From NCBI GenBank assembly GCA_016932475.1, contig JAFGCU010000049.1:1-64000 (forward strand): 64,000 nucleotides of DNA. The letters are read 5' to 3'. The stretch's first letter is position 1; every line of letters starts with the position of its first letter. The notes beneath the pieces are model-generated. The model worked only from the letters and a program-made list of their open reading frames with translations, was not told the DNA's origin and did not search any database. The stretch comes from Anaerolineales bacterium (GTDB lineage: Bacteria > Chloroflexota > Anaerolineae > Anaerolineales > RBG-16-64-43). The position numbers and the translations under genes were made by a program. This document shows positions 1 through 64,000 of the stretch, piece by piece.

Positions 1-37
1 ATAGTGAGATCGCATTAATCATATTTGCTTGCCATTA

Positions 38-263
38 AAACGCAAAGGCGCAATGACGCGAAGACGCAAAAAAATTCCAGGGAACTCCTTTGCGCCCTTG
101 AGTCTTTGCGCCCTGGTGTCTTTGCGCTAGAGGGTTTTCCAGCGAAAACCTGAAAGTAATTTAAACGCAAAGTCGCGAAGATGCAATAAAATTCCAGGGA
201 ACTCCTTTGCGCCCTTGCGCCCTTGCGTCTTTGCGCCTCGGCGCCTTTGCGTTTGAGGGTTTT
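38..263. repeat. Tandem pair of palindromic GCGAAGACGC-type spacer repeats
   Basis: The first 294 bases hold no gene. Two related copies, about 38-143 and 163-263, each begin with an ACGCAAAG-type arm, share an identical core containing TTCCAGGGAACTCCTTTGCG, and end with the complementary arm (TCTTTGCGCC forms). Each copy could fold back on itself. The arms are built from short CGCAAAG or CGAAGAC words about 8-9 bases apart. Related elements recur at 25810, 38481 and 60001. Confidence 0.75.
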
Positions 264-294
264 ACGGCTTAGAATCTAACTTTCAATCGATCCG

Positions 295-1533
295 ATGATA
301 ACGCTGGTAATGAATAGAAAGCAGGCTGATTTGAATCCTCAGGATTTCATCCGGCTGGAAAACGAATACGGCGCGATGAATTACAAGCCGCTCGACGTCG
401 TCCTGACCCGCGGACGGGGGATCTGGGTCTGGGATGTGGACGGCAATAAATATATGGATTGCCTCTCGGCCTATTCGGCGGTCAACCAGGGTCATTGCCA
501 CCCGAAGATCGCCGCGGTGATGAAGGAGCAGGCGGACAAGCTGACTCTCACCTCGCGCGCCTTCCGCAACGACCAGTTGGGACTTTTCTACAAGGAGCTG
601 TGCGAACTGACTCATTCGCACACCGTCCTGCCGATGAACAGCGGAGCCGAGGCGGTGGAATCCGCGATCAAAGCAGTCCGCAAGTGGGGTTACCGCGAAC
701 GCGGCGTGCCCGATGGCAAGGCGGAAATCATCGTCTGCGCCAACAATTTCCACGGGCGGACAATCACCATCGTCGGGTTCTCGACCGAGGAGCAGTACCG
801 CGACGGATACTCGCCGTTTACGCCGGGGTTTACCATCATCCCGTTCGGGGATGCGCGCGCACTCGAGCAGGCGATCACGCCGAATACGGTCGCCTTCCTG
901 GTCGAGCCGATCCAGGGCGAGGCGGGCATCATCCTGCCCCCGGTCGGCTACCTGCGCGACGTGCGCCGGATCTGCAACGAGCATTGCGTGATGCTCGTCA
1001 CGGACGAGATTCAGACCGGGCTTGGCCGGACGGGGAAGATGCTGGCCGAGGAGCACGAAGGAGTCGAAGCCGACCTGACGCTGATCGGCAAGGCGCTCTC
1101 GGGCGGGTTCTACCCGGTCTCGGCGGTGCTTTCCAACAAGGAAGTGTTGGGGGTATTTCAGCCGGGGGACCACGGCAGCACCTTCGGCGGGAATCCGATG
1201 GCGTGCGCGGTCGCGCGGGCTGCTATGCGCGTTCTGGTCGAGGAAGGCATGATCGAAAACGCCGAGCGGATGGGGGAGTATTTCATGACCTGCCTGCGGG
1301 ATGTGAAGAGCACGCACATCAAAGAGATCCGCGGCAAGGGGTTGATGATCGGGGTCGAGCTTCACGAGGCGGCCGGCGGGGCGCGGCGATTCTGTGAAGC
1401 CCTGATGGCGCGCGGCCTGTTGTGCAAAGAAACCCATAAACATGTCATCCGCTTCGCACCTCCCCTGATCATCCAAAAAGAGGAAATCGACTGGGCGATG
1501 GAGCGGATTACGGCTGTCCTCACGGCTGGTTGA
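295..1533 (+). CDS. rocD: Ornithine aminotransferase
   Basis: PLP-dependent class III aminotransferase that converts ornithine and 2-oxoglutarate to glutamate semialdehyde and glutamate in the cytoplasm. The protein has 412 residues, the usual length for the family. Visible motifs are the N-terminal [10 protein letters not shown] and [10 protein letters not shown] segments, the cofactor aspartate D237 in [13 protein letters not shown], and the Schiff-base lysine K266 in [15 protein letters not shown]. The [12 protein letters not shown] phosphate-binding segment is intact. An in-frame ATG at 310 is an equally good start, since neither has a strong ribosome binding site. It stands alone after the repeat region, with the next gene about 100 bases downstream. 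An argF gene lies elsewhere in the window (37332-38261), so ornithine is both made and used. Confidence 0.93.
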
Positions 1534-1640
1534 TTCCACCTTGATATTCCCAATTGCTTTATTCCGATCGCGTACCGGAAAGGGAACCGATGGAGGGATT
1601 GTTTTCGGCGAGCGGGCGAATTAATCGGGAGAAAAGTGCG

Positions 1641-2312
1641 ATGCAGGAACAATGGGATGCGGTTGACCGTTACTTCAATAATCTTCTGAACCCGGCCGAT
1701 CCCGTATTGGATGCGGCGCTTCAGACTTCAAGAACAGCAGGATTGCCTGAGATTCAGGTTGCGCCCAATCAGGCCAAGCTGCTGTGGATCCTGGCCCAAA
1801 CAGCGGGAGCGAGGAAACTCCTGGAGATCGGCACACTTGGTGGATATAGCGCAATCTGGCTGGCGCGGGCATTATCCGCCGGCGGCCGCCTGATCACGCT
1901 GGAAGCCGATCCTGGTTATGCCGCCATTGCACGGGAAAACATCGCCCTCGCCGGTCTTTCGGACGTCGTCGAAATCCGCGTTGGCCGGGCTCTCGATCTG
2001 CTGCCCGGGCTCGCGAACGAAGGCATCGGACCGTTTGACCTGGTTTTCCTCGATGCCGATAAACAGAACAATCCTGAGTATTTCGCCTGGGCTCTTAAGC
2101 TGACGCGGCGCGGGAGCCTGATCGTCGCCGATAACGTCGTCCGCGGCGGTGCGGTGGCGGATTCGGCCAACACGGATCCAAGCGTCCAGGGAACCCGTCG
2201 TTTCCTCGAGTTGGCGGCCGCCGAACCGCGGGTGAGCGCCACGGCGATACAGACCGTCGGGGAGAAGGGATATGATGGATTTTTCGTTGCGCTGGTGGTC
2301 GCGGATCCATAG
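1641..2312 (+). CDS. O-methyltransferase, caffeoyl-CoA OMT-like (family 3)
   Basis: SAM- and divalent-metal-dependent O-methyltransferase of 223 residues, typical of bacterial family 3 enzymes that act on catechol-like hydroxyls; the substrate is unknown. The SAM-binding motif LLEIGTLGGYSAIWLA is followed by the metal-binding aspartates of DLVFLDADKQNNPEY and by LIVADNVVRGG. The frame extends upstream to 1554, but the homology begins at MQEQWDAVDRYF, so the ATG at 1641 (preceded by GGGAGAAAAG) is chosen. It may be co-transcribed with the aminotransferase upstream, although no functional link is evident. Confidence 0.88.
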   Translation: MQEQWDAVDRYFNNLLNPADPVLDAALQTSRTAGLPEIQVAPNQAKLLWILAQTAGARKLLEIGTLGGYSAIWLARALSAGGRLITLEADPGYAAIARENIALAGLSDVVEIRVGRALDLLPGLANEGIGPFDLVFLDADKQNNPEYFAWALKLTRRGSLIVADNVVRGGAVADSANTDPSVQGTRRFLELAAAEPRVSATAIQTVGEKGYDGFFVALVVADP

Positions 2313-2474
2313 GAAGCCAGCGGATAGAATTGCTCGATTGATACCGCCGGGGAAAACGATACAATGGACGGAAATCCGGGCCGGGAGGATCTGCGGGGGA
2401 GAGGAGTATTCCTCCGGCATCGCAAAATCTAAACGCCGTTTCATCCGGGGAAAAGACCTGAAGGGACAGAATTC

Positions 2475-3236
2475 ATGGCGATCAACAAGGAAGAATTCGA
2501 ACGGTTGATGAATGAAGCCTGGCAACATGAATTCACCGGGTGGGATTTCGACTTCATCCGTGGCCGCATGCTGGAAACCGAGCCGTCCTGGGATTACCGG
2601 AAAATAGCGGCAGACCGGATCCGGGACGCGAAATCGCTACTGGATATGGACACCGGGGGAGGCGAGTTCCTTGCTTCCCTGGCGCCGCTACCGGCTGAAA
2701 CCTGCGCCACCGAAGGTCATCCGCCGAATGTGCCGGTCGCCAGGACCCGGTTGGAACCCTTGGGGGTCAAGGTCGAAGATACCCATGCCATGACCCAGCT
2801 TCCCTTTGGGGATAATTCCTTTGATCTGGTGATCAACCGTCATGGAAGTTTTCTGGCGCCCGAGCTGGGACGAATCCTGAAATCCGGAGGCCGGTTTGTC
2901 ACCCAGCAGGTCGGAGGGCGGAACTGCCAGAAGCTGAACGAGGCGCTACACGCGCCACCGGATTTCCTTGCGTCGATGTGGACTCTGGACATCGCCGTCA
3001 GGCAATTGGAGGGAGCGGGCCTGCGCGCTTTGGAAAAGAAGGAGGAATTCCCGGCAACGGATTTCAAGGATATCGGCGCGGTGGTATATTACCTTAAAGC
3101 CATCTCCTGGCAGGTAAGCGATTTTTCGATCGAAAAATATTATGATCAGTTGCTCGAAATCCACACCGTGATCCAGGAGACCGGCAAATTCTCGGTGGAA
3201 GAGCACCGCTTCTTCATCGAGATGCAAAAACCATGA
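2475..3236 (+). CDS. Class I SAM-dependent methyltransferase
   Basis: A 253-residue Rossmann-fold methyltransferase of the Methyltransf_11 type. Motif I is altered (LLDMDTGGGEFLASL), and the post-motif region LPFGDNSFDLVINRHG and LKSGGRFVTQQVGG follow the usual order. The C-terminal third (VEEHRFFIEM) matches a widespread group of small uncharacterised methyltransferases. AAGGGA lies 8 bases before the ATG. Substrate unknown. It is followed 18 bases later by a lipoprotein gene, so the two probably share a transcript. Confidence 0.8.
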   Translation: MAINKEEFERLMNEAWQHEFTGWDFDFIRGRMLETEPSWDYRKIAADRIRDAKSLLDMDTGGGEFLASLAPLPAETCATEGHPPNVPVARTRLEPLGVKVEDTHAMTQLPFGDNSFDLVINRHGSFLAPELGRILKSGGRFVTQQVGGRNCQKLNEALHAPPDFLASMWTLDIAVRQLEGAGLRALEKKEEFPATDFKDIGAVVYYLKAISWQVSDFSIEKYYDQLLEIHTVIQETGKFSVEEHRFFIEMQKP

Positions 3237-3254
3237 CAGCGAGGATGCCCGGCG

Positions 3255-4109
3255 ATGAAGGTCCACCCAAACGCCAATCGTGTGTTGTTGCTCTGCCTGC
3301 CTGCGGCCGTCCTTGCATGTTCCCTCGCGGATAATTTTCTTCCGCCGGCGATTACACCGCCGGCGCCTGCGGCAGCCGAAATCCCCGAACCGGCCGCGAT
3401 GGGAACGGCGGAACGGAAACCGACCGCCACTCCGTCCCCGACCTTCAGTCCCACGGCGCCGTGCGTCCTCCGGACGGGATCCGGGGGTTTGCAGACGATC
3501 CAGGACGATGTGGATGGGCTGGTGCCCGGCGCCACTGTGGTCTGGTTTGACGATTTTGCCTGCGGCACGCTGGATCCCGGATGGGGGACCGGAGGCGCCA
3601 ATCCGACGATGCAAATCAGCGTCGCAGGAGGGGTGGTCAAGATCCATGCCCGGGAATACAAGGATGTCTGGGAAGGGTTAGGCCGAACGGAACCATCCCT
3701 GCGCGACGGGATGGGATACTTGGTTCTGTTCCGGTTTGAAAACGGCACGACCGGCAATCTGGCGCTGTTCACCGGCGTGTGGCAGACGCCGAGCAACCGT
3801 TCTTGGATGCTTGCAATCAAATACGAAACCGCACAAATCGCAGTCTGGGAGGGCTGGGAGGGGACGGCCTGGATGAGTAATAATTTTCCATACAGCATGC
3901 TTCGATCCGGAGAATGGTATTACCTGCTCCTCCGCCTCGGGAATGCCGGGGAGTTATCCGCCAGGGTCTGGGAAAAAGACCGTCCGGACAATCAAACGGA
4001 ATTCCGCCGGAACATGAAGCAGGGGTGGGCGGGTCTTGATTGGACTGCGCTTTTTCAGGTATATAAGGGAACGATTGAAATCGATCGATATCTTGAGGTG
4101 TCATTCTAA
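3255..4109 (+). CDS. Predicted lipoprotein with a lectin/glucanase-like beta domain
   Basis: A 284-residue secreted protein. A hydrophobic signal peptide ends in a lipobox (AAVLAC), so Cys22 is probably lipidated. A Pro/Ala/Thr-rich linker to about residue 75 follows. The rest resembles a concanavalin-like beta-sandwich (FDDFACGTLDPGWG, then YLVLFRFENG and WYYLLLRLGNAGELSARVWEK), as in the domain-of-unknown-function proteins attached to Chloroflexota cell-surface proteins. No catalytic pair of glutamates stands out. Its stop codon overlaps the adenosine deaminase start (TAATG at 4107), which implies translational coupling. The fold is an inference from pattern, not a search. Confidence 0.65.
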   Translation: MKVHPNANRVLLLCLPAAVLACSLADNFLPPAITPPAPAAAEIPEPAAMGTAERKPTATPSPTFSPTAPCVLRTGSGGLQTIQDDVDGLVPGATVVWFDDFACGTLDPGWGTGGANPTMQISVAGGVVKIHAREYKDVWEGLGRTEPSLRDGMGYLVLFRFENGTTGNLALFTGVWQTPSNRSWMLAIKYETAQIAVWEGWEGTAWMSNNFPYSMLRSGEWYYLLLRLGNAGELSARVWEKDRPDNQTEFRRNMKQGWAGLDWTALFQVYKGTIEIDRYLEVSF

Positions 4110-5092
4110 TGACCACAACTACAGATACCGGCGAAAGACTGCCGCCTTTGTCGGAACTCCATCTTCATCTGGAAGGAGCGATCCCGCTTCCGGCATTATG
4201 GGAGCTGATCTGTAAATACGGCGGAGACCCGACTGTTCCGGATTTGGATGCGCTTCAACGGCGATTCACGTACAAGGATTTTCCGCATTTTATTCAAACC
4301 TGGATTTGGAAAAACGGTTTCCTGCGCGAATACGAGGATTTTGCGTTCATCGCGGAGCGGGTCGCCAGGGATTTGCAGAACCAGAACATCCTTAACGCCG
4401 AAGCGCACTATTCACCCTCCGGATTTGTCGAACAGGGATTGGATATCCGGGAGATCACCCGGGCGATACGATCCGGGTTGGACCGGGTGAAGGGGATCGA
4501 GGTCGCGCTGATCGCCGATCTGATCCGGGACCTGGGGCCGGAAAGCGCAGCCCGGACTCTGAAGGAAGTCAGCGAGGTTCGCGGGTATGGAGTGGTTGGA
4601 ATCGGACTGGGAGGATCCGAGCAGTCCTTTCCGCCGGAATTGTTCACCTCCGCGTACGCGGACGCGCGGCGCTCGGGCTTTCACACGACCGCGCACGCCG
4701 GGGAGGCGGCCGGCGCGGCGAGCATCTGGGGCGCTTTGCGCAGGCTGGGTGTGGAGCGGATTGGGCACGGAACCAGGGCTGAGGAAGACCCGGAACTCAT
4801 GGATTACCTTGCGGAAAAACAAGTGCCTGTCGAAATGTGCCCGCTCTCGAACATCCGCACGGGGGTGGTCGGCCGGATCGAGGATCATCCCTTCCGGCGG
4901 TATTTTGACCGCGGCCTGATGGTGACGGTCAGCACCGACGACCCGAAAATGTTCGGAAATTCGCTCGCCGAGGAATATCGGATTCTGGAAACGGTGTTCC
5001 AATTTACTCAGGCAGAGCTGCGGCAGGTGAGGATAAATTCCATCAAGGCATCCTGGATGGACGCGGAGAAGAAGCAGCGGCTGCTGGCTTAG
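4109..5092 (+). CDS. add: Adenosine deaminase
   Basis: Zinc amidohydrolase that converts adenosine or deoxyadenosine to inosine in purine salvage; 327 residues, normal length. Zinc and catalytic residues are all present: H18 and H20 in ELHLHLEGA, H196 and E199 in HAGE, H220 in GHGTRA, and D277/D278 in STDDPKMF. The start overlaps the preceding lipoprotein stop (TAATG). Some members of this family act on adenine or aminofutalosine, so the exact substrate is not fixed by sequence alone. The last residues (MDAEKKQRLLA) form the usual C-terminal helix. Confidence 0.9.
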   Translation: MTTTTDTGERLPPLSELHLHLEGAIPLPALWELICKYGGDPTVPDLDALQRRFTYKDFPHFIQTWIWKNGFLREYEDFAFIAERVARDLQNQNILNAEAHYSPSGFVEQGLDIREITRAIRSGLDRVKGIEVALIADLIRDLGPESAARTLKEVSEVRGYGVVGIGLGGSEQSFPPELFTSAYADARRSGFHTTAHAGEAAGAASIWGALRRLGVERIGHGTRAEEDPELMDYLAEKQVPVEMCPLSNIRTGVVGRIEDHPFRRYFDRGLMVTVSTDDPKMFGNSLAEEYRILETVFQFTQAELRQVRINSIKASWMDAEKKQRLLA

Positions 5093-5141
5093 CCGATGAA
5101 TGCTCGCGGCGGCGTAGTATAGTTTTGGCAGGAGACCAAGC

Positions 5142-5843
5142 ATGCCCGTTTCAGCCCCGATCGGAATTCTCATCGCCGACGATCACCGTATCGTCCGGGA
5201 AGGGCTGCGGTTGATCCTCGAATCCCAGGAGGAATTCACGCTCCTGGGGGAAGCCGCCGACGGGGCGGAAGCTGTCCGGATGGCGGGGGAGCTGCACCCG
5301 GATGTGATCCTGATGGACCTGCGCATGCCGGTAATGGATGGCATCACCGCGATCGGGAAAATTCGCGCCAGAGATCCGCAGGCGGCGATCGTCATCCTGA
5401 CGACCTATAACGAAGACGACCTGATGGTCCGCGGCTTGCGGGCCGGCGCGCGCGGTTTCCTGCTCAAGGACACCGACCGCGAAACCCTGTTCCGCGCCAT
5501 CCGCTCCGCCGCGCGCGGAGAAACCCTCCTGCAGCCGGAAATCATCTCCAAGGTGCTTGCGCGAACGACGGATGTGCCGGCCGATACGGCGGCGACAGAC
5601 CGCGCCTCCGCAAATTCCACCGGGAAGAGCGGTACCGAGGGCGTTCTCTCCGACCGTGAAATCGAGGTCCTGGCCGAAGTCGCCGGCGGGCGGCGCAGCA
5701 AGGAAATTGCCGTCACACTCGGGATTACCGAGCGGACGGTAAAGGCGCATCTGGCGAGTATCTACAACAAACTCGGGGTGGATTCGCGCGCGGCGGCGAT
5801 TGCCATTTCCGTTCAAAAAGGCTGGTTGAACGCCAAAAAATAG
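5142..5843 (+). CDS. NarL/LuxR-family response regulator (orphan)
   Basis: A 233-residue two-domain regulator. The receiver domain (residues 6-125) has the acidic pair in IADDHRIVREG, the phospho-acceptor D59 in LMDLRMPVMDG, and the conserved lysine in FLLKDTDRE. A polar linker rich in Ala and Thr (about 140-165) precedes a LuxR-type helix-turn-helix (LSDREIEVLAEVAGG through ERTVKAHLASIYNKLGV). AGGAG lies 8 bases before the ATG. No histidine kinase is adjacent, so its partner must be encoded elsewhere. A TATAGT hexamer at 5118 could be its -10 element. Confidence 0.9.
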   Translation: MPVSAPIGILIADDHRIVREGLRLILESQEEFTLLGEAADGAEAVRMAGELHPDVILMDLRMPVMDGITAIGKIRARDPQAAIVILTTYNEDDLMVRGLRAGARGFLLKDTDRETLFRAIRSAARGETLLQPEIISKVLARTTDVPADTAATDRASANSTGKSGTEGVLSDREIEVLAEVAGGRRSKEIAVTLGITERTVKAHLASIYNKLGVDSRAAAIAISVQKGWLNAKK

Positions 5844-5860
5844 ACGGTTTTTACATGCTC

Positions 5861-5916
5861 CTGTAACAGGACCGTAACTCCCCCGTAACTACCCGGACAA
5901 ACTAATTCCCTACTAT
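5861..5916 (+). promoter_or_regulatory. PHO-box-like 11-bp direct repeat array and -10 element
   Basis: Three 7-mers, CTGTAAC at 5861, CCGTAAC at 5872 and CCGTAAC at 5883, are spaced exactly 11 bases apart with 4-base gaps. A degenerate fourth unit (CGGACAA) falls at 5894, and TACTAT at 5911 could be the -10 hexamer, 10 bases further on. Tandem 7-mers at 11-bp pitch ending about 10 bases before the -10 are the known layout of PhoB/OmpR-family binding sites. The site lies in front of the gene at 6005. The regulator is inferred. Confidence 0.55.
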
Positions 5917-6004
5917 ATCCCAAAGGCAGCGGCATTCGGATTCATGCCGGACCCGCTGGGAGCCGAGGCATTCCATTATCCGTTTCGTAGAGGGAGAGTA
6001 CCGG

Positions 6005-6565
6005 ATGGAGAATGAATGGATCACCATGTTCCGCCAGGTCAGGCAGCCGAATCCGCCGGCTGCGTCGATGATGGATCGTTCCGCGCTGTCTGCCGTCTCG
6101 CCCGAAAAGTATCAGGGCCGGCAAACGATTGAAATCTTCCGGGCCGTCCTGCGCAAGCTGTTTGGAATGGAGCGCGAATCCGGCGCGGAATCCGAGAAGC
6201 CCTTCCTTTTCATCCTGTATTCCGAAACCGGCGCGACGATCGGCGCGGACCTTGGCCGGACGGGGTACCTCGGTTTTTCTGAGGTTGTCCGCCGCGGGGT
6301 GACGCGCGGATCCAAGGATCTGCCGCTGCAGATTGTCTGGATCGAGGATGTATACGGTGTCGGAGGAGATCCAGACGGGGAATACGTCCCGGATGGGGGA
6401 GCGGTAATCCGGTTTTCCGGAATCCGGCGCGACGGCGCCGCGCTGGTGCTGGTCAGCGGCAACATCCACCGAATGGGATCGGAGCCGCGCGGGTTTGAAT
6501 ACGTCGTCGAAAAGAAGAATGGTTTTTGGATGGTGAAAAGCTCCTATCATCTGTGGATCAGTTGA
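6005..6565 (+). CDS. Hypothetical protein
   Basis: Not recognised. A 186-residue soluble protein with no signal peptide or membrane segment. The second half has alternating hydrophobic patterns suggestive of a small beta-rich fold (LPLQIVWIEDVYGVGGDPDGEYVPDGGAVIRFSG in part, then ALVLVSGNIHRMG and FEYVVEKKNGFWMVKSSYHLWIS), the last resembling an NTF2-like or SnoaL-like terminal strand. GGGAGAG lies about 9 bases before the ATG. It follows a PHO-box-like repeat array, so it may respond to an OmpR-family regulator such as a phosphate-starvation regulator. Confidence 0.6.
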   Translation: MENEWITMFRQVRQPNPPAASMMDRSALSAVSPEKYQGRQTIEIFRAVLRKLFGMERESGAESEKPFLFILYSETGATIGADLGRTGYLGFSEVVRRGVTRGSKDLPLQIVWIEDVYGVGGDPDGEYVPDGGAVIRFSGIRRDGAALVLVSGNIHRMGSEPRGFEYVVEKKNGFWMVKSSYHLWIS

Positions 6566-6710
6566 CGGCCGATGGGGGGATTCGCATGGAGATACGTTTC
6601 CCGGAATGGGAGATCCGGGAGACGTATTTTTTTCTTGTGTCAAAGATAGTGCTTGCCGAGGCAGAGTACGCGGGAGGAGGATTTTCACGGCAGCCAGTGC
6701 GCAAACCATC

Positions 6711-6930
6711 GGGTATTTGTTGCCATGCGGCGGAGGGAAATCGAAATACAATAATCGCCAACTCTCCGATAGTGGCAATGTGGCGAGCCTCGACACATGG
6801 AAAACCACCGCCGAGACAATCAGCCACAACGGCCGCGCCGCTCAAGCGGTCTTGGGTCTACAAAAAAGATCCTTGCGACAAGTTCCAATGACGAAACGGT
6901 TCCTCTTTGGGATCAAGCGCAAACGATGGA
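6711..6930 (+). pseudogene. Decayed WD40-repeat gene fragment
   Basis: The 500-base gap 6566-7068 has no intact gene. WD40-like words appear in three successive frames: YLLPCGGG and IVAMWRASTHGKP, then ETISHNGRAAQAV, then ILATSSNDETVPLWD at 6869-6913. Joined in order they mimic the end of one WD40 blade (LWD-x-GKP-GHNGRV) and most of the next (ILATxSNDxTVxLWD). The frame changes imply several indels, so this is best read as a relic of a WD40 beta-propeller gene. The last blade is the clearest. Confidence 0.55.
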
Positions 6931-6993
6931 TATCGGTTGGGCAAAGGACTCTGTAACCTGCCGTTTCCCGCGCCGTCGAATCCCGCCCCGCCT

Positions 6994-7011
6994 GCCCAGC
7001 CGGGCGTTTTT
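6994..7011 (+). terminator. Possible rho-independent terminator
   Basis: A GCCC stem, a 4-base loop and a GGGC stem are followed by G and five T residues. The stem is short. It lies after the WD40 relic and 24 bases before a TACAAT hexamer, so it could end transcription from the left. Confidence 0.4.
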
Positions 7012-7034
7012 GGTTAAAAATAAGCCAATCGGGG

Positions 7035-7068
7035 TACAATAATTCCAACGGCGGAAACGCCGCTTTTT
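7035..7068 (+). promoter_or_regulatory. Probable -10 element and leader hairpin before the GT4 gene
   Basis: TACAAT at 7035 is a good -10 hexamer; no clear -35 is visible. The short leader then contains CGGCG (7049-7053), a GAAA tetraloop and CGCCG (7058-7062), followed by CTTTTT directly against the ATG at 7069. There is no Shine-Dalgarno sequence. The hairpin plus T-run looks like a small terminator placed at the start codon, which could act as an attenuator. Confidence 0.45.
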
Positions 7069-8307
7069 ATGCACATTCTCCTTATCCACCAGGTATTCGT
7101 ACGCCCGGACGATCCGGGCGGGACGCGCCATTACGAGATGGCGCACCGGCTCGTGCGTTCCGGCCATAAAGTGACCATCCTGGCCAGTCCCTATTCCTAC
7201 CAGACCGGCCAGCGGGTCACTGAACAGGACCGGGAAGTGCTCGAGCCGGGTCTGGAAGTCGTCCGTTGCCGGGTATTGGGAAGCGTCAACCGTTCTTTCT
7301 TCTGGCGCACGGTCGGTTTTTTTTCCTTTATGCTGTCTTCCTTTTTCGAAGGACTGGCGCAGCCGAAGGTCGACCTGGTGTGGGGAACTTCACCCCCGCT
7401 GCCGCAAGTCTTCACCGCCTGGCTGGTCGCCCGGCTGAAGGGCGCGCAATTCCTGTTCGAAATCCGTGATTTGTGGCCGGCGTTCGCGATCCAGCTCGGC
7501 ATTCTCAAGAACCCGCTCCTGATCCGGCTCGCGCTTGTGTTGGAAGGCTTCCTGTACCGCCGGGCGGACCGGCTGGTCATCAACTCGCCCGGATTCATCG
7601 GGCATCTGGAGAGCCGGGGCGCGAAGCAGGGGAAGATCGTCCTGATCCGCAACGGTGTGGATCCGGCGATGTTCGACCCGGCATCGCCAGGAGCGGATTT
7701 CCGGGCTAAGCATGGATTGAAGAATAAGTTTGTCGCATTGTATGCCGGCGCGCATGGAATTTCGAACGATCTGACAGTCCTGCTGGAGGCGGCCGAACAT
7801 CTCAAGCGGGATCCCCGGATCCGCTTCCTCCTGGTCGGCGACGGGAAGGAAAAACCGAATCTGGTGCTGTCCGCCACCGAACGCAAACTGGGTAACGTGG
7901 TTTTCCTCCCGCCGGTGGCGAAACACGATATGGCCGGCGTGCTGGCCGCGAGCGATTGCGGGATCGCCATCCTCAAGCCGATCCCTCTATACGGCACGAC
8001 CTATCCCAATAAGGTGTTCGATTACATGGCCGCCGGAAGGCCGGTGGTGCTTGCGATCGACGGGGTAATCCGCAAGGTGGTGGAGGAAGCCAGGGCCGGC
8101 ACGGCGGTGCCGCCCGGGAACGCCCGGGCGCTGGCGGACGCGGTCCGCGGTTTGGCGGATAATCCCGCTGCGGCGCGCAAAATGGGAGCCCGCGGCCGGT
8201 CCGTCGTGGAACGGGAATTCAGCCGCGAGGAACAGGCGCGTGAGATGGAGCGGTTGATGCGGGAGATGATCCCGGTAAAAAAAAGAAAATCCGGGGAGGT
8301 GGCATGA
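7069..8307 (+). CDS. Glycosyltransferase family 4
   Basis: GT-B fold retaining glycosyltransferase of 412 residues, close in pattern to WbuB/WcaI-type enzymes that build surface polysaccharides. The N-terminal acceptor domain starts MHILLIHQVFVRPDDPGGTR. The C-terminal donor domain has VALYAGAHGISNDLTVLLEA, then the nucleotide-sugar binding stretch PIPLYGTTYPNKVFDYMAAG, where the E of the classic EX7E motif is partly replaced. It overlaps the next methyltransferase by four bases (ATGA). With the methyltransferase, ATP-grasp and HAD genes that follow it forms a likely glycan or cell-envelope modification cluster. Confidence 0.88.
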   Translation: MHILLIHQVFVRPDDPGGTRHYEMAHRLVRSGHKVTILASPYSYQTGQRVTEQDREVLEPGLEVVRCRVLGSVNRSFFWRTVGFFSFMLSSFFEGLAQPKVDLVWGTSPPLPQVFTAWLVARLKGAQFLFEIRDLWPAFAIQLGILKNPLLIRLALVLEGFLYRRADRLVINSPGFIGHLESRGAKQGKIVLIRNGVDPAMFDPASPGADFRAKHGLKNKFVALYAGAHGISNDLTVLLEAAEHLKRDPRIRFLLVGDGKEKPNLVLSATERKLGNVVFLPPVAKHDMAGVLAASDCGIAILKPIPLYGTTYPNKVFDYMAAGRPVVLAIDGVIRKVVEEARAGTAVPPGNARALADAVRGLADNPAAARKMGARGRSVVEREFSREEQAREMERLMREMIPVKKRKSGEVA

Positions 8308-8981
8308 CCTCGGGAATCCGCAAACGGTTTGTTCGGTCGTTTTGGGCGGCCCACAACTCCTCCGCTGCCGTGCGAAAAGCCGTCGGAGTGCTTCTGGCGG
8401 AGATGGGCGCAGGGCGCGGGCTTAATCTGGGCTGCGGCGATACGCGCCTCGACCCCCGGCTGGTGAACTACGATCTCATCCGGACCGGCGCGGTCGACGT
8501 TCTCGGGGATGCGCTGGCCCTGCCGTTCACGGAAGGTGAATTCACGCTCGTCCTCTCGCAGGAAATGGTCGAGCACGTTCCCGATCCGTTCCGGGCGGTT
8601 CGCGAAATGGCGCGCGTCCTCCGCACCGGAGGAACGCTGTACCTGCAGGCGCCGTTCGTCATCGGGTATCACCCCGGGCCGGAGGATTACTGGCGCTTCT
8701 CCCGCGCCGGGATGAAGCGGCTGCTCGAGCAGGCCGGGCTGGAGTGCGTCCGGCTCGAGCCCGCGGTCGGCGTCGGGACCGGGATGTACCGGATCGCGGT
8801 CGAATTCTTCGCCGCGCTCCCCGCGCGCCTGCTTCCGGCGCTTTACCTCCCGGCCAAGGCGCTGGCTTCGGTGGCTTTCTTTCCGCTGGTATGGTTGAAT
8901 GGAATCCTCGCGCGCGGCGCGCAATCGGACCGCATTCCCGGAGGCTACTATGCCATCGGCGTCAAAAAGCAAACCCCGTAA
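8304..8981 (+). CDS. Class I SAM-dependent methyltransferase
   Basis: A 225-residue methyltransferase of the Methyltransf_11 group. Motif I is GLNLGCGDTRLDPRLVNYDL; ALPFTEGEFTLVLSQEMVEHV and the LRTGGTLYLQAPFVIGYHPG segment follow, as in methyltransferases of polysaccharide clusters. The C-terminal part is hydrophobic (LPARLLPALYLPAKALASVAFFPLVWLNG), suggesting membrane association. It starts inside the end of the GT4 gene (ATGA at 8304) and ends 32 bases inside the ATP-grasp gene, so all three are translationally coupled. Likely acts on a sugar or lipid-linked intermediate, by context. Confidence 0.85.
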   Translation: MTSGIRKRFVRSFWAAHNSSAAVRKAVGVLLAEMGAGRGLNLGCGDTRLDPRLVNYDLIRTGAVDVLGDALALPFTEGEFTLVLSQEMVEHVPDPFRAVREMARVLRTGGTLYLQAPFVIGYHPGPEDYWRFSRAGMKRLLEQAGLECVRLEPAVGVGTGMYRIAVEFFAALPARLLPALYLPAKALASVAFFPLVWLNGILARGAQSDRIPGGYYAIGVKKQTP

Positions 8982-9948
8982 CGCAAGTGTGCTTTTCACC
9001 AGCGCCGGACGGCGGGTGGAACTCCTGCGCGCGTTTCATGACGCCTACCGCTCGCTGCGCCTCAAGGGAAAGATCGTCGTCACGGATATCAATCCGCTCT
9101 CGCCGGCTTACCAGATCGCCGATCTGACGTCCGAGGTCCCGCCGTTCACCGATCCGGGATACGTCCCGGCGCTGCTCGAGATCGTCAAACAGACCCGTGT
9201 AAAACTGGTGTTCCCGCTGATCGATCCGGATATCCCGATCCTGGCCGCCCATAAGCGGGATTTCGAATCCTTCGGGGCGCACGTCATGACGCCGGATGCG
9301 GGCGGCGCGGAAACGGCGCGCGACAAATGGAAAACGCATCAGTTTTTTCAGGCGCACGGCATCCCCGCCGCGCGCTCCTGGCTTCCCGGAGATCTGCGCG
9401 ACGCGAAACCCGGATTTCCGCTGTTCATTAAACCGCGGCGGGGGAGCGCCGGGCTGGGCGCGTTCCGGGTGGAGGATGAACGGCAACTCGAGTTCTTCCT
9501 GACCTACGTGGAGGATCCGATCATCCAGGAGTGCCTGCCCGGGCCGGAAATTACAAGCGATGTGATCTGCGGCGCGCAGGGCGAGGTATGGGCGGTTGTT
9601 TCCCGGCGCCGGCTCGAGATCCGCGCCGGCGAAGTGTCGAAGGGCGTCACCGTGTGGGATGAAACGATCGCAGGCCATTGCGTGGCCGCGGCGAAGGGCA
9701 TCCGCGCCTCCGGCCCGGTCACCGTGCAGTGCATCCTGCGGGATGGAAAACCATACTTTACCGAGATCAACGCGCGCTTCGGAGGCGGCTGCCCGCTGGG
9801 CATCGCCGCGGGCATCGATTCGCCCAAGTGGTACCTGGCCGAGGCGGCGGGCCTGAAGGTGAGGAAACCGCCCATGGGCGAGTACAAGAAGAACCTGTAT
9901 CTGACGCGGTTTGACGAGTCGTTCTTCCTGGAGGAAGAAGGCGAGTAG
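8950..9948 (+). CDS. ATP-grasp protein, CarB/PylC-like
   Basis: A 332-residue ATP-grasp ligase. The N-terminal pre-ATP-grasp domain begins ASVLFTSAGRRVELL. The ATP-binding lysine lies in FPLFIKPRRGSAGLGAF, and the metal-binding carboxylates in YFTEINARFGGGCPLG. Such proteins form an amide or carbamoyl bond through an acyl-phosphate; the partner here is unknown. The ATG at 8950 is chosen because the homology begins there, although the frame runs further upstream inside the methyltransferase. It probably works on the same product as the GT4 and methyltransferase genes upstream. Confidence 0.85.
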   Translation: MPSASKSKPRNASVLFTSAGRRVELLRAFHDAYRSLRLKGKIVVTDINPLSPAYQIADLTSEVPPFTDPGYVPALLEIVKQTRVKLVFPLIDPDIPILAAHKRDFESFGAHVMTPDAGGAETARDKWKTHQFFQAHGIPAARSWLPGDLRDAKPGFPLFIKPRRGSAGLGAFRVEDERQLEFFLTYVEDPIIQECLPGPEITSDVICGAQGEVWAVVSRRRLEIRAGEVSKGVTVWDETIAGHCVAAAKGIRASGPVTVQCILRDGKPYFTEINARFGGGCPLGIAAGIDSPKWYLAEAAGLKVRKPPMGEYKKNLYLTRFDESFFLEEEGE

Positions 9949-10042
9949 GAGCCGGCCGGGCAGGGGCCGCCGCGGATCGGAGCCGCATTCCCAGGCAAAG
10001 CACGGGGTCGTGACACGGGAGCGGAAATCACAATGCCTGCCA

Positions 10043-10098
10043 GACCATTCGGTAAAAAATGGTCCGGCCCCGACACGGCGAATCCGGTGCGGGGCCGG
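10043..10098. other. Two adjacent hairpins in the spacer before the HAD gene
   Basis: GACCAT (10043) pairs with ATGGTC (10059-10064). Immediately after it CCGGCCCCG (10064-10072) pairs perfectly with CGGGGCCGG (10090-10098), and the loop can add CAC/GTG pairs. The 257-base spacer 9949-10205 has no convincing gene. No T-run follows, so termination is not the obvious role; a structured leader is possible. Confidence 0.4.
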
Positions 10099-10205
10099 GG
10101 TGGCGCGCGAATCGTGCGGACATATCGAGACCGAATTCGTTGACCAGGCTCAAAGTATCGAGACGGCGGTGAAACTCGATCCGCCTCTTCGACCGGTGTG
10201 GAACG

Positions 10206-10880
10206 ATGACGATCAAAGCGGTGATTTTCGATCTGGACGACACGCTTTACCCCGAACGGGATTATGTCCGCGGCGGATTCCGCGCGGTGGGGGAGTGGGC
10301 CGGGCGGCGGCTTAACCTGTCGCCGGTGATCGTCCGGGCGCAGCTGGATTCACTCTTCGACGGCGGTTTCCGCGGCGATGCGTTTCAATGGTGGCTTTCG
10401 GAACAGGGTTTGCCGGAATCGCTGCTCCCCGAAATGGTGGCAACCTACCGCGAGCACGAGCCGCGAATCGCTTTCTATCCGGAAACGGAAGCAGTCCTGG
10501 ATGCGTTGAAGCGGCGCTTCCACCTGGGTCTGGTCACCGAAGGCCGGCGCGCGGCGCAGGAAGCAAAGATCCGCGCGCTGGATCTGACTCGCTGGATCGA
10601 GGCGGTCGTAATCCTTGGCGAGAAGGACCGGGCGCAATGGAAACCCAGTATTAAACCGTTCCACCGCATCCTCGGGATGCTCGCCCTCGCCGGAGGGAAT
10701 GCCGTTTATGTCGGCGACAATCCGCGCAAGGATTTCCGCGGCGCGCGCGGAGCCGGCCTGCAAACCGTCCGCATCCGGCGCGCGGGCGGATTGTACGCCG
10801 GAGAAGAACCGGCCGCGGCGGAAGACGCGCCCGATCGTGAAATCCACGTCCTGGATGAATTGGGCGCACTTTTTGAATAG
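10206..10880 (+). CDS. HAD-superfamily hydrolase (subfamily IA)
   Basis: A 224-residue phosphatase-like protein. Motif I VIFDLDDTLYP supplies the nucleophile D9 and acid D11. A helical cap (about residues 18-85) follows. Motif II is in LGLVTEGRRAAQ, motif III is the lysine in WKPSIKPFHRIL, and motif IV is VYVGDNPRKDFRGARGAG. This arrangement fits a small-molecule phosphatase such as a phosphosugar or nucleotide phosphatase. It follows the ATP-grasp gene and precedes a membrane methyltransferase by only 20 bases. The substrate cannot be read from the sequence. Confidence 0.86.
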   Translation: MTIKAVIFDLDDTLYPERDYVRGGFRAVGEWAGRRLNLSPVIVRAQLDSLFDGGFRGDAFQWWLSEQGLPESLLPEMVATYREHEPRIAFYPETEAVLDALKRRFHLGLVTEGRRAAQEAKIRALDLTRWIEAVVILGEKDRAQWKPSIKPFHRILGMLALAGGNAVYVGDNPRKDFRGARGAGLQTVRIRRAGGLYAGEEPAAAEDAPDREIHVLDELGALFE

Positions 10881-10900
10881 TTGGCGGGCAGGAAAACCGG

Positions 10901-11482
10901 ATGGATTCCCTGATTGCCTTCATCGTTTCCCATTGGGTCGTCATCATGCAGGGCGTGTTCATTGCTTCGCTGATGCTGATCCTGTGGATCTATCTGCCGT
11001 TCTTTTGGGGTTCGCCCTGGGTACCGGGTCCGTATCGGGTGATACACCGGATGCTCGAACTTGCCGATATCAAACCCGGTCAGACGGTGATCGACCTGGG
11101 TGCGGGCGACGGGAGGATCGTGATCCTGGCCGCCCTGAAATTCAACGCCAGGGCGGTCGGCGTCGAGATCGATCCGTTCCGCTGCCTGATCGCCAAAATC
11201 TGGATCGCCCTCCTGGGCCTGCGCGGGAAGGCGGAAGTGCGCCTGGGGGATATGCGGCGGTTCCCGGTCGACGGTGCGGATGTCGTCACCCTCTATCTGT
11301 TGCAGGGAACCAATCAGAAGCTTAAGCCGCGCCTGGCGGAATCCCTCAAACCGGGAGCGAAGGTCGTATCCCACACCTTCTCCATGAGCGGCTGGACGCC
11401 GGCTGTCATCGATACGCGCTGTGGAATCTTTGTCTATGAGATCGGCCGGATGGATGAGGAGATTGATACGAAGGTGTATTAG
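10901..11482 (+). CDS. Membrane-anchored FAM173-like methyltransferase
   Basis: A 193-residue protein with one N-terminal membrane segment (about residues 8-34, WVVIMQGVFIASLMLILWIY) followed by a short class I methyltransferase domain. Motif I is VIDLGAGDGRIVILAA, then GVEIDPFRCLIAK, DVVTLYLLQGTNQKLKPRL and LKPGAKVVSHTF. The layout matches the prokaryotic relatives of FAM173/ATPSC-KMT, known in mitochondria as protein-lysine methyltransferases. A protein substrate near the membrane is therefore possible but unproven. It sits 20 bases after the HAD gene. Confidence 0.8.
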   Translation: MDSLIAFIVSHWVVIMQGVFIASLMLILWIYLPFFWGSPWVPGPYRVIHRMLELADIKPGQTVIDLGAGDGRIVILAALKFNARAVGVEIDPFRCLIAKIWIALLGLRGKAEVRLGDMRRFPVDGADVVTLYLLQGTNQKLKPRLAESLKPGAKVVSHTFSMSGWTPAVIDTRCGIFVYEIGRMDEEIDTKVY

Positions 11483-11518
11483 CCGGACCGCGCAAACGGG
11501 AAAAAGAGGAGGTCCGAA

Positions 11519-12382
11519 TTGAACAACATCCGGATCGGGACCTGTTCCTGGAAGTATCCATCGTGGAAAGGCTTGGTGTACTCGGAAGCTCCCGTCAATT
11601 TCCTCCAGGAATACGCGCAGAGGTATTCGACCGTCGAAATCGATCAGTGGTTCTGGTCGCTTTTTCCGAAGGGCAAACCGAAGCTTCCCGAGCCGGCCCT
11701 GGTCGAAGAATACAGGAAATCGGTTCCGGAAGACTTCCGTTTCACCATTAAGGCCCCCAACAGCATTACCCTGACGCATTATTACGCCAAAGAAAAAAGC
11801 CTGCCCGGCGCCGCAAACAGGTTCTTTCTCTCCACGGAGCTGGCCGCGGAATTTCTGGAAACCCTCGCGCCATTAAAACAAACACTCGGGCCCCTGATTT
11901 TTCAGTTCGAATATCTCAACCGCCAGAAGATGGCCTCGCAGCAGGAATTGGCATCCCAGTTGACGAAGTTTCGAAAACGGCTGCCCGGGCGGCATCCGTA
12001 CGCGGTGGAAATCCGGAACGGGAACTATTTTAACGAGCGGTTCCTGGATTTTCTGCTGGATCAGGATTGGCAGCTGGTTCTGCTGCAGGGATATTGGATG
12101 CCTTCGATTGCGGAGATGTGGACGAAACTGGAGCCGCGCATTCGACGGTTCCGGACCGTGATCTTCCGGCTGCACGGAACCGGCCGCGAGCAGATCGAAA
12201 AGGAAACCGGCAAAGCGTGGAACCGGATCGTCACCTCGCGCGAGAAGGAATTGGCGGACATTGCCGGCATCGTCAAGGATCTTTCGGGCGGCAAAAACGA
12301 AATCTATGTCAATATCAACAATCACTACGAAGGCTCTGCGCCGCTTACCATCGAGCGGTTTCAGAAATTCCTCAAAGGCTAG
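11519..12382 (+). CDS. DUF72 / YecE-family TIM-barrel protein
   Basis: A 287-residue protein of the DUF72 family, whose structure is a TIM barrel of unsettled biochemical role. Family hallmarks are IRIGTCSWKYPSWKG, YSTVEIDQWFW, FRFTIKAPNSITL, YAVEIRNGNYF and the C-terminal EIYVNINNHYEGSAP. It begins with TTG, supported by a strong AGAGGAGGT about 5 bases upstream; no ATG fits. It lies 36 bases after the methyltransferase gene. Confidence 0.85.
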   Translation: MNNIRIGTCSWKYPSWKGLVYSEAPVNFLQEYAQRYSTVEIDQWFWSLFPKGKPKLPEPALVEEYRKSVPEDFRFTIKAPNSITLTHYYAKEKSLPGAANRFFLSTELAAEFLETLAPLKQTLGPLIFQFEYLNRQKMASQQELASQLTKFRKRLPGRHPYAVEIRNGNYFNERFLDFLLDQDWQLVLLQGYWMPSIAEMWTKLEPRIRRFRTVIFRLHGTGREQIEKETGKAWNRIVTSREKELADIAGIVKDLSGGKNEIYVNINNHYEGSAPLTIERFQKFLKG

Positions 12383-12436
12383 AAGCCGGAAAAATATTCA
12401 CACGGAAATAGAAACATCGGAGATAAGGGTAAACAT

Positions 12437-12472
12437 AATCCTGTAAATCCTGAAAAATCCCGTAAATCCTGT
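12437..12472. repeat. Short AATCCTG tandem motif
   Basis: Four near copies of AATCCTG/AATCCCG occur at 9-11 base intervals in the spacer between the DUF72 gene and the DegT gene. This kind of A/T-rich spacer repeat is common in bacterial intergenic DNA. No function is evident. Confidence 0.5.
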
Positions 12473-12565
12473 TTATTTCCATTAATTCCTAATACCCAAC
12501 CGAAGCCGGGATCGGAAACAATAAACTGATAAAATTGTCATCATCCATTATTGGAGGCATTTCCA

Positions 12566-13753
12566 TTGACCCGAGAACCGATCCGCATGTCGTCTCCGGA
12601 TATCACCCAGGCGGAAATCGACGCTGTGACGCAGGTTTTGCACACGACCGATTTAAGCATGGGCGGGCAGATCCTTGCGTTTGAGGAGGAAATGGCGAAA
12701 ATCGCCGGAACGAAATATGCGGCGGCCGTCTCGTCCGGAACCGCCGGATTGCATCTGGCGGTGATCGCGGCGGGGATCGGCGAGGGGGATCTGGTCGTCA
12801 CCACGCCCTTTTCCTTCGTCGCCTCATCCAATTGCCTTTTGTACGAGCGCGCCATCCCGGTATTCGCCGATGTGGACGATCAAACCGGAAATATGGATTG
12901 GATGCGGGTGGAGGAGACGGTCGAGGCGATCCTTCGCGGCGGCAACGACGCGAAGCGTTTTCTGCCCCGCAGCTTGGCCGGCCAAAAATCAGGGCCGCAC
13001 TCGGTAAAAGGAATTCTCCCGGCGAACGTTTTCGTCCAGGCGGCGGATTACGATCAATTTGGAGATATTGCGCATAGACACAATATGGTGATTATTGAGG
13101 ATGCGTGCGAGACGGTCGGAGCGCATTATAAGGGTCGGCCGGCCGGTTCCCTTGGGGATATCGGTGTGATGGCTTTTTACCCGAACAAACAGATGACGAC
13201 CGGCGAGGGGGGCGTGGTAGTGACCAGCAATGAAGATTGGATCACCCAAATCCGTTCTCTTCGAAACCAGGGCAGGAAGCCGGGCGGCATGTGGCTGGAA
13301 CACGACCGGCTTGGCTACAACTACCGTCTGGATGAAATGAGCGCCGCATTCGGGCTGGCCCAGGCGCGCCGGTTGCCGGAGCTTCTGGAAAAACGGAAAC
13401 GCGTCGCTTTCTGGTACGAGGAGAGACTCCGCGATGTGGAGCTGATCCGCTTCACGACGATTGCCCCATATACGACCCAGCCGTCATGGTTCGTTTACAT
13501 TATCCGCATACTTCCGCCGGCCAACCGGGACCGGGTGATCGAGCGCCTGGCGCGGGAGCAAATCCCATCGCGGAAATATTTTTCCCCGATCCACCTGCAG
13601 TCTTTCTATCGCGACCGATTCGGCTACCAGCCCGGCGATTTCCCTGTGACGGAGCGGCTGGGAGATCAAAATATCGCGCTTCCCTTCTCGGGTGTGATGT
13701 CTGAAGACGAGGTGGAAACGGTGTGCTTTGCGCTCAGGAAGGCGCTGGAATAG
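12566..13753 (+). CDS. DegT/DnrJ/EryC1-family aminotransferase
   Basis: PLP-dependent sugar aminotransferase of 395 residues, the family that adds an amino group to NDP-keto-sugars for glycans, lipopolysaccharide or antibiotics. Visible are SSPDITQAEIDAV, the cofactor-binding SSGTAGLHLAV, the aspartate of VIIEDACETVGA, and the Schiff-base lysine K208 in AFYPNKQMTTGEGG. The TTG at 12566 is preferred because GGAGG (12553-12557) sits 8 bases before it; the frame opens at a TTG at 12551 that overlaps this site. It stands alone, with no sugar dehydratase next to it, so its pathway is not set by context. Confidence 0.88.
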   Translation: MTREPIRMSSPDITQAEIDAVTQVLHTTDLSMGGQILAFEEEMAKIAGTKYAAAVSSGTAGLHLAVIAAGIGEGDLVVTTPFSFVASSNCLLYERAIPVFADVDDQTGNMDWMRVEETVEAILRGGNDAKRFLPRSLAGQKSGPHSVKGILPANVFVQAADYDQFGDIAHRHNMVIIEDACETVGAHYKGRPAGSLGDIGVMAFYPNKQMTTGEGGVVVTSNEDWITQIRSLRNQGRKPGGMWLEHDRLGYNYRLDEMSAAFGLAQARRLPELLEKRKRVAFWYEERLRDVELIRFTTIAPYTTQPSWFVYIIRILPPANRDRVIERLAREQIPSRKYFSPIHLQSFYRDRFGYQPGDFPVTERLGDQNIALPFSGVMSEDEVETVCFALRKALE

Positions 13754-14293
13754 AAGACAGACCGGCGCGTCCGGCCGAGGGAGGCCGTCCCGACCAGCGT
13801 GTTCCGGGCGGGAATCCAGTGCAACAACCCCGAGCCAATAACAAGGTGCCCATGGATGCCTGACACGATCAGGCATCCATGATGATTTTAAAGACAGTCA
13901 TCATGCGCGCGTCTGCCACCCGAACGATGAGAATCGGCGAGCTTCCTGTGCGAGGCTCTCGCGAACAGGGGGAGCATTCCCGCTCGATTCCGGTTTTTAA
14001 GCGGGATTAATTGCGAAGCACGGGCGCAAGAAGCGGGCATCCGGAAGTTGGTTCCAAGGATCCCGGCCCACGCTTCGCATTCATCCCCGCTCAAAGATAA
14101 GGAACGAGCGGGGATGCTCCCCTCGCTTCGCACCATCCCCGCTAATAGAACAGGGGCAAGCGGGGATGCTCCGCGAGGGCAGGCGCGAGGGCGGGCGCGA
14201 GGGCAAGCCCCGGGATGACGGCCGGTTGGAGGATCGTTGTTCCCAAGAAAAAAACCGGCTTCGAAGGCGAAATCACCCCCACTTGAGATTTCT
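13754..14293. other. Gene-free spacer with a 13-bp hairpin and dispersed repeat
   Basis: No convincing gene. At 13851-13881 a perfect 13-bp inverted repeat (CATGGATGCCTGA and its complement, 5-base loop) may stop transcription from the DegT gene, although no T-run follows. From about 13960 to 14225 the sequence is repetitive, with several forms of GCGGGGATGCT and runs of GCGAGGGCRGGCGC ending near GGATGACGG. It resembles the spacer elements at 29820-29910 and 37210-37330. It ends against the regulatory repeats of the ABC operon. Confidence 0.55.
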
Positions 14294-14346
14294 TTGCACT
14301 CGCATTGCACCGGCGCTCAGCGCACGGGGGGCAGGCGCAGTACAAT
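14294..14346 (+). promoter_or_regulatory. TTGCAC direct repeat pair and leaderless promoter of the first ABC operon
   Basis: TTGCAC occurs at 14294-14299 and 14305-14310, an 11-base pitch. TACAAT at 14341-14346 is a good -10 hexamer ending 6 bases before the ATG at 14353, so the message would be leaderless or nearly so. The repeats would lie near -50, a usual activator position. No good -35 is present, which fits activator dependence. The same repeat with the same pitch precedes the second ABC operon (17778-17868). Confidence 0.6.
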
Positions 14347-14352
14347 TCGCGC

Positions 14353-15861
14353 ATGCCCACCCCGGATATTCTCCTGGAACTCCGCGGCATCCACAAAGCC
14401 TTTCCCGGCGTCAAGGCGCTGGAGGATATCGATCTCGATATTCTGCGCGGAGAGACCCACATGCTGCTGGGGGAAAACGGCGCGGGCAAATCCACCCTGA
14501 TAAAAATCCTTACCGGCGTGTACCTGCCCGATGCGGGGACCATCTCCTTCGGGGGCCGTCCGGTTGTCTTTCAGAACCCGTCGGATTCGCAAAAGGCGGG
14601 AATCAGCGTCATTTACCAGGAATCCCACCTGGTCCGGCACCTGACGGTTGCGGAAAATATTTTCCTCGGGAGCGAACCCCATATTCCCTCCGGGCTTCCG
14701 ATCATCGATCAGGACCGGATGATCGAAAGCGCGAACGCTCTTCTGGACCGTCTGAACCTCCCGATCGATCCGCTGGCGCGCATCGACGAGCTCTCAGCGG
14801 CCGAACGGCGCATGATCGAAGTCGCGCGCGCGCTGCACCTATCGGCCGAAATGATCATCATGGACGAGCCGACGGCCGCGCTTTCCGCGCGGGAAGCCGC
14901 GGACCTTTTCGGCATTCTGCGCACGCTGCGCGCGCAGGGAGTCACGATTCTGTATATCAGCCACCGGCTGGAGGAGGTTCTCCAACTTGGTGACCGCGCG
15001 ACCGTCCTGCGGGACGGCCGGAAAATCACGACGGTTCCCCTCGCGGAAGCGTCGCTGGAGGATCTCATCCTGTGGATCGTCGGCCGCTATCTGCCGGGAA
15101 AATTTTCAAAGGCGCTTCACGCCGCCGGCCCGGAAGTGTTGCGCGTCGAAGGATTGCGGCGATCCGGATCCCTGGAAGATGTCTCCTTTGCGCTCTCCGC
15201 CGGCGAAGTCCTGGGCGTGACGGGTCTGATCGGAGCGGGGGGCACGGCGCTCTCCCGCGCGCTCTTCGGCGCGGATCCCGCCGAAGGCGGCTCCATTTTC
15301 ATCGACGGCCAGCCGGTGAACATCGCCACGCCGGATGACGGGATCACGCACGGGATCGGCCTCCTGCCGGAGGACCGCTTGGAGCAGGGGCTGATTTTAC
15401 AAATGCAGGCGCGGCACAACATGACGCTCGTGGCGCTCGAGAACGCCTGGCCGGGTCCGTGGATCGACCATTCGCGGGAGATCGACATCGCCAACTTCTA
15501 CGCCGGCGAACTCGGCATCCGCTCTGAGACGCTGACGCAGCCGGCGCGGACGCTTTCGGGAGGCACGCAGCAGAAACTGGTCCTCTCCAAATGGCTGGCC
15601 GCCCGCGCCCGGGTCCTCATTTTCGATGAACCGACCCGCGGCGTGGATGTCGGCGCGCGGGTGGAGATCTACCGGCTGATGAACGACCTGGCCCGTCGCG
15701 GGACGGCGATCATCCTGGTCAGCTCCGATCTGAACGAAATCCTCGGCATGTGCGACCGGATTCTCGTCATGCGCCGGGGCACGATCGCCGCCGAGCTGCT
15801 CCGGGCGAATGCTTCGCAACGGGAAATTCTTCGGCTTTCCAGCGGGGTAGGAACGGAATGA
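14353..15861 (+). CDS. Sugar-type ABC transporter ATPase, two-domain (RbsA/MglA-like)
   Basis: A 502-residue protein with two ABC domains, as in carbohydrate CUT2 importers. The N-terminal domain has Walker A GENGAGKST (40-48), signature LSAAERRMIEVARAL and Walker B IIMDEPTAALS. The C-terminal domain lacks a full Walker A (TGLIGAGGTALSRAL), as usual in this family, but keeps LSGGTQQKLVLSKWL and LIFDEPTRGVDVGA. The ATG at 14353 is used rather than an upstream in-frame ATG at 14305, because the -10 hexamer lies between them. It overlaps the permease-GAF-HTH gene by four bases (ATGA), so both are made together. Confidence 0.9.
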   Translation: MPTPDILLELRGIHKAFPGVKALEDIDLDILRGETHMLLGENGAGKSTLIKILTGVYLPDAGTISFGGRPVVFQNPSDSQKAGISVIYQESHLVRHLTVAENIFLGSEPHIPSGLPIIDQDRMIESANALLDRLNLPIDPLARIDELSAAERRMIEVARALHLSAEMIIMDEPTAALSAREAADLFGILRTLRAQGVTILYISHRLEEVLQLGDRATVLRDGRKITTVPLAEASLEDLILWIVGRYLPGKFSKALHAAGPEVLRVEGLRRSGSLEDVSFALSAGEVLGVTGLIGAGGTALSRALFGADPAEGGSIFIDGQPVNIATPDDGITHGIGLLPEDRLEQGLILQMQARHNMTLVALENAWPGPWIDHSREIDIANFYAGELGIRSETLTQPARTLSGGTQQKLVLSKWLAARARVLIFDEPTRGVDVGARVEIYRLMNDLARRGTAIILVSSDLNEILGMCDRILVMRRGTIAAELLRANASQREILRLSSGVGTE

Positions 15862-17735
15862 AAGCCACCCCGGCGATGGGCAAGGGGTTTTTCCGGCGCT
15901 GGATCGGCGGACGGACTTTTCCGACGGGATGGCAGACGGATCAGATCGGCGCCCTGTTCGGCCTGCTCGTCCTGATGGTGGCTTTTTCGGCGCTGTCGCC
16001 CGCGTTCCGGCAGGTCGGAAACCTGTTGTTGATCGCGACGATGGCCTCCACAATCGGGATCGTGGCGGTCGGACAGACGCTGGTTCTCCTGACCGGCGGC
16101 ATCGATCTTTCCGTCAGTTCGGTCGTCGCGCTGTCGGGGATGATCGCCGCCAGTCTGATGAAATACGGGCTGGGTCCGGTTCCGCCCCTGACCGGGCCGC
16201 TGTCATGGGTCGCCATCCTCGCCGGCCTCCTGGTCGGAACCCTGATCGGCGCGGCCCAGGGCTGGTTGATCGCCAACCGGCGCATGCCGCCCTTCATCGT
16301 CACCCTCGGCACGATGGTCGGATTGCACGGGATAACCCAGGCCATCGCTTACAGCTGGCCGACTCACTCCCTGCCCGATGATTTCAAGTGGATTTCCGAC
16401 GGATCGGTTTGGATCATCCCCGCCCCGGCGCTGATCATGTTCGCCGTCTACCTTGCGGCGTGGTACATCCTGCGCAACACCAAATTCGGGCGCTACTGCT
16501 ACGCCATCGGCGGGAACGAAACCGCCGCGCGGCTTTCGGGCGTGAAGGTGGACCGCCACAAGATGATGGTCTACGCCGCGTGCGGGCTGCTCTCAGCCCT
16601 GGCGGGGATGATCCTGATCGCCTACATCGACGGCGCCGCAACGACCAACGGCGGAAGCTACGAGTTGTATTCGATCGCCGCGTCGATCATCGGCGGAGTT
16701 TCCCTGGGCGGCGGGGTGGGCGGTGTGTGGGGCACCTTCGTGGGCGTGCTGATCATCACCGTCATTCCCAACGGGATGATCATGCTTAACGCGCTGCCCT
16801 GGTGGAAGGACGCGATCACCGGCGCGATCATCCTGCTCGCGGTTCTGGTCGATGTCGAACGCCGCCGCGCCCGCCAGGCCGTTTCCAAACCGGAAGTCAG
16901 TTCGTCGATCCTCAGCGGCCGGTACCTGAACGAGATGCTGACCCGGCTGACGCAGACGGTCGAGGAACGCGTGGGATTCGCCTACTGCCGGATTTACCTG
17001 GCGGACCGGGATACGGGCGAGCTGGTGCCGCAAACCCATGCGTGCGAGGATCCGTCGGCGGCCGTTCCCGAACGCCGCGCGCTCGCCGGGCGCGGCAGCA
17101 TCCTCCAGGAGGCCAAGGAGACGCGGCGGCCGGTGTATGTGCCGGATATCGGCCGCCGGGCGGGAGTGGTCCCGATGGGGGTGGATTCCCAGTGCGCGGT
17201 GGCGATTCCACTGATCCAGAACCAGCGCCTGGTCGGCGTCCTCGAAGTCCAAAGCCCGGTGCCGGATGCGTTCCGCGAAGAGGCGATCGGGATCCTTGAG
17301 CAGGTGGCGGCCGCCAATACCCCGATGCTGGAAGATGCCTGGCTCCTCGAAAGCGGCTGGCTGATGCGTCAGACCCGGGATGCGTTGCGCCATATGTGGG
17401 ACGACCATTACCTGGGCCGCTGCGAGCTGTGCGAGTGGGCGGTTCTCTCCGGCGGCGCCGCGCCGGATCCCGGCCTTGGAAACCGGGGTGAGGAACTGCG
17501 GCATGTGCTCCTGATCGCCATGGATGGAATACGTCCGCCGGCTGCGGACAGCCGGGATACCTCTCGTTCCAAGCGCGGACACCGGATCCTGCAGCTGACC
17601 TACGTGGAGGAACGTCCGGTGGATTCCATCGCGCGGGAACTGCATATGAGCCGCCGTCAGTATTTTTATGATTTAAAAGGCGCCATCGAAACGCTGGTGG
17701 ATAATCTGGTGCGCACCCACCACCCGGCACGATAG
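15858..17735 (+). CDS. ABC permease fused to GAF domain and C-terminal helix-turn-helix
   Basis: A 625-residue single reading frame with three parts. Residues 1-335 are a complete CUT2-type permease (RbsC/XylH-like) with multiple membrane helices and the family segments GQTLVLLTGGIDLSVSSV and IIGGVSLGGGVGGVWGTFVG. Residues 355-490 are a GAF-like sensor (FAYCRIYLADRDTGELVPQ through QRLVGVLEVQSPVPDAF). Residues 573-625 form an HTH resembling sigma-70 region 4 (LQLTYVEERPVDSIARELHMSRRQYFYDLKGAIE in part). A CELC pair lies between GAF and HTH. Known relatives of the permease end near residue 335. The start overlaps the ATPase stop (ATGA). A membrane-held, transport-linked transcription regulator is inferred. 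No stop or frame break is visible; a joining error in the assembly cannot be excluded. Confidence 0.85.
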   Translation: MKATPAMGKGFFRRWIGGRTFPTGWQTDQIGALFGLLVLMVAFSALSPAFRQVGNLLLIATMASTIGIVAVGQTLVLLTGGIDLSVSSVVALSGMIAASLMKYGLGPVPPLTGPLSWVAILAGLLVGTLIGAAQGWLIANRRMPPFIVTLGTMVGLHGITQAIAYSWPTHSLPDDFKWISDGSVWIIPAPALIMFAVYLAAWYILRNTKFGRYCYAIGGNETAARLSGVKVDRHKMMVYAACGLLSALAGMILIAYIDGAATTNGGSYELYSIAASIIGGVSLGGGVGGVWGTFVGVLIITVIPNGMIMLNALPWWKDAITGAIILLAVLVDVERRRARQAVSKPEVSSSILSGRYLNEMLTRLTQTVEERVGFAYCRIYLADRDTGELVPQTHACEDPSAAVPERRALAGRGSILQEAKETRRPVYVPDIGRRAGVVPMGVDSQCAVAIPLIQNQRLVGVLEVQSPVPDAFREEAIGILEQVAAANTPMLEDAWLLESGWLMRQTRDALRHMWDDHYLGRCELCEWAVLSGGAAPDPGLGNRGEELRHVLLIAMDGIRPPAADSRDTSRSKRGHRILQLTYVEERPVDSIARELHMSRRQYFYDLKGAIETLVDNLVRTHHPAR

Positions 17736-17777
17736 GGGGATCGAAGAATTCAAAATCACCGGGATAATCCCGGCCGG

Positions 17778-17907
17778 TTGCACCCCGCTTGCACTTTTTC
17801 CGCGCTCACCGTCGCCCATATTAAAACCGTTGCACTCCCTCTGCATCCAGTCTGCATCAAGTATGCGCTGAACCCGTTGTCCTTCCCGCAATCCGTTTGC
17901 TAGTATG
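17778..17907 (+). promoter_or_regulatory. Array of TTGCAC/CTGCAT direct repeats before the second ABC operon
   Basis: TTGCAC at 17778 and 17789 form an 11-base-pitch pair. A second set starts at 17830: TTGCAC (17830), CTGCAT (17841), CTGCAT (17852) and a weak ATGCGC (17863), each exactly 11 bases apart. TAGTAT at 17902 is a possible -10, with TTGTCC at 17877 as a weak -35. The spacer 17736-18012 has no gene. Units on one face of the helix suggest cooperative binding by a multimeric regulator. Confidence 0.6.
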
Positions 17908-18012
17908 GGGTCAGCCTTCGGGCACGCACGCAATCCGACGGCATGCCATGGCATGCAGGGCAGCCGGTCCGCAGGATCCGGACGCAGACCCCACCTTACG
18001 CCCATCGAGGAC

Positions 18013-18852
18013 ATGATGACAAGCACCCGCTCGGCTCCGCCCAAGAATGCTTCCACGGAAAAGCGCAGCCAAACCGCAGCAACCCCCAACGCGCTCGAGA
18101 TGATTCACATTGAAAAGTACTTTGGCCTGGTGTGCGCGCTCAAGGACATCAATCTGAAGGTCGGGAAGAACGAGATCGTCGGATTGATCGGGGACAACGG
18201 AGCCGGCAAATCCACCATGGTGAAAATTCTCACCGGCGTGTTTCCGCCGACCTCGGGCTCGCTCTGCATCGCCGGACGCGGGGTGGACCTCGGGTCCTAC
18301 AACGTCAAACACGCGCATGCGCTGGGAATCGAGACGGTCTACCAGGATAAATCCCTCGGAGAAAAGCAGCCGCTGTGGCGCAACTTTTTCATCGGCCGCG
18401 AAATATGCTATCCGCTCGGGTTCCTCAACGTGAAAAAGGAAAAAGAGATCGCGAGCGAAATCATGGTCAAGACGATCGGATTCCGGGGCGCGGGCATAAC
18501 CGTGGATTCGAACGTCAGCAAGCTTTCCGGAGGCGAACGCCAGGGGGTGGCGATCGGGCGGGCCATGCACTTCGAAGCCGAACTGATCATCCTGGACGAG
18601 CCCACCGTCGCCCTCTCGCTTAAGGAAGTGCGCAAAGTGCTGAACTTCGTCCATAAGATCAAGGCGGCCGGCAAGGCGTGCATTTACATCTCGCACAACC
18701 TCGCCGATGTGTACGAAATATCCGACCGGTTTGTCATCATGGATCGCGGAAGGATTGTGGCCGACAAACCCAAGCGAGAATTCTCGCTTAAGTCGCTGGA
18801 TGATTTTTTGCTCGAATATGCCCACGGCCGGATGGACGAGGAGGCCTCATGA
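18013..18852 (+). CDS. Sugar-type ABC transporter ATPase, single domain (FrcA/XylG-like)
   Basis: A 279-residue ATPase with one ABC domain. Walker A is GDNGAGKSTMVKILTG, the signature is LSGGERQGVAIGRAM and Walker B is LIILDEPTVALS, with the switch histidine in IYISHNLADV. Single-domain ATPases of this type, as in fructose importer FrcA, work as dimers in CUT2 systems. A polar N-terminal stretch of about 30 residues precedes the domain. The ATG at 18013 follows GAGGA by 1 base; the ATG at 18016 is equally possible and better spaced. The gene overlaps the permease gene by four bases. Confidence 0.9.
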   Translation: MMTSTRSAPPKNASTEKRSQTAATPNALEMIHIEKYFGLVCALKDINLKVGKNEIVGLIGDNGAGKSTMVKILTGVFPPTSGSLCIAGRGVDLGSYNVKHAHALGIETVYQDKSLGEKQPLWRNFFIGREICYPLGFLNVKKEKEIASEIMVKTIGFRGAGITVDSNVSKLSGGERQGVAIGRAMHFEAELIILDEPTVALSLKEVRKVLNFVHKIKAAGKACIYISHNLADVYEISDRFVIMDRGRIVADKPKREFSLKSLDDFLLEYAHGRMDEEAS

Positions 18853-19922
18853 AAGCGCGCAGATCGCTCTGGTCCATCCTTGGAAGCATTGAAGGGCTCC
18901 CCGTGGTCGGAGTGCTGCTGCTCCTGTACGCGGGCTTCGTGATCACGGCCCCCACCGTCTTCACCAAACCGCTGATCTACATGTCGTTCCTGCAGACGGT
19001 GCCGCCCTGGCTGGTCCTCGGCCTCGGATTGACCCTCGTGATCACCGCCGGGGAAATCGACCTCAGTTTCCCGGCCGTGGTCGCCCTCTCGGGCTTTGTT
19101 TTCGCCTACGTGTTCAAACACGTCCCCGGCCCCTGGGCTCCCTGGCTCGGCATCGTGCTCGCGCTCGCCGCCGGCGCGCTGGTCGGCTGGACCAACGGGA
19201 TTCTGATCGCGAAGGTGGGCGTTCCGTCGATCATGGCCACCCTCGCGGCGCAGTTCTTCTGGTACGGGATCACGATCCTGATCGCCAACGGGCTGCAAAT
19301 CGATATTGGGGCGGTCGAAAAAACCGCCGTACACGACCTGTTCACCGGCCGGATCTTCGGGATCGTACCCGCCCAGGCCCTTTGGGCGGCCGGACTGGCT
19401 GCCCTCCTGTGGTTCATCTTGAACCGGCACAAATTCGGCGAAGCGATCATGTTCATCGGCGATAACCCGAACGTGGCGCGGGTGATGGGGATCAACGTGG
19501 AGGCGACCAAGATCCAGCTGTTCACGCTGATGGGGGTTATCGCCGCGTTCGGCGGTTTGCTGCTGACCGTCGAGATCAACGTCTTTTTCCCAAACCAGGG
19601 GCAGGGCTTCCTGTTGCTGACCATGGCGGCGGTGTTTATCGGCGGAACCCTGATCTCGGGCGGGAAGGGGAGTGTCGTCGGGACATTTTTCGGAGCCTAC
19701 ATCATCGGATCGTTGCAGGCCGGCGTGGTCGCCACCGGCGTCACGAGTTACTGGGTGCAGTCGGCGATGGGGCTGATCATCATCGCCGCGGTGGTGATCA
19801 ACGTGCTGATCGGGGATGGACGGATCGGACCGGCATCCGCCCGGATCCGCAAGTGGATCCTACCGGCCCGGGCGCAATCCGCCGCCGCGGGAAAGACAAC
19901 GGACGTTCCGAAAGGAAGCTGA
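18849..19922 (+). CDS. Sugar-type ABC transporter permease (FrcC-like)
   Basis: A 357-residue inner membrane protein with about ten hydrophobic segments, a CUT2 permease. The family segments GLTLVITAGEIDLSFPAVVALSG and FIGGTLISGGKGSVVGTFFGAYIIG are intact. Unlike the first permease of the locus it ends soon after the last helix, with a short polar tail and no GAF or HTH extension. It is translationally coupled to the ATPase before it (ATGA at 18849) and followed 129 bases later by a binding protein. Confidence 0.9.
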   Translation: MKARRSLWSILGSIEGLPVVGVLLLLYAGFVITAPTVFTKPLIYMSFLQTVPPWLVLGLGLTLVITAGEIDLSFPAVVALSGFVFAYVFKHVPGPWAPWLGIVLALAAGALVGWTNGILIAKVGVPSIMATLAAQFFWYGITILIANGLQIDIGAVEKTAVHDLFTGRIFGIVPAQALWAAGLAALLWFILNRHKFGEAIMFIGDNPNVARVMGINVEATKIQLFTLMGVIAAFGGLLLTVEINVFFPNQGQGFLLLTMAAVFIGGTLISGGKGSVVGTFFGAYIIGSLQAGVVATGVTSYWVQSAMGLIIIAAVVINVLIGDGRIGPASARIRKWILPARAQSAAAGKTTDVPKGS

Positions 19923-19929
19923 TCGCTCC

Positions 19930-19958
19930 CCGGCGAATTGCGGAAAACAATCCGCCGG
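19930..19958 (+). other. Hairpin between permease and binding-protein genes
   Basis: CCGGCG (19930-19935) pairs with CGCCGG (19953-19958), and ATTG/CAAT adds an inner helix. No T-run follows. Hairpins at this place in ABC operons often partly stop transcription or protect the upstream message so that the binding protein is made in excess; that role is inferred here. Confidence 0.45.
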
Positions 19959-20051
19959 AGAAGGAGGTGCCGCCCGGAGGTTAAAAAAAACTGTCAACCC
20001 TTGCGCACCACCGGCGAAAGAATTACTTCGATACCCAAAAGGAGGAAGCCC

Positions 20052-21110
20052 ATGAAGCGTTTTGTTCACCTACTGGCCGTTCTGTTAATGGCCACCCTCG
20101 TCCTCTCGTCCTGCCAAGCGGCAACGGCAAATCCGGTTGAGGTCACGAGGATTGTCACCGAAAAAGAAACCGTGGAAGTCCAGGTTCCAGCCCCCGCGGA
20201 AACCGGCGGGGAAGAGCTCGTCGTCTATATGCAGATGGGCGGCAATCCGGGCGACGCATCCACCCTGGCGCGGACCAACGGCGCCAAAGCCGCCGCCAAA
20301 GCCTTGGGGATCAAACTGATCGAACAATACTCGGGTTGGGATTCCCAGAAGATGATCGACCAATTCAAGGAAGCCATTGCGGCGAACCCGGACGGCATCG
20401 TCATCATGGGCCATCCCGGGGAGGATGCGATGCGGCCGCTGGTGGAACAGGCGATCGGCATGGGCATCGTTGTCACCAGCGGCAACAACCCGCTGCCGAC
20501 GATCGAAGCCAAGTACCAGGTCAACGGATTTGGCTACGCCGGCGCGGACCTGTATGCCGGCGGTTACCTGACCGGCACGGCGATGGTCGCCGCGGGCCTC
20601 AAAGCGGGCGATGAAGCCCTGGTGTACGACATTTGGCACCAGGAAGGCCGCAGCCGGAGCTCCCAGGGCGTTTACGACGCACTGACCGACGCGGGCATCA
20701 AGGTCGAAAAACTGGACATGACCGACGATGTGGATAAAGATGCCTCGCTGGCGATCCCGGTCCTGACGGCGTACATCTCGGCTCACCCCAACCTCAAGGC
20801 GATCGGAACCCAGCACGGCAATATCACCGCGGTCCTGCCGAAGGTTCTCGAAGCGGCCGGCAAGCAGCCGGGCGACGTTATCTGCGGCGGCATCGACCTC
20901 TCCCCGGCGACGATCGAAGGCATCCAGGGCGGGTGGATCAGCGCCAGTTTCGATCAGGTGCTCTACCTGCAGGGTTACTTCCCGGTCCAGCAAATCTGGC
21001 TGACGAAGAACTACCTGATCCCGGGTCTGCATATCGATACCGGAGTCGGCACGGTCCGCCCCGATAACATTGACCTGATCGCGCCGCTCATCGAACAGGG
21101 TATTCGCTAA
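20052..21110 (+). CDS. Sugar ABC transporter substrate-binding lipoprotein
   Basis: A 352-residue periplasmic-binding-protein-like protein (Peripla_BP_4 type I fold). The signal peptide ends with the lipobox VLSSC, making Cys21 the lipid site. A short Val/Glu/Thr-rich linker follows, then the two-lobe domain (VVYMQMGGNPGDASTLARTNG, DGIVIMGHPGEDAMRPLVEQA, GGIDLSPATIEGIQGGWISAS). It is the likely receptor for the permease and ATPase directly upstream. AAAAGGAGGA lies about 7 bases before the ATG, consistent with high expression. A strong terminator follows the gene. The sugar is not determinable by eye. Confidence 0.9.
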   Translation: MKRFVHLLAVLLMATLVLSSCQAATANPVEVTRIVTEKETVEVQVPAPAETGGEELVVYMQMGGNPGDASTLARTNGAKAAAKALGIKLIEQYSGWDSQKMIDQFKEAIAANPDGIVIMGHPGEDAMRPLVEQAIGMGIVVTSGNNPLPTIEAKYQVNGFGYAGADLYAGGYLTGTAMVAAGLKAGDEALVYDIWHQEGRSRSSQGVYDALTDAGIKVEKLDMTDDVDKDASLAIPVLTAYISAHPNLKAIGTQHGNITAVLPKVLEAAGKQPGDVICGGIDLSPATIEGIQGGWISASFDQVLYLQGYFPVQQIWLTKNYLIPGLHIDTGVGTVRPDNIDLIAPLIEQGIR

Positions 21111-21142
21111 GCTGGTTGCGGGGTTTCAGAAAAGTCGAAGGG

Positions 21143-21175
21143 AAAGCCCCTGCCGGTCCATGGCAGGGGCTTTTC
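21143..21175 (+). terminator. Rho-independent terminator of the second ABC operon
   Basis: A perfect 12-bp stem, AAAGCCCCTGCC with its complement, closes a 7-base loop and ends in TTTT. It lies 33 bases after the binding-protein stop codon and separates it from the next binding-protein gene. Confidence 0.85.
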
Positions 21176-21291
21176 GCCAAGGATGCGATGGTAGAATCTC
21201 TTCCGTTCCGCATTCTCCGCCAAACCGGCCTTCCGGATTTCCGACGGATGAGGTTTCCCGCGGTTATGCCTCGGATGTCAAGGAGCGGGTC

Positions 21292-22344
21292 ATGAACAAA
21301 TCAGCGATCATCCGGTGGGGGCTGGGGGCGGCGGTTATTGTACTGTTCGCGGCGGTGGTTGCCATGCTGTGGCAAGGCGGAGGAGATCCTTCGGCGCAAA
21401 AAATCCGCGTGGCCATCGTCCCGCCGGGTTTTGGCAGCCCATTCCACGTGGCTATCAAAGAAGGCGCCGTCCGCGAGGCGGATCTTCTGGGCTGGGCGGT
21501 GGATGCCGTGGCCGCGGAAAAGGAGGACGATTTTTCCGGACAGGTGTCCGTCGTCGAGCAGGAACTGCAAAAGGGCATTTCCGCCATCGCCATCAACCCG
21601 ATCGACGTGAAGGCGATCGTCACGGCGGTCAAGAGCGCCAACAAACGCAACATCCCCGTATTCATGCACAACACCATAACCCCGCTCGATGACGGCGAGG
21701 TCACCGAATTTATCGGGTATGACCAGTGGGGCGGGGCGGTTCAGCTCGCGCGCTATACATGCGGCTTGTTCGAACAAAACGGCAATCCGGACGGGAAGGT
21801 GTACATCCTGATGGGCATCCCGGGGTTTCATGCCAACCGCAGAACCCAGGGCTATGCGTGGGGGATTGCGCAGTATTGCCCGCAGGTGGAAATTATCGGG
21901 AAGCAAACCGCGGAGTGGGATCGGACGAAGGCGGTCGAAGTGGCTACCGCCGCACTGCAGCAGCACCCGGAGATCGACCTCTTTTATGGGAATTCGGACG
22001 AGATGGGGATCGGCGCCTGCATTGCGGCCAAAAAACTGGGCCGCACGGTGAATTCCGATATCTGGTGCATCGGCATCGACGGTAATCCGGTGACGCTGGA
22101 AATGATCCAGGGCGGTCAAATTACCGCCACCCTGGGCGTGTATCCGTCGTTGATCGGCGCCACCGTTATCCGTCAGATGAAGAAGGTGCTTATCGACGGC
22201 CGCGATGTTCCCTACATCCTCGTCACGCCGTCGGTTGTCGTCGATGAAAACAACGTGGACGCGTATAAAAACGGAAGCACCTGGACTGCTCCGGTGGAGG
22301 GCGAGCCGGAGTTTGACAACGGCAAACCGACCGGAGAAGTGTGA
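21292..22344 (+). CDS. Second sugar-type substrate-binding protein, membrane-anchored
   Basis: A 350-residue Peripla_BP_4-type binding protein (IRVAIVPPGFGSPFHVAIKEG, ISAIAINPIDVKAIVTAVKSA, IWCIGIDGNPVTLEMIQGGQI). In place of a lipobox it has an N-terminal hydrophobic helix (about residues 8-28) with no cysteine, so it is probably anchored by an uncleaved helix or released by signal peptidase I. It lies beyond the terminator at 21143. TAGAAT at 21192 may be its -10. The first ABC system (14353-17735) has no receptor gene of its own beside it, so this protein is a candidate partner. AAGGAG precedes the ATG. Confidence 0.88.
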   Translation: MNKSAIIRWGLGAAVIVLFAAVVAMLWQGGGDPSAQKIRVAIVPPGFGSPFHVAIKEGAVREADLLGWAVDAVAAEKEDDFSGQVSVVEQELQKGISAIAINPIDVKAIVTAVKSANKRNIPVFMHNTITPLDDGEVTEFIGYDQWGGAVQLARYTCGLFEQNGNPDGKVYILMGIPGFHANRRTQGYAWGIAQYCPQVEIIGKQTAEWDRTKAVEVATAALQQHPEIDLFYGNSDEMGIGACIAAKKLGRTVNSDIWCIGIDGNPVTLEMIQGGQITATLGVYPSLIGATVIRQMKKVLIDGRDVPYILVTPSVVVDENNVDAYKNGSTWTAPVEGEPEFDNGKPTGEV

Positions 22345-22355
22345 TCGTTCCAGCG

Positions 22356-22377
22356 GTCCGGGGTGTTTTACCCGGAC
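22356..22377. terminator. Hairpin between convergent genes
   Basis: GTCCGGG (22356-22362) pairs perfectly with CCCGGAC (22371-22377) across an 8-base loop, midway between two converging genes. There is no T-run on either strand, so it is at best a weak bidirectional stop. Confidence 0.4.
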
Positions 22378-22392
22378 AAATGGCGGACCGGA

Positions 22393-22833
22393 TCAGGGGA
22401 AAATGGCTTCCGGCGCGGTAAAGAGCCGTTTTCGAAGATGGAAGTACACACCGGCCAGCACCATGCCGACCGCAAGGATCGGCGGGATCGTGTTACGGGA
22501 GTAAGTAAATACTCCCGATTGCATATGAAAGCCCCATGCGAGCAGCGCCAGCCATGCCCCGGCCAGGGATCCAAAAACCACGTGGAAACGGAGCACCATC
22601 GTTAGTCTCCGCCAATCACGGTGGAAGGTCAGCCAAACCGCGGGGAAAACCGCCGCGCCTTGAACAAGCAGCCAGACGGCCAACCAGGAAAGATACTCCG
22701 CCGTATCGATCCGCCGGACGCGGAGCAGCCAATCGGCGGCCGCCCCTGCCCACATGGCGGCTGCCGCACCCAGGGAGATCCACACACAGCGTTTCCAAAC
22801 TTCCAACCGTAATTCCAATTGCTCGATCGTCAT
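22393..22833 (-). CDS. Small four-helix membrane protein, PadR-linked
   Basis: Function not recognised. A 146-residue protein with a short charged N-terminus and about four membrane helices (around residues 18-36, 48-67, 82-101 and 114-131). Small membrane proteins of this size often sit beside PadR regulators and are their targets. It starts inside the stop of the PadR gene (ATGA at 22833), so the two are co-translated from the PadR promoter. It ends just short of the convergent binding-protein gene. Confidence 0.65.
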   Translation of the reverse strand: MTIEQLELRLEVWKRCVWISLGAAAAMWAGAAADWLLRVRRIDTAEYLSWLAVWLLVQGAAVFPAVWLTFHRDWRRLTMVLRFHVVFGSLAGAWLALLAWGFHMQSGVFTYSRNTIPPILAVGMVLAGVYFHLRKRLFTAPEAIFP

Positions 22834-23234
22834 TCGGATGACTCCTTTCCGGCGGGATTCTCCAGAAGGACAGCCTGAATCCGATTCCGGACGGCGGGGT
22901 TGTCGAATACCAGGATATTGCGGTTGATGAATCCTGCGAGGATTGCGGATCCCGCCCGGGAGAGGCTGTAATAACGCCGTTTCGGCCCGATCTCTGATTC
23001 TCGCAGTTCGCTTTTTGCAAGCCCCAGTGATTCGAAGCGATTAAGCGCCCGGTAAATGCTGTTTTCATCCGCGTGGACGGTTCCCTGACTCAGGCGTTCC
23101 ACTTCCGCTCCGGCTTCGTAGGCGTAAGCAGGCCGTTGATGAAGGAAAAGCAGCAGCCAGAATGTCAGCAGCCCCTTTTTGTAGACATCCTCCCAATTCG
23201 AAAGAAATTGCGCTTCGGTTTGCTTTATGAGCAT
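22830..23234 (-). CDS. PadR-family transcriptional regulator
   Basis: A 134-residue winged-helix repressor. The PadR core is visible as GLLTFWLLLFLHQRPAYAYE, then NSIYRALNRFESLGLAKSE, then RRYYSLSRAGSAILAGF. A GAGG Shine-Dalgarno lies 5 bases before the ATG. The gene is followed, with a four-base overlap, by a small membrane protein that is the likely regulated target. Its own promoter carries a 9-bp inverted repeat over the -10 element (23248-23270), the expected layout for autorepression. Confidence 0.87.
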   Translation of the reverse strand: MLIKQTEAQFLSNWEDVYKKGLLTFWLLLFLHQRPAYAYEAGAEVERLSQGTVHADENSIYRALNRFESLGLAKSELRESEIGPKRRYYSLSRAGSAILAGFINRNILVFDNPAVRNRIQAVLLENPAGKESSE

Positions 23235-23247
23235 GCCAACCTCATGG

Positions 23248-23292
23248 CTATTCTACAACAGGTAGAATAGATCAATTATCCCTGTTTGTCAA
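23248..23292 (-). promoter_or_regulatory. Promoter and overlapping operator of the padR operon
   Basis: On the - strand TTGACA (23292-23287) is a perfect -35, separated by exactly 17 bases from TATTCT (23269-23264). A perfect 9-bp inverted repeat, CTATTCTAC with GTAGAATAG and a 5-base centre (23248-23270), covers the -10 and start site. A repressor bound there would block the promoter. PadR autorepression is inferred. Confidence 0.75.
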
Positions 23293-23405
23293 ATAGCCAT
23301 AAACGCCATCCGGCCGTATTCTCTTGTCCAGTAATCGGATATTGAACCGATTCCTCTTCTGGAAACGATTCTATAAAAAGGCTGAAAAACAGCCAATTTG
23401 GGAGG

Positions 23406-23411
23406 TATAAT
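23406..23411 (+). promoter_or_regulatory. Probable -10 element of the nuo operon
   Basis: A consensus TATAAT lies 70 bases before the nuoB start. The best -35 at 17-18 bp spacing is weak (CTGAAA/TGAAAA). The leader ends with GGGAGAGG, then a small GGCG/CGCC hairpin that would bring this ribosome site close to the ATG at 23481. Confidence 0.5.
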
Positions 23412-23480
23412 CCCCAGCAAGATTTTCGCAATCGCCGTAACAAGTCCAAATTCTATTGGGAGAGGCGGATTCGCCACTTC

Positions 23481-24098
23481 ATGACGGAAGAGACTCTTCA
23501 CGATCCCCAGATTCCACTTCCCGATAATCTCCTCGGTCGCATTGCCGTCACCAGCATCGATCGAATTTACAACTGGGGCAGGCGCAACTCGGTCTGGCCG
23601 ATGATGTTCGGCCTGGCCTGCTGTGCGATAGAAATGATCTGTACCCAGGCCAGCCGCTTCGACAAATCCCGGTTCGGGATGGAAATCATGCGCCCCAGCC
23701 CGCGTCAGAGCGATCTGCTGATCATCGCCGGAACCGTCACCAAGAAGATGACCCCGACGATAGTCCGTCTCTACGATCAGATGGCCGAACCGAAGTACGT
23801 CATCGCCATGGGTGCGTGCGCATCGGGCGGCGGTCCGTTCCGTGAAGGATACAACGTGGTGCCGGGGATCGATCAGGTCCTGCCGGTGGACGTCTACATC
23901 CCCGGCTGCCCGCCGACGCCCCAGGCTCTGCTGAACGGATTGATGGAGCTGCAGAAGGTGATTTCAAGCCAGTCGTGGCGGACTTCACCATGGTACCGCA
24001 GGGGCCCGCGGGAAATCCCGGTTCCCCAACTAGGACCGGACCTGGTTGTGGAACCCCGGCCGCAGAATTTCCCAAAGACGAAGGAGCGGGGGACGTGA
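23481..24098 (+). CDS. nuoB: NADH-quinone oxidoreductase subunit B
   Basis: Complex I subunit carrying cluster N2, next to the quinone site; 205 residues. The cluster ligands are all visible: C47 and C48 in [11 protein letters not shown]113 in GACASGGG and C143 in IPGCPPTPQ. The core matches NuoB rather than hydrogenase small subunits. The C-terminal 40 residues are a Pro/Arg-rich extension ([15 protein letters not shown] and on). Its stop overlaps the nuoCD start (GTGA at 24095). With the fused nuoCD and nuoI it makes the peripheral Q-module of complex I. Confidence 0.93.
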
Positions 24099-25795
24099 AC
24101 CTCGGCGAACGGTTTCCGCAGGGCGTGGTCCGCGACGAGCGGCCGGGGTATTCCGGCTGGATCGTCGATTCAAGCCTGCTCCCGAACGTCGCCCAAACGC
24201 TGCGCCGGGAGGAAGGGTTTGATTATCTCTCCTCCGTAACCGGAGTAGATTATCTGCCCGAGGATCTATTCGAAACGGTTTATCACGTATATCGGACCGG
24301 AGGCGGGCCGGGAGAAATCATTAAAGTCCGCACGCCGCGCGGAAGACCGGTCCTCCCGAGCCTGACGTCAATTTATCCGGGCGCCGAATTTCAGGAACGG
24401 GAGATCTGGGATTTGTTCGGGATTCAATTCGACGGGCATCCCGACCTCCGCCGGATCCTTTTGTGGGAGGGTTTTTCCGGCCATCCCCTGCGCAAAGATT
24501 GGCGCGAACCGATGTACGAGGAGGAGACCAAACCTTTCGGAGCGCGCTGGCCGGAAGGCCGCCGGAATGGACCGCCGGACAGAGCCTTCACCCGTCCCGC
24601 GGATGCGCTTGCCCCCGGGGGCTGGGAGGCCGACGACGACCGGGCGTTGTACGCCGCGCTGGAAAACGAGGCCGGCGGGCGTCCGGAAGCGCTCCAGACG
24701 GAATTCCTGATGGTCAACCTGGGTCCGCAGCACCCGTCCACGCACGGCGTCTTTCGAGTCGCCGCGCTCCTGGATGGAGAGACTGTGGTCAACCTCAAAC
24801 CGGTCATGGGGTACCTGCACCGCTGTCACGAAAAAATCGGCGAGCGCAATACCTTCCCGGGCAACATCCCGTTCACCGACCGCCTCGATTACCTCACCTC
24901 GCTGAGCAACAACTTCGGCTACGTCCTTGCGGTGGAAACCCTGATGGGAATCCGCCCGCCGGAGCGGGCCGAGTATCTGCGCGTGATCCTGGCCGAGTTG
25001 ACCCGCATCGTCAGCCACCTGTGGTCGATCGGATTCCTGCTCAACGACCTGGGGGCGTTCTTCACGCCGGCGTTGTACGCGATCGAGGAACGGGAACTCG
25101 TGGTCGATATTTTCGAGGCGGTCACCGGCTCGCGGATGATGTGCAACTTCTTTCGGTTCGGCGGCCTGGCGCGCGATATCGACGCCGGAACGGTCGAAGC
25201 GATCCGCGCCCTGGTGGAAGAGCGATTGCCGGGGAAAGTGGATCAGCTGGATGCCTATCTTACGGGGAACGAGATCGTCCAAGCGCGCTGCGCCGGAGTG
25301 GGGATTCTCCCGCGTGAAAAAGCATTGGCGTATTCGGCCGCCGGACCCGTCCTGCGGGCATCGGGGGTGCCGTACGATGTGCGCAAAGCGGAACCGTATT
25401 CCGTGTACGACCGGTTCGAATGGGATGTGGCCTGCCGCGGCGGATGCGACGTGTACGACCGCTACCTCGTCCGGATGGACGAGATCCGTCAAAGCATCCG
25501 CATCATCCGGCAGGCGCTGCGGGCGCTTCCGGCCGGACCGGTCCAGACCGGCAAGCCGCAATTCCAGCCGCGCGTGCCGCCCGGGGAAGCCTACGGCCGT
25601 GTGGAAGGGCCGAAGGGCGAACTGGGTTTCTATGTGGTCTCGACCGGCCGGCCCAATCCCTGGCGGTACCACGTCCGCGCGCCGTCCTTTATCAACCTGA
25701 CGGGCATGGCCGAGATGTGCCGCGGCGGCAAGGTCGCCGACGTGGTCGCAGTCCTCGGCAGCATCGATATCATCCTGGGGGAAACGGATCGATGA
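24095..25795 (+). CDS. nuoCD: NADH-quinone oxidoreductase, fused subunits C and D
   Basis: A 566-residue fusion. Residues 1-155 are NuoC (30-kDa) with [13 protein letters not shown] and [20 protein letters not shown] linker of about 45 residues leads to NuoD (49-kDa), starting at [18 protein letters not shown] and continuing with [13 protein letters not shown] and [16 protein letters not shown]. The NiFe-binding CxxC pairs of hydrogenase large subunits are absent, which supports complex I. The GTG at 24095 is chosen for its AAGGAG and the overlap with the nuoB stop; the frame also runs upstream inside nuoB. NuoC-NuoD fusions are known in several phyla. Confidence 0.92.
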
Positions 25796-25809
25796 AAGTA
25801 AAGAATAAA

Positions 25810-25886
25810 TCTCACCGCAGAGACGCGAAGAGCGCAGAGAAAAAATGATTACAAATCTCTGCGTCCTCTGCGTCTTTGCGGTGAGA
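25810..25886. repeat. Inverted repeat inside the nuo operon
   Basis: Two 31-base arms, 25810-25840 and 25856-25886, pair at 26 of 31 positions around a 15-base loop. The arms start TCTCACCGCAGAGACGCG and belong to the same CGAAGAC-type spacer family found at 38, 38481 and 60001. It fills the 111-base gap between nuoCD and nuoI, the usual place of nuoH, and could fold in the message. Confidence 0.75.
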
Positions 25887-25906
25887 TATATTTTAGGTCT
25901 TTCCTT

Positions 25907-26503
25907 ATGTTTGGATTAGGCATTCTCAAAGGCCTGGGTATCACGCTGCGCCACTTCGTGGAATCCTACTGGGAGGATCTGCGCGGTTGGGGCCGCCGTT
26001 ATTTCACACCGGAGGGAATCGCCCGGCGGCGGAGCAGGGACACACGCGGGATTTTCACCATCCAATATCCGGAAGAAAAGCTGCCCGTCCCGGAGGCGTT
26101 CCGGGTGATCCCCTTCCTGGTATATGCCGACGAAGCGGATGGCACGCGGAAATTGCGTTGCACCGCCTGCGGGATTTGCGCCCGGGTGTGTCCGCCGCAA
26201 TGCATTTGGATCGTCCGGGCCAGCGACTCCGCCACAGGGAAGCCGGTTGCCCACCCGGCGGAATTTGCCGTCGATATCGACCGCTGCATGAATTGCGGTT
26301 ATTGTGCGGAATATTGCCCGTTCGACGCCATCCGGATGGATCGGGAGTACGAATTGGCGTCACGCAACCGGTCCGGGCACGTGTACAATCTGGAAAAGCT
26401 GCTGAAGCCGGCGGCTTATCATGCGGCCATCCATCCCGCGGCTTTCGCGCGGGAGGAGGCCGAGCGGGCGCAGCGACAGGCGCGCCGGACAGGGGATGCC
26501 TGA
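25907..26503 (+). CDS. nuoI: NADH-quinone oxidoreductase subunit I
   Basis: Complex I electron-wire subunit of 198 residues with two [4Fe-4S] sites: C85, C88, C91, C95 in CTACGICARVC and C127, C130, C133, C137 in CMNCGYCAEYCP. The N-terminal amphipathic region (GILKGLGITLRHFVESYW) is the usual membrane-facing helix. The C-terminal Ala/Glu/Arg-rich tail (from about 165) is an extension. No Shine-Dalgarno is obvious after the preceding repeat. The stop overlaps the start of a small Cys-rich protein (TGATG at 26501). Confidence 0.92.
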   Translation: MFGLGILKGLGITLRHFVESYWEDLRGWGRRYFTPEGIARRRSRDTRGIFTIQYPEEKLPVPEAFRVIPFLVYADEADGTRKLRCTACGICARVCPPQCIWIVRASDSATGKPVAHPAEFAVDIDRCMNCGYCAEYCPFDAIRMDREYELASRNRSGHVYNLEKLLKPAAYHAAIHPAAFAREEAERAQRQARRTGDA

Positions 26504-26844
26504 TGTACCACGAAGACGCGGAAATGCTCTTCCCGATGCGCGTGGTTCCCTCTCTCGGGGACCTGCGCGGCGCGGCGTGGAAACGGCTGGTGGCGAGAAT
26601 CGCGGAAATGGAAGAGGACGATGCGGACGCGCTGGCATTCGGGTTGATGATGATCCGGCTCAGCGGATGCCTGAATTGCCAGGCGGATTCGTTCCGTGCC
26701 CTGCGCGGCTGCACCGCCTGCGCGCGCCAGGCGATCCTGCGTTACCGCGGGAACGACCAGGAGCTGATCCGCCTGTATGAAAAAGCGCGCAAGGAAATTG
26801 ACGCTTATCTTGAGGAACATGCTGCTCGGAAGGAAGGTCGGTGA
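26503..26844 (+). CDS. Small protein with two CxxC pairs in the nuo operon
   Basis: Not recognised as a named family. A 113-residue acidic helical protein. Near its middle lie two cysteine pairs 10 residues apart (CLNC, then CTAC within RGCTACARQAILRY), a plausible Fe-S or zinc site. It overlaps nuoI (TGATG) and the Mrp ATPase gene (GTGA at 26841), so the three are translationally coupled. Sitting between a complex I Fe-S subunit and an Ind1-like Fe-S loading ATPase, it may help cluster delivery to complex I; this is inference from position and cysteines only. Confidence 0.7.
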   Translation: MYHEDAEMLFPMRVVPSLGDLRGAAWKRLVARIAEMEEDDADALAFGLMMIRLSGCLNCQADSFRALRGCTACARQAILRYRGNDQELIRLYEKARKEIDAYLEEHAARKEGR

Positions 26845-27938
26845 ATCCATTCATGCCCAATGCCAAATCCTCCTCGGCCGGACCGGCGATCGAAGACCTG
26901 CGCAAGGCGCTCGGCCGGGTCGAAGATCCCGAACTGCATAAGGACCTGATCAGCCTGAACATGATCCGCGACCTGAAGGTCGAGGACGGGCGCGTGTCGT
27001 TCGCGCTGGTGCTGACCACTCCCGCCTGCCCGCTGCGCGACCAGATCGCGGCCGAAGCGCGGGCGGCGGTGCAATCCGTCCCCGGCGTGCGCGAGGTGCA
27101 AATCAGGATGGAAGCCTCCGTGCCGGGCGGGAAGCCGAGCGGCTCGGTGACGATCTCCGCCCGCAACGTGATTGCGGTCGCTTCCGGGAAGGGCGGCGTT
27201 GGGAAAAGCACCATCGCGGTTAATCTGGCGGTCAGCCTTGCTCAAAGCGGCAGCTGCGTCGGCTTGCTGGACGCCGATATATACGGGCCGAATATCCCGA
27301 CCATGATGGGAGTCCATGAACTCCCCGATCCGCAGGAAGACAGAATCTTTCCGGCCGAGGCGCATGGGGTCAAGGTGATTTCGATCGGGCTGATGGTGGA
27401 ACCCGGCCGGCCGCTTGTCTGGCGCGGGCCGATGCTGCATTCCGCCGTCCGTCAGCTGCTGACCGACGTCGAATGGGGGCCGCTGGATTACCTTATTGTG
27501 GACCTGCCTCCCGGAACGGGCGATGTGCCGATCAGCCTCAGCCAGCTGGTCCACCTTACCGGCGGCGTCATTGTCACACTTCCGCAGAAGGTCGCGCGCG
27601 AGGACGCCCTGCGCGGCCTCGAGATGTTCAAGATGATGAACGTGCCGATCCTCGGAGTGGTGGAAAATATGAGCTATTGGATCGGGCCGGATGGCAAGCC
27701 GGTCGATTTGTTCGGACGCGGGGGAGGCCGGGAGCTTGCCGAGGAAGCGGGCGTTCCATTCCTGGGCGAGATCCCGATCGATCCGAACGTGCGCATCGGC
27801 GGCGACGAAGGAAAACCGGTCATCCTGTCCGCGCCCGATTCACCCGTTTCCGTCGCGTTGAGGGAGATGGCGGAAAAAACCGCCGCCCGGATCAGCGTCG
27901 TCGTGATCCAGGGCGGCACAGAGAAGGCGGTCGAGTAG
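26841..27938 (+). CDS. Mrp/NBP35-type P-loop ATPase (ApbC/Ind1-like)
   Basis: A 365-residue Fe-S cluster carrier homologue. Residues 14-95 are a MIP18 (DUF59) domain; a MinD-like ATPase follows with GKGGVGKST at 116-124 and the switch DYLIVDLPPGTGDVPIS. The C-terminal segment where many relatives have a CxxC reads ENMSYWIGPDGKPVDLFGRG and has no cysteine, as in a subset of Mrp proteins. The mitochondrial homologue Ind1 is needed for complex I assembly, which fits its place after nuoI. The GTG at 26841 follows AAGGAAGG and overlaps the preceding stop; an ATG at 26853 is an alternative. Confidence 0.9.
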   Translation: MNPFMPNAKSSSAGPAIEDLRKALGRVEDPELHKDLISLNMIRDLKVEDGRVSFALVLTTPACPLRDQIAAEARAAVQSVPGVREVQIRMEASVPGGKPSGSVTISARNVIAVASGKGGVGKSTIAVNLAVSLAQSGSCVGLLDADIYGPNIPTMMGVHELPDPQEDRIFPAEAHGVKVISIGLMVEPGRPLVWRGPMLHSAVRQLLTDVEWGPLDYLIVDLPPGTGDVPISLSQLVHLTGGVIVTLPQKVAREDALRGLEMFKMMNVPILGVVENMSYWIGPDGKPVDLFGRGGGRELAEEAGVPFLGEIPIDPNVRIGGDEGKPVILSAPDSPVSVALREMAEKTAARISVVVIQGGTEKAVE

Positions 27939-27958
27939 GCCGCGTGATTTTCGCGGCC
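27938..27958 (+). terminator. GC-rich hairpin at the end of the nuo-mrp operon
   Basis: GGCCGCG (27938-27944) pairs perfectly with CGCGGCC (27952-27958) starting at the last base of the mrp stop codon. The loop holds the T residues and no T-run follows, so termination is uncertain. Confidence 0.4.
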
Positions 27959-28057
27959 GTATCGAGCCCTGATGGCAAGGCTACAATCGTCGAATGGATA
28001 TGGTGGTCTCGATGCGCCCGAAAACCACGGACTGCTCGACCACCCAAGCGGCGGTGC

Positions 28058-29551
28058 TTATTTCTTTTGTGATTTCGCCCCGCTCAACCTCTCCGGCGGC
28101 ACGGCCGGTTTGGTGTCGACCAGGCTGATCACTCCCCCGCGTTGCAGGGTCCAAAGGAACAGGTATGTCAACCGGTGGATGATGTATTGATCCACTGGCG
28201 CCGGGTTGTACACGACCAGTGAATGCGTGACCAGCTGCTGGAGCGCGGCATCCAGCTCCTTGGAGGAAAGATCGGTGGCGGTTTGCAGGTCCTCGTAACT
28301 TGTGCCGTTTGGGGAAAACCTTTCCATCGCGAACAGGACCTGGCGGGATGCGGGCAGCAGCAGTTTCCAGGAATGCCGGTATATCTGCTGGAGGATATTT
28401 CCTGCCGGCGTGCCTTTCGTCGCGGGAAGGAGATTCTCCAAAACCCGGTGCAGCGGTAGGCTGACCGCCTGACCGATGATGAGCTTGAGCGCCATCGGGT
28501 TCCCGCCGACCATCGCAAACACGCGGTCCATGTCAGCCTCGGAGATCTGAAGTTTGCGCTCCTGCGCCTCGTAGCGCATGATCGCACAGCTGGCGTCCCG
28601 CGAAAGCTCATGCAGGAAGAGGCTTCCGCATCCGGGAAGCATCGGCAGCCGCTGGCGGCTGGTGAGGATGAACCGGGTGGGGCCGGTCGGGGTGATCAGG
28701 TTGGGCAGGAAATCCTTGGGGCGGTGTTCCGGCTCCAGATCCTCGAGCACGATGAGGTAAGGCTTGGCGGACAGCGTTGTTTTCACCGCGTTCCGCCGCT
28801 CCGCCGCGGGCAGGTTGATCGTTTCCTCCGGCAGGTCCAGTTGCATCGCGATCTGTTCAATGATCCGATCCGGATTTAAAGGCGGCGGAGTGTCGGGAGC
28901 TTCCCAGAGATAGAAAGGCCGGTCTACGGCGGAGACCCAGGCCAGGTCTGCCCATGGACCGGAGGCCAGCGCTTCGCGCACGGCGGCGTGCGCCAATGCG
29001 GTCTTCCCAAGCCCGCCGAGGCCTTCGACGCTGATGATCTGCGGACCCTGCGGATCGTTCAGCCATTTTTCGATCTGGACGAGCGAGTCTTCAAAACCGA
29101 ATAGCCGCTGGAACGGGCAGGGGGGAAGATTGCGGCATCGGTAATTGACCGCTTCGGCGCGGTGGGTTTCGGCTTCCTCTTCCATTTCCGAAAGCGTCTT
29201 CGCCAGTTGGCGCAGCGCCTGGGATTGCATCGCGTACAGTCCGCTGGAAGACCGGCCCTGATTGAGGGAAAGCTCCTGCATCGTCCGGCCTTCCCAGAAG
29301 CGTTCCCGCAGGAGCGTGTGCATTTCCGGATATGAGGGGTTAAGCTTTTCGAGCGCCTGGTCGAAAAGGGACCGGACTCCGTCCGCCGAGAGGACCGTGT
29401 CCGCCGGAAGCAGGTGCGGAAGGCAGATTTGCAGACGGTGAAAATCGGGCTTGGAATGCGGGTGGATTAATGCCCGCAGAGCGGCATGAACCTCGATGTG
29501 AAGTCTTTCCTTCCGGGAGGCGGTTTGGGATTTCTCGGATGCGTCCATCAT
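28058..29551 (-). CDS. HTH-STAND (NB-ARC-type) ATPase
   Basis: A 497-residue STAND-family NTPase. Residues 60-120 resemble a sigma-70 region 4-like helix-turn-helix (EMHTLLRERFWEGRTMQELSL). The NB-ARC core has the P-loop GLGGLGKTALA at 177-187, Walker B PYLIVLEDLE, the RFILTSRQR sensor and the GNPMALKLIIG segment, then a winged-helix part. No TPR, LRR or WD40 sensor follows, so the C-terminus is short for the class. STAND proteins act as ligand-gated switches in regulation, cell death or phage defence; no effector domain is visible, so a regulatory role is more likely. No operon partner. An alternative Met at residue 2 exists. Confidence 0.82.
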   Translation of the reverse strand: MMDASEKSQTASRKERLHIEVHAALRALIHPHSKPDFHRLQICLPHLLPADTVLSADGVRSLFDQALEKLNPSYPEMHTLLRERFWEGRTMQELSLNQGRSSSGLYAMQSQALRQLAKTLSEMEEEAETHRAEAVNYRCRNLPPCPFQRLFGFEDSLVQIEKWLNDPQGPQIISVEGLGGLGKTALAHAAVREALASGPWADLAWVSAVDRPFYLWEAPDTPPPLNPDRIIEQIAMQLDLPEETINLPAAERRNAVKTTLSAKPYLIVLEDLEPEHRPKDFLPNLITPTGPTRFILTSRQRLPMLPGCGSLFLHELSRDASCAIMRYEAQERKLQISEADMDRVFAMVGGNPMALKLIIGQAVSLPLHRVLENLLPATKGTPAGNILQQIYRHSWKLLLPASRQVLFAMERFSPNGTSYEDLQTATDLSSKELDAALQQLVTHSLVVYNPAPVDQYIIHRLTYLFLWTLQRGGVISLVDTKPAVPPERLSGAKSQKK

Positions 29552-29743
29552 TCATCCTGTCGAGGCTGCTGTCACGGTTCCATGGCGGATTCTTCCGTCA
29601 ATTATATGTAAACCTGGAACAGACCACAAGGATGCAGGCGTTGCGGTGGAAAGCGGCAAAAGTAAAAAATGTCACAAACAGTGTACAGGAAAAGAAATTC
29701 GAAAAATATTCTTTTGCGGCCAAAGAAAGAGTATTTATGAAAA

Positions 29744-29774
29744 AACCGCCTGAGAATCATAATCCCAGGCGGTT
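29744..29774 (-). terminator. Rho-independent terminator after the rhodanese gene
   Basis: On the - strand AACCGCCTG pairs perfectly with CAGGCGGTT around a 13-base loop and runs into six T residues. It lies about 170 bases past the rhodanese stop codon, beyond the spacer repeat at 29820-29910. Confidence 0.75.
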
Positions 29775-29819
29775 CGCAGGCGTGTTCGCTATTGGAAACC
29801 GATGAAAAAACCAAACTGA

Positions 29820-29910
29820 GTGGCGCCCGCCCCGTTGCGCTTACATCCCCGCTTTGGGACCAAACTCAAACAGGGATGCTTTCCCGGGGCAGGCGCTCGG
29901 CATGACAACC
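29820..29910. repeat. Dispersed GGCAGGCGCTC spacer repeat
   Basis: The 391-base gap 29552-29942 has no gene. GGCAGGCGCTCGGCATGAC at 29888-29906 differs by one base from 37292-37310, and the neighbouring ATCCCCGCTT and GGGATGCT words recur in the spacer at 13960-14225. It appears to be a short non-coding element scattered through this genome. Confidence 0.6.
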
Positions 29911-29942
29911 GCTTATCAGAGATTTCTAAATATTCCGGCTTC

Positions 29943-30473
29943 CTAGTTGTTGCGGGCGGGTTCGCCGTAAACCACGGGAAAACCTGCGGCAATCCAGGCT
30001 TCCATACCGCCTTTCAGACTGGTGACTTGGGAAAACCCGGCTTCCTCCAGGATGTACCGTGCTTGGATGCTGCGCAGCCCGGTCCGGCACACGGTGATGA
30101 TCAGCCGGTCGCGGGGCAGCGCGCTCATAAGCGAGGTGAGCTCCTCGAGCGGCATAAACAAGCTCTTCTCGATATGCCCGGCGACGAATTCCTCGCGGAT
30201 ACGGACGTCCAGAACGACCGCGCCTTCTGCTATCTGTTTGCGGGCGTCGTTGGGGGAGATATCGCCGGCAAGCCGCCAGGGCGCAAGTTCCCCGGCGATC
30301 TGAACGATCAGGAAGCCGATCGCGAAGATCGCGACCAGGATCAGCCCCACCAAGTACACCATTCGGATGGATTTGCCGGCGCGGCTGTTGCGGTAGGCGC
30401 CGCCGGATTTGCCTCCCCTGGCGGTTTTGACCGATTTTGGATTTTTTACGGCTCGTTTGGATGTACGCGGCAT
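29943..30473 (-). CDS. Membrane-anchored rhodanese-like protein
   Basis: A 176-residue protein. The first 36 residues are strongly basic (RTSKRAVKNPKSVKTARGG), then one membrane helix (about 38-60), then a single rhodanese domain (70-170). The catalytic cysteine C129 lies in the loop VCRTGLRS, and GAVVLDVRIREEF and GGMEAWIAAGFPV are typical. The positive-inside pattern places the domain outside the membrane. Sulfur transfer is the family activity; the partner is unknown. It stands alone and ends in a good terminator. Confidence 0.85.
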   Translation of the reverse strand: MPRTSKRAVKNPKSVKTARGGKSGGAYRNSRAGKSIRMVYLVGLILVAIFAIGFLIVQIAGELAPWRLAGDISPNDARKQIAEGAVVLDVRIREEFVAGHIEKSLFMPLEELTSLMSALPRDRLIITVCRTGLRSIQARYILEEAGFSQVTSLKGGMEAWIAAGFPVVYGEPARNN

Positions 30474-30598
30474 ACGCTCTCCGGATGAATTTCTGATGAT
30501 GGACGCCGCGCCATTATATCCGATGAAGAGAGTTATTCGGAGGGCGAGGCGGCCGCTGGTTATCCCGGGGAAAAACCGGCCTGCCCGGCTTCACAAGG

Positions 30599-30604
30599 TA
30601 TAAT
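30599..30604 (+). promoter_or_regulatory. -10 element of the PSP1 gene
   Basis: A consensus TATAAT lies only 2 bases before an in-frame ATG at 30606. Transcription from it would begin at about 30611, past that ATG. This supports the next ATG, 30639, as the real start. No strong -35 is visible. Confidence 0.6.
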
Positions 30605-30638
30605 CATGCCTGACTTGACCCTAGAAAGGCCTTCCAGA

Positions 30639-31565
30639 ATGTCCGCCATCATCGGCGTACGGTTTCAAAAACTCGGAAAGGTTTACCATTTCGACGCCGG
30701 CACCCATGCCGATTCTATCCATCCGGGCGATTACGTGGTCGTCACCACCGCCCGCGGAAAACAGATCGGCCAGGTTGCGTGTTTCGTGTGTAATCCGCGC
30801 GCCGGTGAGGGGGATCGCCGCACGATCGACCGGCCCGCTTCGGCTCAGGACCTGCTCGTGCAGCAGACTTGGAAGGAACGCGAGGAGGAAACCCTCGCCA
30901 TCGTGCGCGAATGCGCCCGCAGGCATAATTTCCCGGGTGTGCGTTTCTTTGCGGTCGAATTCGGCTTTGACGGATCGCACCTGACCGTTATCTTCTCGAC
31001 CGAAAGCGACGAAAAGGTGGATCTCAAACCGCTGCGCAACGATCTGGCGCATCGCTTCACCCGGCAGCAGATCGAATTCCGCCAGGTGGGTCCGCGCGAC
31101 GTAGCCCGGTTGCTCAGCGGATTGGGCGCCTGCGGCCTCGCACAGCGCTGCTGTTCGCAGTTCCTCGGCGAGTTTAACCCCATCTCGATCAAGATGGCCA
31201 AGGCGCAGGGGATTTCCCTCAATCCCGGAGAGATTACCGGGATCTGCGGCAGACTCCGCTGCTGCCTCATCTATGAATATGATCAGTACGCGGACGCCCG
31301 CCTGAAACTCCCCAAACGCGGCAAACGGGTCCAAACCCCGCGCGGGATCGGCCGTGTCGCGGAGGTGTTCCCGCTGCGGGATGGCGTGCTCGTGGATCTG
31401 GGTGACGAGATGGGGACGGCCGAGTTCCGCCGCGAAGAGATCCAGCCCGTGGATGAGGGCGCCTCCCCGGCGCCGAAAACGGACAACGGGGAGCGTGACG
31501 ACAGCAACGGCGGTGCAAGCGGCAGGAACGGCCGCCACGGCCGCCCGGACCGTCCGCCAAGGTAA
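30639..31565 (+). CDS. PSP1-domain protein, RicT (YaaT)-like
   Basis: A 308-residue cytoplasmic protein. The PSP1 domain carries the conserved cysteines (CGLAQRCCSQF and ITGICGRLRCCLIYEYD) that in the Bacillus Ric complex bind an Fe-S cluster and act on mRNA maturation by RNase Y. The C-terminal 45 residues are a charged, Asp/Arg/Gly-rich tail. The ATG at 30639 is preferred over 30606 because AGAAAGG precedes it, homology starts at MSAIIGVRF, and TATAAT lies just before the upstream ATG. No ricA or ricF is adjacent. Confidence 0.88.
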   Translation: MSAIIGVRFQKLGKVYHFDAGTHADSIHPGDYVVVTTARGKQIGQVACFVCNPRAGEGDRRTIDRPASAQDLLVQQTWKEREEETLAIVRECARRHNFPGVRFFAVEFGFDGSHLTVIFSTESDEKVDLKPLRNDLAHRFTRQQIEFRQVGPRDVARLLSGLGACGLAQRCCSQFLGEFNPISIKMAKAQGISLNPGEITGICGRLRCCLIYEYDQYADARLKLPKRGKRVQTPRGIGRVAEVFPLRDGVLVDLGDEMGTAEFRREEIQPVDEGASPAPKTDNGERDDSNGGASGRNGRHGRPDRPPR

Positions 31566-31603
31566 TCCGGCACCGCTCATCGTTTGCCGCCACCAGGGAT
31601 TCC

Positions 31604-32254
31604 ATGCCTTCGGTACTATCGCAACTATTCCGCCGACCTCAGGGCACCGGATGGCTTATCCTTTCCGGGGGGCGTATGCCGGAGGAGCTCATCCTGCGCG
31701 CCCTGGCATTGGTAAACCAAGCGGGCATCCTCGCGGCGGTTGTCCCCTCGGCCCGCGAGCTTCCCGGCGCGGATACCGCGCTGGAAGACTGGATGGACGC
31801 ATCCGGTTGGGAGGCGCGCAGTCTCGATAGTGATTCCCCGGACGCCCTCGAAGACGCGCTGACCGAAGCCGCGCTGGTCTTGCTTCCGGATCTCGCGGAT
31901 GCCGGAACCTATGCCCGCTGCATCGGGCAAACCGATGCGAACGAATTTATACTTGCCGCGCTGGATGCCGGTGTGGTGATCGTCGCAGAAGGCGCGGCTG
32001 CGGACGCGCTGGGAGAGCAGCTGACCGCGGGGGACGGTCAACCAGGCACCCCGGGTCTGGGCTGGATCCCCGGAGCCATCATCCAAACCCATTTCACCGA
32101 AGGACAAAACATCCCCTTGATCCTTAATCGGAACGACCGTTTCCGCATCGGCCTTCCCGAAGGCGTCTCGATTGCCTTGGGGCCGAAGGAGGAGCGGGAA
32201 ATCTGGGGCATGGGAAAACCGACCATTACTTTCCGCGAGTGGTGGAAGGCATGA
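31604..32254 (+). CDS. Degenerate peptidase S51 / cyanophycinase-like protein
   Basis: A 216-residue protein whose plan resembles S51 peptidases: an N-terminal GWLILSGGRMPEELILRAL segment, a middle FILAALDAGVVIVAEGAAADALG where S51 enzymes have the GxSAGA nucleophile, and GLGWIPGAIIQTHFTEGQNIP where they have the GLGLLPG...D/HF segment. The nucleophile serine motif is missing, so catalysis is unlikely. The next gene starts inside its stop codon (ATGA at 32251), so the two proteins are coupled. The family assignment is by pattern only. Confidence 0.5.
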   Translation: MPSVLSQLFRRPQGTGWLILSGGRMPEELILRALALVNQAGILAAVVPSARELPGADTALEDWMDASGWEARSLDSDSPDALEDALTEAALVLLPDLADAGTYARCIGQTDANEFILAALDAGVVIVAEGAAADALGEQLTAGDGQPGTPGLGWIPGAIIQTHFTEGQNIPLILNRNDRFRIGLPEGVSIALGPKEEREIWGMGKPTITFREWWKA

Positions 32255-33063
32255 ATCCAGCCGCCGAACCGGGGTTCCCGCCGCAGCGGGTTGTCTCCGT
32301 GGCTCCGTCCATCACCGATAGCCTCCTGGCGCTTGGCCTGGGACGGTACCTCGCGGGCGTGACGGATCTTTGCCTGCTCCCGGATGGCATGGAGGCGGTG
32401 GCGCGGCTGGGACGGCCTGAGAATATCCGTTGCGCGGACATTATGGGATTGGATCCGGATCTTATCCTGGCTGCCGGAGAAGAAAATTCCCCGGAACAGA
32501 TGGAAGAATGGAAGCGCTCCGGTCTTCCGATGTGGGTCTCCTCGCCCGGGACTGTCCGCCGGGCTGTGGCGGATTTGAGGGATCTGGCCCTGATGTTCCC
32601 TTCCGAGTCGGCGCTGCAAAGCGTCGTCTGGCTCGACCGTTCCGTGGACTGGTTGACCGGTTCCCTGCCGGAAAAACGCGTGCGCGTTTTTTGCCCGCGC
32701 ACGCGCCGGGGATCCGCGGACGATCCGCAATCCTGGGAGGCTGTCGGCGGCGGATCCTATGCAGGCGATTTGCTTTTCATCTGCGGGGCGGAAACCGTCT
32801 TCGGGAGCGATGACTCCCGGCGGTACCCCGTGGTGACGCCCGGGGAAGTGATGGCCGCCGCGCCGGAGGTTATCCTGCTCGCGGGAGAACCATTCCCGTT
32901 CTCCGAAGCGGATGCCGCGGCGATTCGCTTGAAAATGCCGGAGGTGCCGGCGGTGAAAAACGGACGGATCCTGACGGTGGACGGCAGGCTGATCTTCTGG
33001 CCCGGGGCGAAGATGGGCGAAGCAATCCGTATGCTTCCGGCTCTTTTTGATCAGAAGGATTAA
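32251..33063 (+). CDS. BtuF/TroA-like helical-backbone metal receptor domain, no signal peptide
   Basis: A 270-residue protein with the helical-backbone binding fold of cobalamin and siderophore receptors: RVVSVAPSITDSLLALGLGRYLAGVT, then IMGLDPDLILA, a long central helix region, and GEVMAAAPEVILLAGEPFPF. No signal peptide or lipobox is present at the start, and no ABC permease or ATPase adjoins it, so either it acts in the cytoplasm or it is exported by another route. It overlaps the S51-like gene (ATGA). The ligand is unknown. Confidence 0.75.
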   Translation: MNPAAEPGFPPQRVVSVAPSITDSLLALGLGRYLAGVTDLCLLPDGMEAVARLGRPENIRCADIMGLDPDLILAAGEENSPEQMEEWKRSGLPMWVSSPGTVRRAVADLRDLALMFPSESALQSVVWLDRSVDWLTGSLPEKRVRVFCPRTRRGSADDPQSWEAVGGGSYAGDLLFICGAETVFGSDDSRRYPVVTPGEVMAAAPEVILLAGEPFPFSEADAAAIRLKMPEVPAVKNGRILTVDGRLIFWPGAKMGEAIRMLPALFDQKD

Positions 33064-33074
33064 TCAGGGTGGCG

Positions 33075-34322
33075 ATGAAAAACGCGCGGATCGACGGACA
33101 GACTCTGAAGACGGCAGCGACGTGGGCGGTCATTCTGATCGCCGCTGGTGTTTGCCTGGCCGTGCTGACCAGGGTGAATTATCAATTTTCCGAATCCAAT
33201 CCGGGTGGCAACGATTTCCTGGCGCGGTGGATGGGAGCCCGCTTCGCCCTGCAGGGCGTCCAGCCGTACGACGACAGGGTGTCCCTCGAATCACAAAAGT
33301 GGATTTACGGACATGCGGCGGATCCCGCCCGCGGGGAGGACCTTTCCCGATTCGCGTATCCGCTCTACTCGATGATCGTATTCCTCCCCTTCGGCCTGTT
33401 TGAATTCACGACGGCGCGGGCGCTGTGGATGACCTTGCTGGAAGCGGGTACGATCGCATTTGCCGTGCTGGCGGCGGCGCTGGCGGGCTGGGAAGGGCGG
33501 CGCTGGAGAATGGCCGTCTGGATTCTCTTTTCCCTTTTTGGTTATTTCGGATTCCGGGCGGTGATCAACGGCAATCCCGTTGTCCTCGTAAGTTTGTTTC
33601 TGGCCTGCGCGTTGTTTTTACTAAAAAGGGAATTCCCTGTCCCGGCGGGTATCTTCCTGGCCCTGGCCGCCATCAAACCCCAGGTTGTTTTTTTCCCTCT
33701 GCTATGGATAGCCCTCTGGTCCCTTCACCGGAAGCGATTCTCCGTGCTTGTCAGTCTCGGCGTGACGCTTGCCGTCCTGATAGGGGTAGGTATGCTGTTC
33801 GTCCCGGACTGGGTCATCCTGAACATCCGGGAGATTCTTGACTATCCTGCGTATACGGAACCCGGGAACCCCGCGGCCGCGTTCGGGTTGTGGTTTGGCG
33901 AAGCCGGACATGTTGCGGGGTGGATATTCTCCATGGCGTTGCTTGCCGGAATGGTCCGGATCTGGATTGCCAACCGGAAGGGGTCTTACCGGAATTTCCT
34001 CATCGTCATGGGCGTAACCATAAGCGCCGCGCCGTTGCTGGGCATTCCCTTCGATCCCGGAAATGAATACCTGTTGCTGCTTCCGATCGCGGCGGGACTC
34101 GCGGGTTGGAGTGAATCCTCCCGTACCCATTTGACAGGGTGGATCCTGACGCTGGGAGGGCTGTTTTTCGGGTTGTGGACGCTCTTCTTGACGACGCTGG
34201 GAAAGGGAACCCAGCCTGTTCAAAATCCGATAATGCTATTCCCATTACCTCTATTCCTGCTGGTCTGGCTTGGATATGTGTATTTCCGGGGGAATCGAAA
34301 CGCACTCCCGGCCGAGGTTTGA
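33075..34322 (+). CDS. GT87-family membrane glycosyltransferase
   Basis: A 415-residue integral membrane protein with about ten hydrophobic helices. The first extracellular loop holds NDFLARWMGARFALQGVQPYD, and the later helices hold AAIKPQVVFFPLLW, both hallmarks of GT87/DUF2029 polyprenyl-phosphate-sugar transferases such as mycobacterial PimE. The ATG at 33075 is used because AGGGTGG lies just before it; a GTG at 33069 is the alternative. Probably mannosylates or otherwise glycosylates an envelope lipid. It starts 11 bases after the metal-receptor gene and ends 13 bases from the convergent pyruvate kinase. Confidence 0.85.
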   Translation: MKNARIDGQTLKTAATWAVILIAAGVCLAVLTRVNYQFSESNPGGNDFLARWMGARFALQGVQPYDDRVSLESQKWIYGHAADPARGEDLSRFAYPLYSMIVFLPFGLFEFTTARALWMTLLEAGTIAFAVLAAALAGWEGRRWRMAVWILFSLFGYFGFRAVINGNPVVLVSLFLACALFLLKREFPVPAGIFLALAAIKPQVVFFPLLWIALWSLHRKRFSVLVSLGVTLAVLIGVGMLFVPDWVILNIREILDYPAYTEPGNPAAAFGLWFGEAGHVAGWIFSMALLAGMVRIWIANRKGSYRNFLIVMGVTISAAPLLGIPFDPGNEYLLLLPIAAGLAGWSESSRTHLTGWILTLGGLFFGLWTLFLTTLGKGTQPVQNPIMLFPLPLFLLVWLGYVYFRGNRNALPAEV

Positions 34323-34335
34323 CCTTGCGGATGGT

Positions 34336-35802
34336 TCAGGCCGGCTCCGGATTGTAGCTTCCCACAGTGTGCAGCAGCAGGAAGTTCGGCGGCCCTTGCA
34401 GCGCCATCGGCAGGGACGAAACGAGGATGACCTGTTCTCCAGCCTGGATCGGCCCGGATTCGAGCAGTGCCGCCTCCACATGCGCGATCATCTTTTCCAC
34501 GGATTCGGCCTCCGGCACCAGGGCGGGGATGACTCCCCAGTACATGGACAGCCGGCGGTATGTCTCCGGGTTGGGCGTAAAGGCCAGGATCGGCGCGCAC
34601 GGTCTGGCTTTCGACATCAGACGGGCCGACCGCCCGAGCTGGGTGAAGACGGCGATCGCCGTCACCTTCACGTCCATCGCCAGTTCCGCGGCCACGTGCG
34701 CCAAGGCGGTGGGATGATCCTTCGGCTTCCCGGATAGGAACCCCTTCCACCGTCCCCATTCTTCCAGGTGTCCCTCCGCTTCGAGGAGGATTGTCGCCAT
34801 CATCCGAACCGTCTCCACCGGATGGGCGCCGACCGCCGTCTCGCCGGAAAGCATGACCGCGTCCGACCCGTCGAACACCGCGTTGGCGACATCGGAAGCC
34901 TCCGCCCGGGTGGGCTGAGGATTGACGATCATGGATTCCAGCATCTGGGTGGCGGTGATCACCAGCTTCGATTTTTGATTGGCGGATTGGATGATCTGCT
35001 TCTGGATCACCGGTACGTCCTGCACCGAGGTCTCCACGCCCAGGTCCCCGCGCGCGACCATCACCCCATCGGCGGTGTCCAGGATCGCCTCCAGCTGTTC
35101 GACCGCCTCGCGCCGCTCCAGCTTGGCGATCAGCGGCAGCCCGGCTTTGGCGGGATCGATCCGGCGGATGAACTCGCGTACCTCGACCACGTCATCCGGT
35201 TTGCGCACAAAAGAGATCGCCACCGCATCCACTTCGTGCCGCAGGCCGAATTCCAGATCCCGCCGGTCCTTTTCCGTCAGCGAGGAAACCGACAACCGGA
35301 CTCCGGGGAGGTTGATTCCCTTGTGTGGTGTGAGCGTCCCGCCCTGTTCCACATGCGTATATATGTCCGCGTCCCGAACCCGGCCCACCCGCAGGCGGAT
35401 CCGTCCGTCGTCGAGGAGCAGCAAATCGTCCGCACGCACGTTTTGTGGAAGGGGAGCCCAAGTGACGGACACTTCCTGCTCATCGCCCGGGACGTCGCGG
35501 GCGGTGAGGGTGAAGGATTGTCCCTCCCGCAAAACCGCCTGGCCCCGGCGGAGCGCGCCGGTCCGGATTTTCACACCCTGCAGATCCTGCAGGATGGCGA
35601 TCGGCCGCTGGATCCGCTCGGAAACCTCGCGGATGATCCGGATGCTGCGGGCATGATCTTCGTGGGAGCCGTGCGAAAAATTCAGGCGCGCCACGTCCAT
35701 CCCCGCCAGAATCATCGCGAGGATCGTCTCCTCGTTGTTCGAAGCCGGGCCGATTGTGGCGATGATCCGGGCGCGGACATGTGACGAAAAACCTTCGGCC
35801 AT
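34336..35802 (-). CDS. pyk: Pyruvate kinase
   Basis: Glycolytic enzyme converting phosphoenolpyruvate and ADP to pyruvate and ATP; 488 residues, normal length. Visible are RIIATIGPASNN, the phosphate-binding ARLNFSHGSHEDH, the catalytic K in LIAKLERREAVEQ, the metal/ATP motif DGVMVARGDLGVE and VMLSGETAVGAHPVETV, followed by the C-terminal regulatory domain ending near FLLLHTVG. The frame remains open far upstream into the CoA-transferase gene, but homology starts at MAEGFSSHVRARII, 20 bases after that gene's stop. The two genes are likely co-transcribed. Confidence 0.95.
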   Translation of the reverse strand: MAEGFSSHVRARIIATIGPASNNEETILAMILAGMDVARLNFSHGSHEDHARSIRIIREVSERIQRPIAILQDLQGVKIRTGALRRGQAVLREGQSFTLTARDVPGDEQEVSVTWAPLPQNVRADDLLLLDDGRIRLRVGRVRDADIYTHVEQGGTLTPHKGINLPGVRLSVSSLTEKDRRDLEFGLRHEVDAVAISFVRKPDDVVEVREFIRRIDPAKAGLPLIAKLERREAVEQLEAILDTADGVMVARGDLGVETSVQDVPVIQKQIIQSANQKSKLVITATQMLESMIVNPQPTRAEASDVANAVFDGSDAVMLSGETAVGAHPVETVRMMATILLEAEGHLEEWGRWKGFLSGKPKDHPTALAHVAAELAMDVKVTAIAVFTQLGRSARLMSKARPCAPILAFTPNPETYRRLSMYWGVIPALVPEAESVEKMIAHVEAALLESGPIQAGEQVILVSSLPMALQGPPNFLLLHTVGSYNPEPA

Positions 35803-35822
35803 GGTCGCCTCTCGGGGTGAAA

Positions 35823-37133
35823 TCAGAGATGATACAGTTCGTGCGCTTGGCGCGCGAGCGCCTCGCGGAACTCCGGATGGGCGATGTCGATCAGCGCCCG
35901 GGCCCGCTGGCGGATGCTTCGGCCGTAGAGGTGTGCCGCTCCGAATTCGGTGACGACCGTGTGCACATGGCTGCGGGTGGTGGTGACACCCGCGCCCAGC
36001 GCGAGCGTCGCGACAATCTTGCTGATGCGGGTGCCGTCCCGGCGCACATTGGTGGAGGGCAGGGCGATGATCGAACGCCCGCCCTTCGAGCGCGAGGCGC
36101 CGTAAACGAAATCCAGCTGCCCGCCCACGCCGGAATAAAATTTCGTGCCGATGCTGTCGGCGCACACCTGGCCGGTCAGGTCGATCTCGATCGCGGAATT
36201 GATCGCCACCACGTTGTCGTTGCGCGAGATCAGGAAGGGGTCGTTGACGTGTTCGATCGGATGCAGCTCGACAAAGGGGTTGTCGTCCACGAAATCGAAC
36301 AGCCGGCGGGTGCCGATGAGAAACCCGGCTACGATCTTCCCGCGGTGGACCGTCTTGCGGGCATTGGTGATCACGCCTGCCTCGGAAAGATCCACCACGC
36401 CGTCGGATATCAGCTCCGAGTGGATCCCGAGGTCGCGTTTGTCGCCCAAATGGCGCAGGACGGCATTGGGGATCTCCCCGATCCCGGCCTGCAGAGTCGC
36501 CCCGTCTTCGATCAGCGGCGCAATGAATTCGGCGATCTTCAGGCTAATCTCATCCGGCTCGCCCATCGAGATCTCCGAGAGTTCGTAGTTGACGGGGACC
36601 AGGTAATCGATTTTGGAAATATGCAGCAGGGTGTCGCCGAGCACGCGCGGCATGCGCTCATTCACTTCGGCCATCACCAGATGGGCAAACGAGGCGGGGG
36701 TTTTCACCATTCCGCTTTCCACGCCCAGGCTCACGAATCCGTGCGAATCCGGCGGGCTGACGTGCAGCATCGCGGCGTCCAGCGAGAGCGCGCCCTTGCG
36801 GTACAAGTCCGGGAGTTCCGAGAGGAAGCATGGGGTGAAATCCGCCCGGCCTTCATTGACGGCTTCGCGGACGTTGCCGCTGATGAACATCGTGTTGACC
36901 CGCAGATGGCCCTCCATCGCGGGCGCCACGTAATCGTCCGGGCAGACCGTCAGCACCTGGTCAATCTCCACATTGCGTAGTTTCGGCGCGCGCCGCACCA
37001 GCGCTTCGAGCATGACTTTGGGGACCGAGCAGTTGCCGCTCATATACACACGGTGCCCGTCCTGGATCATCTCCGCCGCCCGATCGCCATCCACCACCTT
37101 GTGCGGATAGCGTGTTTTCCAATCGCTGAACAT
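35823..37133 (-). CDS. Acetyl-CoA hydrolase/transferase family CoA-transferase
   Basis: A 436-residue CoA-transferase similar to 4-hydroxybutyrate and acetate CoA-transferases. Segments seen are GHRVYMSGNCSVPKVMLEAL, GIGEIPNAVLRHLG, the catalytic-glutamate region LGIHSELISDG, and the late CoA-binding region GGQLDFVYGASRSKGGRSI. The enzyme swaps CoA between a short acyl-CoA and a carboxylate in fermentation or acid re-use. It lies directly upstream of pyruvate kinase in the same direction (20-base gap), consistent with a link to acetyl-CoA/acetate metabolism. Substrate choice cannot be read by eye. Confidence 0.87.
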   Translation of the reverse strand: MFSDWKTRYPHKVVDGDRAAEMIQDGHRVYMSGNCSVPKVMLEALVRRAPKLRNVEIDQVLTVCPDDYVAPAMEGHLRVNTMFISGNVREAVNEGRADFTPCFLSELPDLYRKGALSLDAAMLHVSPPDSHGFVSLGVESGMVKTPASFAHLVMAEVNERMPRVLGDTLLHISKIDYLVPVNYELSEISMGEPDEISLKIAEFIAPLIEDGATLQAGIGEIPNAVLRHLGDKRDLGIHSELISDGVVDLSEAGVITNARKTVHRGKIVAGFLIGTRRLFDFVDDNPFVELHPIEHVNDPFLISRNDNVVAINSAIEIDLTGQVCADSIGTKFYSGVGGQLDFVYGASRSKGGRSIIALPSTNVRRDGTRISKIVATLALGAGVTTTRSHVHTVVTEFGAAHLYGRSIRQRARALIDIAHPEFREALARQAHELYHL

Positions 37134-37209
37134 GACGCGCGTTACCTCCCGGTTCGACCGCGGAATATGCCCGCGGTTGGCAAGGATATGGTCCGATTAT
37201 TTGGATCGA

Positions 37210-37330
37210 AGAAGGATTGCACTGTCACCCTGAGCGAAGCGAAGGCTCTCCAATTACCGATGCCGATGCTTCGCTTCCTCCGCCGTGCGGAGGCAGGCGC
37301 TCCGCATGACGATCGGATGGCGATCGTCAT
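37210..37330. repeat. Dispersed spacer repeat with TGAGCGAAGCGAAGG core
   Basis: The gap between argF and the CoA-transferase gene contains TGTCACCCTGAGCGAAGCG (37223 on) and a partly complementary GATGCTTCGCTTCC, then GGCAGGCGCTCCGCATGAC at 37292-37310, which recurs with one change at 29888. CACCCTGAGCGAAGCGAAGG-type words are known as abundant spacer elements in bacterial genomes. Confidence 0.65.
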
Positions 37331-37331
37331 C

Positions 37332-38261
37332 CTAGGCTCCCGGCGCGAGCAGATCCGCCAGGATCGCCTTTTGGGCATGCAGGCGGTTCTCCGCTTCCGG
37401 GAAGACCAGGGATTGCGGGCCGTCCATCACATCGTCGGTGATTTCCTTGCCGCGATGCGCGGGAAGGCAGTGCAGCACGACGGCATCCGGTTTGGCTTTT
37501 TTCATCAGGGCCGCGTTCACCTGATAACCGGCGAACGCTTTCTCGCGCTTCCCCGCCTCTTCCTCCTGGCCCATGCTGACCCAGGCGTCGGTGTAGAGCA
37601 CATCCGCGGCCAGCGCCGCTTGGTCCGGTTCCCGGACCATCCGGATCCGGCTGCCGGCGGCCTCCGCATCTTTACGGGCGGCGGCCACAGCCTTCTCCGG
37701 AAGGGCATAGCCGTCCGGCGAGGCGATTGCGAAATCCACCCCGAGTTTTGCGCAAATCTGCATCAGCGAGACGGCCGTGTTGTTCCCGTCGCCGATGAAC
37801 GCCACCGTGCGCCCGCGCACTTCCGTAAAGCGCTCCATAAGCGTCAGCATGTCTGCCATCGCCTGGCAGGGATGCACATCGTCCGAGAGCCCGTTGATCA
37901 CCGGCACGCGCGAATGGCGCGCCAGCTCCAGAATCTGCTCGTGGGCGAAGACGCGTGCCATGATCCCGTCCACATAGCCCGAGAGCACCCGGCTGACATC
38001 GGCAACGGATTCCCGCCGGCCGAGCCCGACCTCGTTCGGGGAGATGTACAGCGCATCCCCGCCAAGATGGCGCATGCCCATCTCGAAGGATACCCGCGTG
38101 CGCAGGCTGGGTTTTTGGAAGACCATCCCGAGGGTCTTGCCCTTGAGGATCGGACGGTTTCCGCCCGACGACCATACCTTTTTTAGTTGCCGCGCCAGTT
38201 GCAGAAGGCGCCGGATGTCATCCGCCGAATAATCCGTCAGATTGAGAAAATGGCGAACCAT
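37332..38261 (-). CDS. argF: Ornithine carbamoyltransferase
   Basis: Arginine biosynthesis enzyme joining carbamoyl phosphate and ornithine to give citrulline; 309 residues, typical. Carbamoyl-phosphate binding KPSLRTRVSFEMG, the HPCQAMADMLTL motif, the ornithine loop near TDAWVSMGQEEE, and the HCLPAHRGKEIT motif are all intact. It is not next to other arg genes. A dispersed spacer repeat lies directly at its 3' end. Confidence 0.95.
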   Translation of the reverse strand: MVRHFLNLTDYSADDIRRLLQLARQLKKVWSSGGNRPILKGKTLGMVFQKPSLRTRVSFEMGMRHLGGDALYISPNEVGLGRRESVADVSRVLSGYVDGIMARVFAHEQILELARHSRVPVINGLSDDVHPCQAMADMLTLMERFTEVRGRTVAFIGDGNNTAVSLMQICAKLGVDFAIASPDGYALPEKAVAAARKDAEAAGSRIRMVREPDQAALAADVLYTDAWVSMGQEEEAGKREKAFAGYQVNAALMKKAKPDAVVLHCLPAHRGKEITDDVMDGPQSLVFPEAENRLHAQKAILADLLAPGA

Positions 38262-38480
38262 GCCTCACCTCGCTCAATACCGATTCCGCATGTGCAATAT
38301 GGGGGTTAACCCGGGAGGGCTGCGGAAGTTGCGCGGTGCGGTCGTTGTTCGGATGCAACAACCGGTGGAATCCAATATTCGGATCAAGGCCGTCTTCCGC
38401 GCGCGCGCCGCAAGTATAGCACAGGATACGGCGATTTTGCTTCCATATGAGCAGCCGAAAAAAGAGGAAGTCGTCGTCAA

Positions 38481-38620
38481 ACCACGAAGACACTCAGTCG
38501 CGGGGTTACGAAGTCGCGTGATCGCCAAGTCGCTTGGGTGCGAAGACACCAAGACACCGGGCAGAAGGAGAAAAATTTATTGTGGCTTGGTGTCTTCGCG
38601 GGTAATACTCTTCATCCAAG
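38481..38620. repeat. Inverted spacer repeat of the CGAAGACACCAAG type
   Basis: The 402-base gap 38262-38663 has no gene. GCGAAGACACCAAG (38540-38553) is perfectly complementary to CTTGGTGTCTTCGC (38586-38599) around a 32-base centre, and looser CACGAAGACAC and CCAAGTCGC words precede it. It belongs to the same family as the elements at 38, 25810 and 60001. Confidence 0.7.
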
Positions 38621-38663
38621 GGCGGAAAAACTTTTTTCAGGGTTAACAATTGGAGAATTCTTA

Positions 38664-39719
38664 TTATTCCGGCGGCTTGGGGGCGGAAGCGGAGGGTTCG
38701 GTGGCGCGCGGGTCGTGCCCGGAAATCGGCGTCGAGGGAGGAAGAGGCGGCAGCGTTCCGGCGGCAAGCGCTTCGCGCACGAGTTCCTCCGGCGATTTGG
38801 GATGCAGCCATGCCAGCCAGCCGGCCCCGGGCGCCAGGCGGGTGGGGATCGGAGGCTCGCGCACGCCCAGAAGCACGCTGACCGCCATGAGGGCGCCGCC
38901 CAGCCATTGAGCCAGGCTGAGATTCTCGCCGAGCAGGGCTATTCCGAAGAACACCGTCACCAGCATCTCGGCCAGTCCGAGCAGCGATGTTTGCAGTCCG
39001 CCGATGTGCTTGACGCCGACAAACAGAGTCAGCCGCGACAGGAAAATTGCCAGCGTCATTCCGCCGAGCGCCAGCCATGAGGTTTGCGAATGCGCCGTGC
39101 CGTAGGAGGAATTAAACAGCAGCATCGGCAGCAGCACGGCCGCGGACGCCACGAGCGTGTAAAAGGTCACCGTCGGCGCCGGCACTTCATACAGCACGCG
39201 CTGATTAATGGGCAGGTGCAGCGCGTACAGCGCGGAGGAGGCCAGCATCAGCAGAACCCCGGTCAGATCGACCTGATGCGAGCCGGTGGAAGTGATCAGG
39301 ACGATAGCCGGGATGGCGATCGTCAGGCGGACGACGCTGAGCCGCGACGGCGCATACCCGTCGAGCAGCAGGAACAGCGCGACAAATCCGGGATACAACG
39401 AATAGATGATCGCGCCCAGACTGGTGTCGATGCGGGTGATCGCGCTGTAATAGAACAAAGCGCCCAGAGCGTTGATCCATCCCGCCAGCAAACAGCCGAT
39501 CAACCCCATCGGGTAAATCTGAAGCAGGCTGCGCTTGGCGGAGAAGATGATCAGAAACAGAAGCAGTGCAGCTCCGAGAGCCCGCAATCCGACCACTTCC
39601 ACCGGCAAGAATCCGCCGGCAAACGCCATCTTGCCAAGGGTCGGCGAAACGCCCAGGAAGAAAGCGGAGGAAAGCGCCGCGATAAGTCCGGTGCTCCGGC
39701 TGGTCCAGGTTCGCTTCAT
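38664..39719 (-). CDS. EamA/DMT-family transporter
   Basis: A 351-residue membrane protein with about ten helices in two EamA repeats, the fold of drug/metabolite exporters. The first repeat begins LIAALSSAFFLGVSPTLGKMAFAG; the second ends LAEMLVTVFFGIALLGENLSLAQWLGGALMAVSVLLG. A cytoplasmic tail of about 55 residues rich in Pro and Ser follows. It is the last gene of the long - strand signalling operon, 54 bases after the PLP-enzyme/receiver fusion. Since that enzyme is threonine-synthase-like, amino-acid export is a reasonable guess. Confidence 0.85.
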   Translation of the reverse strand: MKRTWTSRSTGLIAALSSAFFLGVSPTLGKMAFAGGFLPVEVVGLRALGAALLLFLIIFSAKRSLLQIYPMGLIGCLLAGWINALGALFYYSAITRIDTSLGAIIYSLYPGFVALFLLLDGYAPSRLSVVRLTIAIPAIVLITSTGSHQVDLTGVLLMLASSALYALHLPINQRVLYEVPAPTVTFYTLVASAAVLLPMLLFNSSYGTAHSQTSWLALGGMTLAIFLSRLTLFVGVKHIGGLQTSLLGLAEMLVTVFFGIALLGENLSLAQWLGGALMAVSVLLGVREPPIPTRLAPGAGWLAWLHPKSPEELVREALAAGTLPPLPPSTPISGHDPRATEPSASAPKPPE

Positions 39720-39773
39720 GCCCGGGTACTCATCCCGTGGGTGGTCATCCGCGGATCGGCGATCCCGGCCGCC

Positions 39774-41462
39774 TCATTCGAGCGCCTTGTTGATCTCGGA
39801 AAACAGATCGTCGTCGAAGAACGTCCCCTTCTGAAGCAGCCGCTGGATCTGGCCGGTGAGCCGGCGGCGCTCCTCGGGCACCAGCATCTTGGCCGTCACC
39901 ACCACCACCGGAATGGACGCCAGGGCCGGATCCTTCTTCATGAGTTCCAGCAGCCCGAAGCCGTCCAAATCCGGCATCATCAGATCCATGACCACCAGGT
40001 CCGGGTTTTGCGCCCGGATGAATTCAAGCGCTTTGGTGCTTTCCGAAATCTCGCTGATTTCAAATCCGCCGCGCGCCTGAAGGATCCGCCGGATCAGGCG
40101 GACCGAATTCGGATCGTCGTCGACGATGACGATCTTGCGCAGCCGGAAATCCAGCCGGTTCAGCGCAGCGAGGAGCCCTTCGCGCGGCATTTCGATTTCG
40201 GTGGTTCCCGGCAGGGAGACTTCCGTTTCCCAGCCTTCGCCGAGAATGTCGCGGTCGATCGGCAGCGTGTGACCGGAGGCGTTGACCACCACGATATCAT
40301 CCGGATGGATGGTCCCTTGCCGGACGAGTTTGAACAAGCCGGCGAACGCGACCGAGGCGGCGGGTTCGAGCGAGATGCCTTCCATCTTCGCCACGATGTG
40401 GGTTGCCCGGAACGCCTCCTCGTCGGAAACCGATTCGAACGCCGCCCGCGAATCCGGCTTGGTAAGCTGGTTGCGCAACAGTTGGTATGTGCGGCCCGGA
40501 TCGCCGGTGGAGAGGGTGGAGATGTTTGTGATCGGAGAGACCACCACGTCCGGCTGGTCCATCCCGCGCTTCCAGGCCGAGGTCATCGGAGCGCACCCCT
40601 CAACCTGGACGATCGCGATCCCCGGCTTTTTGGATACCAAACCGAGGAGTTGTAATTCCTCGAATCCCTTTAACACGCCCAGCGGGCCCATCCCGCCGCT
40701 GACGGCCTGGATGTACCAATCCGGGCACCGCCACGGCGAAGATTTCAGTTTGCCGGTTCCGGAGAGCCTGGATCCCAGCAGCGGGGTGAGTTGCTCGGCC
40801 ATTTCGAAAGCGAGTGTCTTCATCGCTTCCACGGGAGTGATGCTGCGAGTCCCCTGGTCGATAAAAATCCCTTTTCGCTTGGCGAATTCCGCGGCCACCT
40901 GCTTGGTGTGGTCGTAGGTCCCCGTCACTTTAATCACCTGCGTGCCGTAAATCGCCACTTCCTGCATTTTGGCGGCGGGGACCATGCTGGTTAGGAACGC
41001 CCAGAGTTTGATCCCGGCCCGCGCGCAGTAGGCCGCGTACGAAATGGCGACGTTGCCCGTGGAGGCGACGACCGCCTCCTGGATGCCGGCCTCCTTGAGC
41101 GCCGCCACCGTCAGGGCGGCCTGACGGTCCTTGAACGACGCGGTCGGGCCCTGCCGCTCATCCTTGATGAACAGGTTTGGCAGCCCGAGCATCAGCCCCA
41201 GGTTGGGCGCATGATGCAGGGGCGTTCCGCCTTCCCCCAGCGTGACGATGTTGGCCGCATTGGAAATCGGCAGGAGATCCAGGTAGCGCCAGAAGTGGAA
41301 CGGCCTCTCGCGGAGCGAAAGGACGAATGTCTTCGCCAGCGTTTCATAGTCGTAGCGCGCCTGTCGCCAGGCGCTGTGGCATTTGGGACACAACGTGGTT
41401 CGGGGGGAATAGGGGGAAAGCGTACCGCAGTCGATGCACTCCACCACGAAATGCGCGGCCAT
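39774..41462 (-). CDS. Threonine-synthase-like PLP enzyme fused to a receiver domain
   Basis: A 562-residue fusion. Residues 9-28 form a zinc ribbon (CIDC and CPKC). Residues 60-430 are a fold-type II PLP enzyme close to threonine synthase, with the Schiff-base lysine K111 in PTASFKDRQ, ASTGNVAISYAAYCARAG and the VVNASGHT phosphate loop. Residues 441-562 are a response-regulator receiver (IVIVDDDPNSVRLIRR) with phospho-acceptor near D493 in VVMDLMMPDLDG. The usual receiver lysine near the end appears in LLQKGTF. An enzyme whose activity is switched by phosphorylation is inferred. It lies 81 bases after the giant hybrid kinase gene, its likely phosphodonor. Confidence 0.88.
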   Translation of the reverse strand: MAAHFVVECIDCGTLSPYSPRTTLCPKCHSAWRQARYDYETLAKTFVLSLRERPFHFWRYLDLLPISNAANIVTLGEGGTPLHHAPNLGLMLGLPNLFIKDERQGPTASFKDRQAALTVAALKEAGIQEAVVASTGNVAISYAAYCARAGIKLWAFLTSMVPAAKMQEVAIYGTQVIKVTGTYDHTKQVAAEFAKRKGIFIDQGTRSITPVEAMKTLAFEMAEQLTPLLGSRLSGTGKLKSSPWRCPDWYIQAVSGGMGPLGVLKGFEELQLLGLVSKKPGIAIVQVEGCAPMTSAWKRGMDQPDVVVSPITNISTLSTGDPGRTYQLLRNQLTKPDSRAAFESVSDEEAFRATHIVAKMEGISLEPAASVAFAGLFKLVRQGTIHPDDIVVVNASGHTLPIDRDILGEGWETEVSLPGTTEIEMPREGLLAALNRLDFRLRKIVIVDDDPNSVRLIRRILQARGGFEISEISESTKALEFIRAQNPDLVVMDLMMPDLDGFGLLELMKKDPALASIPVVVVTAKMLVPEERRRLTGQIQRLLQKGTFFDDDLFSEINKALE

Positions 41463-41543
41463 GAATTCTCATCCTGTGTGTTTCCCGTTCATCCGGGCCG
41501 GCGGCGCGCACACGCGCTCATGCCGCCGGTCCGGAGCGGGAGG

Positions 41544-44500
41544 TTAGGTGGTCGTTTCGGTCGGAAGCGGCGTGGTAGGGCTCTTTTTGTCCGCGGGCAG
41601 CGGAGAGGTGGAGCTTTTCCGGTCCGCGCCAAGCGGCGAAGTGGACGGCCTTCTCTCGCCGGGAAGCGGCGAAGTGGATTTCTTGACTTCCATCGAAAGC
41701 GGCGATGTGCCGGGCACGCCCTTGTGCTCGTACAGCTTCAAGGCGCGGGCGATGCTCTCGAGCAGGTCGTGCTCGGAGAACTGCTCCTTGCGCAGGATCG
41801 CCTGGACCTGGCCGGAGATGCTCTCCAGTTGCTCGGGGCTCATATCGGCCGCGGATAAAACAATGATCGGGATGGCCTTGGTTTTCGGATTGCCCCGCAG
41901 GGCGGCTAGGACCTCGAACCCCGTCGATCCGGGCAACTGCAAATCGAGGAGGATCAGATTGGGCTGGTCGTTTTCCGCGCGTTCCACTCCGGTATTCCCT
42001 TCCGCCACCATCCGGATCGAGAATCCGCTTACCTTTTCCAAAATCCGCTGCACGATCTGGGCTTCGTCGGGATTGTCCTCGATGACCAGGACGTTGTAGG
42101 TTTTGCGATCGGGCTTCTCGAGCTTCTCGAGCGACGCCACCAGGTCCGATTCGAGGATCGGCTTCACCAGATAATCGGCGGCGCCCAGGCTCAGGCCGCG
42201 ACCGCGGTCCTCGGTGATGGTGCACAGAATGACCGGCAGCGGCCGCGTGACGGGATCCGACTTCAACTGCGCCAGGACCTGCCACCCGTCCGGTGAAGGC
42301 ATGTTGACGTCCAGCAGGATCGCGTACGGACGCAGTTCGCGGGCCATCGGAACCGCGCGGGCGCCGTCCGAGAGTTCGACGATCGTGTAACCGCGGGGTT
42401 CCAGGTAGCGCCGGTACAGTTGCACGACTCCGGCTTCGTTTTCGACGACCATCACGTTCTTGCGGCTGGCACCCTGCGCCGATTCCGTCGCAGACGCGGT
42501 CTTCGGCTGCAATGCGGGCAGGGTGAAGAAGAAGGTCGATCCCTTCCCCAGGATGCTGTCCACCCAGATCCGCCCGCCGTGCATTTCGATCAGGCGCTTG
42601 CAGATCGAAAGCCCCAACCCTGTGCCGCCGGTCCGGCGGGTGGGCGAGGCGTCGACCTGCGAGAATTCGGTGAACAGTTTCGGGAAGTGTTCCGCCGGGA
42701 TGCCCGAACCGGTGTCCGACACGCTGACGACAATCTCCGGATAGTCATCGGGGCTTGTCTGAAGTTTCGCTTCGATCACGATGCTGCCGGATTCCGTGAA
42801 CTTCGAGGCGTTGGAGAGCAGGTTCAAGAGCACCTGGCGGGTGCGGATCGGGTCGGCCCGGGCCAGCGGCAGGTCATCGGGGATGAACTGCGACAGGCGG
42901 ATGGGTTTGTCTTTGATCAGGCCGAGCGCGGACGCCGCCACGCTCTGGATCAGGTTGCGCATATCCACTTCCTCGAACGCCAATTCCATCTTGCCGGCGT
43001 CGATGCGCGAAATATCCAGGATGTCGTTGATCAGGCCCAAAAGATGCTGGCCGGCGTTGTGGATCGCGGTCAGGTCCTGGTTCTGAAGATCCGTGATCGG
43101 ACCGTCGATCCCCTTCAGGATGACGCGCGAAAAACCGATGATCGAGTTCAGCGGCGTCCGCAATTCGTGGCTCATGTTGGCCAGGAACTGGGTCTTCAGG
43201 CGGTCCGCTTCGCGCATTTCCTTGAGGGCTTCGCGCTCCACTTCATAGGACCGGGCGTTATCGAGCGCGACCGCCACCTGGTCCGCCAGGGATTGCAGAA
43301 CGGCGACGTCCGCCGGAAGGAAGGCGTTGGCCCGCGAAACGTGAATATCCAGCGCGCCAAGCATCCGGTCGCCGATTTTCAGCGGCAGCGCGAGCTGGGT
43401 TTTGGTATCCGGCAGCGAAGGAAGCGCGCGGTAATACGGATCCTTCGAGGAGTCCAGGGCTGCGTACGGTTTTCCGGTCTCCGTCACCTGGCCGACGATC
43501 GTTTTCGAGCCGACCCCGATGCTGTGTTTGGCTTCCTTCATCTGCACGCCGGGCTGGCCGGTGGCCTCGCGCACGACGGCGTACTTGCCCTGCTCGTCGA
43601 GCAGGTAGATGGCGGTGTGGTAGAACCCGAACCGTTCGCGCAGGAGGTTCACCGCGCGGGAAAGTAAAGTTCCGGTTTCCAGGGTGGAAGTGGCCAGGCG
43701 GCTGACTTCCGCCGCGATCTCCAGCTGCTGGGCGCGGCGCTGGGCTTGGTTCAGCAGGCGGTAGTTGTCGAGCGCGACCGAGAGCTGGGCGCCGACGGTT
43801 TCGAGGAACCGCACCTCAATGTGCGAGAACGGGTTGGCCGCCCGGCGCACGGCCTGGAGAATACCGATGTTCTCGCCGCGGACGCGCAACGGCACGGCGA
43901 CCATCGAAGCGATCGCGAGATCCGCCAGGATCGGGCGCACCATCCCCGACAGCCGGTCGTCGTCCTCGGCATGGTTGCTCACCACCGTCTGCCCGCTTTG
44001 CAGCAGGTCGAAGAACGGGTACAGCACACCGGGGAACCGCGTGCCGTCTTCCACCGAGGGCTGATCCGCGTCGGCCATGTGGGCGACTTGCTCGACGTAG
44101 GTTTGTCCGGTTTCTTCCCCGAAGATCTGGATAGAAATGCTGTTCAGCGCGACGGCGGTCCGGCACGAGTCGAGCGCTTCCTGCATCAACTGTTCCTCGC
44201 CGCTGGCTTTCTGAAGGCGCTGCGAGGTTTGGAACAGGTTCACCGCTTCGTGCAGGGCTTGTTCCGTCTGGTTGTGAAGGCGGGCGTTCTGAATGGCCGT
44301 CGACGCCTGGGTCACGATCGTTTCCGAAAGGCGCAATTCATCCGCGGTAAAGCTGCGGCCCTCCTCGAGGATGTGCATGCCGACCAGGCCGATCGTGTTG
44401 CCTTCGGCGACCAGCGGCAGGAGCACGAGGGTTCGCGTGCGGTGTTCGTGTTTTTCTCCCGGCAATAACGGGCGCAGCGGGTTCTCGCTGACGCCGGTGA

Positions 44501-47267
44501 AGATCGTCGGACCGCGTTCCACGATCGCTTTCTGCAGGATGGGAGAATCTTTGACCGAAACGAAAATCGTCGGGCTGGAGCGGTCCATGCGTCCGGGCTG
44601 GTCGCTCACCAGCGTCAGGGTGGATTTATCCTCGGAGAGCAGGGAGATACTGGCGTGACCGAGGGATAGCGCGCGGGCAAGCTCCGAGGCGATAGTATCC
44701 AGGCTGGTGAGCAGATCGAGGGAGCCTGCGACGGAAGATACGACCCGGTTTACCAGCGCGAGTTCCTGGGTGCGGGCGGCGGCTTGATGGAACAACCGCG
44801 CGTTCTCCAGGGCGAGCGCCAGCTGGTCGGTGATTTCCTCCGCCAGCATCCGGTCTTCATCCGTCCAGTAACGCTTGCCTTCTTCGTCGCGGAATTCGAG
44901 CACGCCCAGGATCTGGTCCTGAAGGCGGATCGGGACGGCCATGACCGAATTGGGTTCACCGTGTCCGTCGCCGCCCGGCTGGGAGATGACGAGCTCCCCG
45001 CTGGTCAGGGCTTTTTGCGTTTCCGGCGTGTTGTAGGCGTCCAAGCGCTGCACTCCGCCCATATCGTCGTGATAGAACACCGGTTGGACGGAGAACGGAT
45101 CGGATGTCTGAGATTTGGCCGCCAGGCTGCGAAGCGATAACGGGCCGGTTCCCTTGAAGGGAGTCAACGGTCCCGATTTTTTAACCGGTTGCGGCGCGGG
45201 CGGGGGGGCGGGCTTTGGCGTTTCCTGTGCCGGTTCGGCGATTGCGGGTTTGGTCTCCGGAGCAGGCGGCTGGATTATTTCCGCTGCCGGGGGTTGTGCC
45301 ATCGCTGGAATCGGGATTGTGGTGGGCGGCTGGAATTCCGGAGCTGCCGGAGCAGGCTCAACGATCGGAGCCGCGGGCGCTACCGGTGCTTCGTCCGGAG
45401 GGGCGGGAGGGGGTGCGGATTCCATCACCGCCTCGGTCGATAATGGCGCGGGGGCGGATTCAGGCGCCGACGGTGTTGCGGGAAAGACCGGTTTATCGAT
45501 GACCGGCAACTCGAGCGCGAATTCCGGAACCTGCGCCGGTGTTTCCGGAGCGGGGACAGACGACAGGAACGACGGAATAGCGGGCTCGGCCTCGTCTTGG
45601 ACGGTCGGGATTTCCTGTTCCACGAGGAACGGACGGACCGGCGGCGCCGGCGCGGGCGCATCCGCCGGCTCGACGACCGACGGGGTGGAGACCGGTTCGA
45701 TTTCCGGCTCGGGCGCTTCCGTCAGCTCGATGGCCGCCGGGGTGGAGACCGGTTCGATTTCCGGCTCGGGCGGGCTCACTTCGGATTCCATCGGGGGAAC
45801 AGACTGATCCCGCTCGGATCTTTGCTTAAAGGAAGGCGCGATCGACGGCAGGAGTTCTTCCAGCGAAGGCCTACGGATATGCTTGTCGGGCGCAACCGAT
45901 CCGGATTCCAGCAGTTCGGAGATGCTTGGCAGCGCGTGTTTTTCGGGAAGCGGTCTGGTGGGTTTCTTCTTGACAGGGGCGGTTGCATCCTCCGCCATCG
46001 GTCGGGTGATCCGCTTCTTTGGCGTGACGTCCGCGGGCGTTTCCACGGAGCGGACCGCCTCGGTTGTGACCAACGGCCGGGTCAAGCGACGCTTGAGCGG
46101 AGCGGGTGCGGGAGTCTCGACCACCGGAACGCCGGCGGTTGTCGCGAAGGGCTTGGTGGTTCGTTTTTTAACTGCTGTGATATCGGGCGTCTTCGCCGTG
46201 ATGGGTGCGGCGGCCGGGGCAAGGGTTTTACTGGGACGCTTTTTCGTGGTGCGCGGGGAGGGTTCGGCCGCCACCGGCTCCGGAGGAACGGGTCTAGTGA
46301 TCCGTTTCCTGGGCGCGGCGGTTTCAACCGGCGGGGCCGTTTCCACTGGCGGTTTGGCGGCCCGTTTTTTTGGAACGACGGCTGGGGGAATTTCCCCTAT
46401 CTCCGGAAATGCGACAACCGGTTTTGTGATCCGGCGTTTTTGAGAGGGAACGGGGGCTGGCTCGGGAAGCACGTCCGCCGGGCCGGCGATCCGTTTCTTG
46501 CGCGGCGCGGGAGCGGCCGCTTCCGCATGCCGTGCGGGTTTGAGATGCGGTAATGCAGGCGTTTGTGCGATCGCCGCTTTGGAGGGTTTGCGGGGCAGGG
46601 TGACTTTTTGCGCGCCGGGAATGGCTGTCGGAAGCGCGATTCCTTCGCCGGCTTCGGGGGCTGCTTTCCTTGCCGAAGCGGCCCGTTTTTTTGAGACGGG
46701 AGCGGCTGTTCGCGGAGCCGGTTCCGCAGGAACCGGTGCCTCCGGAACGGGCGCGCGTTTTGGGGTCCGCTTGACGGCCGGCGCGGGCATTGGCGGGCCC
46801 GCCGGTTTGCGGCTGCGGACCGCGCTTGGCACGGGCGCGGCAGATTGCAGGACCTGAACGACAGCCCGGTAGGTTGAGGGCTGGCCTTCCTCGTCCATCC
46901 GCGGCAGCGCATTCATCAGCAGCAGGATCATCGACCCGTTGCGGTGATTGGCCGTCAGGAACAGGTTGTCGATCGGTTCACCCGCCTCGATGGCCGCCCG
47001 TAGTTTATCGGCGGATTCCGGAAGCAGCCCGCAGTCTTCCATCGGGCGCCCTTTGGCCTGCGAAGCCCTCAGCCCCAGGAGCGGGAAGATCTCATCCGAA
47101 CACCACAGGCTGTTGCCTTCGGCGTCGAATTCCCAAACCCAGCCGCTCGGTGCCGCGGCGGGTTCGCTCGCCCGGCGCGCCTTCCGATCGGGCGCGGCCG
47201 GGACCTCGGGTTCCGAGATTCCCGCAAAAAGGGTCTCAAGCTGGTTGAGCGATCGCTTGATGGACAT
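41544..47267 (-). CDS. Giant hybrid histidine kinase with four GAF domains and two receivers
   Basis: A 1907-residue soluble kinase. Order: PAS-like domain (about 42-140, GWVWEFDAEGNSLWCSDEIF); Pro/Ala/Lys-rich disordered region (141-695) with nine KKRxTRP-like basic motifs; GAF domains near 736-826, 843-993, 1010-1173 and 1190-1337; HisKA with H1367 in NMSHELRTPLNS; HATPase with LLNLLSNASKF, DTGSGIP and GTGLGLSICKRL; receivers at about 1605-1718 (LLDVNMPSPDG) and 1724-1845 (LLDLQLPGSTG); and a tail of five 11-residue repeats. The ATG at 47267 lies 32 bases inside the end of parA; a longer frame exists upstream but overlaps parA more. It is the only kinase in the operon and may serve the lone receivers and the PLP-enzyme receiver. 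Confidence 0.92.
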   Translation of the reverse strand: MSIKRSLNQLETLFAGISEPEVPAAPDRKARRASEPAAAPSGWVWEFDAEGNSLWCSDEIFPLLGLRASQAKGRPMEDCGLLPESADKLRAAIEAGEPIDNLFLTANHRNGSMILLLMNALPRMDEEGQPSTYRAVVQVLQSAAPVPSAVRSRKPAGPPMPAPAVKRTPKRAPVPEAPVPAEPAPRTAAPVSKKRAASARKAAPEAGEGIALPTAIPGAQKVTLPRKPSKAAIAQTPALPHLKPARHAEAAAPAPRKKRIAGPADVLPEPAPVPSQKRRITKPVVAFPEIGEIPPAVVPKKRAAKPPVETAPPVETAAPRKRITRPVPPEPVAAEPSPRTTKKRPSKTLAPAAAPITAKTPDITAVKKRTTKPFATTAGVPVVETPAPAPLKRRLTRPLVTTEAVRSVETPADVTPKKRITRPMAEDATAPVKKKPTRPLPEKHALPSISELLESGSVAPDKHIRRPSLEELLPSIAPSFKQRSERDQSVPPMESEVSPPEPEIEPVSTPAAIELTEAPEPEIEPVSTPSVVEPADAPAPAPPVRPFLVEQEIPTVQDEAEPAIPSFLSSVPAPETPAQVPEFALELPVIDKPVFPATPSAPESAPAPLSTEAVMESAPPPAPPDEAPVAPAAPIVEPAPAAPEFQPPTTIPIPAMAQPPAAEIIQPPAPETKPAIAEPAQETPKPAPPPAPQPVKKSGPLTPFKGTGPLSLRSLAAKSQTSDPFSVQPVFYHDDMGGVQRLDAYNTPETQKALTSGELVISQPGGDGHGEPNSVMAVPIRLQDQILGVLEFRDEEGKRYWTDEDRMLAEEITDQLALALENARLFHQAAARTQELALVNRVVSSVAGSLDLLTSLDTIASELARALSLGHASISLLSEDKSTLTLVSDQPGRMDRSSPTIFVSVKDSPILQKAIVERGPTIFTGVSENPLRPLLPGEKHEHRTRTLVLLPLVAEGNTIGLVGMHILEEGRSFTADELRLSETIVTQASTAIQNARLHNQTEQALHEAVNLFQTSQRLQKASGEEQLMQEALDSCRTAVALNSISIQIFGEETGQTYVEQVAHMADADQPSVEDGTRFPGVLYPFFDLLQSGQTVVSNHAEDDDRLSGMVRPILADLAIASMVAVPLRVRGENIGILQAVRRAANPFSHIEVRFLETVGAQLSVALDNYRLLNQAQRRAQQLEIAAEVSRLATSTLETGTLLSRAVNLLRERFGFYHTAIYLLDEQGKYAVVREATGQPGVQMKEAKHSIGVGSKTIVGQVTETGKPYAALDSSKDPYYRALPSLPDTKTQLALPLKIGDRMLGALDIHVSRANAFLPADVAVLQSLADQVAVALDNARSYEVEREALKEMREADRLKTQFLANMSHELRTPLNSIIGFSRVILKGIDGPITDLQNQDLTAIHNAGQHLLGLINDILDISRIDAGKMELAFEEVDMRNLIQSVAASALGLIKDKPIRLSQFIPDDLPLARADPIRTRQVLLNLLSNASKFTESGSIVIEAKLQTSPDDYPEIVVSVSDTGSGIPAEHFPKLFTEFSQVDASPTRRTGGTGLGLSICKRLIEMHGGRIWVDSILGKGSTFFFTLPALQPKTASATESAQGASRKNVMVVENEAGVVQLYRRYLEPRGYTIVELSDGARAVPMARELRPYAILLDVNMPSPDGWQVLAQLKSDPVTRPLPVILCTITEDRGRGLSLGAADYLVKPILESDLVASLEKLEKPDRKTYNVLVIEDNPDEAQIVQRILEKVSGFSIRMVAEGNTGVERAENDQPNLILLDLQLPGSTGFEVLAALRGNPKTKAIPIIVLSAADMSPEQLESISGQVQAILRKEQFSEHDLLESIARALKLYEHKGVPGTSPLSMEVKKSTSPLPGERRPSTSPLGADRKSSTSPLPADKKSPTTPLPTETTT
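41547..41708 (-). repeat. Five 33-bp coding repeats (TSPLP tail of the giant kinase)
   Basis: The kinase C-terminus is five units of 11 residues (the last is 10): TSPLSMEVKKS, TSPLPGERRPS, TSPLGADRKSS, TSPLPADKKSP, TTPLPTETTT. The DNA shows matching 33-base periodicity (AGCGGCGAAGTGGA-type words). Each unit pairs Ser/Thr-Pro with a basic stretch. Confidence 0.85.
45682..45772 (-). repeat. 57-bp tandem duplication inside the giant kinase linker
   Basis: A stretch beginning GGGGTGGAGACCGGTTCGAT at 45682 recurs exactly at 45739, a 57-base period. It encodes two 19-residue units containing PEPEIEPVSTP in the acidic Pro-rich part of the linker. The near-identity at DNA level points to recent duplication. 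Confidence 0.85.
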
Positions 47268-48012
47268 ATTCTTCCAACTCCTGAGCCAGCGCCCGGTATT
47301 GCTGGGCGGCCCGGCTTTCGGGGGCGTACTCGGTGATCGGCTTTCCGACCACCGGGCATTCGCGCAATTTTGTGTCGTTCTCGATTGCGGTCGCAAAGAC
47401 CGCATTTCCGAACGCGGAACGGATCTGTTCCTGCAGCGTCCGATGGACTCGGGTCTTCCCGAGCATGGTGATCATGACCCGGTAGCGCAGCGAAGGATTG
47501 GAGCGCTGGCGGATGTTGCGGATCAGGTCCAGCATCTCGCGCAGCGAATGGGCGGAGAAAAACTCGCACTGGGTCGGAATGATCAACAGGTTCGATGCGG
47601 TCAGGGCGTTGATGGTCAGCGCGCCCAGCGACGGCGGGCAATCCAGGAGAACCATGCTGTACATGTCGGCTTTCGCCAGCGCCTTGCGCAGCAGATGCTC
47701 GTAGTTCTGGCGGACGTACAGGAATCGTTCGACCATCAGCATCTCTCCGGAGGCGGGGATCAGGTCCAGCCCGGGAACGGAGGTCTCGCGCGAGACGCTC
47801 AACACCGATGTGTTGCCCAGCAGGAGATCGGCCACCGATCGGCGGATCTGCGCCGGCTGGATACCCAGCGCGAGAGTCAGGTTGGCCTGGGGATCCAGGT
47901 CCACCAGGAGAATCTCCTGGCCGCTCTCGACCAGGGCAGCGCCAATGGAGAGGGTCGAGGTGGTTTTGGCGACTCCGCCTTTTTCATTGGCGATGGCGAC
48001 GATGGTTGTCAT
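47236..48012 (-). CDS. ParA/Soj-family ATPase
   Basis: A 258-residue P-loop ATPase with the deviant Walker A KGGVAKTT, the switch LVDLDPQANLTLALG, and VLLDCPPSLGALTINAL. No ParB gene is adjacent, and it sits inside a signalling operon rather than near an origin. ParA-like proteins without ParB are known to place chemosensory arrays and other large complexes in the cell; here it may position the multi-GAF/kinase assembly. It overlaps the giant kinase gene by 32 bases and follows a strong hairpin in the spacer upstream. Confidence 0.9.
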   Translation of the reverse strand: MTTIVAIANEKGGVAKTTSTLSIGAALVESGQEILLVDLDPQANLTLALGIQPAQIRRSVADLLLGNTSVLSVSRETSVPGLDLIPASGEMLMVERFLYVRQNYEHLLRKALAKADMYSMVLLDCPPSLGALTINALTASNLLIIPTQCEFFSAHSLREMLDLIRNIRQRSNPSLRYRVMITMLGKTRVHRTLQEQIRSAFGNAVFATAIENDTKLRECPVVGKPITEYAPESRAAQQYRALAQELEEYVHQAIAQPA

Positions 48013-48079
48013 AGTCCGGATCCTGTTTTTCCGTCAATCGTTCGTCTGCTGTCTTGATCCGCGCCCGCTGCGTTCCCGT

Positions 48080-48128
48080 CCCATCCCTCCCCCATCTCGC
48101 ATTCTTTATGAAATGGGGGAGGGATGGG
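48080..48128 (-). other. Perfect 16-bp hairpin between the GAF gene and parA
   Basis: CCCATCCCTCCCCCAT (48080-48095) is perfectly complementary to 48113-48128 around a 17-base loop. It fills most of the 128-base gap between two co-directional genes. No T-run follows on the - strand, so message processing or partial attenuation that sets parA/kinase levels is more likely than full termination. Confidence 0.65.
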
Positions 48129-48140
48129 TGGAGGATGCCG

Positions 48141-50360
48141 TCAGGATGCGCTCGGGCCGGCGGGTCCCTTGGGTTCCTCGATCTTCGCGGGCCGGACCGG
48201 CCCGACCATGACGGTGCCGCTTGAGATGCCGAGCGCCCGGCGGAGCTCGCTGACCGCCGTCTGTAAAATGGAAGAAATATCGTTGCTGGACCGGATGCGG
48301 CCGGTGATTTCAACCACCTTCCGTTCCCGTTCCGCGCGCTGGGATACCTGGCTGAACAGGCGGGCGTTTTGCACGGCGACCGCCAGCTGTCCGGAAAGCG
48401 TCTGCAGGATCGCGATCTCATCCGCGCCGAAAGCATTGATCTTGGCGGAATGAATATCCAGGACGCCGATGACCCGCCCGGCGACGATCAGGGGGATGCC
48501 GAGCTCCGATTTCGACTCCGAGAGCAACGGATCCGCCTGATAATTCGAATCCTTCTTCAGGTTGTTGACGGCGAAGAGCACGCCGGTGGAGAGTACGTGC
48601 CCGACGACCGATTGCGAATTGGCGGTGTAGAACGCGCGCCGGGCGACAAGGTCCACCCCGGCCTGCCCGGAGGCGGCGTAGGCGGCCGCGGCCTGGTCCT
48701 GCTCGTCCATCAGGTACACCGCGGCGTGCGAGAAGCCGAACCGCTCGCGGATCAGTTCGACCACGCGGCGCAGCAACAGGTCCAGGTCGAGGGTTGTACT
48801 GGCGTCGCGGGCGATTTCGTTCGCGGTTTGCAGATAGGCGGCGCGCTGGGTCAGCTCGGAATACAGGCGCGCATTTTCGAGCGCCAGCGCCGCCTGGGTG
48901 GTGACCGCATCAATGAAGGTCAGGTCATCCTGGGTGATTTCCTTTTCCCCCGTATCGAGCGTAAGCGCGCCGATCACCTGTTCGCGCAGGATGAGAGGCG
49001 CGGTGATCTGGGAACCGTCCGCGCTGCGCGTAATGCTGCTCGGGACGGCTGCCGTTTCGTAGGAAGGACCGAGCGGGGTGATGATCTCCTCGCCGTTGGT
49101 TTCGCTGCTCTCCACCGAAAGCGAGAGATCCGAAGTCTGATCCACGTCCTTCCACGCTTCCGACATGTAGCGCCGGTTCAGCGCGCGGACTTCTTCGCGG
49201 TCCAACTGGGATTGCGCGTTGAGCCGCGCCATCTCCAGCCCGTGGGCCAGGGTCTGGGAAATCCCGCGCAAGGTCAGGATATCCGAGTCGTCGAAGGCGT
49301 TGACCGTTTCGGATTGAACATCCAGCACGCCCAGGATCCGGTCGCCGATCAGCAGCGGGATGACCAGTTCCGACCGGCCCGTGGAAAGCGGATTGTCTTT
49401 TTCGATCGGGCGGTCGCCTTCGGAAAAGATGCGCTTGCCGTCGGCGGCTTGTCTGACGAGCGAGGTCGATTCCTCCGGATGGCGGTATCCGCGGCCGATT
49501 AGGCGCTGAGCTTCCGGGGTGGATCCGGCCCGCAGGACGAGCGACGGACCGGGTTCCTCCAAAAGAAAGATCGCCGCCGAGGAAAGATTCATGCGTTGCT
49601 GCAGAACTTCCATTACCGATTGCAGCAGGATCAGCGGCTTCCGTTCGGCGCCGGCCGCCATCGAGGTCTCCGCCAGAGTCCGGAGCTGAATGATCCGCTG
49701 GTCGAGCAGTTTTTTGTTCTCGGCGATCCGGCGGATGAGTTCCTGATGCTCGTTCTGCAGCGCCTCGGCAAGCTGCTTTTCCATCTGCAGCGAGACGCGC
49801 ATCTCGCGGTTGTAAATGGCGGAAATGCTGATGAGGACCGCCAAACCAAGCCCGAGTCCGACCGCATCGGGCCAGATGGTGCGGAGCGGGGCGAACCCGT
49901 CCGGAACGGCGATGGTTCCCGATTGCTGAAGCAGTCCGATGACCAGGTGCGCCATCATGCTGAGGAACGCGAAGAGGATCCCGCTCCGGGTGCTGATGAG
50001 GATCGCCGCGGTCAGGGTGGCCATCGCGTAGCCGACGTATATGGCGTGGCCGAGCCCGAGCGCGATCGAAGCGTACATCATGACCAGGAAGATGCTGACG
50101 ACCGGGAAGTAGGTCGCCAAGCGGACCTGGCCGCGCCGGGCGAGAAAGATGGCGGCCAGATACACCGGCTGAACGACGAGCCCGGCGATCACGCCCACCC
50201 AGGGGCCCCCGCTGAGGAGCGCGATGGCTGCACTCATCAGCGCGAATAAAGCGCCGGTCAGCGCAAGCCCGATGACCACCAGGTAGAATAGATTCTCCTG
50301 CCGGGCTTCGTCCGGATTCTTGGAAACAGGAGGAAAGAGGCGGGTGATCCGATCCAGCAT
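48141..50360 (-). CDS. Multi-TM protein with three GAF domains, no kinase
   Basis: A 739-residue sensor. About six membrane helices occupy residues 24-195; a coiled coil (MEKQLAEALQNEHQELIRRIAENKK in part) follows; then GAF-like domains near 240-390, 400-515 (reduced) and 525-680. The GAF cores end in the usual NARL helix (ALENARLYSEL, AVQNARLFSQV). There is no HisKA, HATPase or other output. The C-terminus (VVEITGRIRSSNDISSILQ, then ELRRALGIS) is a truncated GAF start that matches the end of the neighbouring 1489-residue protein. It may form a scaffold or sense a ligand and signal through contact with the giant kinase. Confidence 0.88.
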   Translation of the reverse strand: MLDRITRLFPPVSKNPDEARQENLFYLVVIGLALTGALFALMSAAIALLSGGPWVGVIAGLVVQPVYLAAIFLARRGQVRLATYFPVVSIFLVMMYASIALGLGHAIYVGYAMATLTAAILISTRSGILFAFLSMMAHLVIGLLQQSGTIAVPDGFAPLRTIWPDAVGLGLGLAVLISISAIYNREMRVSLQMEKQLAEALQNEHQELIRRIAENKKLLDQRIIQLRTLAETSMAAGAERKPLILLQSVMEVLQQRMNLSSAAIFLLEEPGPSLVLRAGSTPEAQRLIGRGYRHPEESTSLVRQAADGKRIFSEGDRPIEKDNPLSTGRSELVIPLLIGDRILGVLDVQSETVNAFDDSDILTLRGISQTLAHGLEMARLNAQSQLDREEVRALNRRYMSEAWKDVDQTSDLSLSVESSETNGEEIITPLGPSYETAAVPSSITRSADGSQITAPLILREQVIGALTLDTGEKEITQDDLTFIDAVTTQAALALENARLYSELTQRAAYLQTANEIARDASTTLDLDLLLRRVVELIRERFGFSHAAVYLMDEQDQAAAAYAASGQAGVDLVARRAFYTANSQSVVGHVLSTGVLFAVNNLKKDSNYQADPLLSESKSELGIPLIVAGRVIGVLDIHSAKINAFGADEIAILQTLSGQLAVAVQNARLFSQVSQRAERERKVVEITGRIRSSNDISSILQTAVSELRRALGISSGTVMVGPVRPAKIEEPKGPAGPSAS

Positions 50361-50483
50361 GGCTCTGCCCTTCGATCCCTTATCCAGCGGCTTTCGGCCG
50401 GTCCGGAAGGTTCCCGGCCGGCGGACCGCAACGGAAAAGCGTCAATCGATGTTCCGGATAACGGCGTTGCTGAGAGATCCTCT

Positions 50484-53400
50484 TCACGGCTGATCTCCCG
50501 TACCGCCGCCGTTGTCTTCCTCCGGAGCGGTGGTGTCGCCCAAGCCGATCTTGATGCTGGCGCGCTTGGCGCCGAGCGCGCGGCTGAGTTCGCTCGCCGT
50601 GGTGGTGAGAATGCCCTGCATGTCGACCGAGCGGCGGATGCGGCTTGTGATTTCAAACAGAAGGTGCTCGCGTTCCGCCTGGCGGCGGGTCTGATCGAAG
50701 AGGCGCGCGCTTTCGAGGTTGGCCGCCACCTGCAGGGCGAGCAGATTCGCCAGTTGGACTTCCTCGGTCGAAAACGCCCGCTCGGAAGCCATCCGCGAAA
50801 GCAGCAGCGCGCCGATCGTGCGGCCGGTCCATTGCAGCGGAAGCGCCAGCGCGGTCTTGATGCCTGCCTGGGCCAATGAGCGCGAAAGGGTCCCGGTCGA
50901 GGCGGGCGAGTATTTGACGGTTTGGTTGGTGGAAAGCGCTTCGCCGATCACATCCTGCCCGTAATGGGCGACCAGCCCGGTGATGTGCTTGAGGTGCGGT
51001 TCGCAGGTGCACATCTCGATCTTGACCTCGTCCTTCCCGGATGGGAAGGCGATCGACACGCAATCCGCGCCCGACACGCTGCGGACTCGTTCCAGCGCGG
51101 ACCGCATCAGGCTCTCCATATCGCCGGAGGGCGGGCCGGCCATGCCGATCGCTTCCTCGTACAGGTGCCGCAGGCGTTCCCGTTCCTGGGTCACCTGCTC
51201 GAACAGCACGGTCGAGGCCATGATCGCGGCAAGCGAACCCGCGACCGTGCCGAGCAGTTGCACATCATCCTCCGAAAATGCCGAGAAGTGCGGGCTCTGG
51301 ATGTCCATCACGCCGAGAAGTTCGTCGCGGTGGATCAGCGGCACGCACAATTCGGATTGAATGTCCGGGTCGATCATCAGGTAGCGGCTGTCCGCCGCGG
51401 TGCTGGCCACCAGCGACGGCTGCTTGTTGCTGGCCACCCAGCCCTGCACGCCCTGCCCGAGCGGCACGCGCATCGTGCCGACTTCGCGCGAGTTAAACCC
51501 GGAATGGGCCCGGACCACCAACGTGTCCTTTTCCGGGGAGAGCAGGAACAGGGCCACCCGGGCGCCGTTCATGGTGACTCGCAAGCCCTGCGCGGCGCTG
51601 AAGAGGGCGTTATCGAGCGAGGTGGAGGAGGCGGCTGCCGTGGTGACCTGGTACAGGGATCGGTGGCGGGCGAGGTATTCGCGCGTCGTGGAGAACAGCC
51701 GCGCGTTTTCCACCGCGATCGCGATCTGGTCGGCGATGACCTGGAGGATGGTGATGTCGTCGGGGGCGAACGCGTACGGCAGAGTCGATTGGACGTCCAG
51801 AGCGCCGATGACCGTTTCCCCGATGCGGAGCGGGATGCCGAGTTCCGCGCGCGTGGCCGGGAGCAGCGGATTGGGCTTGTGCATCGGGTCGGCGGTGACG
51901 TCGTCGGCCACGCGCGGGCGGGCGTTTTCCGTGACCCACCCGACGATGGATTGCGACCCGACTCCGAGTTTGTGCTCGCGGGCTTTCATCTGACGCCCGG
52001 CCTCACCGGTTGATTCCCGCAGCAGCGCGAATTTCCGTTCCTCGTCGAGCAGAAACACCGATGAATGGTAGAACCCGAACCGTTCGCGGATCAGGTTGAT
52101 CGAGTGGGAAAGCAGCCGGTCCAGATCCAGAAGGCCGATGGTTTCGCGGGCAATTTCGGCCGCCGTCTGCAGCTGGACCGCTTTCCGCTCCGATTCCTGG
52201 AGCAGGGAGGACGTGCGGATCGTCGAGGCGATCTGGGTCGCGATGGTCGAAAGCATCCGCAGATCGTTGTCCTTGAAGCGGTTGGCCTTCTCCGTGTCCA
52301 GGAGGATCAGCGCGCCCACCACCTGGCCGGCGGTGATCAGCGGCACGCCCAGCCAGGATTGCGGAACGACGCCCGAGAGTCGGATGCCGGTGGAGAGCTG
52401 CTTTTCCACCCAGGCCTGGGGGATGATGCCGGGCAGGTGCACGCCGAGCGCCGCGGCCCGCTCCTCGACGTTTTCTTCGAGCAGCAGCGGTTGGGCGTTG
52501 CGGATGACTAGTGTGTACAGACTGTCGCCCATGGCGATCGTGTCGAGGTTAACGGTCTCGCCGCGGATGTATGCATAGGGGAACGAAAGCAGATCGCGGT
52601 TGGCATCGTAAAGCGTGATGATGATGTCCACATCGCCCAGGGCGTTGCGGGTCTGCTCATGCACGGTCTCGAACAGCCCCTGCAGATCCGTGGCCTGGGA
52701 GATGGATTGGCTGATCCGGTTCAGCGTGGCCAGTTCCGAGAGCCGGCTCTGGGTCGTCTGCAGAAGCTCGAGGCGTTCCAGCGCAGAGAGAATGGATTCG
52801 GCGATGGGTGTCAGCGGCCGGATACTGGCGGGGGTGATCGCGTTTTCATCGCGCGAGGCCAGCAGCAGCACGCCGAGCAACCGTTCGCCCTGGCGCAGCG
52901 GGAGGAAGGCCGCCGCGCGGCATCCGAGCGTATCCAGATACTGGCGGATGTTGCCCGGCAGGCGGACGATGCCGGATTCCACCTTCACGATCAGCGGTGT
53001 GTTGGAGGGAACCAGGCGAGATACGGTGTCCGGATCCTCCGCGATTTCCGTCACCGGCGCCTGAACCGCTTCGGGGCTGACCGGATCATAAAAACCGGCG
53101 ATGGTCATGGAGGAGGCGCCCGACTCAAGAATGGTCACCACGTAGGGGGTGCCTTTCATGCCGTCGATGACGGATTTGAATATCTCTTCCGGGCTCGAGG
53201 CCAAGGCAATCAACCGGCCGACGCGGAACAGCTGCTGGGAGACTTCGGTGCTCACGCGCGCGGTTTCCACCGTCTGAACGTTTTGAATGGCGGCGCCGGT
53301 CTGATCGGCGATCGATTGCAGCAATTCCATATCCTGCGGTTGGAATCCGTTCACGCTGTTGGAATGGACATCCAAAACGCCGATCGTCCGCTTGTTGACC

Positions 53401-54953
53401 CGGATCGGAAGCGCGGCTTCCGAACGGGTGTCGGGAAGCAGATCGTTGCGGATGTACATCGGATCTTCGGTTACATTGGGCGCCAGATGCGCACGCCCGG
53501 ATTGCGCCACCGATCCGATGATCGAATACGAACCCAGCGGGAAACGGTTGACCGCCGCCTTGAGCTTCTCGCCGGCGGCACCGGTTGCCTCGCGGACCAG
53601 CGCAAACTGACCGGCGTCATCCACCAGATAGATGGAGGCGAAATCGGACCCCAGCCGGTCCCGGACCAGGTTGACCACAATCCGGAGTGTGTCTTCCAGC
53701 GAGGCTGCGCCCGTCAGCAACTGGACCAGTTCGGCCGACACCACAATCTTGCGGGTCGACGATTGACCGTCGGAACCGACCAGCGTGGAGACCTCCCGCA
53801 GGGAACCGGTCAACCGGGCAAGCGAGGTGGCCAGCAACTCGAATTCGGAAGTCGCGTACATGGGTATTTGTTCGTCGCTGTGGCCGGAGGCGAGCCGGGC
53901 CACCGCCGTCGTGATTCGTCTGGTGGGGCGGATGATGAAGAAGACCGACTGAACAGTGGAAAGGACCAGCGCGATGAATATGCCGACGCCGATCATGATC
54001 AGAGCGGTGTTAATCTTGTTGAAGGACGCGTATACCCTGGACTGGTTCCGCTCAATAAGGATCTTGGTCTGGGAGGAAGCCGGTTCCTGATCCCCGACGA
54101 GGTTGTAAATGGCGATGTTCTGCGTGTATCCAACCACCGGCAGGCCGAGGATCCCCGTGTATTCGGAGACCACGCCGGCCGTCAGGGGGATTTGGGCCTG
54201 GTTGGTGTCCAGGATGAACTGCATTCCCGTGAAGGTGCCCGTCTCGGGGTTGGTCCGGAAAAAGGAGGAATCCCGGAAGGTGAGAATAATGGAATGCGCC
54301 TTGGCATTGTTCAGCGGCACCGATAGGACCGAGTATAGACCCGTGTTCTGAAGCAGGCCGATCAGCACCAAGCCGGACTTGCGGGCGGATGTCTGGATCG
54401 GAGCGCCTGCCAGGACAACGAACGCGGAGGGGCTTAAGAGCGCGTGGTTGACCTGACTGAACGAGAAGGGAAGGGTCCAATCCGGGGCGGGGGTGATTGC
54501 ACTGCTGCCGGTCAGGGTCAACCCTTCCCAATCGGCGTTGCTGGACGCCACGATCGTGCCCGTGGCCGGGTCGACGACCAAGAAGTTGGCGAAAACGTTC
54601 CCCCTGGGTACGAGGCGGTAAATGGCGTTGAAGAATGCGGTTTTGGAACTTGCCGTGGATTCCAGCGCAATCGCGGCCTGCACGATGGTCTCATCCCGGC
54701 TGATGGCTTGTATGCTTTCATACCCGTCCGATTGCCAAATTCGGGCTTTCGCGCTTACCCCCTCAAATTCCGCGATGAGTTCGGCGGAAACCTCCTGTTT
54801 GATGCTGTCACGGCTCTGCGAATATCCGATCCAGCCCATGATGGCGGGCAGAATGATCACCGGCAGCAGAATCCCGATGAAGGCCAGCATCAGGTTGCGC
54901 GGGGTCAAAAGGTTTACGAGTGGGTTCGACCGAATTCCAGATCGCTCAGCCAT
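50484..54953 (-). CDS. Sensor with extracytoplasmic domain, HAMP and six GAF domains, no kinase
   Basis: A 1489-residue membrane protein. A helix at about 18-44 and another at 318-340 enclose an extracytoplasmic Cache-like domain (FANFLVVDPATGTIVASSNADW). A HAMP segment follows (FIIRPTRRITTAVARLASGH), then six GAF-like domains in line to about residue 1420. The fourth and first are most alike (RERFGFYHSSVFLLDEERKF; RDRLGSDFASIYLVDDAGQF). No kinase or other effector is present. It ends with the same partial GAF helix module as the protein encoded at 48141 (FEITSRIRRSVDMQGILTT). Output must pass through partner proteins, probably the soluble kinase of the same operon. Confidence 0.9.
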   Translation of the reverse strand: MAERSGIRSNPLVNLLTPRNLMLAFIGILLPVIILPAIMGWIGYSQSRDSIKQEVSAELIAEFEGVSAKARIWQSDGYESIQAISRDETIVQAAIALESTASSKTAFFNAIYRLVPRGNVFANFLVVDPATGTIVASSNADWEGLTLTGSSAITPAPDWTLPFSFSQVNHALLSPSAFVVLAGAPIQTSARKSGLVLIGLLQNTGLYSVLSVPLNNAKAHSIILTFRDSSFFRTNPETGTFTGMQFILDTNQAQIPLTAGVVSEYTGILGLPVVGYTQNIAIYNLVGDQEPASSQTKILIERNQSRVYASFNKINTALIMIGVGIFIALVLSTVQSVFFIIRPTRRITTAVARLASGHSDEQIPMYATSEFELLATSLARLTGSLREVSTLVGSDGQSSTRKIVVSAELVQLLTGAASLEDTLRIVVNLVRDRLGSDFASIYLVDDAGQFALVREATGAAGEKLKAAVNRFPLGSYSIIGSVAQSGRAHLAPNVTEDPMYIRNDLLPDTRSEAALPIRVNKRTIGVLDVHSNSVNGFQPQDMELLQSIADQTGAAIQNVQTVETARVSTEVSQQLFRVGRLIALASSPEEIFKSVIDGMKGTPYVVTILESGASSMTIAGFYDPVSPEAVQAPVTEIAEDPDTVSRLVPSNTPLIVKVESGIVRLPGNIRQYLDTLGCRAAAFLPLRQGERLLGVLLLASRDENAITPASIRPLTPIAESILSALERLELLQTTQSRLSELATLNRISQSISQATDLQGLFETVHEQTRNALGDVDIIITLYDANRDLLSFPYAYIRGETVNLDTIAMGDSLYTLVIRNAQPLLLEENVEERAAALGVHLPGIIPQAWVEKQLSTGIRLSGVVPQSWLGVPLITAGQVVGALILLDTEKANRFKDNDLRMLSTIATQIASTIRTSSLLQESERKAVQLQTAAEIARETIGLLDLDRLLSHSINLIRERFGFYHSSVFLLDEERKFALLRESTGEAGRQMKAREHKLGVGSQSIVGWVTENARPRVADDVTADPMHKPNPLLPATRAELGIPLRIGETVIGALDVQSTLPYAFAPDDITILQVIADQIAIAVENARLFSTTREYLARHRSLYQVTTAAASSTSLDNALFSAAQGLRVTMNGARVALFLLSPEKDTLVVRAHSGFNSREVGTMRVPLGQGVQGWVASNKQPSLVASTAADSRYLMIDPDIQSELCVPLIHRDELLGVMDIQSPHFSAFSEDDVQLLGTVAGSLAAIMASTVLFEQVTQERERLRHLYEEAIGMAGPPSGDMESLMRSALERVRSVSGADCVSIAFPSGKDEVKIEMCTCEPHLKHITGLVAHYGQDVIGEALSTNQTVKYSPASTGTLSRSLAQAGIKTALALPLQWTGRTIGALLLSRMASERAFSTEEVQLANLLALQVAANLESARLFDQTRRQAEREHLLFEITSRIRRSVDMQGILTTTASELSRALGAKRASIKIGLGDTTAPEEDNGGGTGDQP

Positions 54954-54985
54954 ACCCTGGTGCTCCTAAAGGGATTGCTCCCTTA

Positions 54986-55459
54986 TCATGAATACTCCCA
55001 GACCGGTTCGCCGTGAAGCATCCGGCGGATCTGATCCGGGAACCGGTCGGGATCCAATGGCTTGCCGACAAACCCGTCAAATCCGGCCGCGCGCGCCCGG
55101 TTCAATTCATCCTGGCTGGCGTTGGCGGTCACCGCGATGACGGGAATATCCTTGTACAGCGAGGTGCGGATCTTGCGCAGGGCCTCGTAACCGTCTTCGT
55201 AGGGCAGGCGGATGTCCATCAGGATAAGGTCCACCCGCGGAAGCGTGTGCGCGTATTCGACGACTTCGTACCCTGAGGTCTTCCATTCGCAATGGATGCC
55301 CAGGTAGGCCAGCATGCGCGCCATGAGCACGAAGTTGGATACATTGTCTTCCACGACGAGGATCGTGGCTTCCTTCATATTCAACAGCTTCCTCTTCCGG
55401 GATGCCGCCGGGTCCGGAGTGGAAGCAGGAGTTGCAGAGGGATCGGGCCGGGTATCCAT
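54986..55459 (-). CDS. Single-domain response regulator
   Basis: A 157-residue protein: a Pro/Ala/Ser-rich head of about 28 residues, then one receiver domain with ILVVEDNVSNFVLMARML, the phospho-acceptor in LILMDIRLPYEDGYEAL, IPVIAVTANA and the lysine in GFVGKPLD. No output domain. It starts only 3 bases after the stop of the other receiver gene; an internal ATG (MKEATILVVEDN, 55378) is an alternative start. Lone receivers of this type shuttle phosphate or bind partners. Its hybrid-receiver-like motifs suggest the giant kinase as partner. Confidence 0.88.
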   Translation of the reverse strand: MDTRPDPSATPASTPDPAASRKRKLLNMKEATILVVEDNVSNFVLMARMLAYLGIHCEWKTSGYEVVEYAHTLPRVDLILMDIRLPYEDGYEALRKIRTSLYKDIPVIAVTANASQDELNRARAAGFDGFVGKPLDPDRFPDQIRRMLHGEPVWEYS

Positions 55460-55462
55460 TCG

Positions 55463-55891
55463 CTAGGTTCCTCGGGACTTGCGCAAGTACTTGGAGATTT
55501 GCCAGGGTAGTTGGTCGATGTCGACCGGCTTCTGGATATACCCGTCGCAACCCGCTTCCAGCACCCGTTCGCGGTCGCCTTTCATGACATTCGCCGTCAG
55601 AGCGACAACCGGGATGTGAGCGAGGCGGGGGGTGGCCCGGATCCTCGCCGTGAGGGTGTACCCGTCCACTTCGGGAAGGTTGATGTCCATCAGGATCAGG
55701 TCGGGCGGATCGGAGAGGGCCAGCTTCAATGCCTGTTGCGCATCCCCGGCTTCGAGCACTTCATACCCTTCGGCCATCAGCACCCGTCGGATCAGCAGGC
55801 GGTTATCCGGATAGTCCTCGATGTAAAGGATCCGGAGGGGTTTTTCTTCGGATTGGGCGGTGAAATCGTTGATAGAAGTATAGTTGTACAC
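55463..55891 (-). CDS. Single-domain response regulator, first gene of the signalling operon
   Basis: A 142-residue receiver-only protein: ILYIEDYPDNRLLIRRVL, phospho-acceptor in LILMDINLPEVDGYTLTARI, IPVVALTANVM and the lysine in GYIQKPVDIDQLP. This DivK-like pattern is common in phosphorelay carriers. A GTG at 55891 is chosen because CAGGAAGGTGAG lies just before it and the longer upstream frame is Arg/Gly-rich and unlike any domain. Divergent from the MFS exporter gene. It is translated just before the second receiver. Confidence 0.85.
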   Translation of the reverse strand: MYNYTSINDFTAQSEEKPLRILYIEDYPDNRLLIRRVLMAEGYEVLEAGDAQQALKLALSDPPDLILMDINLPEVDGYTLTARIRATPRLAHIPVVALTANVMKGDRERVLEAGCDGYIQKPVDIDQLPWQISKYLRKSRGT

Positions 55892-56073
55892 CGACCACTC
55901 ACCTTCCTGAACACGATACTGGCGTGATGATCGAAAAGACCTTCCCCGCTCCGGGCCGGTTCCCCTCCGGCCTGCCAGATTCATTCCCAGAATCCGGAAT
56001 CGGCCCAATCAGGCAACCCGTGCAAAAAACACGCCTGCCAGGTCGATCTGGACAAATAATGGCTGTGAAATCG

Positions 56074-56081
56074 ATTATACT
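56074..56081. promoter_or_regulatory. Overlapping divergent -10 hexamers
   Basis: On the - strand TATAAT (56079-56074) could drive the signalling operon with a leader of about 180 bases. On the + strand TATACT (56076-56081) could drive the MFS gene. No convincing -35 was found for either. The overlap would make the two promoters compete. Confidence 0.4.
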
Positions 56082-56139
56082 CCGAAAGCCTACGCGCAGC
56101 GCCTTTATAAAGTCGAAAAAAAGCGTAAAAGGTACGTGA

Positions 56140-57375
56140 ATGATACCTAAAAGGAGGGAACATTTCCCCGCGTTATCCATCGCCAGGGCGCTCCGTTATC
56201 CCAATTATCGGCTTTGGTTCGCCGGTCAATCGGTATCGCTGATCGGCACCTGGATGCAATTGGTAGCCCAACAATGGGTGGTTTACGAGATGACCGGTTC
56301 GAAGTTCCTGCTGGGCGCGGTCGCCTTTGCCGGCAGCCTGCCGACCTTTTTCCTCATGCTTCCGGCCGGGGTGCTGGCGGACAGGGTCCCGCGACGGTCC
56401 ATCCTATTGTACACACAGACCGCTTCGATGATCCTGGCCTTCATGCTGATGCTGCTGCTGGCGGTCGGCAGGCTGGAAGTCTGGCATGTATTCGTGATGG
56501 CGACGCTGCTTGGGGTGGTGAACTCGGTGGATGCGCCCGCCCGCCAAGCCTTTACCATCGAGATCATAGACGACCGCGATGACCTTCCGAACGCGATCGC
56601 TCTGAATTCGACCATGTTCAATTTGGCGCGGGTGATCGGTCCCGCAGCCGCCGGGTTGATTCTTGCTACGTGGGGGGCAGTCTGGTGTTTTGGCGTCAAC
56701 GGGGCTTCATTTATCGCTGTTCTGGCCGGATTATTGCTCATGCGCATCCCTTCATCGCTGCCGCGCGCCGCCGAGGAGCCCGCCCGGCAGGTGCGGGAAG
56801 GCGTCCGTTATGCTTTTAATCACCCGGTCATTCTGCCTTTGATCCTTCTGACCGTCGTCTCAGGCGTGTTCCCGTTTTCTTATTCAACCCTGCTTCCGGC
56901 GTTTGCCGTGGAAGTGGTGCACCGGGGGGAAACCGCATTGGGACTGCTGACCGCCGCCGTCGGGATCGGCGCCGTGCTGAGTTCGCTGTTTATGGCCTCC
57001 CGAGCGCAAAAGGAGAAATGGGCCGGGCGCCTGTTGCTCGGCAGCATCCTTTTCCCGTTTTCCCTGCTGCTCTTCTCCTTCTCGGGTTCCTTCGCGCTGT
57101 CTCTGGCGCTCCTGGTGTGTGCCGGATTCGGGCTGGTGGTCCAGAACACCTCGATCAACTCGGTTATCCAAACCCTTGTGGATGACAATCTGCGGGGGCG
57201 GATTATGAGCATCTACCTGCTGGCGTTCTTCGGCGCGGTGCCGATCGGCGCATTACAGGCCGGCATCGTGGCCCAGGCGCTGGGCCCGGGGACCGGGTTG
57301 GCGCTGTCGGCCGGTCTGGGGATATTGCTGGTGGCCGCGATTTACGCCGCCCATCCCGGTCTGCGACGGATATAA
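56140..57375 (+). CDS. MFS exporter (MFS_3 / EntS-like)
   Basis: A 411-residue transporter with twelve predicted helices. The opening RYPNYRLWFAGQSVSLIGTWMQ and the loop LADRVPRRSILLYTQ are typical of the MFS_3 group that includes enterobactin exporter EntS. SVDAPARQAFTIEIIDDRDDLPNAIALNS is the characteristic central segment, and LRGRIMSIYLLAFFGAVPIG closes the second half. AAAGG precedes the ATG by 8 bases; a better AAGGAGGG lies just inside the gene but has no in-frame start after it. Substrate unknown. Divergent from the signalling operon. Confidence 0.87.
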   Translation: MIPKRREHFPALSIARALRYPNYRLWFAGQSVSLIGTWMQLVAQQWVVYEMTGSKFLLGAVAFAGSLPTFFLMLPAGVLADRVPRRSILLYTQTASMILAFMLMLLLAVGRLEVWHVFVMATLLGVVNSVDAPARQAFTIEIIDDRDDLPNAIALNSTMFNLARVIGPAAAGLILATWGAVWCFGVNGASFIAVLAGLLLMRIPSSLPRAAEEPARQVREGVRYAFNHPVILPLILLTVVSGVFPFSYSTLLPAFAVEVVHRGETALGLLTAAVGIGAVLSSLFMASRAQKEKWAGRLLLGSILFPFSLLLFSFSGSFALSLALLVCAGFGLVVQNTSINSVIQTLVDDNLRGRIMSIYLLAFFGAVPIGALQAGIVAQALGPGTGLALSAGLGILLVAAIYAAHPGLRRI

Positions 57376-57431
57376 TCCACTGCAAGGTGGATGAGGAATT
57401 GTAGGATTCCGGCCAATTATTGGGATGAACG

Positions 57432-59993
57432 ATGGATGACGACCTGACACCCATTCGCAGACAATACCTGGACGTAAAGCAGAAGTATCCCCATGCGCTG
57501 CTGTTCTTCCGCCTGGGGGATTTCTACGAGACGTTCGATGCCGACGCGGAAACCGCCTCCCGGGAACTGGAGATCGTGCTCACCTCCCGGAATGCGGCGA
57601 AAGGCTCCCGGGTGCCGATGGCGGGCATCCCGTACCACGCGGCGGAGTCGTATATCACCCGCCTGATCCAGCGCGGGTATCATGTGGCGATCTGCGAGCA
57701 GGTGGGCGAGGCGGTTAAGGGCCTGATGCCGCGCCAGGTGACCCGGGTGATCACGCCCGGAACGGTCATGGAGCCGGGGATGCTCTCCCCGAAGCGCAAC
57801 AACTACCTGGCGTGCGCCGTGGTGAAGGGGAGGCGCGGCGCCGTATCCTACTCCGACATCACCACCGGCGAATTCCGGGTGGCGGAGTTCGAATCCGATG
57901 ACGGAGCCGCCGCCGTTCGGACGGAGCTGATCCGGCTCGGACCGGCGGAAGTGATCGTCATGGAGGGGGAGGGGAACGGCGCGGACGGAGCCGGCGCCCG
58001 GACGGTTTGGCCCGCCTGGCGCTTCGAACCGGGGCGCTGTGAGCAAGTCCTGCTTCAACATTTCGAAACCGCATCGCTGGAAGGGTACGGGCTGGCCCGC
58101 AAATCCGCCGCGGTCTGCGCGGCAGGCGTGCTGGTGCAATACCTGCAGGAGAACCAGCCGGAATCGCTCCAATGGATCCGGGAACTCGGAACCTACTCGC
58201 TTTCGGATTTCATGATCCTCGATCCGGCCACCCGACGCGGCCTGGAATTGACCGAGACGTTGCGCACCGGCGAAGTGCACGGATCGCTGCTCGGTGTGCT
58301 GGATCAGACCATAACCCCGATGGGGGGCAGGGCTATGCGGCAATGGATCCAGCAGCCGCTGCTGGATCTTGACCGGATCCGCGGGCGCCAATCCGGGGTG
58401 CAGGCCTTCTTCGATGCGGGATTGGCCCGGGCGGCCTTCCGCGATGCGCTGCGCCCCCTGAACGATCTCGAACGGCTGGTGAACCGGATCGGCTCGGGCA
58501 ATGCCCTGCCGCGCGAACTGGTTGCATTGAGGGAATCTCTTGCGGCGCTCCCGAAAATACTGGCGGCGCTCGACGGGATCCCGGCCGAAAGCGCGGTCGG
58601 GTTGGAGCGGCCGGAGCTGTTTCCGGATGTTCTCCAGCTGCTGCAACAGGCGATCACGGATGATCCGCCGGCGACGTTATCCCGCCCGGGCGTTATCCGT
58701 CCCGGGTACAGCGAAGAACTGGATGCGGTGGTCGAGGGCGCGCGGCAATCCCGCGAGTGGATCGCCAACCTCGAGACCTCGGAAAAACAACGGACCGGCA
58801 TCAAGACCCTCAAGGTCGGATACAACAAAATTTTCGGATACTACATTGAAGTATCCCGCGGCCAGGCCAAATCAGCCCCGCCGGAATATATCCGCAAACA
58901 AACCCTCGTCAACGCCGAGCGCTACATCACCCCGGAGATGAAGGAGTACGAGACCCGGGTCCTGAACGCGGAAGACCGGATCCGCGAGATCGAAGCCCGT
59001 TTCTTTAAGGAAGTGTGCGCCCGCGTGACGGCCGAACGCGCCGGGCTGCTGCAGGCGGCGCGTGCGCTCGCGGCGTTGGACGGCTGCGCCGCGCTGGCCG
59101 AAGCGGCCGCCAGGAACGATTACACCCGTCCGGAAGTGACGGAGGATGCGATCCTGGATATCCGCGACGCTCGGCACCCGGTCGTGGAGCGGTTCCTGGA
59201 GGAGGAGCGGTTTGTGCCGAACGATGTCCGGTTGGAGCAGGGCGAGATCATCCGGATTATCACCGGCCCGAACATGAGCGGCAAATCCACCTACCTGCGG
59301 CAGACGGGCCTGCTGTGCCTGATGGCGCAGATCGGTTCCTTCGTCCCGGCGCGTTCGGCCCGGATCGGCCTGGTGGATAGGATTTTCACCCGGATCGGCG
59401 CGCGCGACGAAATTCACGCCGGGCAATCCACCTTTATGGTGGAAATGGTCGAGACGGCCAACATCCTGCATCACGCCACGCCGCGCAGCCTGCTCATTTT
59501 CGACGAGGTCGGACGCGGCACCTCGACTTACGACGGGGTCGCGATCGCCTGGGCGGTGATCGAGTTCATCCACAATCACCCGCGTCTGCGGGCGCGGACT
59601 CTGTTTGCGACGCATTACCACGAATTAATCCGCCTCGCGGATCTTCTGCCGGGTGTCCGGAATTACAACGTGTCGGTGGCGGAGGAGGGCGGCAGGGTCG
59701 TCTTCCTGCACCGGATTGTCCCGGGCGGAGCGGACCGCTCTTACGGGATTCATGTCGCCCAATTGGCGGGGATGCCCAGGCCGACGATCGCCCGGGCGGA
59801 GGAAATCCTCAAGGAATTCGAGCAGGGGAGCGTGCAGGGTGGATCGAACGATTCCCCCCGACAACTGCAAATGTTTACCGATCTGGATCCGATCTGGAAG
59901 GAATTGCAAGCCCTCGATTTATCCTCGATGACCCCGATGGAAGCGCTGGCGAAGCTGTTCGACTGGCAGAAGAAACTGCCGCCGAAAGAGTAA
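57432..59993 (+). CDS. mutS: DNA mismatch repair protein MutS
   Basis: An 853-residue MutS1. The mismatch-reading Phe-x-Glu lies in RLGDFYETFDADAE near the start. The connector, lever and clamp (FGYYIEVSRGQ) follow; the ATPase has Walker A GPNMSGKST at 612-620, Walker B LLIFDEVGRGTSTYDG and the FATHYHEL switch histidine. The C-terminal helix-turn-helix end is present (EALAKLFDWQKKL). MutS recognises base mismatches and small loops and recruits MutL, which is not adjacent here. It starts 56 bases after the MFS gene. Confidence 0.96.
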   Translation: MDDDLTPIRRQYLDVKQKYPHALLFFRLGDFYETFDADAETASRELEIVLTSRNAAKGSRVPMAGIPYHAAESYITRLIQRGYHVAICEQVGEAVKGLMPRQVTRVITPGTVMEPGMLSPKRNNYLACAVVKGRRGAVSYSDITTGEFRVAEFESDDGAAAVRTELIRLGPAEVIVMEGEGNGADGAGARTVWPAWRFEPGRCEQVLLQHFETASLEGYGLARKSAAVCAAGVLVQYLQENQPESLQWIRELGTYSLSDFMILDPATRRGLELTETLRTGEVHGSLLGVLDQTITPMGGRAMRQWIQQPLLDLDRIRGRQSGVQAFFDAGLARAAFRDALRPLNDLERLVNRIGSGNALPRELVALRESLAALPKILAALDGIPAESAVGLERPELFPDVLQLLQQAITDDPPATLSRPGVIRPGYSEELDAVVEGARQSREWIANLETSEKQRTGIKTLKVGYNKIFGYYIEVSRGQAKSAPPEYIRKQTLVNAERYITPEMKEYETRVLNAEDRIREIEARFFKEVCARVTAERAGLLQAARALAALDGCAALAEAAARNDYTRPEVTEDAILDIRDARHPVVERFLEEERFVPNDVRLEQGEIIRIITGPNMSGKSTYLRQTGLLCLMAQIGSFVPARSARIGLVDRIFTRIGARDEIHAGQSTFMVEMVETANILHHATPRSLLIFDEVGRGTSTYDGVAIAWAVIEFIHNHPRLRARTLFATHYHELIRLADLLPGVRNYNVSVAEEGGRVVFLHRIVPGGADRSYGIHVAQLAGMPRPTIARAEEILKEFEQGSVQGGSNDSPRQLQMFTDLDPIWKELQALDLSSMTPMEALAKLFDWQKKLPPKE

Positions 59994-60000
59994 AGCTGTC

Positions 60001-60310
60001 CACCAAGGCACACGAAGAATAAATCTCAAGGACACGAAGAAATTAAGAATATTTTTCCACGAAGGGCACGAAGAGCACGGAGTAATACATGGAATGGATT
60101 TTCATGCTGAGCGCGAAGAAGCTTCCGGTTTCGTCCGCCGCCCCGGTGTGTTCGAAGCCGGGGTCCAGTGATTTTCGGGGTTCATGGATGCCGGCCAAGT
60201 TCACGCCGGCCTGACGATCGACTGTCTGAGTAACCGGTTTTTTCTTAGCGTCCTTCGTGCTCTTGGTGGAAAAAACCATCCTTCGTGTTCTTCAGATCTT
60301 GCTTCGTGTC
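60001..60310. repeat. Inverted spacer repeat of the CACGAAG type
   Basis: The left part (60001-60080) has CACGAAGA, CACGAAGGGCACGAAG and AGCACGGAG words about 9 bases apart; the right part (60250-60310) has the complementary CCTTCGTGCTCTTGGTGG and CCTTCGTGTTCTTC. The two arms enclose about 170 bases without a gene. The right arm forms the 3' end of the hydrogenase protease gene. Confidence 0.7.
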
Positions 60311-60820
60311 ACCCCGGCCCCGCCCGGCGGAGCCGGGGCGGGGCTTCGTGGGTAAGAAATCCAATACGATCTCCTGGATCTTCTCCGCCGCAACCGGAAG
60401 CGCCGCGCTAACCGAATCGCTTAATCCGCGCCCTAATTCATATTGCCCGCCCTCGATGCCGATCAGGATCAGCCGCTGCGGAAGCCGCGCGCCCGTCTTC
60501 CGCGCCACCGAAATTGACTCCGCGACGCCGAAGCCGTGGGCCGTCTTTTCCGCGGCCGACAGGCTGGTGTCCGGAATCGGGTCGAACACGCGAATCGTGC
60601 CGGCGGGACGGCCGGTGGAAACCGCATCCACCAGAACCGCGGAATCCGCTGTCTCGAGATCATCCAGCAATCCGAGGCCGGGCGTCTCCAGAATCATAAC
60701 GTGGATTTGAGGATCTTCGGCGGTGGGAGAGTGATCGGCGGACCAGTGCCGGACGGCTTCCGGCCCGATCCCGTCGTCGCCGCGCAGGGATTGGCCGATG
60801 CCGATGACGGCGATGTTCAT
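60245..60820 (-). CDS. [NiFe]-hydrogenase maturation protease
   Basis: A 191-residue HycI/HybD-like endopeptidase that removes the C-terminal tail of the hydrogenase large subunit after nickel insertion. The metal-sensing motif is IGIGQSLRGDDGIG; ILETPGLGLLDDLETADSAVLVDAV follows. The last 25 or so residues (RGDTKQDLKNTKDGFFHQEHE) come from the dispersed repeat and are not part of the family. The ATG at 60820 overlaps the stop of the VKOR gene (ATGA); a GTG at 60931 opens the same frame but adds non-homologous sequence. Its target, the large subunit, is encoded two genes upstream in the same operon. Confidence 0.87.
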   Translation of the reverse strand: MNIAVIGIGQSLRGDDGIGPEAVRHWSADHSPTAEDPQIHVMILETPGLGLLDDLETADSAVLVDAVSTGRPAGTIRVFDPIPDTSLSAAEKTAHGFGVAESISVARKTGARLPQRLILIGIEGGQYELGRGLSDSVSAALPVAAEKIQEIVLDFLPTKPRPGSAGRGRGDTKQDLKNTKDGFFHQEHEGR

Positions 60821-61854
60821 CCGCCGGACGCGGGCCCGGGTCCGGGCTGCATGTAGGGCTTCAGGATAGTCCGTACGGGATTGGTGGTCAACGGAAGGAT
60901 CAATCCCATGACCACCGCCGAAGCGAGGCACCAGAGGCAGGTGGCGCCGATGACAAACGGTTCCAGGAAGGTCAGGTAGATCGAGAAGCTCACGCCGAAC
61001 ACGGCGAAGCCGAACATGGCGATCGCCGCGACCTTCTGGATGTCCCCGCGCGCGATCCGGTGGACGAACAAGGTCGCGGCGAGAAGGCAGTACCCGATGA
61101 TTCCGAATTCGCCCACGGTGATCAAGCCGAGGATTCTCGAGTACTGGCTGTCATGCACTTCCTGGCAGCGGCTGATGCCCCCGCAGATGACATCGGAGTC
61201 CGTGAGTTCGGTGTACGTCAGGTAGGATGCCACCGCCAGCCCGATCACAAGCAGCCCGGGGAACACCCAGGCCGGCAGGGAATCCAGGAAACTCGGGGCT
61301 GATCGGAAGGTGATCAGGATGGAAGATGCCAGGGAAAAGAACAGAAAAGCCAAAACGAGCACGGCGAGGGTATTCCCGAATTTATCGGCGAGTAAGTTTT
61401 CCCATATGTTCGAAGGCGGGCGGGAAAAGCCCGCCTTCTGCAGGGCGTCTTCCAAGCCCGGAACAGCCGGCCAGTCCGTCCCGCCCTCGGACAAATTCCG
61501 ATCGATCATGCCGGGGAACTGAGCCTTAATGGATGCCAATCCGGAAAGGTAGATGTTCTCCACCACCAACAGCGGGACGCCCCGCTGATCGGCCGGTATG
61601 GCCAGAGCCTCGAGGGCGGATTCGTAGAGAGCGCCGCCCTCTGGAATGGTGACATCGACCGTCAGGATCAACAGGTTGCTGTCGTGCTGCAGAAGCAGCG
61701 GGGGAAGTGTCTCGTTGATTAATATCTTGCAGTCGCCGAATCCAGGGTTATAGAACAGGAGAGCCCTGACCGCGGCCGTCTGAGCCCGGACGGGTGTAAC
61801 CGTCAGGAGGAAGAAAATACCGGCGGCGAGCAACGCGCGACCTGCACGAACCAT
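60817..61854 (-). CDS. Thioredoxin-like domain fused to vitamin K epoxide reductase (VKOR)
   Basis: A 345-residue membrane protein. A cleavable or anchoring N-terminal helix (about 7-25) ends in TPVRAQ. Residues 30-150 look thioredoxin-like (VRALLFYNPGFGDCKILINE) but with one cysteine in place of CxxC. A helix near 165-185 is followed by a VKOR domain with the loop cysteines of CGGISRCQEV and the redox CLWC. VKOR enzymes reoxidise disulfide-making partners using quinone. It lies between the hydrogenase large subunit (1-base gap) and the protease (4-base overlap), so it is made with the hydrogenase. ATG at 61854 chosen, with AAGGA upstream. Confidence 0.82.
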   Translation of the reverse strand: MVRAGRALLAAGIFFLLTVTPVRAQTAAVRALLFYNPGFGDCKILINETLPPLLLQHDSNLLILTVDVTIPEGGALYESALEALAIPADQRGVPLLVVENIYLSGLASIKAQFPGMIDRNLSEGGTDWPAVPGLEDALQKAGFSRPPSNIWENLLADKFGNTLAVLVLAFLFFSLASSILITFRSAPSFLDSLPAWVFPGLLVIGLAVASYLTYTELTDSDVICGGISRCQEVHDSQYSRILGLITVGEFGIIGYCLLAATLFVHRIARGDIQKVAAIAMFGFAVFGVSFSIYLTFLEPFVIGATCLWCLASAVVMGLILPLTTNPVRTILKPYMQPGPGPASGG

Positions 61855-61855
61855 A

Positions 61856-63166
61856 TCAGACGGCGTCCTTATTCTCCCAGCGGACGAAATGCACGGAGCA
61901 GGAAATGCACGGATCATACGACCGGATCAGATGCTCGCACGCCAGAGTGGCCTCCTCGTGCGGCTTGGTGATCATGGTGGGCGCGAATTTCCACAAGTCT
62001 GCTTCCATCCGGGCGTAATTCTGGGAGGTCGGAGGAACAATCCGCGCCTTTTGGATCAGACCGCCTTCGCCGACAATGTACCTGTGGAACAGCAGACCGC
62101 GCGGTGCTTCCGATACGCCGCACCCTTCACCGGCATGTGCTTCGAACTGAATCCGGCTCGGTCCTTGGGGATTATACTCTTTTATCAACCGGATGGCATC
62201 CTCATACGCGTCGACCAGTTCGAACGACCGCGCCAGAAGCGCCTTGAAGGGATTGCGGATCGGGAACTGGATTTTCAGTTCTTTGATAAGCGCCTGGGAT
62301 GTTTTTCCCAGCTGGCTGTGGTTGAGATTGAACCGGGAGAGCGGACCGACCATGTAGGATCCGCCGTCTTTGGTATGGCTATGAAGGGAATTGCAATGCG
62401 CTACGTGTTCCTCCAGGTAGTGTTTCTCATATTCGGTCACCGGGATGTCGACTCCGGAGGAGGAAACGACGCGGCCTTCGAGCATACCGTATTCGTCCGG
62501 ATGCCGGGTGGCGACATATTCGGCATCCACCTCAAAATCCGGGTATGCGAGGCCGGCCGCCCAGCGCACCTCCTCCACAGCCGTGGCGGCGGACCATTCC
62601 AATTCCGGCAGCAGGGCCTGGAGAGCTTCCGTATCCGGCCATCGGTAGAAGCCGCCCACGGTGGTGGAGACGGGGTGGACGGAACGCCCGCCGATCACGC
62701 GCATGAGAGCGTTGCCGACCTTCTTCATCCGCAGCGCCCGGATGACCACTTCCGGCGCGACGGCCGCCAGGCTGATCGCGCTCTCCTGCCCGAGCAAGTC
62801 CGGCGCCTGTAGGAGATAGATGTGCAGGGCATGACTCTGGATCCACTCGGCGCAATACAGCAGCTTGCGCAGCGCGCGGATGGAAGGGGTGATCGTAATC
62901 CCCTGGGAGGCCTCCAGGGCGTTGACGGAGCTCATCTGGTAGGCGACCGGGCAGATCCCGCAGATCCGGGCGGTGATGTCCGGCACTTCGTACAGCGACC
63001 GCCCGCGCAGAAAGCTTTCAAAGAACCGCGGGGGTTCGTAAATATTCACCTTGATCTCGCTGATCTTGCCGTCTTTCACGCCGATATACAGTCCCCCTTC
63101 GCCCTCCACGCGGGCCAGGGCCGGGACATCGATCGGGCGGATTTCCGTGACTTTGGTCGCGCTCAT
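61856..63166 (-). CDS. [NiFe]-hydrogenase large subunit, group 3b type
   Basis: A 436-residue catalytic subunit. Nickel ligands are C69 and C72 in ARICGICPVAYQMSS and C420 and C423 in DPCISCSVHF. The pattern matches cytoplasmic bidirectional NADP-linked hydrogenases (sulfhydrogenases, group 3b). After H426 a 10-residue tail (FVRWENKDAV) remains for removal by the maturation protease. The frame is open further upstream, but ATG at 63166 overlaps the small-subunit stop (ATGA) and starts the homology (MSATKVTEIRPIDVPALARV). It oxidises or forms H2 with electrons passed via the small subunit. Confidence 0.93.
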   Translation of the reverse strand: MSATKVTEIRPIDVPALARVEGEGGLYIGVKDGKISEIKVNIYEPPRFFESFLRGRSLYEVPDITARICGICPVAYQMSSVNALEASQGITITPSIRALRKLLYCAEWIQSHALHIYLLQAPDLLGQESAISLAAVAPEVVIRALRMKKVGNALMRVIGGRSVHPVSTTVGGFYRWPDTEALQALLPELEWSAATAVEEVRWAAGLAYPDFEVDAEYVATRHPDEYGMLEGRVVSSSGVDIPVTEYEKHYLEEHVAHCNSLHSHTKDGGSYMVGPLSRFNLNHSQLGKTSQALIKELKIQFPIRNPFKALLARSFELVDAYEDAIRLIKEYNPQGPSRIQFEAHAGEGCGVSEAPRGLLFHRYIVGEGGLIQKARIVPPTSQNYARMEADLWKFAPTMITKPHEEATLACEHLIRSYDPCISCSVHFVRWENKDAV

Positions 63167-63957
63167 TTCTTTTTCTCCTCGGCGAAGATCGATTCCGCCG
63201 CTTGCGCAAAAGCCGGTGCAAATCCGGTCACGTGGCTGAGCAGGCGCGCGGTTTCCCGTGGATCCTTTTCCAACGCCCGCAGGGCGGGAACCAGGGTATT
63301 CATATCCGCACCCGGCTGGGGACCAAAGCACCCGTAGCAGCCGCGGCCGCAGGAGGGGCACAGGGCGCCGCACCCGGATCGGGTGACCGGGCCCAAGCAC
63401 AGCATGCCCTTCGAAACCATCACGCACACGGTGCCGTTCCGCTTGCAATCGAGGCATACGGAATGCTGAGGGAGGTTGGGTTTGCGGCCCTGCAGCAGGG
63501 CGGTGATCGCTTCCAGCACTTCCGCGCGGCTGACCGGGCAGCCGTAAAGTTCCAGATCGACCTTGACATGATCCGAGATCGGGGTGGCTTTGGGTAGGTA
63601 ATGCAGGTATTCCGGATGGGGGTACACCGCGCGGGCGAATTCGTCCACATCCGCCCGGTTGCGGAGGGCTTGAATCCCGCCGGCCGTGGCGCAGGCGCCG
63701 ATGGCGATCAGGATCTTCGCCTCCTCGCGGATCTTTTTAATGAGTTCAGCCTCGTGCGGGGTGCTGACCGACCCCTCGACGAGGACCACGTCGTACGGGC
63801 CGGGAAGCACGCGCCGGCGGGCTTCCAGGAAGTTGGCGATTTCGACCGCACCGGCCAGCGCCAGAAGCTCGTCTTCCATATTTAGCAGCTGCAGCTGGCA
63901 ACCGTCGCAGGAGGAAAATTTAAAAACGGCTACTGTAGTTTTACAGGGGGCTGGCAT
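63163..63957 (-). CDS. [NiFe]-hydrogenase small subunit, group 3b type
   Basis: A 264-residue Fe-S subunit. The proximal-cluster cysteines C17 and C20 lie in FSSCDGCQLQLL, C89 in AIGACATAGG, and another in LELYGCPVSRAE. A Cys-rich C-terminal part (CLDCKRNGTVC, CGALCPSCGRGCYGC) can hold further clusters, as in sulfhydrogenase delta subunits. No twin-arginine signal is present, so it is cytoplasmic. It overlaps the large-subunit start (ATGA) and the upstream gene stop (TAATG at 63957). GTGGAGGAATT upstream of the ATG is a good ribosome site. Confidence 0.92.
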   Translation of the reverse strand: MPAPCKTTVAVFKFSSCDGCQLQLLNMEDELLALAGAVEIANFLEARRRVLPGPYDVVLVEGSVSTPHEAELIKKIREEAKILIAIGACATAGGIQALRNRADVDEFARAVYPHPEYLHYLPKATPISDHVKVDLELYGCPVSRAEVLEAITALLQGRKPNLPQHSVCLDCKRNGTVCVMVSKGMLCLGPVTRSGCGALCPSCGRGCYGCFGPQPGADMNTLVPALRALEKDPRETARLLSHVTGFAPAFAQAAESIFAEEKKK

Positions 63958-64000
63958 TAGAATTCCTCCACGCTGAAATACGGCTCGATTGCAGAAAATG
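63957..64000 (-). CDS. Partial: C-terminus of probable hydrogenase gamma (FAD/NAD) subunit
   Basis: Only the last 14 codons lie in the window; the gene continues past the right edge. The frame ends IEPYFSVEEF and its TAA overlaps the small-subunit ATG. In group 3b operons the FAD/NAD(P)-binding gamma subunit gene normally stands directly before the small subunit, and its relatives often end in a short aromatic-acidic stretch like this. Assignment rests on position. Confidence 0.45.
   Translation of the reverse strand, partial: FSAIEPYFSVEEF

Follow-up and report, generated by a model that had tools for sequence, protein, structure and literature searches.

The minus strand of a 64,000-nucleotide contig stretch from an Anaerolineales bacterium (the window) carries, at positions 39774-41462, a single unbroken open reading frame (ORF) encoding a 562-residue protein in which a PLP enzyme domain (PALP) is fused to a response-regulator receiver (REC). 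In most response regulators the output acts on transcription, cyclic-di-GMP or chemotaxis. We propose, with a probability of roughly 0.7, that PALP-REC is a response regulator whose output is a PLP enzyme and that the neighbouring kinase controls it. The output would be a zinc-ribbon PLP fold-type-II enzyme of a distinct threonine-synthase-related subfamily, with a putative amino-acid substrate; the histidine kinase encoded directly upstream would phosphorylate the C-terminal receiver on D493, and signals passing through a GAF-based sensor complex would alter the activity or assembly of the enzyme. We infer the phosphotransfer, the catalytic activity and the sign of the regulation. The conserved fusion and kinase arrangement suggest an enzyme that is switched directly by environmental signalling.

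The fusion protein and its conserved residues

The earlier note on this DNA described a threonine-synthase-like enzyme carrying its own response-regulator domain. The fusion is borne out: the one ORF matches both PF00291 (198.8 bits against a Pfam gathering score of 35) and PF00072 (Response_reg, residues 444-546, 68.9 against 30.2 bits), and the arrangement is recurrent. The features of the gene are as follows.

39774..41462, minus strand: PALP-REC fusion gene (ORF and Pfam; relatives in 146/396 genomes of the class)
41379..41438, minus strand: N-terminal zinc ribbon, C9/C12/C25/C28, invariant across 39 fused proteins
40275..41246, minus strand: PLP fold-type-II (PALP) domain, aa 73-396 (PF00291, E 1.7e-58; closest PDB folds are threonine synthases)
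41130..41132, minus strand: PLP Schiff-base lysine K111 (SFKDRQ), in 79/79 fused relatives covering the position
40677..40700, minus strand: glycine loop SGGMGPLG, aa 255-262, which replaces the GNAGN of ThrC
40143..40250, minus strand: linker between the two domains, aa 405-440 (modelled by AF2 with partly low confidence)
39777..40136, minus strand: C-terminal receiver (REC), aa 443-562 (PF00072, E 5e-19; nearest relative is the terminal REC of the kinases)
39984..39986, minus strand: predicted phospho-acceptor D493, in 80/80 fused proteins
39828..39830, minus strand: conserved receiver lysine K545, in 80/80 fused proteins

The PLP lysine and the zinc ribbon are intact, as had been claimed. 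Eighty fused proteins were aligned, of which one is truncated at K111, leaving n = 79 for that count; the STGN loop (S134-N137) is likewise present in all 79 sequences covering the site. The phosphate loop, also described as intact, is indeed a conserved glycine loop, with S255, G256, G259 and P260 found in 80/80 members of the fused family, but it reads S-G-G-x-G-P and is not the classical GNAGN, which the genome's own ThrC retains. The PLP phosphate is expected to lie in this loop (aa 255-260). Judged by these residues, the PALP part is an intact-looking PLP enzyme.

The receiver is equally well preserved. Its acidic pair is D448/D449 (residue 448 is D or E, and D449 is present, in 80/80), the phospho-acceptor falls exactly at D493 as the earlier note had placed it, and residue 523 is T in PALP-REC and T or S in all 80. 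The note had allowed that the receiver might prove degenerate in orthologues; at D449, D493, T/S523 and K545 there is not one degenerate case among the 80 fused relatives.

The operon around PALP-REC

The minus-strand cluster around the fusion gene looks like one operon, judging from the order and strand of its genes: a REC protein, a HAMP-GAF protein, a GAF protein, a ParA-like ATPase, a hybrid kinase, PALP-REC and an EamA transporter. Scans for promoters and terminators did no better on the sequence than on shuffles.

55463..56008, minus strand: REC protein, probable operon head (PF00072)
50484..54953, minus strand: HAMP-GAF-repeat protein, 1489 aa (Pfam)
48141..50360, minus strand: GAF-repeat protein, 739 aa (GAF proteins recur upstream in relatives)
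47236..48012, minus strand: ParA/MinD-like ATPase (PF13614; recurrent in relatives' loci)
41544..47405, minus strand: giant hybrid histidine kinase, up to 1953 aa (GAF repeats, HisKA, HATPase, REC, REC)
41739..42131, minus strand: terminal receiver domain of this kinase, a homologue of the receiver in PALP-REC (30% identity)
38664..39719, minus strand: EamA-family transporter (PF00892), 54 bp downstream of PALP-REC

The only kinase of the operon does lie directly upstream of PALP-REC, as previously stated, with a gap of 81 bp. Its first ATG overlaps the ParA gene, so the actual start may be near 47267. The kinase contains a Pro/Ala/Lys-rich low-complexity stretch with KKRxTRP-type repeats between its N-terminal part and the GAF repeats (45100-46800), and finishes with a tail of TSPLP-like repeats (41547-41723; STSPLPGERRPSTSPLGADRKSSTSPLPADKKSPTTPLP). 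The recurrence of a ParA/MinD-like ATPase in a sensory operon may indicate that the complex is spatially organised.

The transporter scores below the TIGR00950 cut-off, and an EamA gene is found downstream of PALP-REC in 32/72 loci. Some EamA-family transporters carry amino acids. One could imagine the operon as a signal-gated pathway, in which the phosphorylation-controlled PLP enzyme makes an amino-acid-derived molecule that EamA exports and that the GAF domains of the kinase complex perhaps sense. We consider this doubtful; if true, it would be a two-component system with a small amino-acid signal as its output.

Pairing with histidine kinases

Among the 78 loci with enough upstream sequence, 62 have a same-strand histidine kinase gene that ends no more than 500 bp upstream of the PALP-REC start (median gap 23 bp), in some cases overlapping it, and the H-box is intact in 61 of these 62 kinases. 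In type A loci one or two receivers usually form the end of the kinase; where there are two, they could compete for its phosphate. In type B loci the kinase mostly has no receiver of its own and a stand-alone REC usually lies 3' of PALP-REC, so that PALP-REC and the small neighbouring REC are the nearest acceptors. Other gene orders often place a REC-HisKA-HATPase protein 3' of PALP-REC, followed by EamA or by none. The other genes nearby likewise encode signalling proteins (REC-HisKA-HATPase, stand-alone REC, GAF proteins and ParA); no HPt domain was seen.

No kinase adjoins PALP-REC at some loci (L053, L144, L122-L124, L139 and L152), while its apparent absence at L115, L118 and L010 reflects gene-calling or spacing effects. 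Two of the kinase-less copies, L053:9294-10958 and L144:7595-9403, share a context of peptide deformylase, ZIP transporter, xanthine-dehydrogenase-type protein and NUBPL-like ATPase. These two copies would need a kinase in trans.

The PALP receiver and the terminal receiver of the kinases share ancestry: for 86/86 PALP receivers, the nearest non-PALP class in the receiver tree is the kinases' terminal receiver. Distances between kinases and between receivers also correlate beyond what PALP distances account for (partial Mantel over all loci, partial r 0.39, p 0.0005). The correlation is significant in type B loci and borderline when only non-B loci are used (partial r 0.14, p 0.055), and this covariation weakly supports the pairing.

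Common ancestry can also be read differently. PALP-REC, whose receiver is C-terminal, could be a detached part of the kinase, and its PALP domain a ligand sensor: with PLP and an amino acid bound, it would modulate the flow of phosphate through its receiver to neighbouring kinases and receivers. The signalling neighbours on both sides, a hybrid kinase upstream and a REC-HisKA-HATPase protein or small REC downstream, would suit such a role. The invariant catalytic lysine, STGN loop and glycine loop, however, fit turnover, and in the window's gene order the downstream EamA transporter hints at a product or substrate. We regard a sensor role as unlikely and favour an enzyme as the output of the receiver.

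Relationship to threonine synthases

The threonine-synthase label fares less well than the fusion itself. The resemblance is real: the solved structures closest to the PALP part, with about 30% identity, are those of threonine synthases, and the best NCBIfam models for PALP-REC are those of threonine synthase. PALP-REC shares PLP fold type II, the SFKDR lysine motif and the STGN loop with threonine synthase (TIGR00260; PRK08197), and the N-terminal zinc ribbon is common to PALP-REC and PRK08197. Yet it falls below the cut-off of every ThrC model, scoring 232.5 against 303 for PRK08197 and 135.2 against 167.1 for TIGR00260. It further differs from threonine synthase in having SGGxGP in place of GNAGN, in the replacement of the positions for the substrate phosphate and in the added C-terminal receiver. 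The genome already encodes a bona fide ThrC at C88 (280.7) and a PRK08197 protein at C112 (557.4).

In the alignment to threonine synthases, a check that had been suggested, N154, R160, N188 and R242 of the Thermus enzyme, all retained in the C88 ThrC, are replaced in the fused family (R160 by A/S/T/G/P and N188 by G). We take S155, R160 and N188 of Thermus ThrC to be contacts to the phosphate of O-phosphohomoserine; the alignment has gaps around S155, so that its state in the fused family is uncertain. PRK08197-type paralogues also lack N188 while retaining R160 and R242, and loss of N188 alone is therefore not telling. In the tree the fused proteins form a separate clade (support 100/99) on a long branch.

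It could still be argued that PALP-REC is a genuine threonine synthase and that the two-component system sets its flux. Its nearest structures and models are threonine synthases, a type B paralogue barely passes TIGR00260 (168.2 against 167.1), and amino acids are among the substrates of some EamA-family transporters. Against this stand the sub-threshold scores of the window protein, the ThrC and PRK08197 proteins already in the genome, the residues replaced in the fused family and retained in the C88 ThrC, and the long, separate branch. A threonine synthase under two-component control is thus quite unlikely; threonine synthase proper was rejected on the cut-offs, the replaced residues and the separate clade, and by the available tests PALP-REC appears not to be one.

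Cysteate synthase (TIGR03844; PDB 9k3c, CapA2) shows full-length similarity across the zinc ribbon and PALP domain. It has no receiver, and PALP-REC is far below the TIGR03844 cut-off (107.9 bits against 324.9). A cyanobacterial threonine-synthase-like protein with both synthase and threonine deaminase activity has been described (PMC12172450).

Distribution of the fusion

Strong relatives of PALP-REC are present in 146/396 sampled genomes of its own class, representing 83/223 genera, and each of the class matches listed runs into the receiver, reaching residue 534 of 562 or beyond. Outside the class, matches occur in one genome of another family (G455) and in six genomes of one genus (f92/g281); all of those listed likewise reach into the receiver. 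The concern that the fusion might be unique to its own assembly can be set aside: because it recurs in many independent genomes, including the single-contig G014, G268 and G401, an assembly chimera or artefact is ruled out.

The same genome carries a second fused paralogue, of type B, at C112, with 48% identity to the window's PALP-REC. Its neighbours are a small REC protein and a threonine-synthase-like protein that carries no fusion; the gene of the latter, of PRK08197 type, lies directly 3' of the other two (L046:5537-6952). PALP-REC-REC variants with a second receiver, about 710-810 aa long, occur at L130, L136, L138, L139 and L141. At L085:8897-10474 a 525-aa frame joins the N-terminal half of PALP to an EamA transporter, perhaps by deletion or misassembly.

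At E <= 1e-60, relatives were found in 0/199 genomes of the phylum of an Acidobacteria locus and in 0/249 of the phylum of an Acetobacteraceae locus, both partial samples in which emptiness proves little. In the phylum of a Cyanobacteria locus, 4/194 genomes (again a partial sample) have unfused relatives of about 50% identity (L161, L162, L163 and L164), which share the SGGMGP loop. At L162 the PALP forms the end of an 829-aa open frame at a contig edge, the first part of which looks glycoside hydrolase-like by eye. In the tree these unfused proteins nest within the fused clade with moderate support, as if they had lost the receiver.

The existence of unfused relatives indicates that the enzyme can apparently work without a receiver, and it has a bearing on whether the receiver might be an accessory domain, serving oligomerisation or as a phosphate sink, with no regulation of the enzyme. 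The linker is also partly of low confidence: pLDDT is below 50 at aa 399-409 and 420-432, and no domain docking was taken from the AF2 model because its confidence is low for the linker and for some of the receiver. A mere oligomerisation domain, however, would be expected to lose its phospho-chemistry residues in some lineages, and these are fully conserved in 80 proteins, as is kinase adjacency. We consider an accessory role very unlikely, and regulation of the enzyme through its receiver the better reading.

Comparison with known systems and implications

Response regulators with an enzymatic output are known, among them CheB and PdeR (PMC12471899). In these, a receiver with all phospho-chemistry residues is fused to an enzyme, as in PALP-REC, which also sits beside a histidine kinase. 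The output of PALP-REC differs in being a PLP amino-acid-type enzyme, and its receiver is C-terminal to the enzyme. Amino-acid enzymes had been said to be regulated normally by effectors rather than by two-component phosphorylation; this is a fair generalisation, but receivers on metabolic enzymes have been noted before (PMC5847659). In archaea, receivers are fused to a BcsA-like glycosyltransferase, thioredoxin reductase, pyruvate phosphate dikinase and a KaiC-family NTPase (Galperin et al. 2018, PMC5847659). The principle of a receiver attached to an enzyme is the same. Those fusions are reported to be narrow in distribution, confined to a family or genus (PMC5847659), whereas PALP-REC spans much of a class, usually with its kinase. 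We found no PLP, PALP or threonine-synthase protein fused to REC in the open papers searched, and a mention in Galperin 2006 or 2010 is possible. A receiver on an enzyme is therefore an established principle; the PALP output and the unusually broad conservation appear to be the new part.

In these genomes some proteins annotated as threonine synthase probably have another identity, which makes pathway predictions that count them suspect. PALP-REC represents a widespread lineage, apparently an old one, in which a histidine kinase pathway would have a PLP amino-acid-type enzyme as its output, and the enzyme has usually been inherited along with its kinase. The enzyme and its kinase are a defined protein pair for testing such control. 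If this is confirmed, two-component phosphorylation would here control amino-acid-type chemistry directly, at the post-translational level.
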